Of a stretch of DNA of 44,179 bases, positions 1-44,179 are shown piece after piece. How positions within the stretch are numbered: position 1 is the first letter of the stretch; the number at the start of each line of letters is the position of its first letter. The translations under genes and the position numbers were made by a program. This DNA comes from Elusimicrobiales bacterium (lineage in GTDB: Bacteria; Elusimicrobiota; Elusimicrobia; Elusimicrobiales; UBA9959): assembly GCA_023701245.1 (NCBI GenBank), contig JAMPXK010000016.1:1-44179 (forward strand). Reading direction: 5' to 3'. The notes beneath the pieces were generated by a model. The model was not told the origin of the DNA. It saw only the letters and a list, made by a program, of their open reading frames with translations, and made no database searches.

Positions 1-159
1 ATGGGCCCGTCGGGCACGCGGTCGGCCACACCGTGGCCGCCGCTCCTCACGCTGCAGTGGCCTTCGGCCACCCGGGTTCGGCGCTTACGCAAGCCTCACC
101 CTGCGCGAAGGCCCTCCGAACCCATACCCCGGGGCGGACCAGCAATCGCTACAGGGAGG
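1..159 (-). other. Structured repeat-like intergenic element, copy C
   Basis: Non-coding stretch after the PorV-like gene, read on the minus strand. It forms a chain of hairpins: an 8-bp stem GGGTTCGG/CCGAACCC enclosing GCTTGCGTAAGC; a small GTGGCC-GAA-GGCCAC hairpin; the linker GTGAGGAG; then a hairpin with outer arms GCGG/CCGC, a bulged A, inner arms CGGCCAC/GTGGCCG and a GGT loop, followed by CGTGCC. The same order and loop occur at 29100-29210 with different stem sequences that still pair. Frames across it contain stops or are arginine/proline-rich with no ribosome site. It may be an RNA gene, a cis-regulatory leader for a gene outside the window, or a mobile hairpin repeat. It continues to the window edge, so its true end is unknown. 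Confidence 0.6.
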
Positions 160-1140
160 TTAGAAAACTATGGAGGCGGAGATGCGGTGGACATTGCCGA
201 GGTCGCCGAAGGGGGAGAAGGCGTAGTCTATGGTGTAGTCGGCGTAGCGCAGGCCGCCGCCCACGGCCATGTTGCGGGCGCCGCTCAAGTCGCTGACGGC
301 GCGCGTGTTGAAGCCGCCGCGCAGGAACACGTCCAGCTGGCTGTAGACGGGTACCCGGGCCTCGGCGCCCATGGCGAAGAAAGGCAGGTTGTCGCGGGCG
401 GCTATGACGTCCGCCGTGAGGTTGAAATAGTTGCCCAGCTTGGTCAGGGTGCCCAGGCGCAGGATGAGCGGCAGCGGCGCCTCTTCCTTGTCGTAGCGCA
501 GGGTGCCCATGATGTTCTGGGCCGCCAGCGTCATCCGGAATTTATTGTCGAACATGTAGGGCAGGTTCAGCCCTATGTCGGCCGACACCGTGTTGTCGGC
601 GGAGATGATCTTGGAGCGCACGAACTTGCCCGTGGCGCCCAGCACGAAGCGCTCCTCCGGGTCCTTGTTGAAGCCGGTCACGTAGCAGGCGAACCCGACG
701 TTGACCGCCGTGTCGTACGGCGTGAACTCCCCCAGTTCGAAGCCGCTGGAGTCGGTCTGGCTGATCTTGCCGTAGTTCATGTACTTGAAAGAGACACCCC
801 ACGCGCCCACCTCGCCGGCGCTCTCCGCGTAGGCGAAATAGTCCGCGTAGGTGCCCGCCAGGTAGGGCGAGTGCATGAAGACCATGGAGTTCTTGCGGAT
901 ATTGATGAGCCCGGCCGGGTTCCAGTCCAGGGCGAAAGCGTCGTCGGCCAGCGCGGAGTAGGCCTCGCCCATGGCCGCGCCGCGCGCGCCCGAGGCGATC
1001 TTGAGGAACTGCGCGGCCGCCGTGCCGGCCGAGCCGGCATCGAAGCCCTGGGCGAAGGCCGCGGCGGGCGCCAGGCAAAGCAGCAGCGCCGGCGCTAAAG
1101 CCGCGCGCAACGCCCTCCTTGTCCTGCCCTTGGCCGTCAT
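160..1140 (-). CDS. PorV/PorQ (UPF0164) family outer-membrane protein
   Basis: 326 residues. A signal peptide (residues 1-30, cleavage AFA|Q) is followed by a conserved block FLKIASGARGAAMGEAYSAL that is typical of the PorV/PorQ/UPF0164 group, and DAFALDWNPAGL soon after. The remainder alternates short amphipathic strands (YADYFAYAES, LGATGKFV, MTLAAQNIMG, LDVFLRGGFNTR) and ends in a terminal F, as expected for an outer-membrane beta-barrel. In type IX secretion PorV is a shuttle that binds C-terminal sorting domains; many UPF0164 members have no proven role. It lies one base downstream of the large FN3-like gene, which ends in a sorting-like domain, so the two are probably co-transcribed and may form a secretion or anchoring pair (inference). 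Confidence 0.85.
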   Translation of the reverse strand: MTAKGRTRRALRAALAPALLLCLAPAAAFAQGFDAGSAGTAAAQFLKIASGARGAAMGEAYSALADDAFALDWNPAGLINIRKNSMVFMHSPYLAGTYADYFAYAESAGEVGAWGVSFKYMNYGKISQTDSSGFELGEFTPYDTAVNVGFACYVTGFNKDPEERFVLGATGKFVRSKIISADNTVSADIGLNLPYMFDNKFRMTLAAQNIMGTLRYDKEEAPLPLILRLGTLTKLGNYFNLTADVIAARDNLPFFAMGAEARVPVYSQLDVFLRGGFNTRAVSDLSGARNMAVGGGLRYADYTIDYAFSPFGDLGNVHRISASIVF

Positions 1141-1141
1141 A

Positions 1142-4100
1142 TTATCTCTCTACCGCCACTTTAAAGCTCTTGCCGCCCTTCCTGTCGCTGGTCTGGATGA
1201 AAGCTATGTAGACGCCGCTGGCCGCCTTGCGCCCGTCGGAGTTGAGACCGTCCCAGTGGGCCATGCCGTTGACGTCGGCGCGCAGGTCGCGCACCAGCTC
1301 GCCCAGGAAGGTGTAGATCTTCACCCGGGCGAAAGGCGTCAGGTTGGTGAAGTGCATCACGTCAGACACGGAATTGGGCCGGTACGGGTTGGGGTAGATC
1401 TTTACGTTGGCCAGGCCGGTCTCGCTGGTGGCCTGCATGAGCTGGAAGGTGGACAGGTGCCAGGTCTGGGCGATGACGCGGTTATTGGCCGTGTCGGAGG
1501 TGGACGGCAGCGGCACCCAGACGCCGTGGACCTCGTCGTAGAGGGCCAGGATGAGCTTGGCCCTGTCCGTGCCCGGCGGCAGGTCCGCCAGGCGGTACGG
1601 CAGGGTTATGGTGATGGCGTCCAGCACCAGCGTGGGGGGGAAATGGGTTATGGCCAGGCCTATGCCGGTAGGGGAAAGCACCGAGACGGCCGACACCGGC
1701 GGCGCGAAAGAGGAGACCGGCTGCAGGCGCAGGCGGGTAGAACTGCCGATGGCGCCGCGCGGCAGGTGCACGGAGATGAGGCCGTAGGAGGTCTGCAGCG
1801 AAATAAAACTGTCCTGCAGCGCCACGGCGTTGAGCAGCGAGAAGAGCAGGGTCCTGGTGGAGGCGGCGGTCTCGAAGGGCGAGAGGGCGCCGGTCTGGCC
1901 CCGGGCCTGGATGCGGGCGAAATAAGTGGTGTCTATCATCAGGTCGCCGAAGGCGCAGGAGAGCGCCCGCACGGAGAGCGAGGAGTTGATGACCGAGAAA
2001 TCCGCCATGGTGGAGAGCTGCACGTTGTAGACGGTATGCGAGGAATTGTTATTGGCGGCCCAGTTTACCGTGAAGCCGTCTGTCATGGGCGCCGAGTAGG
2101 TCTGTTCCTGCGTCAGGATATAGGCGGTAGCCGGCAGCGTCAGCGCGGCGCCCAGGTCCACGGGCGGGTCGGTGGCCACGCCGGTCAGGTTCAGCGCCGC
2201 CACCCGCATATAGTAGCTGGCGTTGGAGACCATGCCGTCGAAAACGGCGTAGAGGTTGGTGGTGACGGAGGAAAGCACCGTGCCGGAGAAGTCGGTGTTG
2301 GAGGAGATCTGGGCGCGGTACCAGGTGCCGCCGGGGTTGGTGCCGGGCAGCCAGTCTGCCGTCATGGAGGAAACCCCGACGTCGGAGAAGGCCGCGTAGG
2401 CCGGGTGGAAGGCGCCGGTGGCCATGGAGGAGAAGACGACTTCCGGCGAGGCCCGGTTGAACCGGTTGTAGACCGTCACCACCGGGTAATAGGTGGTGTT
2501 GGGCACCAGCCCGGAGAAGGTGGCCGAAGACAGGAACGTGGCCGAAGAATGCGTCGGCGGCGAGAAGTCCGAATTGGAGGAAATGGTCACCAGGTACAGC
2601 GTGTCGGCCGGGTTGGCGTTGGACAGCCAGGTCAGGTTGAGCGTGTAAGGGGTGATGGCGAAGCTTTGCGGCGTGGGCCGGTTGGCCAGCGTGGCGGTGG
2701 CGTAGGCAAGGGCGTAGTTGGCCGTGCCCTCGTCGTTAAGGGACCCCGCCCGCACGTAATAGGTGGTGTTGGGGGCCAGCCCGGTCAGGATCAGCCCGCT
2801 GTCGGCGTAGGACGCGCTCTGCGTGGAGAACAGGACCGTGGTAAAGGCCTGGGTGGTGGCCGCTTCAAGCAGGTAGGTGTCGGCGGTGGCCCGCTGCGGT
2901 TCCGCCGCCAGCGGGGTCCAGCCGAAGGCCACGCTGGAGTAGAAAACTCCGGCGAAAGGCGGTGAGTCCAGCGTCAGGGGCAGCGGCAGGGTGTGGCGCC
3001 AGGCCGGGGTGGTATTGGCGTACACTGTGGTGCCCCCGTAAAGCGCGCCGGCCCTGAAGTAATACCGGGTATTCTCCTCCAGGCCCGAGATGGTCAGCGT
3101 GGTCAGGTTTACGTCCGTGGTGGCGGAACTGCGGTGCACGAAGTTGAAGAACTGGTAGGTGGAAGCCTCTACCATGTAGCTGTCGCCTCCGGCGTCGGCG
3201 CTGAAGTAGACCGTGGCGCTGGATTCCCAAACCTGGCCCAGGGCGGGGCCGTAGGGGGAGGGGGGCAGGGCGGTGCTGGTCGGGTCCAGGGCGGAGTAAT
3301 TGGGGGTGCCGGTCCAGTTGAGGGTGGCCAGGCGCAGGTTGTAGGGCGTGTTGGGCTTCAGCCCGGCTATCGCCAGGGAGCCCGCCTGCGGGTCCGCTGT
3401 GGAAGAGGAAAGGACCACGCCCGTTCCCCCGAAGGCGGTGGAAGAGGCTTCCAGCCGGTACCCCTCGCAGGTGGCTTTCTGCGGCGACGCCGGCAGGGGG
3501 TAGAGGAAGACGGTGATGGCGTCGGTCTCCGGCACTATGGTGGTGAGGTTCCCGGACGGCGGGTTGGCCAGCGTGATGGAAGAGATCCTGGAGGTGTAGT
3601 TGCGGTCGAAGTTGAAGTTGAGCGACGAGGTCCTGAAATAGTAGGTGGTGTTGGGGTCCAGCCCGGAGACTGACAGGGAATTGTCGGCCATGTCGTAAGT
3701 AACGGAAGACGGCTCCGTAAGCGAGGCGGAGAAAGCGTAGGTGGACGCCTCCAGGCGGTAGCCCAGCGCTTCGCCTCCGGCCAGCGCGGTCCAGGCCAGC
3801 GCCGCTTCGTCTTCCGTCAGGGAGGCCAGGGTAAAACCGGCTATCTTTGGGGCCAGCGTAGTAAAGCGCCGGGTGTCGGCCAGGTTGGAAGCCCCGTTCC
3901 AGTTCAGGGTGCCTACCCTGTAGTAATAGGTGGTGTTGAGGTTGAGCGGGGAGGCGGTTACGGCCGCGGCGGCCGCCGCGGAGGTTTCCCAGTAGGTGCT
4001 GGTGGGGGTGATAAGTTCCGCCGCGGTGGTGGAGATGTGCAGGCGGTAGCCTTCTGATTTAAGGGCCTGTATGGTGGCGTGGTTGACGGCCTGCCAGTTA

Positions 4101-4783
4101 ATGGTGACGCTGCTTTCGTACACCGTTTCCCCTATCCCGGAGAGCTTGAGGGCCAGCGTGGCGGTGGAGATGTCGGAGGTAAAGCCGGTGGCGGTGCCGG
4201 CCACCCCGCGCGCCCTGACGCGGAAGTAGTAGGTGGTGTTGGCGTTAAGGCCGCCCAGCGTTACCGGCGGGTAGCCCTTGGGGGCGCTGACCGAGCCGGT
4301 AAAGGAGGCGTTGTCCGCGTAGACCAGGTCATAGCGGGTCCAGTCGGGGTTGCCGTTCACGTCCCAACCGATCTGCGCCCAGGCCGTATAGGAGGACTCG
4401 GCCGTAAAGTAGGAGGAAATGAAGTAGGGCGCCGACGGCGCGGCCACAAGGGTGGAAGAGGAGATGGTGTTGAGGGCGTAGGCTGCGTCGTTCTCGGCTG
4501 CACGCTTTACGCGGAAATAATAGGTGGTATTCTGGTCCAGGTTGATGTAGGTGGTGGTGTTGGCGGCCGGGACGCCTGTGGAGAGCACCGCTGAAAAATT
4601 GGAGGCGGTGGAGATGGCGACGATGAAGGGGGCGCCAGTATCGGTCCAGCTGAAAGAAAGGGTGTCGAGCGCGGCCCCGGCCTTCTGCGGGTTCAGCGCG
4701 GTCTGGGCAAAAGCCGGGGCGCCCGCCAGAAGCAGGAGCGCACAGGTGAAAAAAGCCCGTAAAGGCCTGAGCCGCGGGAACAT
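1142..4783 (-). CDS. Large exported fibronectin-III-like repeat protein with FlgD/T9SS-like C-terminal domain
   Basis: 1213 residues. Signal peptide at 1-26 (AFA|Q). About ten repeats of roughly 95 residues follow, each ending in a variant of L-x-NTTYYFRV, the conserved strand of fibronectin type III modules; at DNA level this gives a recurring aggtggtgtt word. Residues ~985-1115 form a different beta-rich domain (SLQTSYGLISVHLPRGAIG). The last ~90 residues (VKIYPNPYRPN, VKIYTFLGELVRDL, HWDGLNSDGRKAASGVY, KVAVER) match the FlgD-like/Por-secretion-tail fold used for C-terminal export signals. Probably a surface adhesin or scaffold. The ATG lies 7 bases after a -10 box, so the message may be leaderless. 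Ligand unknown. Confidence 0.85.
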   Translation of the reverse strand: MFPRLRPLRAFFTCALLLLAGAPAFAQTALNPQKAGAALDTLSFSWTDTGAPFIVAISTASNFSAVLSTGVPAANTTTYINLDQNTTYYFRVKRAAENDAAYALNTISSSTLVAAPSAPYFISSYFTAESSYTAWAQIGWDVNGNPDWTRYDLVYADNASFTGSVSAPKGYPPVTLGGLNANTTYYFRVRARGVAGTATGFTSDISTATLALKLSGIGETVYESSVTINWQAVNHATIQALKSEGYRLHISTTAAELITPTSTYWETSAAAAAAVTASPLNLNTTYYYRVGTLNWNGASNLADTRRFTTLAPKIAGFTLASLTEDEAALAWTALAGGEALGYRLEASTYAFSASLTEPSSVTYDMADNSLSVSGLDPNTTYYFRTSSLNFNFDRNYTSRISSITLANPPSGNLTTIVPETDAITVFLYPLPASPQKATCEGYRLEASSTAFGGTGVVLSSSTADPQAGSLAIAGLKPNTPYNLRLATLNWTGTPNYSALDPTSTALPPSPYGPALGQVWESSATVYFSADAGGDSYMVEASTYQFFNFVHRSSATTDVNLTTLTISGLEENTRYYFRAGALYGGTTVYANTTPAWRHTLPLPLTLDSPPFAGVFYSSVAFGWTPLAAEPQRATADTYLLEAATTQAFTTVLFSTQSASYADSGLILTGLAPNTTYYVRAGSLNDEGTANYALAYATATLANRPTPQSFAITPYTLNLTWLSNANPADTLYLVTISSNSDFSPPTHSSATFLSSATFSGLVPNTTYYPVVTVYNRFNRASPEVVFSSMATGAFHPAYAAFSDVGVSSMTADWLPGTNPGGTWYRAQISSNTDFSGTVLSSVTTNLYAVFDGMVSNASYYMRVAALNLTGVATDPPVDLGAALTLPATAYILTQEQTYSAPMTDGFTVNWAANNNSSHTVYNVQLSTMADFSVINSSLSVRALSCAFGDLMIDTTYFARIQARGQTGALSPFETAASTRTLLFSLLNAVALQDSFISLQTSYGLISVHLPRGAIGSSTRLRLQPVSSFAPPVSAVSVLSPTGIGLAITHFPPTLVLDAITITLPYRLADLPPGTDRAKLILALYDEVHGVWVPLPSTSDTANNRVIAQTWHLSTFQLMQATSETGLANVKIYPNPYRPNSVSDVMHFTNLTPFARVKIYTFLGELVRDLRADVNGMAHWDGLNSDGRKAASGVYIAFIQTSDRKGGKSFKVAVER

Positions 4784-4789
4784 GGTTAT

Positions 4790-4817
4790 AGTCTACTAGA
4801 CGCGCGTTAAATATCAA
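4790..4817 (-). promoter_or_regulatory. Promoter of FN3-like gene (leaderless geometry)
   Basis: Read on the minus strand: -35 TTGATA (4817-4812), 16-base spacer, -10 TAGACT (4795-4790). A start site 7 bases downstream falls on the A of the ATG at 4783, so no room remains for a ribosome-binding site. Confidence 0.5.
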
Positions 4818-4886
4818 TGACTAATATGTTACAGACAAAAACGCCGCGCCCCGGCGGGTTTGCGCGGGTCGCGGTTTCTATTATAT

Positions 4887-4907
4887 TATAATTCAGGTTC
4901 AAGAACC
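4887..4907 (+). promoter_or_regulatory. -10 box TATAAT and GGTTC/GAACC dyad before the DUF4185-like gene
   Basis: TATAAT at 4887-4892 has no clear -35. A short dyad GGTTC-AA-GAACC at 4896-4907 sits on the expected start site and could be an operator or the base of a leader hairpin. The 140-bp gap 4784-4924 between the divergent genes otherwise shows nothing. Confidence 0.4.
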
Positions 4908-4924
4908 GCGTTCCGGAAATAAAA

Positions 4925-6037
4925 ATGCCCAAAAGCAACCAGCAGCCAGCGCCAGCCTTTAAAACCGGCGCCCTGATTTTCCGCGCCGCCCTCCTGCTGC
5001 TCCTGCCGGGCCTGGCGTGCGCGGCCGAGCAAAAGCCGGTTTTCCCCGCTTTCGAGATCTCCACCGGCGCCCCGCTCTTCTCCCAGGCCGCGGCCACCGG
5101 GGTGGTGGTAGGCCAGGGCGGCAATTACGCGCTGGCCCTGCCGGACGGGCGTGCCCTGTGGCTGCTCAATAACGTGATGACCGGCGAGCGCAAGGCGGAC
5201 GGACAGAACGCGGTGTGGGATATCACCGACGGGGCGGCGGCGCTGGTCCCAAGCACCGCTCCCGAGGCGCAGGCCGGCGCGTTCAGCTGGGTTTCCGACG
5301 AGAACGCCCTCCCGCTGCCGCTGCTGTCCGGTGACCTGGGGGAATATACCCAGGTGCGCAAGTTCTGGCCCCGCTCCGGCTACTGCGGCAAAGAGCGCTG
5401 CGCCGTATTCTACTCCGTCATGAACAATTACGGCCCCGGCCCCTACGATTATTTCCGCGTGGGCCAGGGCGCGGCCTCTTCGGAGGACCCGGCGGGCCCC
5501 TACGTCAAAGCCTCGCGCGGCGGCCGTTATTCGCTCTGGAACGACATCGAGCCGGCTTTCGGGTCGGCCCTGCTGGAAGATAACGACGGCTGGCTGTACG
5601 TCTACGGCCGCGTCATGACCGCCCCGGGGGAGTACGGCGCCGCCCTTGCCAGGGTCAGGCCGGGGGACCTGCTCTCTCGCGACAAATACTCCTACTACGG
5701 CGGTGACCTGTCCAGCGCCACCTGGACTTCCGACCTGGCCGAGGCCGGCACGGTCCTGGAGCGCGTTCCCGAGGACTTCTCCGTTTCCTACAACGATTTC
5801 CTGAAAGGTTACCTGCTGGTCTATATGGACGATGAGGCGGGCACGGTGTTCGCGCGCCAGGCCCGCTATCCGTGGGGCCCCTGGGGCGAGCCGCACCGCC
5901 TGCTGGCCTGCTCCAGGGAAGAATACTGCTACGGGGCCAAGGAGCAGCCAGCTTTCGCGGCGGACGGCGGGCGGCTGGTTTACCTGACGGTGGAAAAAAA
6001 GAACGCGCCTTACCTGTACCGGTTAAGGTTCAAATAG
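4925..6037 (+). CDS. Exported beta-propeller-like protein (DUF4185-like)
   Basis: 370 residues. A hydrophobic N-terminal segment (residues ~16-33) is a signal peptide; C32 is not in a good lipobox, so lipidation is doubtful. The body carries blade-like repeats of the kind found in DUF4185 and GH43/GH32-type propellers: GGNYALALPDGRALWLLNN, FWPRSGYC, YDYFRVGQG, WLYVYGRVM, FSVSYNDFLKGYLLVYMDD, ARYPWGPWGEPHRL, AFAADGGRLVYLTV. Such proteins often act on or bind glycans, but no catalytic residues can be assigned by eye. Four Cys in two pairs (YCGKERC, ACSREEYC) suggest disulfides. It ends 8 bases before buk, so the two may share a transcript although the functions differ. Confidence 0.6.
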   Translation: MPKSNQQPAPAFKTGALIFRAALLLLLPGLACAAEQKPVFPAFEISTGAPLFSQAAATGVVVGQGGNYALALPDGRALWLLNNVMTGERKADGQNAVWDITDGAAALVPSTAPEAQAGAFSWVSDENALPLPLLSGDLGEYTQVRKFWPRSGYCGKERCAVFYSVMNNYGPGPYDYFRVGQGAASSEDPAGPYVKASRGGRYSLWNDIEPAFGSALLEDNDGWLYVYGRVMTAPGEYGAALARVRPGDLLSRDKYSYYGGDLSSATWTSDLAEAGTVLERVPEDFSVSYNDFLKGYLLVYMDDEAGTVFARQARYPWGPWGEPHRLLACSREEYCYGAKEQPAFAADGGRLVYLTVEKKNAPYLYRLRFK

Positions 6038-6045
6038 GGGAAAGC

Positions 6046-7161
6046 ATGGACTACAACATACTGGTCATCAATCCTGGTTCCACCTCCGACGAGGTAAGCT
6101 ATTTCCGCGGCGAAAAGGAGGTCTTCCATAAGACCGTCCGGTACAGCCCGGAAGACCTCAAGCCGTACGAGTGCGAGAAGATAACCGCCCAGTTCGACCT
6201 GCGCAAGCGCATGGCGCTGGAGGCCATGAAAGAGCACGGCATAGAGCTGAAGGAACTGCATGCCGTGATAGGGCGCGGCGGCCTGGTGAAACCCATCGAG
6301 GGCGGCGTGTACGCGGTGGACGACGCCCTGCTGGCTGACCTGCGCGAAGGCGTGCTCGGCGATCATTCTTCCAACCTGGGAGGCATCATCGCTCACGATA
6401 TCGCGACGCCTCTCGGCATAAAATCGTTCATAGCGGACCCCGTGGTGGTGGACGAAATGCTGCCGCTGGCCCGCTACTCGGGCATGCCCGAGAACCCGCG
6501 CATCTCCATTTTTCACGCGCTCAACCAGAAACGCGTGGGCCGCCACGCAGCGGCCCAGCTGGGCAAGCCCTACGAGGAGTGCCGCCTGATAGTTATGCAC
6601 GGCGGCGGCGGCGTCTCCGTGGGCGCGCACATGGGCGGGCGCGTGATAGACGTCAACAACGCCCTGAACGGCGACGGGCCCATGACCCCGCAGCGCTCGG
6701 GCGGCGTGCCGGCCGGCGGCCTGGTGGCCATGTGCTTCAGCGGCAAATACACCAAGCAGGATATGATGCTGAAGCTCAAGGGCCGCGGCGGCCTGGTGGC
6801 GTATACCGGCACTTCCGACTGCATCGCGCTGGAAAAATATATCCTGACCGGCGAGATCAAGCCCGGTTCCGGCATCGACCCCGACAAGATGACCCGCGAG
6901 GAGGCCCGGGAGGCCGTGCACGCCATGGGCTACCAGATCTGCAAGGAGATCGGCGCGCTGGCCTGCGTGCTGGAGGGAAAAGTGGACGCGATAGTGCTCA
7001 CCGGCGGCCTCGCCTACGACAAGGTGCTGGTGCCCGAGATAAAACGCCGCGTCGGCTGGATAGCGCAGATCCTGACCTATCCCGGCGGCGACGAGATGAC
7101 GGCGCTGCGCACGGCGGCCGAGACGGCCCTGCGCCACCCGAACATGATAAAGAAGTACTGA
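6046..7161 (+). CDS. buk: Butyrate kinase
   Basis: 371 residues, close to the usual ~355. Converts butyryl-phosphate (or a branched-chain acyl-phosphate) and ADP to the acid and ATP in the cytoplasm. Member of the acetate/propionate/butyrate kinase (ASKHA) fold: N-terminal phosphate loop VINPGSTS at residues ~6-13, second phosphate motif MHGGGGVSVGAH, the block LNGDGPMTPQRSG, and the adenosine motif AIVLTGGLAYD. The start was set at the ATG preceded by AGGGGAAAGC; longer readings run back through the upstream gene. Followed after 36 bases by ptb, its standard partner. Substrate could be butyrate, isobutyrate/isovalerate or another short acyl group; the sequence cannot distinguish. Confidence 0.93.
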   Translation: MDYNILVINPGSTSDEVSYFRGEKEVFHKTVRYSPEDLKPYECEKITAQFDLRKRMALEAMKEHGIELKELHAVIGRGGLVKPIEGGVYAVDDALLADLREGVLGDHSSNLGGIIAHDIATPLGIKSFIADPVVVDEMLPLARYSGMPENPRISIFHALNQKRVGRHAAAQLGKPYEECRLIVMHGGGGVSVGAHMGGRVIDVNNALNGDGPMTPQRSGGVPAGGLVAMCFSGKYTKQDMMLKLKGRGGLVAYTGTSDCIALEKYILTGEIKPGSGIDPDKMTREEAREAVHAMGYQICKEIGALACVLEGKVDAIVLTGGLAYDKVLVPEIKRRVGWIAQILTYPGGDEMTALRTAAETALRHPNMIKKY

Positions 7162-7197
7162 TTTTGCTGCAGTTTAAAATTACTCCGGAGGAAAACA

Positions 7198-8127
7198 ATG
7201 AAATTCAAGAACTTTGACGAACTTTTGGGCATGGTAAAGGGCAAGACCAACCGTATAGTGGTGCCCGGCGCCAACAACGACGAGGTGCTTACCGCCTGCA
7301 AGATGGGCGTGGACCATAAGATCATCTCGGGCGGCATCCTGATAGGTCCGAAAGCCCAGGTGGAGGAAATGGCGAAGAAAGTGGGGCTCAAGCTCGACAT
7401 CTTCGAGATCATCGACAAGTCCGATTACGCCGAGATGTGCAACCTGGCCGTGGATATGGTCAAGGCCGGCAAAGGCGACTTCCTGGTGAAAGGCCTGGTG
7501 GATACCAAGTTCTATATGAAGGCCATCCTGCGCAAGGAAATAGGCGCCGTGGCCGAGGGCACCGTGCTCAGCCACTTCGTGCTGTTCGAGCAGGCCAACT
7601 ACCACAAGCTGTTCGCCGTCACCGACGCGGCCATCATGATCAGCCCGACGCTGGACCAGAAGCAGATGATCCTCAACAACGCCGTGGACATGATGCGCAT
7701 GCTGGGCGTGGCCAAGCCCAACGTGGCCGTGGTCTGCCCGGTGGAGAAGGTCAACGAAAAGATCCCGAGCACGCTGGACGCGCAGGAACTCGCCAAGCGC
7801 AACAAGGAAGGCAAGATCAAGAATTGCGTGGTGGAAGGCCCCTACGACGTCTATATCTCCTTCTCCAAGGAACTCGCGGCCGAGAAAGGCATAAAGGGCG
7901 CCGTGGTGCCGGGCAATACCGATATCGCCCTGTTCCCGGACCTCGACAGCGCCAACCCGGTGTACAAGTGCCTGAGCTTCTTCGGGGCCGGCATGAAGAG
8001 CGCCACCCTGCTGGCCGGCTCCAATATACCCGTCATCCTGCCGTCCCGCACGGATTCGCCGATGACCAAACTGCACTCTATCGCCCTGGCCTGCTATCTC
8101 AAGGACAAGGCCGGAGTGCTGGCTTAA
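7198..8127 (+). CDS. ptb: Phosphate butyryltransferase
   Basis: 309 residues, normal for the family. Transfers the acyl group from acyl-CoA to phosphate, giving the acyl-phosphate used by Buk to make ATP. The whole length matches the phosphate acetyl/butyryl transferase fold: KTNRIVVPGANNDEVLTA at the N-terminus, DFLVKGLVDTKFYMKAIL, the cofactor-binding LSHFVLFE region, TDAAIMISPTLDQKQ, and the C-terminal VPGNTDIALFPDLDSAN block. A strong ribosome site CGGAGG lies before the ATG. Forms an operon with buk; reversed order (buk before ptb) compared with classical clostridial ptb-buk. Confidence 0.93.
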   Translation: MKFKNFDELLGMVKGKTNRIVVPGANNDEVLTACKMGVDHKIISGGILIGPKAQVEEMAKKVGLKLDIFEIIDKSDYAEMCNLAVDMVKAGKGDFLVKGLVDTKFYMKAILRKEIGAVAEGTVLSHFVLFEQANYHKLFAVTDAAIMISPTLDQKQMILNNAVDMMRMLGVAKPNVAVVCPVEKVNEKIPSTLDAQELAKRNKEGKIKNCVVEGPYDVYISFSKELAAEKGIKGAVVPGNTDIALFPDLDSANPVYKCLSFFGAGMKSATLLAGSNIPVILPSRTDSPMTKLHSIALACYLKDKAGVLA

Positions 8128-8148
8128 ACCGCGGCAAGGAGACAACAC

Positions 8149-8640
8149 ATGGCATGGGATTTTTTAAAGAAGATGGTAGGCGGCAAGGAAGAAGGCAAGA
8201 GGCCCGAGGACGCGGTCTCCCAGGCTCCTGCCGCCCATAAGCCGGCCCCCGCGCCGGCCGCCCCGGCCGCGCCCAAAGCGCCCGCGGCCGCTAAGGCCCC
8301 CGCGGCCCCGGCCGCGCCGGCAAAGGAAAAGCCGGTGGCCGAAAGGACCGACGACGAACTGGCGGCCGAACTGGACAAGATGTCCCCGCAGATCCTCGCG
8401 CAGGCGAAGGACCCGCAGATGCGCGCCCTCATCATTGGCATCTACCGCAAGATGCTGGTGGACGGCGTTAACATCCACGACGACAAGGAAGTGAAGAAGT
8501 GGATGAAGAAGCACCCGGAAGTGCTGCAGGGCGGCGAGACCGTGAAAGTGGAGACGGTGCGGCGAGAAGAGCCCAAGGTGGGACGCAACGATCCCTGTCC
8601 CTGCGGTTCCGGCAAGAAATACAAGAAGTGCTGCGGCTGA
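8149..8640 (+). CDS. SEC-C zinc-motif protein
   Basis: 163 residues. The N-terminal ~20 residues ([15 protein letters not shown]) precede an Ala/Pro/Lys linker (~25-65), a helical segment ([20 protein letters not shown], then [17 protein letters not shown]), and a C-terminal SEC-C motif [21 protein letters not shown] is the zinc finger found at the end of SecA, where it binds SecB and ribosomes, and in many small uncharacterised proteins. The linker resembles SecA tails. Ribosome site AAGGAG precedes the ATG, 22 bases after ptb, so it is probably co-transcribed, but no metabolic link is evident. Not a truncated SecA: no motor-domain sequence lies upstream. Confidence 0.8.
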
Positions 8641-8646
8641 TGTGAC

Positions 8647-8760
8647 GGGGACGTTGTTGACTATTTGACTAACTATGGATGAACGAGTTTTTAAGTTGGA
8701 TAATGGAGTGTTCCCTGCCCTGAGAGGTGGAGAGTTAGTCAAATAGTCAACAACGTCCCC
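8647..8760. repeat. Perfect 28-bp inverted repeat, 58-bp core (MITE/REPIN-like)
   Basis: Arms at 8647-8674 (begins GGGGACGTTGTTGAC) and 8733-8760 are exact reverse complements over 28 bp. Each arm contains the near direct repeat TTGACTA-TTTGACTA. The 58-bp core has no ORF. It begins 7 bases after the SEC-C stop codon and ends just before a rho-independent terminator. No target duplication is obvious (TGTGAC left, TACAAA right). The form suits a non-autonomous mobile palindrome or a large RNA hairpin in the 3' untranslated region. Confidence 0.8.
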
Positions 8761-8768
8761 TACAAATT

Positions 8769-8796
8769 AAAAACCCCCGGCTTGCCGGGGGTTTTT
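8769..8796. terminator. Bidirectional rho-independent terminator
   Basis: A 12-bp stem, AAAAACCCCCGG with CCGGGGGTTTTT around a CTTG loop, lies between the convergent SEC-C gene and the minus-strand gene ending at 8815. T-tracts exist in both directions. Confidence 0.92.
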
Positions 8797-8814
8797 ATTT
8801 GGCCGAACCGGGGC

Positions 8815-9654
8815 TCAGTTCCAGGAAACGGTGGGGGTTTCGGAGATCTGCACCGGGCCGACTTCGCCTTCGGCCCGCATGTCGGGGGACAGGTCCTTGA
8901 AGTTGCCCAGGCCGTCCACGAAGTAGGAGAACGTGCCGCCGTCGGTGGCGAAGGGGGTCTTGCGGATCCAGTTGAGCGAGGACTGCAGGGCCGCCACCGG
9001 GGCCATCTTGGTGCCGATGTTCATGGGGTCGGACATCCGGACCGACAGGTCGAAATGCCAGCCCCACTTTATGTTCACGCTGATGGGCTGCACGGTGAAA
9101 TTGGTGATGTAGCGGCCGTGGATCTTGCCGTCGCCTTTGGCTTCCTCGGTGACGGCGCCGCCGGTGGCCTGGGAGATGTAGTTGCTGGCCTGGGACTTGC
9201 CGCTGTAGTCCTCGGTGCCGCCGTAGAAGAACGAGATCTTGTATTTGACGTCTATGACGTCTATGCCCATCAGGTTGGTTACCTTGTAGCGGTACACCAT
9301 CTCCTTGGGGCCTTTCCAGTCGGCCATGTTGCCCCAGTTGAAGCTGAAGCCGGGGATGGCGCTGGCGTAGGCGGAAGAGTAGGAGCCGCTGGGGGCGCCG
9401 CTGGTTATAACGCCCCAGGCCGACAGGCCGGCGTTGACGATGCCGCCGCCCGCGCCGCTTTTGTTGAAAGAAGCCAGGTTCTCCGGCATGGCCGGGGGTT
9501 GGGCGCTTCTGCCGGGTTCTACCTCGGTGAGGGTTACCTGCTCACCGGCCACTGTGAAATAGTCCTTATTCATGGCGCCGCCTTCCTGCGCGAACAGGGG
9601 GGGGACCAGGGCGAGTACCGCCGCGAGAGCCACAGAGGAGTTAAGGGTTTTCAT
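8815..9654 (-). CDS. Exported protein of unknown function
   Basis: 279 residues. A signal peptide (1-22, LFA|Q) is followed by a low-complexity stretch and a beta-rich domain (MVYRYKVTNLMGIDVIDVKY, HGRYITNFTVQPISVNIKWG, FDLSVRMSDPMNIGTKMAPV). No family is recognised. There are no Cys and no obvious catalytic cluster, so a structural or binding role is as likely as an enzyme. It is the last of three minus-strand genes for exported proteins but has its own likely promoter: -10 TAAACT at 9666-9661, 7 bases before the ATG, with TTGTGA 16 bases further upstream (9688-9683), leaving no room for a ribosome site. Confidence 0.75.
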   Translation of the reverse strand: MKTLNSSVALAAVLALVPPLFAQEGGAMNKDYFTVAGEQVTLTEVEPGRSAQPPAMPENLASFNKSGAGGGIVNAGLSAWGVITSGAPSGSYSSAYASAIPGFSFNWGNMADWKGPKEMVYRYKVTNLMGIDVIDVKYKISFFYGGTEDYSGKSQASNYISQATGGAVTEEAKGDGKIHGRYITNFTVQPISVNIKWGWHFDLSVRMSDPMNIGTKMAPVAALQSSLNWIRKTPFATDGGTFSYFVDGLGNFKDLSPDMRAEGEVGPVQISETPTVSWN

Positions 9655-9660
9655 ACATAT

Positions 9661-9688
9661 AGTTTACCCCCGGCACCGAAAGGTCACA
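9661..9688 (-). promoter_or_regulatory. Putative leaderless promoter of the 279-residue gene
   Basis: Minus strand: TTGTGA (9688-9683), 16-base spacer, TAAACT (9666-9661), ATG at 9654. Same geometry as the promoter at 4790-4817. Confidence 0.4.
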
Positions 9689-9698
9689 AGGGGTTTAA

Positions 9699-9727
9699 GG
9701 CCCAGTCGGGCCTAGGTCCTAAGGGCC
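9699..9727 (-). repeat. GC-rich GGNCCTA motif, copy 1
   Basis: Read on the minus strand it begins GGCCCTTAGGACCTA and ends CGACTGGGCC. A closely similar 27-base word lies at 37483-37509 on the plus strand. It overlaps the stop codon of the hydrolase gene and precedes the promoter of the next gene. It contains the small dyad AGGCCC-GACT-GGGCCT. Confidence 0.4.
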
Positions 9728-10713
9728 AATTTTATGGCCGACTTTATAAAGCCGACCCTGTCGAAGAACGGCAGCGGCACCCACATAATGGTGCAGAGAT
9801 GGTCCGTGCCGGCCATGTAGACATAGCGCGAGCCCGGCAGCACTGCGCTCTGGGCCGGCACCAGGCCGTCGTTCTTCAGGCCCAGGGCCAGCATATAATC
9901 GCGGAACACTTCGAAGACGGTATCGATATAGGGCAGGAAAGAGTCGTCTTTCCAGGTGCTGTAAGAGTAGAACGGCACCTGCCGGGTGAGCTCCCGTATC
10001 TCTGACTCATGGCGCTTGTGGTAATCTTCCCTGTACTTTACGCTGAGGTTCTGCAGGGACTGCTTGGAGCCGCCCAGCAGTTCCAGGAGTACGGAAGAGG
10101 GAACGGAGGTGGCGGGGCTGGCCAGCACCATGTCGGCTACGGGCGAGCCCAGGAACGGGCTCTGTACCGCGATCACCGCCAGCACCTTGCGCCGCAGGTC
10201 AGGGCGCTTTAGCAGGGCTTCCAGCGTATCCAGGCCGCCTTTGCTGTGGCCTATTACCATTACCTTGCCCGGGGCCTGCTCCAGTTCGCGGATGACCTTT
10301 CTGGCGTTGCTGTAGATGGAGGTTTCGGACTCTATGTCCACCAGGCGGCAGTCCAGCCCGCGGCCCTTCAGGAATTCCAGCTGCTCCTTGAAGTACCTGG
10401 GCACGAAAGGCAGGGCCTTCTGCCCGCCCTGGGTAGTGGCCAGGTTGGACATGAAGCCGGGGACCAGCAGTATCCGGACGTTTTTCAGGCGTGAAATTTC
10501 GGAAGAGGAAAAATCCTTGCCGGCCGAGAAAATAGCTTCGAACTCGCCGCCTACCCAGACCTCGCCCCGGTCCGGGGCCGCCTTTGCGGCGGGAAAAGCC
10601 GAGGTGTCGAGCGCCATAACGCCCGCCGCGCCGATACTTTGAAGGTCCTCGGCCGCCGCGGACGGCGCCGGGGAGAGGAGGAAAGCCGCTAAAACCAGAG
10701 TTGTTATCGTCAT
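9712..10713 (-). CDS. Exported alpha/beta-hydrolase (lipase/esterase-like)
   Basis: 333 residues. Signal peptide 1-21. An alpha/beta-hydrolase core starts with the strand VRILLVPGFMSN; the nucleophile elbow is GHSKGG with Ser157; NDGLVP supplies a plausible Asp282 and TDHLC His305, completing a Ser-Asp-His triad in the correct order. The layout (PGF oxyanion loop, GHSKGG, DGLVP) is that of PGAP1-like/triacylglycerol-lipase-like serine hydrolases. It should act outside the cytoplasmic membrane on lipids or esters; the substrate is unknown. A ribosome site AAAGGGA precedes the ATG. The start lies 15 bases after the YcbK-like gene, so the two form an operon. Confidence 0.82.
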   Translation of the reverse strand: MTITTLVLAAFLLSPAPSAAAEDLQSIGAAGVMALDTSAFPAAKAAPDRGEVWVGGEFEAIFSAGKDFSSSEISRLKNVRILLVPGFMSNLATTQGGQKALPFVPRYFKEQLEFLKGRGLDCRLVDIESETSIYSNARKVIRELEQAPGKVMVIGHSKGGLDTLEALLKRPDLRRKVLAVIAVQSPFLGSPVADMVLASPATSVPSSVLLELLGGSKQSLQNLSVKYREDYHKRHESEIRELTRQVPFYSYSTWKDDSFLPYIDTVFEVFRDYMLALGLKNDGLVPAQSAVLPGSRYVYMAGTDHLCTIMWVPLPFFDRVGFIKSAIKLALRT

Positions 10714-10728
10714 TAGTTCCCTTTGTGT

Positions 10729-11424
10729 CTACCAGCTGCGGACCCTGCCCGTATCAACGTGTACAAAGCCGTCGGAAGGATAGTAACCCACGCCGCCCGC
10801 CCGCAGTTCCCTGGCGGTATTGCGCAGTGCGGAAGTGCGAACCCCGTCTATCTTGATATCGGCGGCCCAGCCGTTCAGATGCAGGCTGGAGCTGGCTACC
10901 GCGCTGGAGTCTGCAGCCAGGGCCCCGTTCAGTTCGGGGCTGCGGTAGCCGCAGATCACGGTAACGGTCCTGCCGTTGTGGCGGTCCTGTATGGCGTCTA
11001 TGATCTCTATAAGCCGGGGAGGGACGTCCATCTCCGCGCCGGTGAGACGGCAGCGCATAAGGCGGCGGATCTTGCGCATGGCCTCGGGAATATAGCGGCC
11101 GTCGCCGTCGCGGTAGCGCACTTCCAGCGTCTCCTGGTGCCACTGGTGGTAAAGCTTCACTACCCCGTCCCCGCCCAGGTTCTCCGCGGCGGGTTCCGAG
11201 AACAGGCCTTTCTCCGCTCCCGAGGGCGGTTCGGCGTCGGCCAGGTAGGAGGCGGCTTCGGCGGCGTCCATGCCGGAGAGTTCCGCCACCGCCCGCACGG
11301 GTTCCATGGCGGGCAGGGCCATGCCGCGCAGGTCGCTGGCGCTTATTACCGCCAGCCGGAATTCCTGGGCCCCGGCGGCCTGGGCCAGGAGGATGAGAGA
11401 GAGTAGGAGTGCCGGGTGTTTCAT
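10729..11424 (-). CDS. Exported YcbK/DUF882-type peptidase M15 (peptidoglycan endopeptidase-like)
   Basis: 231 residues. Signal peptide 1-19 (AGA|Q). Residues ~88-231 match the DUF882/YcbK (MepK-like) branch of the M15 zinc peptidases: VKLYHQWHQETLEVRYRDGD, PPRLIEIIDAI, VICGYRSPELN, and the zinc site formed by His182 (SSLHLNGWAADI), Asp189 and His222 (GFVHVDTGRVRSW). All metal ligands are present, so it is likely active on peptide cross-links of peptidoglycan. Residues 20-85 are a poorly conserved spacer. Promoter TTGAAC-16-TAGACT upstream and a GGAGA ribosome site. First gene of an operon with the serine hydrolase. Confidence 0.85.
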   Translation of the reverse strand: MKHPALLLSLILLAQAAGAQEFRLAVISASDLRGMALPAMEPVRAVAELSGMDAAEAASYLADAEPPSGAEKGLFSEPAAENLGGDGVVKLYHQWHQETLEVRYRDGDGRYIPEAMRKIRRLMRCRLTGAEMDVPPRLIEIIDAIQDRHNGRTVTVICGYRSPELNGALAADSSAVASSSLHLNGWAADIKIDGVRTSALRNTARELRAGGVGYYPSDGFVHVDTGRVRSW

Positions 11425-11442
11425 AAAAGTCTCCGCTACTAT

Positions 11443-11470
11443 AGTCTAGCTCAACCGCAAAAAGGTTCAA
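11443..11470 (-). promoter_or_regulatory. Promoter of YcbK-like gene
   Basis: Minus strand: -35 TTGAAC (11470-11465), 16-base spacer, -10 TAGACT (11448-11443); expected start near 11436, 12 bases before the ATG. Confidence 0.5.
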
Positions 11471-11505
11471 GCGCCTTTGGGCCTACCCGGCGGCGAAGAC
11501 AAGGA

Positions 11506-11525
11506 CCAGGCGCGTATAGGCCTGG
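11506..11525. promoter_or_regulatory. Dyad CCAGGC-N8-GCCTGG upstream of the kinase promoter
   Basis: CCAGGC (11506-11511) pairs with GCCTGG (11520-11525); its centre is about 51 bases upstream of the predicted start of the kinase transcript. A candidate activator or operator site. Confidence 0.3.
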
Positions 11526-11531
11526 CGGCCC

Positions 11532-11560
11532 TTGACAAAAGGCGAACTTCCCTTTATCCT
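11532..11560 (+). promoter_or_regulatory. Sigma-70 promoter of the TPR-kinase gene
   Basis: Perfect -35 TTGACA (11532-11537), 17-base spacer, -10 TATCCT (11555-11560). It decides the gene start: an upstream in-frame TTG is part of the -35 box, so translation must begin at the ATG at 11592. Confidence 0.85.
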
Positions 11561-11591
11561 ATCTTGTGAGATAAGTGTATCCTTGGTATTT

Positions 11592-14048
11592 ATGAGGAAG
11601 ATACTTTCTGTACTGGTTCTCCTTTCCCTGGCGGCAGGCGCCCTGCCGGCCCCGCTATTGGCGGAGGAAGCCTCGTTGGGCGGCGCCGGGATCTCCGCCG
11701 GACCGGTGCTTGCGCCTCCTGCCGCTTCCCCTGTCGTCCCGGATAGTCCTCCCCAGGGCCGCGACGACCTGTCTATTTTCAAACGCAACGCGTCCCACAG
11801 GCCCCTGCGTTCGGCCGAGGCCCTGCTGCGCCTGCTGGACGGGCTGAAGCCGGAAGAGGTGGAGGAATTCCGGCGGCAGCATTGCGGGACCATAGCCGAA
11901 ATGATGGACGCCCTGGACCGGGCGGCGGCAGCCGGGCGGGTAAGCCGCGAAGCTTACGAGGAATTCTCCTCCAGATTTTCCAGGTTCGAGATCCCCACGG
12001 TACAGGCCCGGGCGCAGGAGCCCGCTGCCGGCGGCCAGCGGCCGGATCCCAGGCGTAACCCGGTAGTGGCGCTTGTGGACATCCGCGTCGCTGCTATTTC
12101 AGGCGACAAGGAAAAGACCGAGCAGGCTATAGCCGCCGCCAGCGCCGCTTACCCGCAGAATCCCTCCGTGCAGGCGGCCGCGGCCTCCTATTACAACGAG
12201 ACCAAAAATTACGCCATGGCGGAAAAGACCGCCACCGGCGCCATAGCGCTGGACGATAAGTCCCCCGAAGCCTACAAGGCCCGGGCGCTGGCGCGGGCTT
12301 CGCTGGAAGACCGTAAAGGCGCCATAGAAGACATCAAGAAGGCCATGGCCATAGACCCGCAGGACGAGTCCGCGCGGGTGCTCTCCGCCCTGCTGGAAAG
12401 CCGCAAGAACGCGGACAGCCTGAAGTCCGTGGCTTCCGTGGAAGATATCAAGCGCGCCCTGGGCGCCTATGACGAGGCCCCCGGGGCCGTGGAAGGCGGC
12501 GCCGCCGGTTCCGCCGGGGCCGGCCTGGCCGAAGAAGCCGCGCCCGCGCCGGACTTCGCCAAGTCCAAGGCTTACCTTAAAACCGCTCTCGCCAAGAACC
12601 GCCTGGGCGATTACGAAAGCGCCATCCGCTACGCCGGCCTGGCCCTGGAGAAAGACCCCGCCAACACCGAGGCCTACCTGGAGCGGGCCAACGCCTATAA
12701 TTTCCTGGGCCGTTACGACGACGCCGTGCGCGACGCCACCCACGTCATAGGCAAGGACCCCGCCAACCTGCAGGCTTTCAACATGCGCGCCTGGGCGCTG
12801 AACCGCAAGGGTCAAGCCGCGGCCGCGGAATCCGACGCCAGCCGTGCCATAGGGCTCAACCCCGGTTTCGCCGACGCCTGGTTCAACCGCGCCCTCGCCT
12901 ATGAAAAGCAGGGCGATTACCGGCGCATGCTGGAGGATTTCAAGCAGGCGGCTTCCTTGAGCGGGGCCTACTCGGCCCGCTACCAGGACGCGGTGGCCCA
13001 GTACGGCCCGCGCGTGCCAGGCTTCGCCGGCCAGGGTGCGGCGCTGAAGGCCGCCCGCGAGGCGGCCGGGGAGACGCCGGTCCGCGGCAAGCGCAACCCG
13101 ATGCGCCGCTTCCTGCTCACCCTTTTCTTCACGCTAACCGGCGGCGCCCTGGTGGCCATGGGCCTTATCCACGTGGTCTCTTCCGGCCGCGAGCCGGCCG
13201 CGGCCCGCGCCCGCGCCACGCATCCCGACGTGCTTTCCCCGTCGGTCTTCTACGAGGGAGTGGCTACCGGCAAGTACCGGATAGAACGCAAGCTGGGCGA
13301 GGGGGCCATGGGCGTGGTCTACGAGGCCGAAGACCAGTCGCTGGGCCGGAAAGTGGCCATCAAGAAGATGGGCGATGAGATAAAGGTGAACGACCGGGAA
13401 AAGCAGCGCTTCCTGGAGGAGGCGCGCACCGTGGCGCTGCTGCACCACCCCAACATAGTGGAGATCTATACTATTTTCGAAGAGGAAGCCAATATCTACC
13501 TGGTGTTCGAGTTCGTGGACGGGGTCACGCTGGACAAGGTGCTGGACAAGGAAGCCCGCCTGCCTTTCGACAGGGCCGCGCAGATCTTCGGCGAGACCGC
13601 CGGGGCGCTGGCTTACGCGCACTCCAAGAACATCGTGCACCGCGACCTGAAGCTTTCCAACCTTATGCTCTCCGCCGAAGGCTGGGTCAAGGTTATGGAC
13701 TTCGGCCTGGCCAGGCGCGCCAAGGAATCCATGGCCCGGGCTTCCAGGGAAGTGGTGGGCTCGCCCGCCTACATGGCCCCGGAGCAGGAGCTGGGGGCTT
13801 CGTCTCCGGAATCGGATATCTATTCGCTAGGCGTCTGTTTCTACGAGGCTCTCAGCGGCGTGCTGCCTTTCCAGGGGCCGGATTTCCACTACCAGAAGAC
13901 CCACCGCTCCTACCAGCGCCTTTCCGAGATGGTGCCCGGGCTGCCGCAGGGCGTGGACGCCGTGGTGGCCAAGTGCCTGTCCCCCTTGCCCGAAGAAAGG
14001 TTCGCCAGCGCCGAGGAATTCCGGCGCGCCCTCGACGCCATAGTCTGA
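11592..14048 (+). CDS. Exported TPR domain-membrane helix-Ser/Thr protein kinase
   Basis: 818 residues. Signal peptide 1-24 (PAPLLAEE). Residues ~150-470 hold two sets of tetratricopeptide repeats (KTATGAIALDDKSPEAYKAR; YAGLALEKDPANTEAYLERA; DASRAIGLNPGFADAWFNRA) separated by an Ala/Gly linker. A membrane helix lies at ~505-528 (LLTLFFTLTGGALVAMGLI). The C-terminal kinase (~561-815) is complete: glycine loop LGEGAMGVVYEAE, VAIKK lysine, HRDLKLSN catalytic loop (Asp ~685), DFGLA (~703), SPAYMAPEQ. With a cleaved signal peptide, TPRs would be outside and the kinase inside, the reverse order of PknB-type kinases. No ribosome site precedes the ATG. Confidence 0.9.
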   Translation: MRKILSVLVLLSLAAGALPAPLLAEEASLGGAGISAGPVLAPPAASPVVPDSPPQGRDDLSIFKRNASHRPLRSAEALLRLLDGLKPEEVEEFRRQHCGTIAEMMDALDRAAAAGRVSREAYEEFSSRFSRFEIPTVQARAQEPAAGGQRPDPRRNPVVALVDIRVAAISGDKEKTEQAIAAASAAYPQNPSVQAAAASYYNETKNYAMAEKTATGAIALDDKSPEAYKARALARASLEDRKGAIEDIKKAMAIDPQDESARVLSALLESRKNADSLKSVASVEDIKRALGAYDEAPGAVEGGAAGSAGAGLAEEAAPAPDFAKSKAYLKTALAKNRLGDYESAIRYAGLALEKDPANTEAYLERANAYNFLGRYDDAVRDATHVIGKDPANLQAFNMRAWALNRKGQAAAAESDASRAIGLNPGFADAWFNRALAYEKQGDYRRMLEDFKQAASLSGAYSARYQDAVAQYGPRVPGFAGQGAALKAAREAAGETPVRGKRNPMRRFLLTLFFTLTGGALVAMGLIHVVSSGREPAAARARATHPDVLSPSVFYEGVATGKYRIERKLGEGAMGVVYEAEDQSLGRKVAIKKMGDEIKVNDREKQRFLEEARTVALLHHPNIVEIYTIFEEEANIYLVFEFVDGVTLDKVLDKEARLPFDRAAQIFGETAGALAYAHSKNIVHRDLKLSNLMLSAEGWVKVMDFGLARRAKESMARASREVVGSPAYMAPEQELGASSPESDIYSLGVCFYEALSGVLPFQGPDFHYQKTHRSYQRLSEMVPGLPQGVDAVVAKCLSPLPEERFASAEEFRRALDAIV

Positions 14049-14064
14049 GCGGCCGCGCGCCGGG

Positions 14065-14099
14065 AAAAAAGAAGGCCCCTTAAAGGGGCCTTTCTTTTT
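14065..14099. terminator. Bidirectional terminator between kinase gene and marC
   Basis: Stem AAGGCCCCT/AGGGGCCTT with a TAA loop (14072-14092), preceded by A6 and followed by a T-rich tract, so it can end transcription from both convergent genes. Confidence 0.88.
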
Positions 14100-14112
14100 G
14101 CGCGGGTCCGCC

Positions 14113-14739
14113 TCAGTTGAAGAAAGCTTTCTTTACACCGTCTATGATGAACTGCACCGCGGTGGCCGCGAGGATAAGGCCCATCAGGCGCGTGGTGATG
14201 TTCATGGCGATAGGGTTTATGATAGAGGCCTTTTTAATGGCCACGCGGAAAATATAGTAGCAGGCCAGGCCCACCGCCAGGAAGAGCAGCAGCAGCACGG
14301 CGTCGTAAACCAGGGTCTTGGCCTTGGATTCCAGCAGTATGGCGGTGGTGATGGCGCCGGGGCCAGACAGCATGGGAATGGCCAGGGGGGTTATGGAGAC
14401 GTCGGCCTTGGCCGTGCCTTCGGCCTTTTCCTCTTCCGTCTCCTGCACGGCGGAGCGCTTGGCGCGCAGGCTGTCCAGCGAGACCAGCAGCAGCAGCAGG
14501 CCGCCGGCCATCTGGAACGCGGCGATGGTGATGCCGAAGATCCGGAACAGGGCGTTGCCGCTGGCGGCGAAAACTATCAGCACGCCGGTGGCGGTAAGAC
14601 AGGCCGTGCGCGCCATCTTGAGGCGTTCGGCCTCGGTATTGTCCGGGGTCATGGCGAAAAACGTGGGCACCGCCGCCAGGGGGTTGATGATGGCGAACAG
14701 CGAACCGGCGCTCATCAGGGCGAAGTTGAGTATTTCCAT
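14113..14739 (-). CDS. MarC/UPF0056 family membrane protein
   Basis: 208 residues from the ATG at 14739; a TTG nine bases upstream is possible but lacks a ribosome site. Six hydrophobic segments are visible, with family hallmarks SLFAIINPLAAVPTFFAMT near the N-terminus, FQMAGGLLLLLVSLDSL, and PLAIPMLSGPGAITTAILL in the second half. MarC-like proteins (YchE, YhgN) are inner-membrane proteins, some linked to amino-acid transport, most with no proven substrate. A charged loop (QETEEEKAEGTAKAD) lies between the two halves. Downstream of the pseudo-phosphoesterase gene, with a possible -10 TATACT (14758-14753) of its own. Confidence 0.9.
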   Translation of the reverse strand: MEILNFALMSAGSLFAIINPLAAVPTFFAMTPDNTEAERLKMARTACLTATGVLIVFAASGNALFRIFGITIAAFQMAGGLLLLLVSLDSLRAKRSAVQETEEEKAEGTAKADVSITPLAIPMLSGPGAITTAILLESKAKTLVYDAVLLLLFLAVGLACYYIFRVAIKKASIINPIAMNITTRLMGLILAATAVQFIIDGVKKAFFN

Positions 14740-14762
14740 ATAAGGCAACGCTAGTATATAAA

Positions 14763-17510
14763 TTACCGCTTCAGCTTGAAAAGGCGGGAGTATTCCAGGG
14801 CGAAGCCGACGGTGAGGTTGGCGGCGGACCCGGGAAGTTTCTTGCCGGTAGCCAGGAAGTAGGTGAGAAAAGGGCTGAGCATGATATCCCGGTAAAGGCG
14901 CGTGCTGAGGCGCAGGTTAACTTCCAGGCGCTCTTTGAGGTCGTATACCGTGTCGAAACGGCTGCGGGCGAAGTTGCGGTAGTTGGCGTCCGCGCTCAGC
15001 AGCAGGGCCGTGCCAGGCAGCGGGGCGTAGACGCGCAGGCCGGCCTCGGCCGCGTACTTGGTGCGGGCCGGAGTGTAGGTATAGATGTTCTCCGTGGTCA
15101 GGCCGGCGTAGAGTTCCTGCAGCGCCGCCCCTTCGTAAAGTTTAAGGCCGGCGCTGGCGCGCAGCACCTTGCGCAGCGGCTGCTCCTCGGCGCGGGAGAA
15201 TTCGGTGTCGTAGGCGGCCGAGGCGTAGGGGCCTACTACCAGCGGTCCCAGCAGCCCGTTGTAACTCTTCATGCGGTACACCAGCTGCGACTCCAGGATG
15301 AGCTGGTCAACGCTCTCCGTGGTCAGCCTCGGCTGGCCGCGCGGCCGCAGTACCGTCTTGCCGTAGTCCGCCGAGATCCCCGAATCGAAACGGAACCTGC
15401 CCGAGTAATACTCCGAGAAAAGGCGCGCGGAACCCTGCATGCGGGTCTGGTTGATGGCGCCCAGGCGCGAGTCTATGCCCGCATAGTCAGACGTGCCGGT
15501 CACTTCCGTATTCACCGTTTCCAGCGAGAGGCTGCGCAGGTTTATCCGCCACAGGTCCCGCTGTTCCGGTTTGTTCTTAATGGCCCTGGTTACCGCCGCT
15601 TCCCAGTCTTTGCGGGAGGGGGCGGCGGTGCGCAGGGCGTCCAGCGCGCTCACCACCGCCGCGTGCAGCGTGGCCGGGGCGCCGGCCGGCGGCTGGGCGG
15701 GCCGCAGGAAGGGCTTGCCCTCCGCCAGATCCGCGGTGAGCGCCGTAAGGTACAGCTCCCCGTCGTTTATGGGCAGGCCGCCTACCCGGCCCGCGTCGTC
15801 TATGCCGGAGAAGGCGTAGTAGTCGCTCCCGCCGTAATTCGCCGGGGTGTAGTAAGTATCCGGGCTCCTGGCCGGCACCTGGCTGCCGCGCAGTTCGTTT
15901 ATGAAGCGGCCGGGGGCCAGCACCAGTTTCACGGGTTTATCCGCGCCCAGCCAGGTCTTTACCATCGCCGTGGGGACATCGCCCAGCATGGAGCTGGAAA
16001 AAGGTTTTACCTTGAGCACGGAGACTTCGGCCTTGAACTTGGCGCGCAGGGTGCCGGCGGCCAGGTTGAAGAATTCCGGCACGCCGTAGGCCGGCCCGCC
16101 GTCGCCAGCCGGCCTTTCGCGCAGGTCGGGCAGCAGGGTGTCGCCCGAGCCCAGGAAGTGGCGGACTATCCTTTCCTTCATGTAAAGCTGTTCCCGGTAG
16201 TACAGCGGCTCCCGGCCGTCTTCCGGCGCGGGCAGGGCCTCAACGGCGGTCAGCGCGGAACGCCGCCCGAACTCCAGGCGCAGCAGCCCGGAGCCGCTGG
16301 AATCGGGGAACACCGTAAGGGCCGGGCCGGTGTGCACTTCCTTGTCCCACTTGCGCAGTTCCACCCTGGTGCGCCTGCCGGAGGCGTTGTCCCAGGTCTT
16401 GGGGCCTATGACCGCGTCTATGCCGCGCGCGTTGAGCAGCCAACCCAGTTCGTCCTTCTTCAGCATCGGGGCCACCGCTATCACCACTTTGGCTTTCAGG
16501 GCGCCGCGCAGTTCGTTGACCAGGGTATAGAACGCTTTCTGGTCGCGGGGATCGCTGACGGAGAGGGGCGAGCCTGCCAGGTCGGCCAGGGAGGCGGAGT
16601 TGGAGGGGACGAAGGAGATAAAGGCCACGGTAGCCCCGCCCAGTTTGCGCAGGACGTAGGGCTTGATGACTTTTGCCAGCTCAGGGTCCGAGACCTGGAC
16701 GTTGGAACACAGGAGTTCCGGGCCGGCAGTGGAGATCTTCAGGGAGCCGTCCCGGCTCCATTGCCAGAGGTTGTTGAGGTCGTTGTGGTCCAGGGCGGCG
16801 ATGTCGGTGCCGGCGCCCCGAAGGTAGCCCAGGGTCCGCTCCGGGCCCGCCTTGAGCACCTGGCCCGTCAGGGCGCCGCCGAGGCCCAGGCTGATCAGCG
16901 CCGCGCTCTTCTTGTCCGCGGCTTCCTCCAGCATCCTGCGGCTGAAGCCGTTGAGGCCCAGCGGGATGGAAAGCCCGGTGAAAAGGATGTTCCGGCCTTC
17001 GGTAACGGCGTAGTGGCGCATTTCCAGGGTAGGTTCCCACAGCCGCTTCTCCGTCCTGGACGGAATGTGCAGGACCCTGAACTTTATACCCGAGGGGGAA
17101 ACCGCCGAGAGCAGCGCTGCCGAAGTCCTTTCCACGCTGAAGTACGCGCTCATGGCCTCTTCTATCACGGGCGTAAGAGTGTCCAGCAGGTCCTGCGGCA
17201 TCAGCACCAGCGAATGCCAGCCCTCTATCAGTTCCACTTCGGCTTCGAGGGCGTAGCTGGTGGTGCGGGTGAGTTCTTCGGCGGTCAGGTCCTCCGGCCT
17301 GTCTATCACGAACCTGGAGCCGTTGGTGTAGGTAATGCTGGTGGCGGCGCTGGAGAGGCGGATGGAGGCGGTGGAACCGGTGATGTCCTCTATGACCTGG
17401 GAGAGGTCGAAGCTTATGCGGTAGTCGTGGTCGAAATAGTAGACCGAAGCGGACTGGGCGCGGGCGACGGCGGGGAGCAGGGTGAGGAGCAGGCACAGCA
17501 GCCGTTTCAT
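14763..17510 (-). CDS. Exported degenerate 5'-nucleotidase-like domain fused to probable outer-membrane barrel
   Basis: 915 residues. Signal peptide 1-18 (ARA|Q). Residues ~155-395 follow the order of motifs of UshA-type 5'-nucleotidases, but every metal site is altered: the initial D-x-H is replaced in ILFTGLSIPLG, the GNHE motif becomes ALDHND, and the GHxH motif becomes VIGPKTWDN; the framing blocks LLCSNVQV, IKPYVLRKLGGATVAFISF and KVVIAVAP remain. It is therefore probably a catalytically dead fold used for binding. Residues ~640-915 are strand-rich with aromatic girdles (YYSGRFRFDSGISADYG, VVGPYASAAYDTEF, ALLLSADANYRNFA, LTVGFALEYSRLF), consistent with a beta-barrel. A -10 TAATCT lies 7 bases before the ATG. 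Confidence 0.7.
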   Translation of the reverse strand: MKRLLCLLLTLLPAVARAQSASVYYFDHDYRISFDLSQVIEDITGSTASIRLSSAATSITYTNGSRFVIDRPEDLTAEELTRTTSYALEAEVELIEGWHSLVLMPQDLLDTLTPVIEEAMSAYFSVERTSAALLSAVSPSGIKFRVLHIPSRTEKRLWEPTLEMRHYAVTEGRNILFTGLSIPLGLNGFSRRMLEEAADKKSAALISLGLGGALTGQVLKAGPERTLGYLRGAGTDIAALDHNDLNNLWQWSRDGSLKISTAGPELLCSNVQVSDPELAKVIKPYVLRKLGGATVAFISFVPSNSASLADLAGSPLSVSDPRDQKAFYTLVNELRGALKAKVVIAVAPMLKKDELGWLLNARGIDAVIGPKTWDNASGRRTRVELRKWDKEVHTGPALTVFPDSSGSGLLRLEFGRRSALTAVEALPAPEDGREPLYYREQLYMKERIVRHFLGSGDTLLPDLRERPAGDGGPAYGVPEFFNLAAGTLRAKFKAEVSVLKVKPFSSSMLGDVPTAMVKTWLGADKPVKLVLAPGRFINELRGSQVPARSPDTYYTPANYGGSDYYAFSGIDDAGRVGGLPINDGELYLTALTADLAEGKPFLRPAQPPAGAPATLHAAVVSALDALRTAAPSRKDWEAAVTRAIKNKPEQRDLWRINLRSLSLETVNTEVTGTSDYAGIDSRLGAINQTRMQGSARLFSEYYSGRFRFDSGISADYGKTVLRPRGQPRLTTESVDQLILESQLVYRMKSYNGLLGPLVVGPYASAAYDTEFSRAEEQPLRKVLRASAGLKLYEGAALQELYAGLTTENIYTYTPARTKYAAEAGLRVYAPLPGTALLLSADANYRNFARSRFDTVYDLKERLEVNLRLSTRLYRDIMLSPFLTYFLATGKKLPGSAANLTVGFALEYSRLFKLKR

Positions 17511-17560
17511 GGTTAAAGATTAGCATTTTTGTCCGTCTTTTTAGGCCGCGTTTAAAGCGG

Positions 17561-17566
17561 TATAAT
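17561..17566 (+). promoter_or_regulatory. -10 box of tdh
   Basis: Perfect TATAAT at 17561-17566 with no clear -35; CCGC...GCGG half-sites (17546-17560) flank the region just upstream. The ribosome site AAGGAGA at ~17599 precedes the ATG at 17613. Confidence 0.5.
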
Positions 17567-17612
17567 GTAAAAAAGCGCGTGCCCGGTTCTTAAGATTAAG
17601 GAGACTCCATTT

Positions 17613-18644
17613 ATGAAAGCCCTCGTAAAAGCTAAAGCGGAAAAAGGTCTGTGGCTAGAGGACGTGCCCAAGCCGGTTATCGGGGACAACGAGGTCCTCA
17701 TCAAGATAAAGAAGACCGCCATCTGCGGCACCGACATCCACATCTACCAGTGGGACGAATGGGCGCAGAAGACCATCCCGGTGCCCATGCACGTGGGCCA
17801 CGAGTTCGTGGGCGAGATAGCCGAACTGGGGAAAATGGTGAAAGGCCACTTTGTGGGCGAGCGCGTCAGCGGCGAAGGCCACATAGTGTGCGGCCACTGC
17901 CGCAACTGCAAGGCCGGCCACCGGCACCTCTGCATCAATACCAGGGGCGTGGGCGTGAACCGCCCCGGCTGCTTCGCCGAATACCTGGCCATCCCGGCGG
18001 AGAACGTGTTCTCCATCCCCGAGGGAGTTTCCGACGACGAGGCCGCCATCCTGGACCCGCTGGGCAACGCGGTGCACACGGCGCTCTCCTTCGACCTGAT
18101 AGGCGAGGACGTGCTGATAACCGGCGCGGGCCCCATAGGCATCATGGCCGGCGCCATCTCCAACCACGTGGGCGCGCGCCATACCGTCATCACAGACGTG
18201 AACGAGTACCGCATGGACCTGGCCCGCCGGCTGGGCATAAAGACCGTGGTGGATTCCCGTAAGGAAAAACTCCCGGACGTCATGAAAAAGCTCGGCATGA
18301 CCGAGGGCTTCGACGTGGGCCTGGAGATGAGCGGCAACGCGCAGGCCTTCAACGATATGATAGCCGCCGTCAAGATGGGCGCCAAGATCTCCCTGCTGGG
18401 CATCCTGCCGCCCAATACCACCATCCCGTGGAACCAGGTGATCTTCAAGGCGCTGTTCCTCAAGGGCATCTACGGGCGCGAAATGTTCGAGACCTGGTAC
18501 AAGATGTGCGCCATGCTGACCAGCGGCCTGGACATCAAGCCCATCATCACGCATCACTTCGCCGCGAAGGATTTCAAGGAAGGCTTCGAGATCATGAGCT
18601 CCGGCAAGTCCGGCAAGATCATCCTCGACTGGACGAACATTTAG
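17613..18644 (+). CDS. tdh: L-threonine 3-dehydrogenase
   Basis: 343 residues, essentially the length of E. coli Tdh (341). Oxidises L-threonine with NAD+ to 2-amino-3-ketobutyrate, leading to glycine and acetyl-CoA. Zinc-dependent medium-chain dehydrogenase: catalytic-zinc ligands in AICGTD (Cys) and HVGHEFVGE (His-Glu); structural-zinc cysteines in [18 protein letters not shown] fold [14 protein letters not shown]; and [20 protein letters not shown], characteristic of Tdh rather than other alcohol dehydrogenases. No kbl (2-amino-3-ketobutyrate ligase) is in the window. Sorbitol-type dehydrogenases share the fold, but the C-terminal block argues for Tdh. Confidence 0.93.
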
Positions 18645-18841
18645 TCTGAGGTACAGGGTCGCCGCCGGAATAATTGGAGGGGTGACGCACGGGCCGGCTT
18701 TTCGGGCCGGCCGCGTAAGGTGAACGGCAGGCACGCTTCCCGCCTTCCTAGCAGGGGATGGGTGGAGCGGCTGGACCGGAAAGGCGGACCGGGCGGCAGG
18801 ACCCCGAACTCGCGATCGGCGGCGGAGTTCTTGAGGACCTT
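18645..18841 (+). other. Structured intergenic region, element A (tdh to flavin reductase)
   Basis: Non-coding, GC-rich. It contains GGCCGGC/GCCGGCC (18692-18711) and further hairpins. The edge words GGAGGGGTGACG (~18676) and CAGGACCCCGAAC (~18797) nearly match GGAGGGGTGGCG (~29099) and CAGGCCCCCGAAC (~29227) around element B at 29090-29250, but the middle differs. Both lie directly upstream of a gene. No ORF with a ribosome site was found. Confidence 0.35.
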
Positions 18842-19342
18842 ATGAAATACTCCGAACATTTCGACAAGCTGTGCGCCGCGCTGGAAGGGTCCGGCGCCTT
18901 CCTGGTGGTGGAAGACCATATCGGCCGCATCAACATAATGACCATAGGCTGGGCGCAGGTGGGCGTGGTCTGGGGTCAGCCCGTCATGACCGTGCTGGTG
19001 CGCCCGTCGCGCCATACGCACGACCTGATGGCCAAGGCCGCGCACTTCTCCGTCTGCGTGCCGCGCCAGGGGGGGATGCAGAAGGAACTGGCTTACTGCG
19101 GCAGCAAGTCCGGCCGCGACTACGACAAAGCCCGCGTCTGCGGCCTCACCCTCAAAGAGGGCTACGGCCGCAAGGTCAAATACATAGAAGGCTGCGAACT
19201 GGTCTACCAGTGCGAACTCTACGGCAATACCGGGCTGCAGCTGGACAAGGCCGCGCCGCCGGTGCTGTCGCGGTATTACCCGGGCGGCGACGACCCGCAC
19301 ACGGTCTATTTCGGCAGGATAGTCAAGGCGGAGAAATTCTGA
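18842..19342 (+). CDS. Flavin reductase family protein
   Basis: 166 residues. Flavin-reductase-like FMN-binding split barrel: residues ~15-60 (GAFLVVEDHIGRINIMTIGW, GVVWGQPVMTVLVRPSRHTH) form the flavin-binding strands, followed by FSVCVP and ELAYCGSKSGRDYDKA, which are usual in small archaeal/anaerobe flavoredoxin-like members. It likely binds FMN and transfers electrons or reduces a small substrate; the partner is unknown. The start at 18842 follows a GAGG ribosome site; a longer reading to 18758 lacks one and enters the structured region. Its stop overlaps the ATG of the next gene, so it is coupled to the lipoprotein. Confidence 0.85.
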   Translation: MKYSEHFDKLCAALEGSGAFLVVEDHIGRINIMTIGWAQVGVVWGQPVMTVLVRPSRHTHDLMAKAAHFSVCVPRQGGMQKELAYCGSKSGRDYDKARVCGLTLKEGYGRKVKYIEGCELVYQCELYGNTGLQLDKAAPPVLSRYYPGGDDPHTVYFGRIVKAEKF

Positions 19343-20574
19343 TGAGAACCAAAGAACTTTCAGTCCTCCTGCTGGTAGCCGGGCTGCTGTCAGGCTGCGG
19401 CCTGCTCAAGCAGAAGGCGGCGGAATACTACCTGGGCAAGGCCAGGGCCGCCGCCGCGGAACCCAGCCCCGCCCCCGAGGACCTGGCGGCCGGTTTCGCC
19501 GCGGTGGAGAAGGCCATCGGTTACGCGCCCGGCTCCGAACAGCCCGTGGCCGCTCTGGAAACTTTGGCGGAAGCGTCGGCGCGCAGCGGCTTCGCCTCTG
19601 GCCAGGAACTCCAGGCCGCGGCCCTGCTCCGCGCCCTGGAACTGGCACCCTTCAACTGGTACGCCAGGGAGTCGCTCATTAATTTTCACGCCGGGAGGGG
19701 GGACACTTCCGCCCTCAAGACCATGGCCGCGCAGGCCCGGGGGCTGGCCGCCCTGGAAGAAAATCCTTCCGTTAAATATTGCGCCCTGCTGGCCGCGCTG
19801 GCGGCCCGCGCCTCGGCCGTGCCCTGGCTCGAGTCGGAAGCCTACCTGGCCATGAGCAAGTCCCCGGAAACTTTCTTCGAGAAAGCCGGCGCTTATGCCG
19901 ACGCCGCCGCCGAGACCGCCGCCCTTAAGGCCGAATCGGAAAAGCTCGCGGCCGCCGACCCGGCGGCAAGGAAGGCCGCTCCCGCGGCCCTGGTCTCGGC
20001 CGCTGAAGTATCCTCCGCCGACGCCCTGCGCTCGCCCCAGGCCGTAGCGGGTGCGGCGGCTTTCGTGGCCAAGGCTGGCGCCGAGCCGGCCTTCCGCAAG
20101 GCGGTGGAAATGACCGTCCAGGGCAATGGCTCCCTGGCCAGGAAAGAGTACGCGCAGGCGCGGGCCTTCTACCAGGGGGCGCTGCAGCATGATCCTGGCC
20201 TGCTGGACGCCCGGCGCCAGCTGGCCGAGACCGATTTCCAGGAAGGGGCCGCCCTGGCCACCGCGGGTGGGGAAAGCAAAGCCGCGGCCCAGCTGCTGTA
20301 CAAGGCCTACGGCGAAGCCGGAGAGGCCATAAAGGCCGTGCTGGGCGGAGCGGCGCCGCTGCCTTTCATCAAGGCCGAAAAATTCCTCGGCGAACTGTAC
20401 GCGCTCAAAGCCGCCGACCTGGCGGCCCTGCGCGCGGTGGAAGGCAAGCGCCTGCGCAATACGGCCAGGCTGGAAGCCGAGTTCAAAGCCGCCCTCGACG
20501 AGGCGGTCAAACTGAACCCCGAAGGCCGCCTGGCCCGGGAACTCCTGGAGCGCTATTCAAAGGAAGGCTTTTGA
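19342..20574 (+). CDS. Lipoprotein with TPR-like helical repeats
   Basis: 410 residues. Lipoprotein signal LLVAGLLSGC (Cys19), so the mature protein is lipid-anchored. The rest is almost entirely helical and Ala-rich, with TPR-like units (AAGFAAVEKAIGYAPGSEQP, AALLRALELAPFNWYARES, ARAFYQGALQHDPGLLDA, AALDEAVKLNPEGRLAREL). No catalytic residues are visible, so it is likely a periplasmic scaffold or binding protein. Its start codon overlaps the stop of the flavin reductase, and its own stop overlaps the TTG start of the next gene, indicating one translationally coupled operon. Confidence 0.78.
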   Translation: MRTKELSVLLLVAGLLSGCGLLKQKAAEYYLGKARAAAAEPSPAPEDLAAGFAAVEKAIGYAPGSEQPVAALETLAEASARSGFASGQELQAAALLRALELAPFNWYARESLINFHAGRGDTSALKTMAAQARGLAALEENPSVKYCALLAALAARASAVPWLESEAYLAMSKSPETFFEKAGAYADAAAETAALKAESEKLAAADPAARKAAPAALVSAAEVSSADALRSPQAVAGAAAFVAKAGAEPAFRKAVEMTVQGNGSLARKEYAQARAFYQGALQHDPGLLDARRQLAETDFQEGAALATAGGESKAAAQLLYKAYGEAGEAIKAVLGGAAPLPFIKAEKFLGELYALKAADLAALRAVEGKRLRNTARLEAEFKAALDEAVKLNPEGRLARELLERYSKEGF

Positions 20575-21224
20575 AGAACAGAGGAAAACTGGCCGCCCTG
20601 CTGCTGGCCGGCGCCTTGCTGGCGCCTGCCGCGCTTTGCCGCGCGCAGCAGGCGGTTTCCACGGCCGCGCCGACGCAGACGCAAAGCCCGCTTATCCTCA
20701 ATATTTCCAAAGACTCCTATTCCTCGCGGGTCGGCCTGGACTATTCCATCCGCTGGGATTTTTCCGATATCGCCTCCTTCCGGCCCAGCCTGGGCGCGGT
20801 CTACTCCGGCCTGAAGGCCGTAACTTCCTGGGATATCACCGAGAATACCCGGGTGAATTACTACGGTTTTCGCACCAATCCCTGGCGGGTGATCATAACC
20901 AAAGAAAAGAAGACGCAGCCGTATGCGGGCGCGGAAAGCCCGGCCGGCGCAGAGGGCGCCGTGGTAAGCGCGCCCCAGGGCTACCGCAAACGCGTGCGCT
21001 TTTCCGTTTCCCCGCTGGTGGACGACCTGAAGAGGAATTTCGACGACGGGTTGCGGGATTTCCTGCTGCGCAGTTCGCTCAGCGGGGTTTCGCCGCAATG
21101 GGAGAAGGCCGGCGACGCCGGCCGCAAAGCTTTCGTCAACGACGTGCTCTCGCTGGAGATCTGGGGCACGCCGCTGCCTGGCGTGAAACAGACCAAAGAA
21201 GGCCTGGAGTACATCAGCAAATAA
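20571..21224 (+). CDS. Exported protein of unknown function
   Basis: 217 residues with a TTG start that overlaps the preceding stop (TTGA). Signal peptide 1-26 (CRA|Q). The mature part is strand-rich in the first half (LILNISKDSYSSRVGLDYSI, VTSWDITENTRVNYYGFRTN, WRVIITKEKK) and more helical in the second (SVSPLVDDLKRNFDDGLRDF). No family was recognised. Coupled translation suggests a shared function with the TPR-like lipoprotein, for example a periplasmic complex (inference). A strong terminator follows 17 bases after the stop. Confidence 0.75.
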   Translation: MKNRGKLAALLLAGALLAPAALCRAQQAVSTAAPTQTQSPLILNISKDSYSSRVGLDYSIRWDFSDIASFRPSLGAVYSGLKAVTSWDITENTRVNYYGFRTNPWRVIITKEKKTQPYAGAESPAGAEGAVVSAPQGYRKRVRFSVSPLVDDLKRNFDDGLRDFLLRSSLSGVSPQWEKAGDAGRKAFVNDVLSLEIWGTPLPGVKQTKEGLEYISK

Positions 21225-21241
21225 CCGGGATCCATGAAGTT

Positions 21242-21270
21242 AAAAGGGCCGCGCAAAGCGCGGCCCTTTT
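21242..21270 (+). terminator. Rho-independent terminator
   Basis: A 13-bp stem AAAAGGGCCGCGC/GCGCGGCCCTTTT with an AAA loop ends the 17613-21224 cluster; its symmetry may also serve the convergent gene ending at 21288. Confidence 0.92.
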
Positions 21271-21287
21271 GCTTTCGCCGGCCAGGT

Positions 21288-24233
21288 TCAGGCCGCCACG
21301 GCGCCGCGGCCTTCCGAGCCGTCTATGCGGATATCCAGCGGCTTGTCGAAACGCAGGTGGCGGATATAGGTCCCCTCAGCTACCGGCGCCTGCGCTTTTA
21401 TGCGGTCCCAGTTTATGAAGGAATCCGGGCCGGTCTCGTGGACGGTCAGGTAGCCCATGCCCAGCGAGGTGACGTTATGGAAGAAGTGCGTGCCGTAGGA
21501 CGGGTCCACTATGAAGTCCCCGTAGGCCGCTTCCACTATGACCCTGGAGGCCGAGATGTGGTTCCACTTCACGGGGATGCCCAGCAGAGGGTCGCTGGAC
21601 CCCCAGCGGCCGGGACCTATGATCACGTAGGAGCGGCCTTCCTGGCGCAGGCGGGCGTTCAGTTCGCCTATCTCCGCGGCTATGTCGCGGGTCTTGAGGG
21701 CGTCGAACTTTTCGGGGATAACGTAGATCAGGTCTGAGATATCCTTGTGGGCGCCGTTGCCCAGCGCCTTGGCGCTCAGGCACAACAGGCTCTCCGGCTG
21801 CAGGTCCCGGAGCGTCACTTTTTTTACGGGGCTTCGCGAGACCATGGGCCGCATCTGCAGGATGTTGAAGGAGGCAGCGCCGCTCTCCCGGTCGTAATCG
21901 CAGGCGAATTCCATCTCTATGTTGCAGCCCATCGCCTCCTTGCCCAGGGCCGAGGCGGTGCTCAGGATCTCCGCCAGCGGCAGGGCTTCGTTCTTAAGGA
22001 TGGGGGCGAAAGTGACCAGCCTGCGCCCCTGTTCCGAAATACCGTCGTAAACCCGGTCGTTCTCGGCCGAATAGGCGCTGCCGACCAGCTCCAGCGACCC
22101 GTCGGCCTCCGCTTCCTCGATGCCGGCCCCGGCCAGCGCCGGCTCCTCGTCGTAGCGCAGCGGGTCCGCCCCGGCGCCCAGCTTAAGGGTTATCAGTTTT
22201 TTCTGCGAGTTGGTGAGGAAATCCGTCAGCGTGGAGAACTGGTGCAGGTTGTGCGGGTGGGCGGGGGAGAAGCGCAGGGCGTTGTAGCCCTCCACTATGG
22301 TCTTGCCCAGGCCCAGGGCGATATGGGCTATGGGGTCCTCAGCCTCCAGCGGCGGCACCGGGTAATAGTTGTAGGACTGCATCACCCCGGCGAAGGCGGG
22401 ATAGAAGCGGCCCTCCTTGTAACGGCGCCCGACCACTTTCTGGATCACCACCGCCATCTTTTCCTCTTCTATGAACAGCGGGTTCATTTTGCGGTAGGCG
22501 CGGGCTTCGCGTGAGAACACCGAAGCATAGATGAACTTTACCGCCCGCTCCAGTTCGGCCAGGCGCACGCCGGGGTCCGGGCTGTCGTTGGGGAGCATGT
22601 AGGTCTTGTAGACGCCGGCGAAAGGCTGGGTCTTGGAGTCCTCCAGCAGCGAAGAAGAGCGCACCGCCAGCGGGCCTTCGAGTTTTTCCACCAGGGCGGC
22701 CAGGTCGCGGGTCACGTAGTCCGGCAGGCGGGCCCTTTCGAAGATGGCGGCGGTCTCCTCGCTGGTGTGGTTCTCGTTGATGACCGAGTCCAGGCCGTTC
22801 TGCTCCATGAAGAAATCGAAAACGTCGGTGGCTATCACCACCGTGTTTGGTACGGCCACCGTTACCCCGGGCCAGCGGGTCTCCAGGTCGCTCTTCGAGA
22901 GCAGGAAATCCACGAAAGCGAGGCCCCGGGCCTTGCCGCCTATGGAACCGGAACCTATTTTGGCGAAGGGGGTGGAATCGTCGAAGAGCTTGCGGTCGAA
23001 CTTGAGCACCGTGCCCAGCTGGGTCTTGTAGATGAACTGGTGCATCGTCTCGATAAGGTATTTGCGCAGCTGCTCGGGGTTGCTGAATTCCGAGATCTTC
23101 TTGGGCCGGATATGGTAGGCCATCTCGAATTCGGTACGGGCGAACAGCCACTTGGAAAAGTGGTTGCGGCCGGCGTGGTAGAGTACGGACTCTATGGGCA
23201 CCAGCTTCAGCAGCTTGAGCATGGTGTTGAGGTCCGCGGCCCGGGCCAGTTCCGCGCCGTTCTGGTCGGTAAAGACGAAGTCGCCGAACCCGAAGTAGCG
23301 AAGGATGAAGGCGCGCAGCTGCTTGGACAGGTCCGGCGCGGCCTTGTGCACGAAAGCCGCGCCCAGCCCGGCGGCGGGGCCGGCCATGCGCGCGTTGGAG
23401 GACTGCAGCAGCACGGGCATGTCGGGGTTCTCGGCCTTTATCCGGCGGGTCAGCTCCAGGCCGGCTTCGGGGTGGCAGGCGCCGCCCATCGGGTATTCCA
23501 CGTCGCTTATGACGCCCAGCAGGTTGCCCTTGTATTTTTCATAGAGGGCCCAGGCTTCCTCGTAAGTGCTGCAGAACAGGATCTTGGGGCGGGCGCGCAG
23601 GCGTAAATTCTTCTTGGCCGGGTTCAGCTCTTCCGCCATCACTATCTGCGTCTGCTTCATCAGCTCGGTGTAGATGAGCGGGAGGTAGGTGGAGTAGAAC
23701 TTTATGTTATCTTCCACCAGCAGCACGGCCTGCACGCCTACTTTGGAGTCCTGGTCGAAGTTCCTGGCGTCCTCTATGATATTGATGATAGCCGAGAAGA
23801 TGCGGGTGTCGCCGCTCCAGAGGCAGATGCCGTCGGCCAGCCGGCGGGCTTCGTCCAGGACGTTCTTGATATCCTGCACGTTGAAGGACAGCAGCACTAC
23901 CGGCAGGCCGGGGCGCCCTTCCTTAAGGCCGCGGAAAAAATCCGCCATGTCCGTTTCGCCCACCTGGATCATGGCGATGACCAGGTCGAAGGACCCGCGC
24001 TTGAGCTTTTCCATGGCTTCTTCGGCGGTGGCCACGCGGGTTATCTTGGGGGTGGCGCGGCCGGAATCCGGAAGTTCTCCGAAGAGGGCCTCGTTGAGGC
24101 GGTCGTCGTCGGCCAGCAGGAAGGAATCGTAAAGGGAGGCCACCATCAGGACGTTCTTGATCCTGTGCGGCATCAGTTTTTCGAAGCCGCCGAATTCCAC
24201 TTCGTAGTCGCCTGGTTTTTTTGATGTCGGCAT
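21288..24233 (-). CDS. Two-receiver PEP/pyruvate-binding (PPDK N-terminal-like) signalling protein
   Basis: 981 residues from the ATG at 24233 (an ATG at 24239 would add two). Residues ~20-150 are a receiver-like domain whose phospho-acceptor appears lost (FDLVIAMIQVGE). A second receiver (~165-320) keeps VLLVEDN, Asp in GVISDVEYPMGG and Lys in VHKAAP. A linker (SVLYHAGRNHFSKWLFARTE) leads to an ATP-grasp domain like the N-terminus of PEP synthase/PPDK: IGSGSIGGKARGLAFVDFL, LAVRSSSLLEDSKTQPFAG, MAVVIQKVVGRRY, FNILQMRPMV. The phosphohistidine and PEP barrel domains are absent. The tail carries VIIGPGRWGSSDPLLGIPV. Possibly a phosphorelay-controlled kinase or binding protein. Confidence 0.82.
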   Translation of the reverse strand: MPTSKKPGDYEVEFGGFEKLMPHRIKNVLMVASLYDSFLLADDDRLNEALFGELPDSGRATPKITRVATAEEAMEKLKRGSFDLVIAMIQVGETDMADFFRGLKEGRPGLPVVLLSFNVQDIKNVLDEARRLADGICLWSGDTRIFSAIINIIEDARNFDQDSKVGVQAVLLVEDNIKFYSTYLPLIYTELMKQTQIVMAEELNPAKKNLRLRARPKILFCSTYEEAWALYEKYKGNLLGVISDVEYPMGGACHPEAGLELTRRIKAENPDMPVLLQSSNARMAGPAAGLGAAFVHKAAPDLSKQLRAFILRYFGFGDFVFTDQNGAELARAADLNTMLKLLKLVPIESVLYHAGRNHFSKWLFARTEFEMAYHIRPKKISEFSNPEQLRKYLIETMHQFIYKTQLGTVLKFDRKLFDDSTPFAKIGSGSIGGKARGLAFVDFLLSKSDLETRWPGVTVAVPNTVVIATDVFDFFMEQNGLDSVINENHTSEETAAIFERARLPDYVTRDLAALVEKLEGPLAVRSSSLLEDSKTQPFAGVYKTYMLPNDSPDPGVRLAELERAVKFIYASVFSREARAYRKMNPLFIEEEKMAVVIQKVVGRRYKEGRFYPAFAGVMQSYNYYPVPPLEAEDPIAHIALGLGKTIVEGYNALRFSPAHPHNLHQFSTLTDFLTNSQKKLITLKLGAGADPLRYDEEPALAGAGIEEAEADGSLELVGSAYSAENDRVYDGISEQGRRLVTFAPILKNEALPLAEILSTASALGKEAMGCNIEMEFACDYDRESGAASFNILQMRPMVSRSPVKKVTLRDLQPESLLCLSAKALGNGAHKDISDLIYVIPEKFDALKTRDIAAEIGELNARLRQEGRSYVIIGPGRWGSSDPLLGIPVKWNHISASRVIVEAAYGDFIVDPSYGTHFFHNVTSLGMGYLTVHETGPDSFINWDRIKAQAPVAEGTYIRHLRFDKPLDIRIDGSEGRGAVAA

Positions 24234-24271
24234 AGTCATTATTCTACAAAAACATGGCCTTGTCTCTAACC

Positions 24272-24300
24272 TTGACAACGGGGGGAACGGGGGCTATACT
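24272..24300 (+). promoter_or_regulatory. Sigma-70 promoter of the tandem exported pair
   Basis: Perfect -35 TTGACA (24272-24277), 17-base spacer, -10 TATACT (24295-24300); start expected near 24307, with a GGAGG ribosome site before the ATG at 24363. Confidence 0.88.
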
Positions 24301-24362
24301 TAAGATTGGGGAGACGACCAAATAATAAGATTTCGATTCAATAGCGGTTACGGAGGCTTTTT

Positions 24363-25535
24363 ATGCTGACTAATCACCTTTCTCGAGGCGCTTTGGCACT
24401 GCTGGCGGCCGCGGCCCTGTGCGCGGCGCCACTGGCGGCCCAGGACGAAGAGGAGGCCGGGGAAGAGACCGAGGTCTCCGAGCCTGCCGTGCAGGAGGAG
24501 GGAGCGGGCCTGCAGCAGGCGCCCCAGGCGCAGCAGCAGGGCCAGCCCCACGCGGCCCCGTCCGGGTCCGTTTCCCAGTCCGGCATGGGCATACACAGCG
24601 GCTCCGGCATAGCGGCGCCCAAGGCGTCCGGCGGTTCCGGCGCCGGCGGCGGGGAAAGCCAGGTTTCCTGCGGTCCCGCGCCTTCCAAGGTGCGCACCTA
24701 TAAACTCAGCGACTACAACTTCGGGGGGCAATGCGGCGGGGGCGCGTGCGACCCTTCCATACAGCTCAAGCACTACCGGTATCCCTTCACGGTGAAGGTG
24801 CAGGAGATAGCGGACTTCATGGAGCGCTGCGATTTCCGTGCGGATACTCCCTGCCCCCTGTCAGGTTCAAATTACCCCAACGTCAACGAAGCCAACAGCA
24901 TTTCGGTCTTCACGCAGGCGGCGGTGGGGGCGTCCATTCCGGAATCCGTTGGGAGCGGGGCGCCGGCGGGCGTAAGCGTTACGGCCGCGCCCTTCGTCGG
25001 CATCAGCCGGGCCAACATGGCGTTCGATATAAGCATCCCTTTCGAGATCGACCCGCGCATGGCCGGCCGGACCTACATGTTCGGTTACAACAAGAACACC
25101 AACAATCCCAGTTACATGCAGATCTCCATTTCCGAGTGCGAGGGGGATTATTCCCAGTCCGCGGTGCATGTGGTCACCGGCCATGATATCTCCAATAACC
25201 TGATCTACGCTACCACCGGCCTGGAGGGGTCCAGCCGCATAGCCGCCAACACCATCGTGAGCCAGTTCGCCCTGAAGGCGGGCAAGCGCTATTACCTCAA
25301 CCTCCGGGAGTTGTCCAACTTCAAGAACCCGTATGCCCGGACCGACGCTCTTGCCGACAAGGATATTTTCAGCAATACCCTGATGCGGCTTTTTTACAGG
25401 GATATGAAGGGGTTCTATATCGAGTCCTACAGGTTGATGTTCATGGCCTATCCTAAAGGCCACAGCATGGAGTTTACCGACGCCAAGTTCATGGCCAGCC
25501 CGGGCTTCCGCAGGCCGGGGCAGGCGTTCAAGTAA
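24363..25535 (+). CDS. Exported Cys-containing protein of unknown family, paralog 1
   Basis: 390 residues. Signal peptide 1-26; residues ~27-100 are a low-complexity acidic then Gln/Gly/Ser-rich linker. The conserved domain runs from CGPAPSKVRTYKLSDYNFGG to the C-terminus, with cysteines in SCGP, GQCGGGACD, ERCDF, TPCPL and SECEGDYS that may form disulfides. Notable strings are FGYNKNTNNPSYMQ and FMASPGFRRPGQAFK. No known family could be assigned. The following gene is a tandem duplicate whose domain is nearly identical while the linker differs. Strong promoter and GGAGG ribosome site suggest abundant expression. Possibly a surface or envelope structural protein (inference). Confidence 0.8.
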   Translation: MLTNHLSRGALALLAAAALCAAPLAAQDEEEAGEETEVSEPAVQEEGAGLQQAPQAQQQGQPHAAPSGSVSQSGMGIHSGSGIAAPKASGGSGAGGGESQVSCGPAPSKVRTYKLSDYNFGGQCGGGACDPSIQLKHYRYPFTVKVQEIADFMERCDFRADTPCPLSGSNYPNVNEANSISVFTQAAVGASIPESVGSGAPAGVSVTAAPFVGISRANMAFDISIPFEIDPRMAGRTYMFGYNKNTNNPSYMQISISECEGDYSQSAVHVVTGHDISNNLIYATTGLEGSSRIAANTIVSQFALKAGKRYYLNLRELSNFKNPYARTDALADKDIFSNTLMRLFYRDMKGFYIESYRLMFMAYPKGHSMEFTDAKFMASPGFRRPGQAFK

Positions 25536-25569
25536 ACCGGTGGCCGGTCATTAAATCGGAGGCTGTTTT

Positions 25570-26754
25570 ATGGCGCTTAATTATATCCCCCGGATAGCGC
25601 TCCTGTTGCTGGCGGCCGCGGCCCTGTGCGCGGCGCCCCTGGCGGCCCAGGACGACGAGGAGGAGTACGGCGAGACCGGCAGGGTGGTTTCGGAGTCCGT
25701 CTCCGGTCAGGACGGCGAAGGCGCCCCGGTGCACCAGTTGACCCAGGGTAAGCGGCAGGCGCAGAAGAAAAACGCCTCTTCCGGAGACGTGCCCCAGGCG
25801 AAGCCCGGGCTGAACAAGGGGTCCGGGATAGTCTTCGGCAAGCCGGCCGCTTTCGGCGCCGGCAATCTGAAGAATTCCTCCGTGGGCTGCGCCCCCGCGC
25901 CCTCCAGGGTGCGCACGTATAAGCTTGCCGACTACAACTTCGGGGGGCAATGCGGCGGGGGCGCGTGCGACGCTTCCATACAACTTAAGCACTACCGGTA
26001 TCCCTTCACGGTGAAGGTGCAGGAGATAGCGGATTTCATGGAGCGCTGCGACTTCCGTACCGATACTCCCTGCCCGCTGTCAGGCTCCAATTATCCAAAC
26101 TCCAACGAGGCCAACACTATTTCCGTTTTCACGCAGGCGGAGGTGGGGAAGTCCATCCCGGAAGCCGTCGCCGGAGTGGTGCCGCAGGGCGTGAGCGTTA
26201 CGGCCGCGCCCTTTATCGGCATCAGCCGGGCCAACATGGCGTTCGATATGAGCATCCCTTTCGAGATAGACCCGCGCATGGCCGGCCGGACCTACATGTT
26301 CGGTTACAACAAGAACACCAACAATCCCAGTTACATGCAGGTCTCCATCTCTCAGTGCGAGGGGGATTATTCCCAATCCGCCGTGCATGTGGTTAACGGC
26401 GGGGACATCTCCAATTACCTGGTCTACGCCACCAGCGGCCTGGAGGGCTCCAGCCGCATAGCCGGCAACAGCATCGTGAACCAGTTCGCCCTGAAGGCGG
26501 GCAAGCGCTATTACCTCAACCTCCGGGAGTTGTCCAACTTCAAGAACCCGCACGCGAGAACCGACGAGCTCGCGGATACGGATATCTTCTCCAATACCCT
26601 GATGCGGCATTTTTACAGGGACATGTCCGGATTCCAGGTAGAGTTTTACCGGCTGATGTTCATCGCCTATCCTAAAGGCCACAGCATGGAGTTTACCGAC
26701 GCCAAGTTCATGGCCAGCCCGGGCTTCCGCAGGCCGGGGCAGGCGTTCAAGTAA
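25570..26754 (+). CDS. Exported Cys-containing protein of unknown family, paralog 2
   Basis: 394 residues. Same architecture as the preceding gene: signal peptide with a nearly identical core (LLLAAAALCAAPLAAQD), a diverged linker (~28-105), then a conserved domain keeping all the cysteines, FGYNKNTNNPSYMQ and the identical final FMASPGFRRPGQAFK. The ribosome site CGGAGGCTG and the DNA after the stop (ACCGGNGGCCGGTC) are also duplicated, so the copied unit is about 1.2 kb. No separate promoter is visible in the 34-base gap; transcription probably continues from 24272-24300. Ends in a strong terminator. Confidence 0.8.
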   Translation: MALNYIPRIALLLLAAAALCAAPLAAQDDEEEYGETGRVVSESVSGQDGEGAPVHQLTQGKRQAQKKNASSGDVPQAKPGLNKGSGIVFGKPAAFGAGNLKNSSVGCAPAPSRVRTYKLADYNFGGQCGGGACDASIQLKHYRYPFTVKVQEIADFMERCDFRTDTPCPLSGSNYPNSNEANTISVFTQAEVGKSIPEAVAGVVPQGVSVTAAPFIGISRANMAFDMSIPFEIDPRMAGRTYMFGYNKNTNNPSYMQVSISQCEGDYSQSAVHVVNGGDISNYLVYATSGLEGSSRIAGNSIVNQFALKAGKRYYLNLRELSNFKNPHARTDELADTDIFSNTLMRHFYRDMSGFQVEFYRLMFIAYPKGHSMEFTDAKFMASPGFRRPGQAFK

Positions 26755-26776
26755 ACCGGCGGCCGGTCCTGCAGGC

Positions 26777-26810
26777 AAGTCCCCCGGGAAGCGCCCGGGG
26801 GACTTTTTTT
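26777..26810 (+). terminator. Rho-independent terminator
   Basis: Stem AAGTCCCCCGGG/CCCGGGGGACTT with loop AAGCG, followed by a T-tract, after the tandem pair. Confidence 0.93.
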
Positions 26811-26826
26811 ACCCCCGCGGGCGGGG

Positions 26827-26856
26827 TTGCCAAGGAAATATTATTATGTTTATATA
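26827..26856 (+). promoter_or_regulatory. Promoter of serC-serA
   Basis: TTGCCA (26827-26832), 18-base spacer, TATATA (26851-26856), in an AT-rich stretch. A ribosome site AGGAGA lies at ~26881-26886, a little far from the ATG at 26899. Confidence 0.5.
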
Positions 26857-26898
26857 TAGTCAGCGGTTTAACAATCAATCCAGGAGAACCTCACGATC

Positions 26899-28077
26899 AT
26901 GGAAAAACCCTCGCTAAAACCCAAATGCCCCAACTTCTCTTCCGGCCCCTGCGCCAAGCGCCCCGGCTGGACCGTCGACGCCCTTAAGAACGCCCTGGTG
27001 GGCCGTTCCCACCGCTCCAAGGAAGGCAAAGCCCGCCTGCAGGAAGTTTCCGACCGCATGAAGAAAGTGCTGAACCTGCCCGCCGACTACCGCATAGGCG
27101 TGGTGGCCGGCTCCGACACCGGCGCCGTCGAACTCGCCATGTGGACCCTGCTCGGCCCGCGCCCCGTCGACATCTTCGGCTGGGAAGCCTTCAGCAAGGG
27201 CTGGATCACCGACGCGGTGAAATATCTCAAGCTGCCCAAGGTCAACGAGTACAAGGCCGACTTCGGCAAACTGCCCGACCTCACCAAGGCCAACGCCCAG
27301 AACGACATCATCTTCACCTGGAACGGCACCACCTCCGGCGTGAAGGTCCCGAACCTGAACTGGATCCCGAAAGACCAGCAGGGCCTCGTGATCTGCGACG
27401 CCACCAGCGGCGTGTTCGCCATGGACATCGACTTCACGAAACTCGACGTGGTGACCTTCTCCTGGCAGAAAGTGCTGGGCGGCGAGGCCGCGCACGGCGT
27501 CATTATCCTGTCGCCGAAAGCGGTGAAGCGCATGGAAGAGCAGAATTCCAAGATCACCTGGCCCGTGCCCAAGATCTTCCGCCTGGTGGACGAGAAGAAG
27601 CTGCTGCCCGGCGAGCTGGAATACAGCACCATCAACACCCCGTCGATGCTCTGCGTCGAGGACGCCATAGACGCCCTGAAATGGGCCGAGACCGTGGGCG
27701 GCCTGCCCGGGCTCGTGCGGCGCTCCACCGCCAACCTGGCGGCTTTCGAGAAGTGGGTGGAGAAATCCTCCTGGATCGCTTTCCTCGCCGAGACCAAGGA
27801 GACCCGCTCCAACACCTCGGTCTGCTTCAAGATCAAGGCCGAGTGGTTCCAGAAGCTCGGTGACGAGGACAAGGTTAAGGCCGCCAAGAAGATAACCTCG
27901 ATGCTGGACAAGGAAGGCGTGGCCAAGGATATCAATTCCTACGGCAAGGCCCCTGCCGGCATCCGCGTGTGGTGCGGCGCCACCGTAGAGACTTCCGATA
28001 TCGAAGCGCTGATCCCGTGGCTCGACTGGGCCTACGAGCAGACAGCCAAGGAATATTCCAAGGAGGCAGTGAAATGA
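26899..28077 (+). CDS. serC: Phosphoserine aminotransferase
   Basis: 392 residues. Converts 3-phosphohydroxypyruvate and glutamate to O-phosphoserine, the second step of serine synthesis, using PLP. It belongs to the class-V aminotransferase branch seen in alphaproteobacteria and methanogens (N-terminus [30 protein letters not shown]). PLP contacts: [34 protein letters not shown], and the Schiff-base lysine Lys191 in [25 protein letters not shown] near the end is also typical. Its stop overlaps the serA start (ATGA), giving translational coupling. Glutamate for the reaction could come from the gdhA product. Confidence 0.94.
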
Positions 28078-29024
28078 GCAAAGTGCTTATAGCAGACAAA
28101 GCCGATCCCCTTTGCGAGAAGGTGCTGAAGGACCGCGGCCTCACCGCCGTGGTGAAGACCGGCATGAAGCCCGAGGAGCTGAAGGCCTGCGCGCACGAGT
28201 ACGATGCCATCATAGTGCGCTCCGCCAGCAAGCTGACCCGCGAGATCATCGAGGCCGCCAAGAACCTGAAGGCCGTGGCGCGGGCCGGCGCCGGAGTTGA
28301 CAATATCGACGTGGTCGCCGCCAGCGAAAAGAAAGTCCTGGTCATGAACACGCCGTTCGGCAACACCGTGAGCACCGGCGAGCACGCCATCGCCATGATG
28401 TTCGCGCTGGCGCGCCATATCCCGCAGGCTAACGCCTCCACGCACGCCGGCAAGTGGGAGAAGAGCAAGTTCGAAGGCGTGGAGATCACCGGCAAGACGC
28501 TGGGTGTGGTGGGCTGCGGCAATATAGGCGCCGTGGTGGCCGACCGGGCCAAGGGTCTGCACATGGACGTGCTGGTGTTCGACCCGGTGATGACCACCGA
28601 GCGCGCCCGCGAGCTGGGCGTGAAGATGGTGACCCTGGACGAACTGTACGCCAAGGCCGACTTCATCACCTACCACGTGACCATCAATCCCAACACCAAG
28701 GGCATGCTCAATAAGGACACGATCGCCAAGATGAAGAAGGGCGTGCGCATCATCAACTGCGCCCGCGGCGGCATCATGGTGGAGGCCGACATAAAGGCCG
28801 CCATCGAGAGCGGCCATATCGCCGGCTTCGCGGTGGACGTGTACGCCAACGAGCCCGCCACCGAGCATATATTCTTCGGCATGGAGAAAGTGATCTGCAC
28901 ACCGCATATCGCGGCCTCCACCAAGGACGCGCAGGTGACCGTGGCCCGGCAGGCAGCCGAGCAGATAGCGGACTTCCTGCTTACCGGCAAGCGCACGCAC
29001 GCGGTTAACGGCGACAAGATATAG
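28074..29024 (+). CDS. serA: D-3-phosphoglycerate dehydrogenase, short form without ACT domain
   Basis: 316 residues. Oxidises 3-phosphoglycerate to 3-phosphohydroxypyruvate with NAD+, first step of serine synthesis. Substrate domain with [12 protein letters not shown] and [12 protein letters not shown]; Rossmann motif [17 protein letters not shown]; catalytic Arg in CARGGIMVE, Glu in YANEPATEH and His in TPHIAAST. The protein stops at THAVNGDKI, where longer enzymes (~525 residues) continue into ASB and ACT domains, so allosteric inhibition by serine through an ACT domain is not expected. Start set by the ATGA overlap with serC. Confidence 0.93.
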
Positions 29025-29035
29025 GTTAACAGCGC

Positions 29036-29070
29036 GGCTCGGGTTTCCGAACGGAAGCCCGGGCTGTTTT
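29036..29070 (+). terminator. Hairpin with short T-tract after serA
   Basis: A 14-bp stem with several G-U pairs (GGCTCGGGTTTCCG with CGGAAGCCCGGGCT, loop AA) followed by TTTT. It could end or attenuate the serC-serA transcript before the structured leader of the DUF1015 gene. Confidence 0.65.
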
Positions 29071-29089
29071 ACATAAGGAAGTTCCGGCA

Positions 29090-29250
29090 GGTATAGCAGG
29101 AGGGGTGGCGAGGGTTTGGCCGACGAAGGCCCTCGCGGAGGCCCGAGCTTGCATAAGCGCGAGGGCCGAGTGAGGAGGGGCGCACACGGTGTGTGCGACC
29201 CCGTGCCTGAGGAGGTAAACCCTCGACAGGCCCCCGAACCTGCAGCTGCC
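29090..29250 (+). other. Structured leader/repeat element, copy B, upstream of DUF1015 gene
   Basis: Hairpin array. GCGAGGG (29108-29114) can pair with CCCTCGC (29130-29136), or GGCCCTCGCG (29128-29137) can pair with CGCGAGGGCC (29158-29167); the two are mutually exclusive. The second stem encloses GCTTGCATAAGC. Then GTGAGGAG, a hairpin with arms GGGG/CCCC (29177-29180, 29199-29202), bulged A, inner arms CGCACAC/GTGTGCG and a GGT loop, and CGTGCC. Copy C at 1-120 (minus) has the same layout with compensatory changes. Candidate non-coding RNA, cis-regulator or mobile hairpin. Confidence 0.6.
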
Positions 29251-29280
29251 GGATCTCCTTCAAACAACAAGGACAAAGAC

Positions 29281-30537
29281 ATGGCAAAACTCCCTCTTTT
29301 CTCACCCATCTACGGCATACGGCCCGCTCCTGGCAAGGCGCAGGAAATTATCGCGCCGCCTTACGACGTGATGGACTCGGAAGAGGCCCGGGAGATGGCC
29401 AAGGGCAAGCCTAACAGCTTCCTGCACGTGTCCAAGGCCGAGATAGACCTGCCGCCCGGCACCGACGTGCACGACGAGTCGGTTTATAGGAAGGCCGCGG
29501 AGAATTTTGAAAAGATGCTTAAGAACGGGCTGCTGCTGCGCGAGAACAAGCCGTGCTTCTACGCCTACCGCCTCCAGATGGGCGCGCATATACAGACCGG
29601 CCTGATGGTGGGCGCCTGCGTGGAGGACTACGACAATAACCGCATCCGCAAGCACGAGTTCACCCGCCCGGTGAAAGAAGACGACCGCGTTAACCAGATC
29701 AAGTTCGTGAAAGCCCAGACCGGCCCCGGCATCATAGCCTACAAGCAGGTGCCCGAGATCGACGCCGTCATCAAGAAGAACGTGAAGAAAGAGCCGCTGT
29801 TCTCGGCCACCGGCGCCGGCGGCGTGATCCACACGCTGTGGCTGATAGACGACGCGGCCGACATAAAGGCCATCTCGGACGCTTCGGAGCGTCAGAAGAC
29901 CGTTTACATCGCCGACGGCCACCACCGCAGCGCCGCCGCCAGCCGCGTTAAGAAGTTCATGGTCGAGACCCGCGGCAACGCGCATACCGGCACCGAGCCT
30001 TATAACGTCTATCTCGCCGCCGCGTTCCCGGTGAACGAGATGAAGATCTGGGACTATAACCGCGTGGTGAAGGACCTCAACGGCCTCACGCCGGAAAAAT
30101 TCCTCTCCGAAGTTCAAAAAAGTTTCGAAGTGAAAGAGGTCAAGGGGCAGGCGAAACCCGCCGCCCGCCGCGAGTTCGGCCTCTACCTGGGCGGCAAGTG
30201 GTACCTCATGAAGCCCGCGGTGAAGACCCCGACGAAGGAAGAGGACCCGGTGAAGGCGCTGGACGTCAGCGTGCTGAGCGACCTGGTGCTGGACCGCGTG
30301 CTCGGCATAAAGGACCTGCGCAAATCCGACCGCGTGGACTTCGTGGGCGGCATACGCGGCCTGGGGGAGCTGGAAAAGCGCGTTAACTCCGGGGAGATGG
30401 CCGCGGCTTTCGCCCTGCACGCCACCTCGCTCGACGAACTTATTTCCGTGGCGGACGACAACCAGGTGATGCCGCCCAAGTCCACCTGGTTCGAGCCCAA
30501 ACTGGCCGACGGCGTGGTCTCCAACCCGTTGCTTTGA
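29281..30537 (+). CDS. DUF1015 family protein
   Basis: 418 residues. Typical DUF1015 start (LPLFSPIYGIRPAPGKAQEI, IIAPPYDVMDSEEAREMA) and signature IADGHHRSAAASR at residues 210-222 (Asp212, His214, His215, Arg216); also HEFTRPVKEDDR. The GHHR-type loop recalls the nucleotide-binding loops of ParB/sulfiredoxin-fold proteins, including free serine kinases (established for that fold; application here is inference). The family often lies beside serA/serC, as here, and no phosphoserine phosphatase gene is in this window, so a role in phosphoserine metabolism is plausible but unproven. The ATG follows an AAGGA ribosome site; upstream in-frame codons lie inside the structured element. Confidence 0.9.
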   Translation: MAKLPLFSPIYGIRPAPGKAQEIIAPPYDVMDSEEAREMAKGKPNSFLHVSKAEIDLPPGTDVHDESVYRKAAENFEKMLKNGLLLRENKPCFYAYRLQMGAHIQTGLMVGACVEDYDNNRIRKHEFTRPVKEDDRVNQIKFVKAQTGPGIIAYKQVPEIDAVIKKNVKKEPLFSATGAGGVIHTLWLIDDAADIKAISDASERQKTVYIADGHHRSAAASRVKKFMVETRGNAHTGTEPYNVYLAAAFPVNEMKIWDYNRVVKDLNGLTPEKFLSEVQKSFEVKEVKGQAKPAARREFGLYLGGKWYLMKPAVKTPTKEEDPVKALDVSVLSDLVLDRVLGIKDLRKSDRVDFVGGIRGLGELEKRVNSGEMAAAFALHATSLDELISVADDNQVMPPKSTWFEPKLADGVVSNPLL

Positions 30538-30545
30538 GGGCAATG

Positions 30546-30965
30546 ATGAAACACAAGATCCTGATAGTGGACGACGAGGAGAATATCCTCTTCGTCACCA
30601 AGACGGCCTTCGAAAGCCATTACGAGGTCTTCACGGCCCCGGACGGCTCCACCGCGCTGGAGATCATCAAGAAAGAAAGGCCGGTGCTGGTCTTCCTGGA
30701 TATCAAGATGCCCGGGATGTCGGGCATGGAAGTCCTGGAGGCCATAGCCGAGCTGGCCTTCCGGCCCACGGTCTGGATGCTTACCGGCGACGAGGATCTG
30801 GACACCGCCATAAAGACGCTGCGCACCGGCGCCGCCGGCTACGTGACCAAACCCTTCGAGCTGAACCGCCTGCGGGAGATAGTGCTCAGCACCGTGGAGT
30901 CCTCCAAGACCTCCGGAGAGAAACCTTCGGAGCGGCCCTGGCGGGTAAAGAAGAAGAAGGAGTGA
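30546..30965 (+). CDS. Single-domain response regulator
   Basis: 139 residues, a lone receiver (CheY/Spo0F-like). Acidic pocket VDDEE (Asp9, Asp10), phospho-acceptor Asp52 in VFLDIKMPGMSG, Thr80 in WMLTGDE and Lys102 in VTKPFE are all present, so it should be phosphorylated. A basic tail (WRVKKKKE) replaces an output domain. The ATG at 30546 was preferred because GAGG lies at a suitable distance; 30543 is possible. It begins 8 bases after DUF1015 and runs into the transglutaminase-like gene. The cognate kinase is not adjacent; the hybrid kinase at 37867 is a distant candidate. Confidence 0.9.
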   Translation: MKHKILIVDDEENILFVTKTAFESHYEVFTAPDGSTALEIIKKERPVLVFLDIKMPGMSGMEVLEAIAELAFRPTVWMLTGDEDLDTAIKTLRTGAAGYVTKPFELNRLREIVLSTVESSKTSGEKPSERPWRVKKKKE

Positions 30966-30979
30966 CCCCGCGGGCGGCA

Positions 30980-31666
30980 ATGAACAAGGCTTTCCTGGGT
31001 TTTCCCCGAGAGTTCCTGGCCGTGCTGCGCCGCCTGGACACTCCCCGCAAGGTGCAGGCCTTCCTCGACCACGAACTGGCCTACAACGATTCCGTAAAGA
31101 ACACCTGCTTTTCGCCGCTGGAGACCCTGCGGCGGGGGCGCGCCCACTGCATAGAGGGCGCGCTGCTGGCCGCCGCGGCCTTTATCTTTCACGGCCGCCG
31201 CGGCCTGCTGCTGGACCTGCGCGCCAACCCCAGGGACGACGACCACGTTATAGCGCCTTTCACCGAGAACGGCCGCTGGGGGGCCGTCGCCCAGTCGCAT
31301 TTCTGCGGGCTGCGCTACCGCGAACCCGTCTACCGCACTTACGGCGAGCTGGCGCGCAGTTATTTCGAATTTTATTATAACGGCAGAGGGGAGAAGACGC
31401 TGCGGGAGTACTCCGTTCCGCTTTCGGCCTCGTCGCTGCCGGCGGGGTGGCTCTGCTCCCGCAAAGACGTTTTTTTCGCGGGGCGCCGGCTGGACGCCGC
31501 CCGCCATTACAACATCCTCTTGCCCGGCCAGGAGCCCCGCCTGGCCCGCGCGGATTCCCTGCTGGTGGAAGCCGAACTGGTGGGAAAGAACAGGGCGCCG
31601 CTGGTCAAGCGGCGCCCAAGGCCTTATAGCAAGCTGAAACTTCCCCGTGTCAGCGGGCCGGTTTGA
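30980..31666 (+). CDS. Transglutaminase-like/cysteine-peptidase-fold protein
   Basis: 228 residues. The segment RRGRAHCIEGALLAAAAFI (Cys57) followed by DDDHVIAPF (His89) has the Cys...His spacing and surroundings of transglutaminase-like domains, where Cys lies at a helix start after a short polar loop; the third residue could be Asn97 (TENGRWG). No signal peptide, so it should be cytoplasmic. Such domains can be peptidases or amidases; no substrate can be inferred. A GTG at 30962 overlapping the previous stop is an alternative start, adding six residues. Its 3' end overlaps by 17 bases the convergent gene ending at 31650. Confidence 0.65.
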   Translation: MNKAFLGFPREFLAVLRRLDTPRKVQAFLDHELAYNDSVKNTCFSPLETLRRGRAHCIEGALLAAAAFIFHGRRGLLLDLRANPRDDDHVIAPFTENGRWGAVAQSHFCGLRYREPVYRTYGELARSYFEFYYNGRGEKTLREYSVPLSASSLPAGWLCSRKDVFFAGRRLDAARHYNILLPGQEPRLARADSLLVEAELVGKNRAPLVKRRPRPYSKLKLPRVSGPV

Positions 31667-32207
31667 AAGAATCCAGGATCTTGCCGAACATCGCCAGGTG
31701 CCCTTTGGCCTCGCCCTTGGGGGCTTTGAGGGTCAGGGAGTAAAAACCTTTCTTGGCCGGCACTATGACGTAGCGCTCGAACATCTCCGCCTTTTTTGGC
31801 TTGGGCGAGTAGGCCGGGAGCATAGCGTAGGTTATCATGTCCAGGATCTTGGACTTGCGGCCCGCCACCAGGGTGTCTTCCAGCTTGCCCAGGATCTCGC
31901 CGTCGTTCTTGTGTTCCGTCTTCATGAGCGTGGCTATGTAGGCGTCCATGGTCTTGAAGCGGGGATGGTCGGGGCCGAAGTAGATCAGGGAAATGGCCGC
32001 TCCCGGAGGCTGGCCGGGCGAATACAGGTCCACCCCGTATTGTTTCTCCTGGCGGCCGACGATGATCTCCTCTTCCTTTTCCCAGGCGGAGGGGATCAGC
32101 GCGGTGAAAACATTCCCGTCACAGGCGTACTTTTCCATGCCGGCCTCCGCCGCTCCAAGCGGCACCGCCGGGGTAAGGGCCAGAATAAGAGCTATTATCT
32201 TTATCAT
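31650..32207 (-). CDS. Small exported protein of unknown function
   Basis: 185 residues. Signal peptide 1-19 (LGA|AEAG). The mature part (VFTALIPSAWEKEEEIIVGR, VDLYSPGQPPGAAISLIYFG, GFYSLTLKAPKGEAKGHLAM) resembles the loose PsbP/DcrB-like group of small exported proteins that begin with an F-x-x-x-I/V-P-x-x-W motif; this resemblance is by eye. The partial gene at 43993 has a similar beginning (VDFPAGWNPGK). Ribosome site GGAG precedes the ATG. It starts 25 bases after the putative zincin, so it is probably co-transcribed with it. Confidence 0.72.
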   Translation of the reverse strand: MIKIIALILALTPAVPLGAAEAGMEKYACDGNVFTALIPSAWEKEEEIIVGRQEKQYGVDLYSPGQPPGAAISLIYFGPDHPRFKTMDAYIATLMKTEHKNDGEILGKLEDTLVAGRKSKILDMITYAMLPAYSPKPKKAEMFERYVIVPAKKGFYSLTLKAPKGEAKGHLAMFGKILDSFKPAR

Positions 32208-32232
32208 TTTGTGTCTCCGTAAAGCCGTTCCG

Positions 32233-34143
32233 TTACAGGCTCTCGTCGTTGAGTTCCTGTACTTTCTTTATCTGCAGGGTGGCCGCCCGTGAGGGTTTGC
32301 CCTTGGCCGTGATGCTGGCCAATTGGCCGTTGAGCATGGCTATGTCCTCTTTCTGCCGCGTAATCACCGTCTCGTACCAGGGGTAGGCTTCCGCGGTCAT
32401 TTTGTTGAGCTGCTCGGTGGAGCAGTTGCGGATGTCGAACCAGGAACAGTCGGCGGTGACGCGCGGCGCGGCGGCGTAGGCCGGGTCGGTCTTGCGCTGT
32501 TCCAGTTCCTTCATGCCGTTCTCCATCTGCAGGATGGTCTTGGCGCCCACGCCCTGCGCGCCTTCCAGGTTGTAGTAGCGGATGAACTGTTTCATGCCGC
32601 GGTAGCCGCCTTTTTCAAAAGCCTGGATGCATTCCATGTCGAATTCGGAGGCCTCTTTTTTGTACTGCCGGCCGTACTTGGGGTCCTTGAATTTCTTCAT
32701 CATGCCCGCCGCCTGGCCGGCAAAGGCCACGGCTTCCTTGTCTAGGATCTTCTTATTGGACACACCGTTTGCTATATAGAATTCATCCTGGTGTACATTG
32801 TGGATGCCTTCGTGAAGGATGACACCGTAGAGGTGCCGGCCCAACTTGTCCATCATGGCTGGGTCTTTTTCCAGGCGGGCCGCGGTACACTTGTTTTTCT
32901 TCATCCAGGCTTCGATGAGTTGTTTGTTAACCGCTATCTGGCCGCCGCCCAGGCCCCCGCCGCAGCCGTTGGTGGCGTGTTTGGGGCAATACGCCCCGTT
33001 GGTGCCGCCGTCCCCCAGGTCCAGCACTTTTAATTGCATCGGGTGAAGGAGGTTGCCCTTGCGGTCTTTTTCATTGTAAAACTTACGGAGTTCTTCCTCC
33101 AGAGGGGTCCCTGAAAAAGCCGCCGTACGCTTTTTGTTGTCCACCTTGCTGACCCCGCCCAGCATGCGGGTCATCATCTCGTCCGCGACTTTCTGGAACT
33201 TATCCTCCGGCAGGACATAAGTGGCGGCGGCGGTTGGTTTGGCCGGTTTGGGCTTCGCGAAAGGTTCCGTATTGTAACCGCCGCCCAAGTCCGCTTTCTT
33301 GTCGAAAACTCCTCCGAGGTAAGCCATCATCTCCGCGTCAGACTTGCCGGCCAGGTTCCTGGCCGCTTCGGAGTATTTTGAGGGATCGGTGCCGGCACCG
33401 GGCCCCCCGGCTCCCGGAGCCCCTGGGGCCGGCATGAGCCTAGCGAGGTACTGGCGGATATTATTGCGGATGTCCTGGGGCAGGTGAGCATCAAGGAACT
33501 GCTGGGGAGTGCCGCTGATGATGCTGCACTTGGTTACTTCCGTGGGGAAGTTGGCCTGATTCGAGATGGCTGTTTCCGCCATTATGGCCGCGGTGCGCTG
33601 GGATAGCGTCATTTCGGCCCAGCGGGCCTGGGTGATCCCCATGTTGGCGAACATCGCCTGCCGGGGTGGAGCCGCTATGTTCCAGGCCAGGGCGGCATTC
33701 TGCGCAGGGGCGAGGGAACCGTTGTAGTATTTCCCGATCCAGGGAAAGGTCTTGTCTGGCTGGGGTCCCATGTCCAGTTCACAAAGTACGCAGGCCTCTT
33801 GGTAGCCCGAGATCTCAAGCAGGTCACGGTAGCGTTTTCGGATATGGCAGTCGCGTGGGTTATCCCTGAAGAAGTCCCCCAGTTCCGTAAAAATACCGTC
33901 GAATTTAAGGATATAGTTGAGCGTGTCGGAATCCTCTTCCTTCAGTTTTTTATAGAAGTCGCCTTTGGGCTCTAATGCCTTTACACACTTCTCCGCTTCC
34001 TTCGGCGAGTAGACCTTCTGCGAAATATTCGCCACGCAGGCGTCTTTTAACGCGGTCTCCTCCTGGGTCAGTTCCGCGGCCGCTGGCAACGCCAGCGCGG
34101 CGGAAAGCAGGACGAGGTTCAAATAGAAGGGGAGCTTTCTCAT
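32233..34143 (-). CDS. Exported putative zinc metallopeptidase (HExxH)
   Basis: 636 residues. Signal peptide 1-23 (AAA|E). The N-terminal half is helical with many Cys (ACVANI, KCVKAL, EACVLCELD, TKCSI), then a Gly/Pro-rich linker (~238-255). In the C-terminal half GVILHEGIHNVHQDEF places His444, Glu445 and His448 in an HExxH zinc motif; Glu470 in DKEAVAFAGQA is a plausible third ligand in the gluzincin manner. A Cys/Gly-rich loop (YCPKHATNGCGGGLGGG) lies upstream. No known family was recognised, so activity is inferred from the motif only. A strong promoter (TTGACA-16-TATAAT) sits unusually close to the ATG. Confidence 0.7.
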   Translation of the reverse strand: MRKLPFYLNLVLLSAALALPAAAELTQEETALKDACVANISQKVYSPKEAEKCVKALEPKGDFYKKLKEEDSDTLNYILKFDGIFTELGDFFRDNPRDCHIRKRYRDLLEISGYQEACVLCELDMGPQPDKTFPWIGKYYNGSLAPAQNAALAWNIAAPPRQAMFANMGITQARWAEMTLSQRTAAIMAETAISNQANFPTEVTKCSIISGTPQQFLDAHLPQDIRNNIRQYLARLMPAPGAPGAGGPGAGTDPSKYSEAARNLAGKSDAEMMAYLGGVFDKKADLGGGYNTEPFAKPKPAKPTAAATYVLPEDKFQKVADEMMTRMLGGVSKVDNKKRTAAFSGTPLEEELRKFYNEKDRKGNLLHPMQLKVLDLGDGGTNGAYCPKHATNGCGGGLGGGQIAVNKQLIEAWMKKNKCTAARLEKDPAMMDKLGRHLYGVILHEGIHNVHQDEFYIANGVSNKKILDKEAVAFAGQAAGMMKKFKDPKYGRQYKKEASEFDMECIQAFEKGGYRGMKQFIRYYNLEGAQGVGAKTILQMENGMKELEQRKTDPAYAAAPRVTADCSWFDIRNCSTEQLNKMTAEAYPWYETVITRQKEDIAMLNGQLASITAKGKPSRAATLQIKKVQELNDESL

Positions 34144-34152
34144 AGTATTAAT

Positions 34153-34180
34153 ATTATAAGCGCCGGATACGCTGTGTCAA
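34153..34180 (-). promoter_or_regulatory. Near-leaderless sigma-70 promoter of the zincin gene
   Basis: Minus strand: TTGACA (34180-34175), 16-base spacer, TATAAT (34158-34153); the ATG at 34143 is only 10 bases after the -10 box, so the leader would be about 3 bases. Confidence 0.85.
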
Positions 34181-34196
34181 GGGCCGGTAGTCCCAG

Positions 34197-34225
34197 TTGC
34201 CAAGGGGACCGGCATTTGGTAGAAA
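34197..34225 (+). promoter_or_regulatory. Promoter of nitroreductase operon
   Basis: TTGCCA (34197-34202), 17-base spacer, TAGAAA (34220-34225), divergent from the zincin promoter. Ribosome site GGGAG precedes the ATG at 34258. Confidence 0.45.
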
Positions 34226-34257
34226 GTAGGTTCAGGGATATTTTAGGGAGACGCGAA

Positions 34258-34812
34258 ATGAAAAACCCCGTTCTGGACGTGATAAAAAGCCGCCGCAGCA
34301 TAAGAAAGTACCTGCCCGACCAGTTGAAGGACGCGGAACTGGCCGCCATACTGGAGGCCGCCGCCTACGCGCCCAGCGCGCACAACGAGCAGTCCTGGCA
34401 TTTCACCGTTATCCGCAACCGAGAACTGTTGGACCGCATCAGCCTTAAGGCCAAGGAGCTGATGGCCGCCCAGGAGACAGAATGGATAAAGGAGATGGGC
34501 AGGAACCCGGAGTTCCACATCTTCTACAAGGCGCCGGCGGCGGTGATCGTCTCCACCCGCACCGGGGCCATGTCGCCCAAAGTGGACTGCGCGGCCGCCA
34601 TAGAGAACATGCTGCTGGCGGCGGAGAGCCTGGACATAGGTTCCTGCTGGATAGGCCTGGCACGCTACTATTTCACGCTGAAGGACGAACTGCCCCTGCT
34701 TAACATTCCCGAGGGCTATGAACCCTTCTATGCCGTGGCCCTGGGGTACAAAGCCCAGCGGCCGGTCCGCGCCCTGCCGCGCCGCAAGGACCAGGTGAAC
34801 TATATAGACTGA
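34258..34812 (+). CDS. Nitroreductase family protein
   Basis: 184 residues. Classic N-terminus VLDVIKSRRSIRKYLPDQL with the FMN-binding Arg-Arg-Ser-x-Arg, followed by AAAYAPSAHNEQSWHFTVI, IENMLLAAESLDIGSCWIGL and a C-terminal GYKAQRP, all marks of small FMN-dependent nitroreductases. These enzymes reduce nitro groups, quinones or flavins with NAD(P)H; the true substrate is unknown. Ferredoxin-coupled members usually add an iron-sulfur domain, absent here. Its stop overlaps the uvsE start (TGATG), so it forms an operon with the DNA repair gene. Confidence 0.9.
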   Translation: MKNPVLDVIKSRRSIRKYLPDQLKDAELAAILEAAAYAPSAHNEQSWHFTVIRNRELLDRISLKAKELMAAQETEWIKEMGRNPEFHIFYKAPAAVIVSTRTGAMSPKVDCAAAIENMLLAAESLDIGSCWIGLARYYFTLKDELPLLNIPEGYEPFYAVALGYKAQRPVRALPRRKDQVNYID

Positions 34813-35732
34813 TGCTGCGCCTGGGACTTTGCTGTAAATTCGCCGAGGAGCCCATAAAGTTCCCGGTCACCACCGCGCTTTACGCCATGAAGCTGAAGCC
34901 GGCGCAGCGCCGTGCGCGCCTGGCGGGCCTGTGCCGGGAGAACGCCGCGGCCCTGGCGGCCGCCATAAACTATTGCGCCGCCAACGGCATCGGCAGTTTC
35001 CGCGTTAACAGCCAGGTGCTGCCGCTCAAGACGCACCCCCGGGCGGGGTACGACCTGGCGGCCCTGCCGGGCGGTCCGGAGATAATAAAAGACTTTAAAA
35101 ACTGCGGCGCCCTGGCCAGAAAACTAAAAGTGCGCCTGACCTTTCACCCGGACCAGTTCATCCTGCTGAGTTCCGAAAAGGCCGGGGTCACGGAGTCGTC
35201 CATAAAAGAGCTGGACTACCAGGCGCAGGTGGCCGGCTGGATAGGCGCCGACGTAATAAATATCCACGGCGGCGGCGCCTACGGCGACAAGGCCGCCGCG
35301 CTGGCCCGCGCCGGGGCGGTCCTGGAAAAACTCAGCCCCGCCGTGCGCGCGCGCCTGGCCTTGGAGAACGACGACCGGATCTATTCCCCGGCGGACCTGC
35401 TGCCGTTCTGCCGGGCGCACAAAGTCCCCTTTGTTTACGACGTGCACCACCACCGCTGTCTGCCGGACGCGCTGAGCGTGGAAGAGGTTACCCGGCAGGC
35501 GCTGAAAACCTGGGACCGGGAGCCGCTGTTCCACCTGTCCAGCCCCAGGGACGGCTGGGGGGGTGCGGACCCGCGCCCGCACCACGACTATATAGACCCG
35601 GGAGATTTTCCGGCCTGCTGGCGCCGCCTGGACGCGACCATAGAGGTGGAAGCCAAGGCCAAAGAACTGGCGATAGCGCGCCTGCGCAAAGATCTGGCGG
35701 CATATAAGGAGATATCATGTTCAGAAAAATAA
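34812..35732 (+). CDS. uvsE: UV DNA damage endonuclease (UvsE/UVDE family)
   Basis: 306 residues, normal for bacterial UvsE. TIM-barrel endonuclease that nicks 5' to UV photoproducts and some other lesions, starting a repair route independent of UvrABC. Family motifs: RLGLCCKF at the N-terminus, YCAANGIGSFRVNSQVLPL, LTFHPDQFILLSS (metal-binding His), VINIHGGGAYGDK, RLALENDDR (metal-binding Glu), and FVYDVHHH (metal-binding Asp/His). All metal ligands expected in the barrel are visible. Coupled to the upstream nitroreductase; its last 16 bases overlap the DUF4405 gene. Confidence 0.93.
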   Translation: MLRLGLCCKFAEEPIKFPVTTALYAMKLKPAQRRARLAGLCRENAAALAAAINYCAANGIGSFRVNSQVLPLKTHPRAGYDLAALPGGPEIIKDFKNCGALARKLKVRLTFHPDQFILLSSEKAGVTESSIKELDYQAQVAGWIGADVINIHGGGAYGDKAAALARAGAVLEKLSPAVRARLALENDDRIYSPADLLPFCRAHKVPFVYDVHHHRCLPDALSVEEVTRQALKTWDREPLFHLSSPRDGWGGADPRPHHDYIDPGDFPACWRRLDATIEVEAKAKELAIARLRKDLAAYKEISCSEK

Positions 35733-36055
35733 CGGCGGTTTCATTGGCGGTTTCTTTCGCGGGGATGGCCAGTTCCGGGGCGCTGATGGTCCTGGGAGGG
35801 TCGTTCGCCTTGCAGTTCCGGCTGCTGCCCGTGCATAAACTTTTTGCGCCGGTGTTCATAACGGCGGGACTCTGCCACTTGTTCCTCAACCGCGGCGCCC
35901 TGGCCGTTTACTTGAAAGAGAGGGCCGGGCTGGTGACCGCCGCGGTACTTGCCATAGTGCTGGCAGCCGCTTACGCGGCGAATTTCGACAAGAACGTGGA
36001 CGAGGAAGCCGGCCAGGTGATGGACCAGATAGGCCAGCAGGTGTACGGGGAGTAA
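35717..36055 (+). CDS. Small DUF4405-like membrane protein
   Basis: 112 residues with three hydrophobic helices (~5-28, ~40-60, ~70-90). The pattern PVHKLFAPVFITAGLCHLFLN, with one His entering helix 2 and another near its end, is the layout of DUF4405 proteins, which resemble cytochrome-b-type heme-binding helices; heme binding here is inference. An acidic tail (NFDKNVDEEAGQVMDQIG) follows. Ribosome site AGGAG precedes the ATG. It overlaps uvsE by 16 bases and is the last gene of the operon, followed by a terminator. Confidence 0.75.
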   Translation: MFRKITAVSLAVSFAGMASSGALMVLGGSFALQFRLLPVHKLFAPVFITAGLCHLFLNRGALAVYLKERAGLVTAAVLAIVLAAAYAANFDKNVDEEAGQVMDQIGQQVYGE

Positions 36056-36074
36056 GTAAGCGCGGAGGGCGGAG

Positions 36075-36103
36075 GGGCCGGGGCTAGTCCCGGCCCTTTT
36101 TTA
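36075..36103 (+). terminator. Rho-independent terminator
   Basis: Stem GGGCCGGG/CCCGGCCC followed by T6, after the DUF4405 gene. Its T-tract touches the stop codon of the convergent peptidase gene. Confidence 0.9.
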
Positions 36104-37399
36104 TTTCTGTATCCAGTTGATGAACTCGAACCAGCGGCCGCCTTTGGCCCAGGCCAGGGCGTTATAGGCGGTGTCTGGGATGCTGTAGGGCATGTAGATG
36201 CCCAACCCGTTGGCGTTGCGGTTGGTTTCTCCCGTGTAGGCGTTCTGGAAGACCACGCCGGAGGTTATGAGGTCCGCCAGGGCCAGGCTTTTGGCCCGCA
36301 CGTCCGCGGAAGAGCTTTTCTGCGCGGCGAGGGTGAGGAAGTGCACCAGGTCCTTGGATTCCACGTCCTTGAAGGTCTTGGTGTCGTTGCGGGCGGCTTT
36401 CAGGCCGGCCCGGTCGCCGGAAGCCATGGCCGCCGCGGCCCACTGGTCGGTCATAGTTTTTAAAGCGGCCAGGTTGCGGGTGTAAACGGCGGAGATGGTG
36501 GTTTTCTGGGTTGTTTCCGCGTAATACCGGTTGTAGCCCTGGACGGCCGCCGCGGCCAGGGTTTCGGCGGTCAGCGGTTTATTGTGGATGCCGGCCAGGA
36601 AAAAGTGGTAAGGCCAGCCGTCGGCGGGCGCCGTTTCTTCCGAACCTATTATGACCTTGGCCTGGTCCTTCAGCTCATAGGCCACTTCGGCCATCTGCAT
36701 CAGGCAGGCATCCGAGGCGTAAACTTCCAGGCCGCCCATTTTAGCCAGGGCGGCGCCCAGCTGGACCCCGGTGATATGGTGCTGCGTTTCGTCGTCGTAG
36801 GAAATGCCTTTTAATTCCGGGGAAAGAGCCGCCGACTTCCAGCCGGTGCCGTGGTTCCACACCACCAGCATGTAGCGGCGCGCGGGAAACCTGCTCTTGG
36901 CCCACAGACCGAATTCCGCCAGGTGGTTCCAGTCGCCCATGTCGCCGTTAAATTCCTCCAGCACGGGCGAGGTGACCTCGGCCTGGTTGAAATCCTTCTG
37001 GATAAGGTAGCGGCGGATACCGGACCAGGAGGCGTTCTTGGGCGACATCATGCCGGGGAAGCCGGGGATATTCGGGAAGCCGAAAGGATTAGTGGAAGGC
37101 GGGGGCGGGACATAGGCGCGCCGGCCGGCCTCTACCACCAGGTTCACATTGGCCGGAACTCCGGCCCGTTCCATTTCGTTAAGGTCGCTGAGGGCGTAGT
37201 TGTAAAGATCGTTCTTGCCGTTCATGAAGACCATGATGGTCAGTTCTTTCATTCCGCGGGCCGGCTCGGGTATGGCCTGCGCCTGCGGTTCGGCGGCGGC
37301 CAGGCCCTGAAGCTGGCGCAGGGCTTGTGCCCGGGCCGTGCCGATCAGGCAGCAGGAGGAAAGCAGCAGGAAAGAAAAGGGGCGCAGGATCTTTTTCAT
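36101..37399 (-). CDS. Exported clostripain-family (C11) cysteine peptidase
   Basis: 432 residues. Signal peptide 1-24 (ARA|Q). Typical clostripain start KELTIMVFMNGKNDLYNYAL and NEMERAGVPANVNLVVEAGR, then catalytic His183 in VVWNHGTGW and Cys232 in YASDACLMQMAEVAYEL, with the SEETAPADGWPY block. The C-terminal part (FQNAYTGETNRNANGLGIYM) also fits. Clostripains cleave after Arg/Lys and may mature by self-processing. Its exported nature and the other secreted hydrolases here suggest extracellular protein breakdown. A -10-like TAGACT (37412-37407) ends 8 bases before the ATG, so it may be leaderless. Confidence 0.9.
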   Translation of the reverse strand: MKKILRPFSFLLLSSCCLIGTARAQALRQLQGLAAAEPQAQAIPEPARGMKELTIMVFMNGKNDLYNYALSDLNEMERAGVPANVNLVVEAGRRAYVPPPPSTNPFGFPNIPGFPGMMSPKNASWSGIRRYLIQKDFNQAEVTSPVLEEFNGDMGDWNHLAEFGLWAKSRFPARRYMLVVWNHGTGWKSAALSPELKGISYDDETQHHITGVQLGAALAKMGGLEVYASDACLMQMAEVAYELKDQAKVIIGSEETAPADGWPYHFFLAGIHNKPLTAETLAAAAVQGYNRYYAETTQKTTISAVYTRNLAALKTMTDQWAAAAMASGDRAGLKAARNDTKTFKDVESKDLVHFLTLAAQKSSSADVRAKSLALADLITSGVVFQNAYTGETNRNANGLGIYMPYSIPDTAYNALAWAKGGRWFEFINWIQK

Positions 37400-37482
37400 C
37401 CCTTAAAGTCTATTAAAATAGGCGCGGTCGGCCATGAGCCGATGTTCCCAGGCGGACGGGGGCCAAAAAACGCCGTGAATTT

Positions 37483-37509
37483 GGGCCTTTAGGGCCTATC
37501 GTCCGGGCC
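37483..37509 (+). repeat. GC-rich GGNCCTA motif, copy 2
   Basis: Begins GGGCCTTTAGGGCCTA and ends CGTCCGGGCC; closely similar to 9727-9699 on the minus strand. It covers the -35 region of the small gene at 37563, whose -10 (TATATA) is at 37523-37528. Confidence 0.4.
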
Positions 37510-37562
37510 GGGGATTTCGTAGTATATAGGTACAGGGGTGTTCGGGAATTGAGAGGACAGTT

Positions 37563-37754
37563 ATGATGACCTGCAACGAAAAAGACGACCGTGAAGAGTT
37601 CCGCAAGGGAGAGAAGCTTATCGTGCGCATCCCTCCGGGCCACGCCGTCGGCAACGACACTCCCGGGCTGAAGCCCAAGGGCGGCGCCTACCTCTGGGTA
37701 ATGGGCCCCCGCCGCCGCGCCGGCAAAGGTTGGCGCGAAGAGTCCGTGAACTGA
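37563..37754 (+). CDS. Small basic protein, 63 residues
   Basis: 63 residues, highly charged (EKDDREEFRKGEKLIVRIPP, then PKGGAYLWVMGPRRRAGKGW). No signal peptide, helix or family was recognised. Evidence that it is real: a purine-rich ribosome site (GAGAGGA) just before ATGATG, a promoter-like TATATA about 35 bases upstream, a dedicated terminator 17 bases after the stop, and no longer ORF on either strand. The middle may form a small beta structure. The second ATG at 37566 is an equally possible start. Confidence 0.6.
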   Translation: MMTCNEKDDREEFRKGEKLIVRIPPGHAVGNDTPGLKPKGGAYLWVMGPRRRAGKGWREESVN

Positions 37755-37771
37755 GGCGGTCTCCCGCCAGG

Positions 37772-37800
37772 AAAGCCGCGCCTCCCGCGCGGCTTTTTTA
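37772..37800 (+). terminator. Rho-independent terminator
   Basis: Stem AAAGCCGCGC/GCGCGGCTTT with a five-base loop and a T-tract, ending the small gene. The TTG at 37801 just after it is not a start codon. Confidence 0.92.
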
Positions 37801-37866
37801 TTGCTTTGGCCGGAAAATCCTGCTACCATAATACCGGGTAATGCCGCCAGCGGCCAGCGGGGGAAA

Positions 37867-40359
37867 ATGGAAGCCGGTTTCCTTAAAGACCTTATCTACA
37901 ATATCTGCCTCCTCCTGGGGGTCGGGGTCGTTTATTCCGAATTCAACCTGAGGCCCGCACGGCCGGCGCGTTACAGGGATATCCTGACGGGTGTTCTGCT
38001 GGGGGTCGTGGGCGTGGCCGTAATGCTCAACCCGTGGGTGATGCGCCCCGGCATGGTCTTCGACGTGCGGTCCGTGCTCTTGAGCGTAGGCGGGGTTTTC
38101 TTCGGCCCCGTCTCTGCGCTGCTGGCGGCCGTTATCACGGCCCTGTTCCGCTATGAGATCGGCGGGGACGGCGTCTGGATGGGCATAGCAGTTATCTTCT
38201 GTTCTGCCGGCATAGGCGTGCTGTGGCGGCGCCTGCGGCCGCAGGTGGCGGAAAAAGCCAGCCTGCTGGAACTGGCGCTGTTCGGGCTTGCGGTGCACCT
38301 GGGCATGCTCGCTTGTACGGCGTTGCTGCCCGCCGGTACGGCCCTGGAAACTTTGCGCAGGATAGCGCTGCCGGTGCTGCTGGCCTACCCGGCCGCCACG
38401 GTGGTGTTCGCCATGCTGCTGCTGCGCCAGGCGGAACGGGCGCGCGGCCGCCTGGCCCTGGTAGAGAGCGAAGAGCGCTACCGGGCGGTCTCCGAATATT
38501 CCAATAACGCCATCTGTATCGTCAGCGACTCCGGCGCTATAACCTGGGTGAACAAAAGAATGGAGGATATGGGCGGGTTCTCCAAAGCGGAATACCTGGG
38601 GGCGGGGTCGTTCGCGCGCTTTATAGCGCCGGAGTCCCTGGAGTTCGTGCTCTCGAATTTCAAGAAGTTCCTGGCCGGCCTGCCTTACGAGCACCATTAT
38701 GTATTCGCCTTCGTGCGGGCCGACGGGGTAAAACGTCTTTGTGAGAAGTACATGACAGATTTCCGGGACAGGTACGGCCGCCGGAACCTGGTCATCAGCA
38801 TGGTGGATATCACAGAGCAGCGCAAGGCCGAGGCCGAGCGCGAGCAGCTGCTGCGGGCGATAGAACAGGCCGGCGACGCCATAGTGATCACCGACGCGGC
38901 CGGCCTCATCCAGTACGTGAACCCGGCTTTCGAGAAGAGCACAGGCTACACGCGGGCCGAGGCGCTGGGAAAGAACCCCAGTATACTCAAGAGCGGCGCC
39001 CAGGACGCGGAATTCTACCGCAGGTTCTGGGCCGCCCTTTCCGCCGGAGAGACCTGGGAAAGCAGGATGGTGAACCGGCGCAAGGACGGCACCCTTTATA
39101 CCGAAGAGGCCGTAATTTCCGCCGTGCGCGACGCCGACGGCAGGATAGTTAACTACGTGGCCGTCAAACGCGATATTACCGAGAATCTGCAGATGGAAGA
39201 ACAGTTCCGGCAGGCGCAGAAAATGGAGGCGGTGGGGCACCTGGCCGGCGGCGTGGCGCACGATTTCAACAACATACTCACCGCCATAAAGGGCTATTGC
39301 TCCCTGGTTTCCTCGGCCCTGCCCGCGGGCTCTCCAAGCCGCGAGGACATAGGTGAGATCATAAACGCCGCTGACAAGGCCACCGCCCTCACCGGCCAGC
39401 TGCTGGCTTTCAGCCGCCGGCAGATAATGACCCCCAAGGTGGTGGACGTCAACAAGATCATAGGCGACATGACCAAGATGCTGCTGCGACTTATAGGCGA
39501 GGAGGTGAAACTTTCGACACACCTGCTGAACGCGCCCTGCCTCGCCAAGGTGGACCCGGGCCAGATAGAGCAGGTGATCCTCAACCTGGTCATAAACGCG
39601 CGCGACGCCTTGCGCGAAAAAGGCGAGATCATACTGGAGACCGGCATCTGCGATACCTCCGGGGACGAGGTGCCGTGGAAGACCCTGCGCAAAGCGGGGC
39701 GGCTGGTATTTATACGGGTGAGGGACAACGGCTGCGGGATGAGCGAGCTGGTTAAGAGCCATCTTTTCGAACCTTTCTTTACCACCAAGGCCTCCGGCAA
39801 AGGCACGGGGCTGGGGCTTTCCGTGGTCTTTGGCGTGATCAAGCAGAGCGGCGGAGAAATAGCCGTGGATAGCGCGCCCGGCAAGGGCAGCGTCTTCAGC
39901 ATTTACCTGCCCTTTGTGAAAGGCGAGGCGGCGCCAGGTGAGGCAGAGGGCGGCAGTTCGCTATCCGGCGGAAGCGAGACCATACTGCTGGCGGAGGACG
40001 AAGAAAGCCTGCGCCGCCTTGGCGAGCGTCTGCTGAAGGCCGCCGGCTATACCGTGCTGGCGGCGGCTTCCGGCGCGGAGGCCCTGCGCCTCATGGAAGA
40101 GCGCGGCAGGCCGGTGGACCTGCTGCTCACCGACGTGGTAATGCCGGGCCTTACCGGGCGCCAGCTGGCCAAAGAACTGGCCGCCCGAAAGCTCTGCCCC
40201 AGGACGCTTTACATGTCCGGCTACACCGACGAGGCCATCGTAAAGCACGGCGTACTGGAGCCGGGCATAGCTTTCATCTACAAGCCTTTTTCAGCCGACG
40301 GTCTGGCCAATAAGGTGCGCGCCGTCCTGGACGGCCCAGCGGACCAGGCCCGGGCCTGA
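37867..40359 (+). CDS. Hybrid sensor histidine kinase (5TM-LytS-type sensor, two PAS, HisKA, HATPase, receiver)
   Basis: 830 residues. The N-terminal ~190 residues hold five to six membrane helices of the 5TMR-LYT type (LTGVLLGVVGVAVMLNPWVM, VRSVLLSVGGVFFGPVSALL). Two PAS domains follow (ESEERYRAVSEYSNNAICIV; AIEQAGDAIVITDAAGLIQY with a PAC tail). The dimerisation domain has the phospho-His in GGVAHDFNNILTAIKGY, the ATPase N-box VINARDAL, G1 VRDNGCGMS and G2 GTGLGLSVVFG. A C-terminal receiver has AEDEES, Asp in LLLTDVVMPG and Lys in YKPFS. Start chosen at the ATG after GGGGGAAA. No DNA-binding partner is adjacent. Confidence 0.93.
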   Translation: MEAGFLKDLIYNICLLLGVGVVYSEFNLRPARPARYRDILTGVLLGVVGVAVMLNPWVMRPGMVFDVRSVLLSVGGVFFGPVSALLAAVITALFRYEIGGDGVWMGIAVIFCSAGIGVLWRRLRPQVAEKASLLELALFGLAVHLGMLACTALLPAGTALETLRRIALPVLLAYPAATVVFAMLLLRQAERARGRLALVESEERYRAVSEYSNNAICIVSDSGAITWVNKRMEDMGGFSKAEYLGAGSFARFIAPESLEFVLSNFKKFLAGLPYEHHYVFAFVRADGVKRLCEKYMTDFRDRYGRRNLVISMVDITEQRKAEAEREQLLRAIEQAGDAIVITDAAGLIQYVNPAFEKSTGYTRAEALGKNPSILKSGAQDAEFYRRFWAALSAGETWESRMVNRRKDGTLYTEEAVISAVRDADGRIVNYVAVKRDITENLQMEEQFRQAQKMEAVGHLAGGVAHDFNNILTAIKGYCSLVSSALPAGSPSREDIGEIINAADKATALTGQLLAFSRRQIMTPKVVDVNKIIGDMTKMLLRLIGEEVKLSTHLLNAPCLAKVDPGQIEQVILNLVINARDALREKGEIILETGICDTSGDEVPWKTLRKAGRLVFIRVRDNGCGMSELVKSHLFEPFFTTKASGKGTGLGLSVVFGVIKQSGGEIAVDSAPGKGSVFSIYLPFVKGEAAPGEAEGGSSLSGGSETILLAEDEESLRRLGERLLKAAGYTVLAAASGAEALRLMEERGRPVDLLLTDVVMPGLTGRQLAKELAARKLCPRTLYMSGYTDEAIVKHGVLEPGIAFIYKPFSADGLANKVRAVLDGPADQARA

Positions 40360-40416
40360 AAATCGCCGCGCGGCGGCGCCACCGGCCTTACCCCCTACAC
40401 AGGAAACAAAAAGTTA

Positions 40417-40457
40417 ACGCGCGCGACCTTGACAAAAGCGCGCGCGTCATCTATATT
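40417..40457 (+). promoter_or_regulatory. Promoter with inverted repeat around the -35 (GT51-like gene)
   Basis: TTGACA (40429-40434), 17-base spacer, TATATT (40452-40457). The -35 lies between perfect 9-bp arms ACGCGCGCG (40417-40425) and CGCGCGCGT (40439-40447), a candidate operator. Confidence 0.8.
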
Positions 40458-40477
40458 ATTAGTCCGGGTTAGGCTTA

Positions 40478-41296
40478 ATGGACCATACACCACTACATAC
40501 GCGCTCGCGGATGCTTTCCAAGCATTACAAGCATCACGATCATCTGCTTGACACCTGCCGCCGTCAAAGGAATTCTCCTTTTAAAACCTTTATCTGCTCC
40601 CTGGCCGTAATTGTCGGCTTGGCGGCCCTGCTGTTGGCGGGCTACTGCGCCTCTGTGGTGCTAAAAGCGCGCCGCGCCACCCCCGCCATAATACAGGCCG
40701 CCCTCGCGCCCGAAAAGATAACCCTCACCCCCGCCGATCTGCCGCGCCGCCGCGTGGACCAGCTGCTTAAGGTGGAAGATCCCGCTTTCCTCGACCACAA
40801 CGGCGTAGACCTTAAGACGCCGGGCGCCGGGCTTACCACCATTACCCAGGCCCTGGTAAAGATCTTTTATTTTAAAGAGTTCAAGCCGGGTTTCGCCAAG
40901 TTAAAGCAGACCCTGATAGCCCGCTTCGTCATGACCCCTCTGGTTTCCAAGCAGGACCAGCTTACGCTTTTTCTGAACTACGCCTACCTGGGCAACTGCA
41001 GGGGAACGGAGGTCCGGGGCTTTACGGCCGCCGCGCAGTGCTACTACTATAAAAAAGTGGAGCGGCTTAAAGAGGACGAGTACCTTTCCCTGGTCGCCAT
41101 GCTTATAGCGCCGGACACCTTCAGCCCGGTTGCCAACCCGCAGGCCAATAAGGACCGGGTGGCCCGCATAAAGAAGCTCATAGCCGGGGAATATGTCCCG
41201 GCCGGCGCCCTGGACGTTTATTACGGCCCCCTGGACCCCAACACCCAGACGGCCCTGGCCCCGGCTTCTTACTTCCGCAGCATTTACGAGAATTGA
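40478..41296 (+). CDS. Membrane-anchored GT51-like transglycosylase domain protein, degenerate
   Basis: 272 residues. A basic cytoplasmic tail rich in His/Lys (1-35), one membrane helix (~38-62), then a GT51 (peptidoglycan transglycosylase, MtgA-like) domain: VEDPAFLDHNGVD with the first catalytic Glu (Glu100), GLTTITQALVKIF in place of the usual GGSTITQQ, SKQDQLTLFLNYAYLG, RGFTAAAQCYYYKK and LSLVAMLIAP. The second catalytic Glu, expected near 145, is Gln-Thr by eye alignment, and the domain is short. It may be inactive or have altered activity. No transpeptidase domain, so not a class A PBP. No clear ribosome site precedes the ATG. Confidence 0.78.
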   Translation: MDHTPLHTRSRMLSKHYKHHDHLLDTCRRQRNSPFKTFICSLAVIVGLAALLLAGYCASVVLKARRATPAIIQAALAPEKITLTPADLPRRRVDQLLKVEDPAFLDHNGVDLKTPGAGLTTITQALVKIFYFKEFKPGFAKLKQTLIARFVMTPLVSKQDQLTLFLNYAYLGNCRGTEVRGFTAAAQCYYYKKVERLKEDEYLSLVAMLIAPDTFSPVANPQANKDRVARIKKLIAGEYVPAGALDVYYGPLDPNTQTALAPASYFRSIYEN

Positions 41297-41312
41297 TTGC
41301 CGCAAGAAAGAG

Positions 41313-41343
41313 CAAGACCGCCGGAGAGGCGGTCTTGTTTTTT
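41313..41343 (+). terminator. Rho-independent terminator
   Basis: Stem CAAGACCGCC/GGCGGTCTTG with loop GGAGA and T6, after the transglycosylase-like gene. Confidence 0.92.
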
Positions 41344-41370
41344 CCGGCCGGGGCGCCGCTTTGCGCCCGG

Positions 41371-42201
41371 CTATTTTTTAGGAGTTACCAGACGCCCGTC
41401 CTTGGTATGGAGTTTCACGGGGCCGGTCAGTTTGCCGTTCTTGAATTCGCCTTCTCCTTCCACCTGGCCGTTCTCATAGTAGCTGCGCCTTATGCCGTTC
41501 TCGGTGCCGTCCTTGTAAACGGCCTGCATCTGCAGTTTGCCGCTGGGAAAATAAAATTTCTGCGGGCCTTCCCTTTTGTCGTTGACGTAGTTGCCTTCCA
41601 GCCGCAGCTTCCCGTCCGGGAAGTAACCTTTTACTATGCCGCTGATCTTGCCGTTGACGTATTTCTTCTCCAGCTTGAGGGCGCCGCTTTCGTAGTATTC
41701 CTTCCAGGCGCCTTCCGGCTTGCCGTTGACGTAAAAGATCTCGGACATCAGTATGCCGCCCGGGGCGTAGATCTTGGCCAGGCCGTTGCGCTTGTTGTTC
41801 TTCATGGTCATTTCCGTCAGCGGCTTGCCGTCTTCGCCGTAGGTTTTGACCAGCCCGTCCATTTTGCCGTTAACGTAGGACTCTTCCGATTTGAGTTTGC
41901 CGTTGGGGTGGTAGTTCTTCGAGACGCCGTTAAGCTTGCCGTCCTTGTAGGCGGCCGCGGAATTCAGCAGGTCATTCTCATAGTAGTTCACGACGCCGTC
42001 GGGTATGACACCGGTCTGGGCGATGACATTGCCGCGCTCGTCGTAGGTCTTGACGGCCGCTTCCTTGCCGTCCTTGTAGTAAGTTCCCGTCTGCACCTTC
42101 CCGTCCGGGAACCTGGATACTTTCAGGACTATCTCGGCGAAAAGAAGGCGCGGCGCCGTCAGCGCCAGCAGCAGTATGAAGGTCGTTCTCATCGGTCGCA
42201 T
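41371..42201 (-). CDS. Exported MORN-like repeat protein (YwqK family)
   Basis: 276 residues from the ATG at 42201, which follows AGGGGGCAGGT. Signal peptide ~1-22 (LLFA|E). The rest consists of about ten copies of a ~23-residue MORN-2 repeat with the form YxNGKxxGxxKxYYPNGKLKxE, for example YVNGKMDGLVKTYGEDGKPL and YVNDKREGPQKFYFPSGKLQ. Databases often name this group 'toxin-antitoxin system YwqK antitoxin', but no toxin lies nearby and the protein is exported, so that name should not be taken as function. Probably a beta-rich surface or periplasmic binding protein. Its convergent neighbour ends in a terminator at 41313-41343. Confidence 0.85.
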   Translation of the reverse strand: MRPMRTTFILLLALTAPRLLFAEIVLKVSRFPDGKVQTGTYYKDGKEAAVKTYDERGNVIAQTGVIPDGVVNYYENDLLNSAAAYKDGKLNGVSKNYHPNGKLKSEESYVNGKMDGLVKTYGEDGKPLTEMTMKNNKRNGLAKIYAPGGILMSEIFYVNGKPEGAWKEYYESGALKLEKKYVNGKISGIVKGYFPDGKLRLEGNYVNDKREGPQKFYFPSGKLQMQAVYKDGTENGIRRSYYENGQVEGEGEFKNGKLTGPVKLHTKDGRLVTPKK

Positions 42202-42265
42202 ACCTGCCCCCTGATTCAAGGGTTATGGTAGCGCATCTGTTCGCGGCAGTCAACAGGGGGAAATA

Positions 42266-42299
42266 AAGAGGGCGGAACCTCGCGGTTCCGCCCTCTTTT
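42266..42299 (-). terminator. Rho-independent terminator of gdhA
   Basis: A 14-bp stem (42266-42279 with 42284-42297, arms AAGAGGGCGGAACC/GGTTCCGCCCTCTT) and a TCGC loop; T-rich on the minus side after the stem, so it ends gdhA transcription. Confidence 0.9.
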
Positions 42300-42318
42300 C
42301 AGGCTTGTCTAAGACCGC

Positions 42319-43704
42319 TTAGACTATGCCCTGGGCCATCATGGCGTCGGCGACTTTCTTGAAGCCGGCCATATTGGCGCCCGCCACGTAGTTGCCGGGC
42401 ATGCCGGCCTCTTTGGCGGCCGTCACGCAGGCGTTGTGGATGTTGACCATGATGCCGTGCAGGTGCTTGTCCACCTCTTCGCGGCTCCAGCTCATGCGCA
42501 TGCTGTTCTGGCTCATTTCGAGACCGGAGGTGGCCACGCCGCCGGCGTTGGAAGCCTTGCCGGGGGCGAACAGGACCTTCGCCTCCTGGAACGCGGTCAC
42601 GGCCTCGGGGGTGCAGGGCATGTTGGCGCCTTCGGTCACGCACATCACGCCGTTCTTGATCAGCGTCTTGGCGTCGTTCTCGTTGAGTTCGTTCTGGGTG
42701 GCGCAGGGCAGGGCCACGTCAACCTTCACTTCCCACGGCTTCTTGCCCGCGTGGAACTTGCCGCTCTTGAACTTTTCGGCGTACGGGGCTACGATGTCCT
42801 CGCCGCTGGCGCGCAGCTGCAGCATGTATTCCCACTTGTCGCCCTTGATGCCTTCGGGGTCGTGGATGTAGCCGTCCGGGCCGGAGATGGTGACCACCTT
42901 GCCGCCCAGGTCGTTGACCTTCTGCACGGCGCCCCAGGCCACGTTGCCGAAGCCGGAGACGGCCACGGTCTTGCCCTTGAAGCTGGTGCCCTTGGTCTTG
43001 AGCTGCTCTTCCGCGAAGTACACCACGCCGAAGCCGGTGGCCTCGGGGCGGATCAGGGAGCCGCCCCAGGTGATGCCCTTGCCGGTCAGCACGCCGGTGA
43101 ACTCGTTGCGGATGCGCTTGTACTGGCCGAACATGTAGCCGATCTCGCGGCCGCCCACGCCGATGTCGCCGGCAGGTACGTCGGTGTCGGGGCCGATGTG
43201 GCGGCACAGTTCGGTCATAAAGCTCTGGCAGAAGCGCATTACTTCGGCGTCGGACTTGCCTTTGGGGTCGAAGTCGGAGCCGCCTTTGCCGCCGCCCATG
43301 GGCAGCGTGGTCAGGGCGTTCTTGAAGATCTGCTCGAAGCCCAGGAACTTGAGGATGCTGGCGTTCACCGAGGGGTGGAAGCGCAGGCCGCCTTTATACG
43401 GGCCGATGGCGCTGTTGAACTCGAAGCGGAAGCCGCGGTTCACCTGCACCTCGCCCTTGTCGTCGGTCCACGGCACGCGGAAGGTGATGGAGCGCTCGGG
43501 CTCGACGATCCGGTCGAGGATCTTGGCCTTCACGTATTCGGGGTGCTTTTCCAGCACCGGGGTGAGGGTTTCGAGGACTTCCTTGACCGCCTGGTGGAAT
43601 TCTTTCTCGCCGGGGTTCTTGGCGATAACGTTCGCCAGCACGCCGTTTACATAATCATGAACGGACTTTTTGCCTTTCTCGGCTACAGCTGAGGGTTTAG
43701 ACAT
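42319..43704 (-). CDS. gdhA: Glutamate dehydrogenase (hexameric, NADP-type)
   Basis: 461 residues. Interconverts 2-oxoglutarate plus ammonia and glutamate. Sequence follows the small hexameric GdhA type throughout: FRVPWTDDKGEVQVNRGFR, NSAIGPYKGGLRFHPSVN, QIFKNALTTLPMGGGKGGSD (catalytic Lys region), FCQSFMTELCRHIGPDTDVP, ITWGGSLIRPEATGFG, the Rossmann motif VAVSGFGNVAWGAVQK, and LPCATQNELNENDA. NADP preference is suggested by similarity to E. coli GdhA but not proven. Ribosome site AAGGAA and a near-consensus promoter precede it. It can supply glutamate for SerC. Confidence 0.95.
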   Translation of the reverse strand: MSKPSAVAEKGKKSVHDYVNGVLANVIAKNPGEKEFHQAVKEVLETLTPVLEKHPEYVKAKILDRIVEPERSITFRVPWTDDKGEVQVNRGFRFEFNSAIGPYKGGLRFHPSVNASILKFLGFEQIFKNALTTLPMGGGKGGSDFDPKGKSDAEVMRFCQSFMTELCRHIGPDTDVPAGDIGVGGREIGYMFGQYKRIRNEFTGVLTGKGITWGGSLIRPEATGFGVVYFAEEQLKTKGTSFKGKTVAVSGFGNVAWGAVQKVNDLGGKVVTISGPDGYIHDPEGIKGDKWEYMLQLRASGEDIVAPYAEKFKSGKFHAGKKPWEVKVDVALPCATQNELNENDAKTLIKNGVMCVTEGANMPCTPEAVTAFQEAKVLFAPGKASNAGGVATSGLEMSQNSMRMSWSREEVDKHLHGIMVNIHNACVTAAKEAGMPGNYVAGANMAGFKKVADAMMAQGIV

Positions 43705-43773
43705 GATTTCCTTCCTTTTTGATTTTTCTGCGGGGTCAGTAGAACTTAAAAACAGACTAAAAGCTGTAAATCT

Positions 43774-43802
43774 ATATTACAAACCTAAATATGGGTTGTC
43801 AA
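43774..43802 (-). promoter_or_regulatory. Sigma-70 promoter of gdhA
   Basis: Minus strand: TTGACA (43802-43797), 17-base AT-rich spacer, TAATAT (43779-43774); start near 43767, leader about 63 bases. Confidence 0.88.
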
Positions 43803-43943
43803 CACAAGGGCCCGTTACAAAAAAACGCGGCGCGGCGGCGCTATTTTGCGGTATTCAGGGGGTGGCGGTCCCTTTGCGCGGCCGGGAGCCTGTCGGCGCC
43901 GCAGGCGGGGCCGGGCGGGCCCGGCATCTTGAGCGTTTATTGA

Positions 43944-43974
43944 TGTGACTTAAGTTACAATAATATTCTATACT
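43944..43974 (+). promoter_or_regulatory. CRP/FNR-like palindrome and -10 box of the last gene
   Basis: TGTGA-CTTAAG-TTACA (43944-43959) matches the CRP consensus TGTGA-N6-TCACA at 9 of 10 positions. It overlaps the -35 region of a promoter with -10 TATACT (43969-43974). The stretch 43803-43943 between it and the gdhA promoter shows no ORF with a ribosome site. Confidence 0.5.
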
Positions 43975-43992
43975 TAAAAAGTTAAGCGGTTT

Positions 43993-44179
43993 ATGAAAAA
44001 ACTCGCCCTCATTCCTGCTTTGCTCCTGTTCCTGGCCGGCTTTGCCGCGGCCGGGGAATTTCAGGATAAAGGCGAGACCATCGCCGTGGATTTTCCCGCG
44101 GGCTGGAACCCGGGCAAAAGCGACGACCCCGCCGTAACCCTGAAGCTGGAAAGAGGCCGTGCCTTCTTCGAATTCTCGA
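43993..44179 (+). CDS. Small exported protein, 5' part only
   Basis: The first 62 codons are present; the gene runs off the window. Signal peptide 1-20 (MKKLALIPALLLFLAGFAAA|GEF). The mature start (ETIAVDFPAGWNPGKSDDPA, VTLKLERGRAFFEFS) resembles the PsbP/DcrB-like type of small exported proteins and the beginning of the 185-residue protein encoded at 31650-32207. Function unknown. The -10 TATACT lies 18 bases before the ATG with a CRP/FNR-like site just upstream. No clear ribosome site. Confidence 0.7.
   Translation, partial: MKKLALIPALLLFLAGFAAAGEFQDKGETIAVDFPAGWNPGKSDDPAVTLKLERGRAFFEFS

What the first reader, a model, noticed from the sequence alone, without database searches (positions are those of the whole stretch)
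14763..17510. Dead 5'-nucleotidase-like domain fused to an outer-membrane barrel
The order of UshA-family motifs is kept but the metal-binding residues are replaced at each recognisable motif (ALDHND for GNHE, VIGPKTWDN for GHxH). The C-terminal third looks like a barrel. A pseudo-enzyme anchored in the outer membrane could be a receptor or scaffold not described before.
Basis: partly seen in the sequence, partly recalled or inferred. Interest (0 to 1): 0.6.

Follow-up and report, generated by a model that had tools for sequence, protein, structure and literature searches.

The report
Dead nucleotidase on outer-membrane barrel
A little-known group of bacteria (Elusimicrobiota) carries a protein in which a 5'-nucleotidase that has lost its whole metal-binding active site is joined to a 12-stranded outer-membrane barrel; it appears to have arisen once, is kept by selection across the class, and may be a new kind of envelope scaffold or gate whose job is still unknown.

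Summary
ORF 14763-17510 (minus strand, 915 aa) has a Sec-type signal peptide, an N-terminal domain without known relatives (~145 residues), both domains of a UshA/CD73-type 5'-nucleotidase (residues ~166-632), and a 12-stranded outer-membrane barrel (653-912). AlphaFold2 gives pLDDT 86.7; Foldseek returns UshA and CD73 at probability 1.00; a family profile finds 5'-nucleotidases in the PDB at E 1.7e-18.

Across 54 barrel-fused homologs, at most 2 of 8 UshA metal-ligand positions remain (40 have none), with no conserved substitutes. The nucleoside-stacking residues are gone too. All 24 barrel-less nucleotidases compared (23 from the same class, plus UshA) keep 8/8. On a tree the fused proteins lie on one side of one branch, the least-decayed member (L061) nearest the intact enzymes. 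dN/dS of 0.10-0.40 in every domain argues against a decaying gene.

So it is a conserved pseudoenzyme-barrel fusion; I found no description of it in the papers searched. Periplasmic scaffold or gate is my preferred function, but no partner or ligand was found, and the topology (periplasmic or surface-displayed) is inferred, not shown.

The parts
14763..17510 (-). whole gene, 915 aa: signal peptide, N-terminal domain, pseudo-5'-nucleotidase, 12-stranded barrel
   Evidence: ORF list; AF2 model pLDDT 86.7; homologs
17457..17510 (-). Sec-type signal peptide, residues 1-18 (MKRLLCLLLTLLPAVARA)
   Evidence: read from the sequence; similar hydrophobic N-termini in homologs
17016..17456 (-). N-terminal alpha/beta domain, residues 19-165, no known relative
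   Evidence: no PDB match at E<=10, no Pfam match below E 0.08; confidently modelled; absent from L061
16221..17015 (-). metallophosphoesterase-type domain with no active-site ligands left, residues 166-430
16956..16976 (-). GLSIPLG (179-185), place of the DxHG motif; alignment uncertain
16869..16889 (-). LGLGGAL (208-214), place of UshA D84 (bridging metal ligand), here Gly
16770..16796 (-). ALDHNDLNN (239-247), place of GNHEFD; UshA N116/H117/D120 become H/N/N
16458..16478 (-). AVAPMLK (345-351), place of UshA H217, here Met
16389..16409 (-). IGPKTWD (368-374), place of GGHSQD; UshA H252/Q254 become K/W
15615..16220 (-). [quoted passage not shown]
   Evidence: Pfam PF02872 in 12 of 56 homologs, best E 4.9e-12; hhalign; residues
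15555..15614 (-). linker with helix 633-645 into the barrel
   Evidence: DSSP of the model; linker lengths in homologs
14766..15554 (-). 12-stranded outer-membrane barrel, residues 653-912, and C-terminal tail; weak DUF3078 match
   Evidence: DUF3078 in 28 of 54 members at E<=1, best E 1.4e-8
14113..14748 (-). MarC/NAAT-family membrane protein, 14 bp downstream on the same strand; synteny kept only in near relatives
   Evidence: NCBIfam TIGR00427 E 2.6e-51; synteny

Best explanation
The gene encodes an outer-membrane protein in which a UshA/CD73-type 5'-nucleotidase became permanently joined to a 12-stranded barrel, apparently once and early in the class, and lost catalysis. Shown here by computation: two-domain nucleotidase fold, loss of the metal ligands with no conserved replacement, loss of substrate-stacking residues, barrel, single grouping on a tree, purifying selection. 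Inferred: the dead domain sits in the periplasm directly under the barrel and serves as a scaffold, plug or gate that binds a protein or a non-nucleotide ligand, while the barrel, the best-conserved part and the part that also exists alone, is the membrane anchor or channel. I put about 0.9 on the pseudoenzyme-barrel identity and about 0.4-0.5 on the periplasmic scaffold/gate mechanism; the confidence given is for the whole statement.
For: Family profile hits 5'-nucleotidases in the PDB, E 1.7e-18. Foldseek top hits are 2ush, 2z1a, CD73 and NadN at probability 1.00. The ligand table shows 54 of 54 fused members with at most 2/8 ligands, against 24 of 24 barrel-less homologs with 8/8. On the tree the fused set is one side of one branch, SH-aLRT 99. 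Fold-core residues are kept (N270, D365, E495, G534, G569, Y587 essentially invariant) while ligand columns vary freely. dN/dS is 0.10-0.40 in all four domains. The barrel is confidently predicted alone and in the full model. Barrel-only homologs of ~290-340 aa occur in families f2 and f12. Short turns alternate with longer loops so that both barrel ends face the periplasm, the usual OMP topology (inference from strand positions).
Against: No partner gene is conserved beyond local synteny, so there is no direct evidence of a scaffold role. Coordinates and PAE of the model could not be inspected, so the position of the domain relative to the barrel is unknown. The nucleotidase part evolves faster than the barrel (54-57% against 72% mean identity within the genus), which also fits a weakly constrained spacer.
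Confidence: 0.45

Rival explanations
1. Autotransporter-like display: the dead nucleotidase is a passenger moved through or with the 12-stranded barrel to the cell surface, where it acts as an adhesin, receptor or decoy.
For: Order signal peptide, globular passenger, helix, C-terminal 12-stranded barrel is that of type V secretion; the best Foldseek hit of the barrel is the NalP translocator, and EstA also appears.
Against: No Pfam autotransporter match in any member. The barrel also occurs alone with only a signal peptide. The segment between the last nucleotidase helix and strand 1 is only about 15-25 residues in most members and shortest in L061, tight for a pore-spanning segment though not impossible. 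Foldseek hits are low-TM matches to barrels in general.
Confidence: 0.2
2. The nucleotidase part is a functionless spacer or relic, and only the barrel matters.
For: The barrel is the most conserved part and exists alone.
Against: dN/dS of about 0.13-0.40 in both nucleotidase domains, open frames in nearly all homologs over the class, and retention of the complete two-domain fold at ~20% identity.
Confidence: 0.15
3. A nucleotide or nucleoside receptor that feeds the barrel, in the manner of UshA working with the Tsx channel.
For: Nucleotidase ancestry; the barrel has 12 strands; one barrel-only homolog has a weak Tsx match (E 0.00044); intact 5'-nucleotidase genes lie ~2 kb from barrel-only genes in 2 of 12 loci.
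Against: UshA R410, F429, N431 and F498 equivalents are lost and not conserved; the Tsx match is out of register (barrel end against profile middle) and unique; Tsx is not among the 50 listed Foldseek hits; the two linked loci belong to one genus and share the same intervening genes.
Confidence: 0.08
4. The protein is an enzyme with an altered, metal-free or differently liganded active site.
For: An acidic residue at the E118 position is kept (D or E throughout), and many members keep isolated D/E/H residues near the site.
Against: No metal-capable residue is conserved at the aligned ligand positions; the conserved positions are Gly, Pro and fold-core residues; the catalytic His117-Asp120 dyad is kept only in L061.
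Confidence: 0.06

Closest known systems
UshA / CD73 / NadN 5'-nucleotidases (PF00149 + PF02872)
   Same: Two-domain fold, order of motifs, fold-core residues, signal peptide
   Different: Metal ligands, the catalytic dyad and the substrate-stacking residues are lost; extra N-terminal domain; C-terminal barrel
DUF3078 (PF11276) proteins
   Same: 28 of 54 barrel segments match at E<=1, best 1.4e-8; among the 14 control genomes the family rings only in Bacteroides
   Different: The window protein itself scores 13-17 bits, below the curated 25; the model covers only 92 positions and its function is unknown
Type V autotransporters (NalP, EstA)
   Same: C-terminal 12-stranded barrel after a globular domain
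   Different: No sequence match to the autotransporter family; barrel exists alone; short linker
B-subunits of eukaryotic replicative DNA polymerases (inactivated calcineurin-like phosphoesterase domains turned scaffold; PMC4996933)
   Same: Same superfamily of phosphoesterases turned into a non-catalytic part, thought to be a scaffold
   Different: Different branch (no 5_nucleotid_C domain), intracellular, no barrel; an analogy only

Membership tests
UshA-type 5'-nucleotidase | two-domain fold (metallophosphoesterase + 5_nucleotid_C) | tested here: met
UshA-type 5'-nucleotidase | dimetal site (D41, H43, D84, N116, H217, H252, Q254) | tested here: not met
   aligned residues are G, H, M, K, W at D84, N116, H217, H252, Q254; D41/H43 are I/L or a gap
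UshA-type 5'-nucleotidase | catalytic dyad H117-D120 | tested here: not met
   N and N
UshA-type 5'-nucleotidase | substrate residues R410, F429, N431, F498 | tested here: not met
   S, A, K, D, not conserved in the family; alignment less sure in this domain
UshA-type 5'-nucleotidase | hydrolase activity | not testable with these tools
   needs purified protein
DUF3078 barrel | Pfam score above the curated cut-off | tested here: inconclusive
   window below cut-off; some homologs above it
Type V autotransporter | C-terminal 12-stranded barrel | tested here: met
Type V autotransporter | match to the autotransporter barrel family | tested here: not met
   no Pfam match in any member
Type V autotransporter | pore-spanning helix and surface passenger | tested here: inconclusive
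   helix 633-645 precedes the barrel, linker short; coordinates not available
Tsx nucleoside channel | sequence or fold match to Tsx | tested here: not met
   one weak, out-of-register match in 54 members; not among the listed Foldseek hits

The most novel reading that the evidence does not exclude
A class-wide family of outer-membrane channels whose periplasmic gate or ligand-sensing domain was recruited from a secreted 5'-nucleotidase by one ancient fusion, with catalysis lost and a new N-terminal domain added; L061 would preserve an intermediate stage.
Probability: 0.3. Interest if true: 0.65.

Novelty: new variant of a known kind. Interest (0 to 1): 0.52.

Why it matters
Dead enzymes reused as scaffolds are known inside cells, but I found no account of one built into an outer-membrane barrel. 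The family offers a natural series: intact nucleotidases in the same class and in the same genome, a least-decayed fused form (L061), and fully dead fused forms kept under selection across the class. It points to an unexplained envelope function in a phylum whose outer membrane is little studied.

Tried and rejected
Decaying pseudogene: rejected by dN/dS and by the wide conservation of open frames. Replacement metal site: no conserved candidates. Tsx-like nucleoside channel: only one weak, out-of-register match. Genomic context: MarC adjacency holds only in near relatives; prc and clpB genes precede it in some f7 genomes; nothing class-wide. Fused-versus-split test with barrel-only loci: an intact 5'-nucleotidase lies ~2 kb away in 2 of 12 loci, both of one genus, too weak to use. 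N-terminal domain: no PDB or credible Pfam relative. first mis-scored four loci, because a second ORF in each overwrote the main one; one search corrects it. Paper searches found no description; the library holds open-access papers only.

Full report
What is there. The ORF at 14763-17510 on the minus strand encodes 915 residues. Searches of whole genomes found full-length homologs at 79% down to about 20% identity in seven family-level groups of the same class (f1, f2, f5, f7, f8, f10, f28), and barrel-only homologs of about 290-340 residues in f2 and in f12, which lies outside the class. Two of the nearest named relatives are Elusimicrobia bacteria GWA2_62_23 and GWA2_61_42.

Fold. An alignment of 56 sequences (A1) gives a profile that hits 5'-nucleotidases in the PDB at E 1.7e-18, including UshA, CD73, NadN and Thermus 5'-nucleotidase. 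HHalign aligns it with E. coli UshA over residues 194-591, E 4e-10. AlphaFold2 gives pLDDT 86.7 and pTM 0.72. Foldseek against the PDB returns 2ush, 2z1a and CD73 structures at probability 1.00 over about 500 columns. The TM-scores of 0.4-0.5 on target length are modest, as expected when two domains are rotated against each other (the open and closed UshA forms differ by 96 degrees, PMC8475336). Pfam 5_nucleotid_C is recognised in 12 of 56 members, best E 4.9e-12.

Loss of the active site. Residues at the UshA ligand positions were tabulated for 54 barrel-fused proteins and 24 barrel-less 5'-nucleotidases, namely UshA and 23 from the same class. The barrel-less set keeps 8 of 8 in all 24. The fused set keeps 0 in 40, 1 in 11 and 2 in 3. 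In the window protein D84, N116, H117, D120, H217, H252 and Q254 become G, H, N, N, M, K and W; the D41/H43 motif is not alignable with confidence. Weighted column frequencies show no conserved substitute. What is conserved in the nucleotidase part are glycines, prolines and fold-core residues such as N270, D365, E495, G534, G569 and Y587. UshA R410, F429, N431 and F498 equivalents are lost too, so binding of nucleotides in the old manner is unlikely. The roles of the UshA residues by number are from my own knowledge of the enzyme, not from a tool.

History. In a tree of 82 rows the fused proteins need one change of label, SH-aLRT 99, against a shuffled mean of 23.6 (quick method, long branches noted, root not known). 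L061 (family f10) lies nearest the intact enzymes, keeps YTGDTYG, LDTGN and GSHDFDYG in place of the canonical motifs, and lacks the extra N-terminal domain. It is one gene on a short contig of an incomplete genome and its branch is long, so its reading as an intermediate is a proposal. dN/dS between near relatives is 0.10-0.40 in every domain, with the barrel lowest at 0.10-0.14. The gene is therefore maintained, not decaying.

Barrel. The segment 653-912 is a 12-stranded barrel in the full model and when predicted alone (pLDDT 86.4). Foldseek returns outer-membrane barrels in general, with NalP, OmpG, FapF and EstA among them, at low TM. DUF3078 is matched by 28 of 54 members at E<=1, best 1.4e-8, though the window protein stays below the curated cut-off. 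Turns at one end are short and loops at the other longer, which with 12 strands puts both termini in the periplasm (inference).

Mechanism. My preferred reading is a periplasmic pseudoenzyme domain docked under the barrel, working as scaffold, plug or gate. The identity as a dead nucleotidase joined to a barrel is well supported (about 0.9). The location of the domain and its role are inferred (about 0.4-0.5). Against surface display stand the lack of any autotransporter match, the existence of the barrel alone and a short linker, none of which is decisive. Gene neighbourhoods gave no class-wide partner.

Novelty. Inactivated phosphoesterases as scaffolds are known, for example the B-subunits of eukaryotic DNA polymerases (PMC4996933). 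A dead 5'-nucleotidase built into an outer-membrane barrel was not found in the papers searched, which cover open-access work only. Presence outside Elusimicrobiota was not tested adequately.

Noticed in passing
L069/L070 (G000:C2:20794-24455); also L129, L135, L142: An intact 5'-nucleotidase gene is directly followed by a second 5'-nucleotidase-like gene with 0 of 8 metal ligands (lipoprotein-like signal in the window's own genome). The pair recurs in at least four genomes and the dead partners form one clade: a second, separate dead nucleotidase lineage in this group.
   Followed up: partly
L061:969-4163 (G245:C43): PdxA runs without a stop codon into the least-decayed nucleotidase-barrel protein (one 1065-residue open frame); a true fusion or an assembly error.
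   Followed up: no
window 1142-4783, minus: 1213-residue protein of fibronectin type III repeats with weak matches at its end to type IX secretion C-terminal domains (PorZ, Por_Secre_tail).
   Followed up: no
window 21288-24278, minus: 996-residue protein with a response-regulator receiver followed by the ATP-binding domain of PEP synthase (PPDK_N); kept in near relatives.
   Followed up: no
window 11532-14048, plus: TPR repeats followed by a PknB-like Ser/Thr kinase domain at the C-terminus; synteny kept in near relatives.
   Followed up: no
L087, L088, L089, L090: In f7 genomes the pseudonucleotidase-barrel gene follows a tail-specific protease (prc) and/or a ClpB-like ATPase gene on the same strand.
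   Followed up: partly
L154:4230-8848 and L157:7929-12547: Barrel-only genes lie about 2 kb from an intact-looking 5'-nucleotidase, with a pyruvate-kinase-like and an alanyl-tRNA-editing-like gene between (those two named by reading, not searched).
   Followed up: partly

Follow-up and report, generated by a model that had tools for sequence, protein, structure and literature searches.

A DUF1015 protein encoded behind serC and serA in an Elusimicrobiales bacterium: a candidate serine/phosphoserine enzyme related to free serine kinases

Introduction

Free serine is phosphorylated to phosphoserine by SerK (PMC5120207, in excerpt), which together with SbnI belongs to the ParB-fold, nucleotide-using proteins (PMC12704722, in excerpt). 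The reference enzyme in the following is the archaeal, ADP-dependent SerK of Thermococcus kodakarensis (5x0b); in some archaea SerK has the same neighbor genes as the type-A DUF1015 proteins described below (PMC5120207, in excerpt). SbnI (5uje, 5ujd, 6nr6) is the free serine kinase of siderophore synthesis, a different pathway (PMC12704722, in excerpt). The opposite conversion, from phosphoserine to serine, is carried out by SerB of the HAD family, by the histidine-phosphatase type of phosphoserine phosphatase (PSP) and, as predicted, by the PSP replacements named in the excerpts of PMC9026213, among which DUF1015 does not appear. Some organisms show a gap at this step: the reconstruction of PMC9026213 (in excerpt) covers 2856 gut genomes and finds 450 in which SerA and SerC are present and a phosphoserine phosphatase is lacking, Caldithrix abyssi has SerA and SerC and no recognized SerB (PMC5317091, in excerpt), and Clostridium perfringens, which needs glycine that could supply its serine, grows without serine and has SerB candidates of low confidence only (PMC7311316, in excerpt); all of these are compared here by their SerB gap alone. 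Serine prototrophy of Endomicrobium (PMC11257099, in excerpt) was too ambiguous to be used as evidence. No paper tying DUF1015 to serine was found in the open-access literature; subscription papers and preprints were outside the scope of this search, and prior work may exist.

Here, these systems are compared with a locus of an Elusimicrobiales bacterium that lies on a contig stretch of 44,179 nucleotides, referred to as the window.

The serC-serA-DUF1015 locus

The locus contains the following features, all on the forward strand.

26899..28077, +, serC, phosphoserine transaminase (NF002841 and TIGR01365, both above cut-off)
28074..29024, +, serA, short 3-phosphoglycerate dehydrogenase (TIGR01327, below cut-off; PF00389 and PF02826)
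29025..29100, +, strong hairpin and then a short stretch of Ts, within the serA-DUF1015 intergenic region (-31.6 kcal/mol for 76 nt; one sequence folded)
29281..30537, +, type-A DUF1015, predicted ParB/SerK-fold serine/phosphoserine enzyme (PF06245; structure model; PDB matches SerK, 1vk1 and SbnI)

SerC scored 606 bits with NF002841 (cut-off 477) and 571 bits with TIGR01365 (cut-off 448), and its stop codon is overlapped by the serA start at 28074 as ATGA. The SerA of the window reached 396 bits with TIGR01327, under the cut-off of 454, and a Pfam scan of its frame, begun three codons upstream of the ATG, found no ACT domain. From the end of serA to the start of DUF1015 there are 256 nt. A strict hairpin-plus-T rule was satisfied by 16 of 42 related serA-DUF1015 gaps versus 8 of 1800 plain shuffles; the window's own copy of the hairpin misses this rule. 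Because a strong hairpin follows serA in the window and in many relatives, DUF1015 may here be transcribed partly on its own, and the hairpin may lower its expression or separate it from that of serA. A GC-rich hairpin with a T run was seen after serA at loci L048-L054, L056, L058, L085-L090, and L123.

The DUF1015 frame encodes 418 aa from its ATG. An alternative, longer frame has a TTG start at 29116. In many relatives a Met stands at the ATG or a few residues from it, and the ATG at 29281 is, judged from these sequences, the likely start, not a proven one, because the relatives had been trimmed to the stretch that matches the window protein. This is the only DUF1015 gene in its genome. With 342 bits against a gathering threshold of 25.8 (E 3.3e-102, residues 8-330) the protein is a member of PF06245 by curated score, a family to which the Pfam entry assigns no function. 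At E<=1e-3, the Pfam scan returned DUF1015 alone, without any DNA-binding family and without the helix-turn-helix and C-terminal dimerization domains of ParB partition proteins, and the NCBIfam scan returned no family and thus no match to the SerB model TIGR00338. PF06245 corresponds to COG4198. Five metagenomic COG4198 genes are under a glycine riboswitch (PMC2211319, in excerpt); this was rejected as support, as no such riboswitch was found at the Rfam gathering score in the window, in 24 type-A loci, or in 13 loci of other subtypes including L172.

Three subtypes of DUF1015 are distinguished, under labels of this analysis. Type A, comprising the relatives of the window protein and 33 loci of other phyla, has (I/V)ADGHHR with S, C, T, or A as the next residue; a second subtype mostly has ADGHHRYE, and a third, found at L172, has GDGNHSLATAK. 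The gene with the latter motif (L172:6528-7925, genome G084) lies directly behind serC-serA, in the usual position of type A, and judging from coordinates alone a distant DUF1015 probably occupies the same position in G162 (C27:23362-24249).

Fold and sequence relation to free serine kinases

The earlier note had likened the IADGHHR loop to those of ParB/SerK-like proteins. The fold which this implies was borne out along two lines, a structure model with nine PDB matches and a sequence profile. Within the protein, four features are relevant to the comparison.

29281..29550, +, N-terminal stretch, residues 1-90, mostly outside the SerK match, with a conserved PPYDV (VIA alignment)
29656..29658, +, E126, candidate counterpart of SerK E30 (proposed from its invariance; E30 is named in PDB titles)
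29908..29928, +, IADGHHR, a loop like the ParB P-motif, residues 210-216 (HMMER profile alignment to SerK LIVDGHHRWA)
30469..30504, +, C-terminal motif MPPKSTWFEPKL, residues 397-408 (profile alignment to SerK SPKTTR, chain positions 219-224)

The AlphaFold model, computed with an alignment of 41 type-A sequences (A1; L118 was left out, the stretch taken from it being out of frame), has a mean pLDDT of 93.3 and a pTM of 0.88. Foldseek against the PDB at E<=1e-3 gave nine matches, namely five SerK entries (5x0b, 5x0k, 5x0g, 5x0e, 5x0j), the Pyrococcus protein 1vk1 and three SbnI entries (5uje, 6nr6, 5ujd), and the entry at rank 10 had a probability of 0.08. When Foldseek's own candidates were rescored with VIA-align, a procedure that leaves room for fold families outside that list, the nine kinases and homologs reached Z 11.4-13.2 over 211-227 residues of chains of 232-254, and the next row 2.4; the rmsd values of 4.3-6.0 are large. 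In this predicted model the ParB/SerK fold spans both parts of the kinase. The alignment begins at residues 91-100 in five of the nine rows and at residues 24-30 in the other four.

A profile of 22 sequences from all three subtypes (A3), searched against 177635 PDB sequences at E<=10, gave four matches: 1vk1 at E 4.8e-5 and, at 0.002, three sequences of SerK. They comprise two collinear stretches, which contain DGHHR and PKTT. The tie to SerK suggested by these sequences is independent of the predicted model. When the window protein or the type-A profile served as the only query, the PDB sequences gave no SerK match, and the profile of another DUF1015 subtype reached 1vk1 and SerK at E 0.11-1. 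The DUF1015 profiles align with the DGHHR loop of SerK as well as with its C-terminal PKTT, where K400 is invariant in the 22 sequences. The other invariant residues of A3 are Y28, E126, R136, D212, G213, H215, R261, P398, and F404; E126 is the sole invariant Glu and, besides D212, the sole invariant acidic residue. In SerK the catalytic glutamate is E30, and E126 is a candidate for its counterpart.

The kinship is distant. DUF1015 resembles T. kodakarensis SerK in its fold (Z up to 13.2), and both have the DGHHR loop and the PKTT/PKST motif, but their identity in the structural match is 14-16%, and the DUF1015 protein, with 418 aa versus about 241 aa, has an extra N-terminal stretch. SerK is archaeal, whereas the DUF1015 protein is bacterial, adjoins serC-serA in genomes without SerB above the cut-off, and has a predicted activity. 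SbnI, which is likewise bacterial, shares the fold at Z 11.4-11.8 over 211-213 residues, but only 8-14% of the residues are identical.

Distribution and gene linkage

The order serC-serA-DUF1015 reported in the earlier note was confirmed, and the tie to serA and serC is real and reaches other phyla. DUF1015 occurs in 154 of the 198 sampled Elusimicrobiota genomes. Gene positions were checked in 56 of these 154, which represent families f1, f2, and f7/g22, and in 52 of them serC lies within 3 kb of DUF1015 on the same contig; of the other four, three have serC on another contig and one has no serC match. Of the 39 Elusimicrobiota-type loci (some assigned by similarity) whose upstream sequence exceeds 2.5 kb, 38 have both serC and serA. 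From the remaining 98 genomes with DUF1015, 20 loci of other subtypes were inspected, with serC at none and a serA-like gene at one, as judged by models that were built from type-A loci and may miss other kinds of SerC. Outside the Elusimicrobiota, serA and/or serC is directly adjacent on the same strand at 18 of the 33 type-A loci (17 Bacillota and one Zixibacteria). The distance between frames, measured between stop-to-stop frames, is below 100 nt in 17 of these 18 and 309 nt in L116. The 15 unlinked loci are from Proteobacteria (all seven proteobacterial loci), Bacteroidales (three), Cloacimonadota (two), Bacillota (two), and Verrucomicrobiota (one). The gene order is more than chance. For 16 type-A loci that are not part of a serC-serA cluster, inspection of the neighbors by eye, with one neighbor scanned, revealed no common theme.

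Among six neighboring SerA proteins that were scanned, PGDH_inter and ACT domains are present in four long ones (L098, L101, L105, and L118), which had been picked for their length, and absent from the short ones of L103 and L112. ACT domains of 3-phosphoglycerate dehydrogenases serve feedback by serine. In the Clostridia clusters L112 and L104, the transaminase matched the BhcA and AepZ models best, below their cut-offs, rather than SerC; perhaps it belongs to the SerC3 group of PMC9026213 (in excerpt). In two Porphyromonas species the genes for SerC, an NAD(P)-binding protein and DUF1015 are neighbors, and the excerpts of the source make no claim about DUF1015 (PMC11316588).

In one family, f2, the loss of DUF1015 also goes along with that of SerA. 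Of the 55 f2 genomes considered, sampled for having any serC match and called for SerA by TIGR01327 at E<=1e-60, 31 have DUF1015 and SerA, none DUF1015 only, one SerA only, and 23 neither; as these genomes are related, the Fisher value for f2 overstates their independence. None of the 24 f2 genomes lacking DUF1015 has serA in the stretch around the serC match, some of these stretches being cut by contig ends. In family f1, DUF1015, SerA, and SerC co-occur in 22 of 24 genomes, and the other two have none of the three. The f2 loci without DUF1015 (L147-L170) hold serC-like transaminases and no serA in the stretch. Two of these transaminases that were scanned, L147 and L159, are below every serC cut-off, and that of L164 (G128) is over the TIGR01365 cut-off.

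Phosphoserine phosphatases in genomes with DUF1015

The statement in the earlier note that the window has no serB also holds for its contig (C64), on which TIGR00338 had no match at E<=10, and for the entire genome, which is 92.8% complete and in which no protein reaches the cut-off of this model (best 19.5 bits versus 144). SerB above the cut-off was found in none of the 198 Elusimicrobiota genomes and in none of the 33 genomes of other phyla with type A, whose completeness is not given; of the 14 control genomes, 7 were positive in each of these scans and in that of Clostridia below. Weak matches are common, with 153 of the 198 Elusimicrobiota at E<=1e-3 and 26 of the 33 type-A genomes elsewhere at E<=1e-5.

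An anticorrelation between SerB and DUF1015 was considered as proof of replacement and rejected. It looks strong at 0 of 33, but is weakened by two other groups of genomes. In Clostridia, SerB above the cut-off is missing from all 273 genomes (up to 10 candidates per genome scored), with or without type A. Type-A matches (E<1e-65) occur in 61 of these 273 and weaker DUF1015 matches in 53; SerB-like proteins at E<=1e-15 are present in 10 of the 61 type-A genomes versus 15 of the 212 others, so that SerB and type A are not anticorrelated in Clostridia. In the proteobacterial class of the Thiobacillus genome G199, only 73 of 276 genomes have SerB above the cut-off, and its absence from all five presumed type-A genomes of this class is therefore unremarkable. 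SerB and DUF1015, the latter counted regardless of subtype, occur together in two controls, Bacteroides ihuae and Methanosarcina acetivorans. The absence of SerB is thus compatible with its replacement by DUF1015 and does not prove it.

Predicted function of type-A DUF1015

A type-A DUF1015 protein would transfer a phosphate to or from free serine, exchanging it with another partner, and thereby interconvert serine and O-phosphoserine. Its DGHHR loop and C-terminal PKST motif have equivalents in conserved regions of SerK, which makes the same substrates likely, and E126 would be the likely catalytic acid/base. SerA and SerC lead from 3-phosphoglycerate to phosphoserine, and the most probable job of DUF1015 would be the step from phosphoserine to serine, replacing SerB. 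The chance that it is a ParB/SerK-fold enzyme acting between serine and phosphoserine, and probably making serine here in SerB's place, is in our estimate just under even. The computed results are that the protein resembles SerK in fold and sequence, that its gene is linked to serA and serC, that DUF1015 and SerA are lost together in f2, and that SerB above the cut-off is lacking. From this we infer the substrate, the catalytic residue, the phosphate acceptor (a nucleotide, water, or other) and the direction. If this is right, DUF1015 would catalyze the same reaction as SerB, the histidine-phosphatase PSP and the replacements in the excerpts of PMC9026213, which belong to other families. The suggestion of the earlier note, that DUF1015 is a candidate for a missing step of serine synthesis, stands in part: the tie to serA and serC, the SerK fold, and the lack of SerB above the cut-off in the genome and 198 relatives speak for it, but the SerB absence extends beyond DUF1015 carriers, an MtnX-like HAD phosphatase is encoded in the genome, two controls have DUF1015 together with SerB, and the characterized relatives run from serine to phosphoserine.

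For an enzyme of this kind, synthesis of serine is favored over the kinase direction at somewhat under twice the weight, because the neighboring genes make phosphoserine, SerB above the cut-off is lacking, and the four long neighboring SerA have ACT domains, which fit synthesis. Further points against the proposed role are that the SerA of the window is short and without ACT, that a hairpin lies between serA and DUF1015, and that 15 of 33 loci are unlinked. Reversal of a kinase toward serine is uphill, so that serine synthesis would need hydrolysis or a strong pull. With the same fold and substrates, the protein could instead be a free serine kinase, and SerC and SerA would run backwards to 3-phosphoglycerate, or phosphoserine would enter cysteine synthesis. 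We regard this as possible but rather unlikely. The direction from serine to phosphoserine is downhill, every significant structural match is a free serine kinase or a homolog of one, and ACT is missing from the SerA of the window and two of the six neighboring SerA scanned. Moreover, serK of some Desulfurococcales adjoins genes for 3-phosphoglycerate dehydrogenase and an aminotransferase, an arrangement which the authors interpret as serine assimilation (PMC5120207, in excerpt). However, the ACT-bearing long SerA beside DUF1015 fit synthesis, and genomes with SerA and SerC and without SerB would still need a route to serine from 3-phosphoglycerate.

Alternatively, the true phosphoserine phosphatase might be an unrecognized HAD or other enzyme, and DUF1015 would act elsewhere near the pathway, which appears improbable. 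HAD enzymes are often promiscuous, and the genome has nine PF12710 matches, of which three were classified (L010 as MtnX-like, L012 as PGP-like, L013 without an assigned family). The best of them is the MtnX-like HAD-IB protein L010:1480-2127 (G000:C83), which is over the HAD-SF-IB cut-off, matches the MtnX model NF007103 at E 3.6e-21, far under its cut-off, and has the MtnX phosphatase 2fea as its nearest PDB entry. However, it reaches only 16 bits with the SerB model (cut-off 144) and is encoded on a contig other than that of serC-serA-DUF1015. A PSP of the histidine-phosphatase type was rejected, since a single frame (160 aa) exceeds the PF00300 cut-off, and this one resembles SixA while scoring under the SixA cut-off. 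Less probable still is a non-enzymatic regulator that binds serine or a nucleotide on its ParB-type domain and tunes SerA/SerC or senses serine. Nucleotide switches do exist among ParB-fold proteins, and a PNAS 2025 survey selected a 'DU1015' fusion as one of 50 such proteins for tests of nucleotide binding (PMC12704722, in excerpt), but the match of the window protein covers most of SerK and includes DGHHR and the C-terminal PKTT, and no DNA-binding Pfam family was found.

Beyond this locus, the predicted conversion of phosphoserine to serine could make type-A DUF1015 the unrecognized enzyme that completes serine biosynthesis in much of the anaerobic and uncultured bacteria, with a SerK-type active site in place of a HAD or histidine phosphatase and with the phosphate possibly passed to a nucleotide rather than wasted; this is a tentative proposal, to which we give clearly less than an even chance. 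With a candidate family defined by fold, motifs, and gene cluster, the SerB gap becomes testable. If true, a Pfam family still called 'unknown' would gain a function, and SerK-type enzymes would extend to several bacterial phyla.

Other features of the window

Directly after DUF1015, on the same strand, a receiver-only response regulator is encoded at 30540-30965 (+). Another frame, 21288-24278 (-), encodes a fusion protein that combines a receiver domain of the response-regulator type with a PPDK_N ATP-binding domain. Upstream of serC lie the tandem paralogous frames 24363-25535 and 25570-26754, whose products of 390 and 394 aa have 300 identical positions; that of 24363-25535 had no Pfam match, and both have starts that, by eye, resemble signal peptides.
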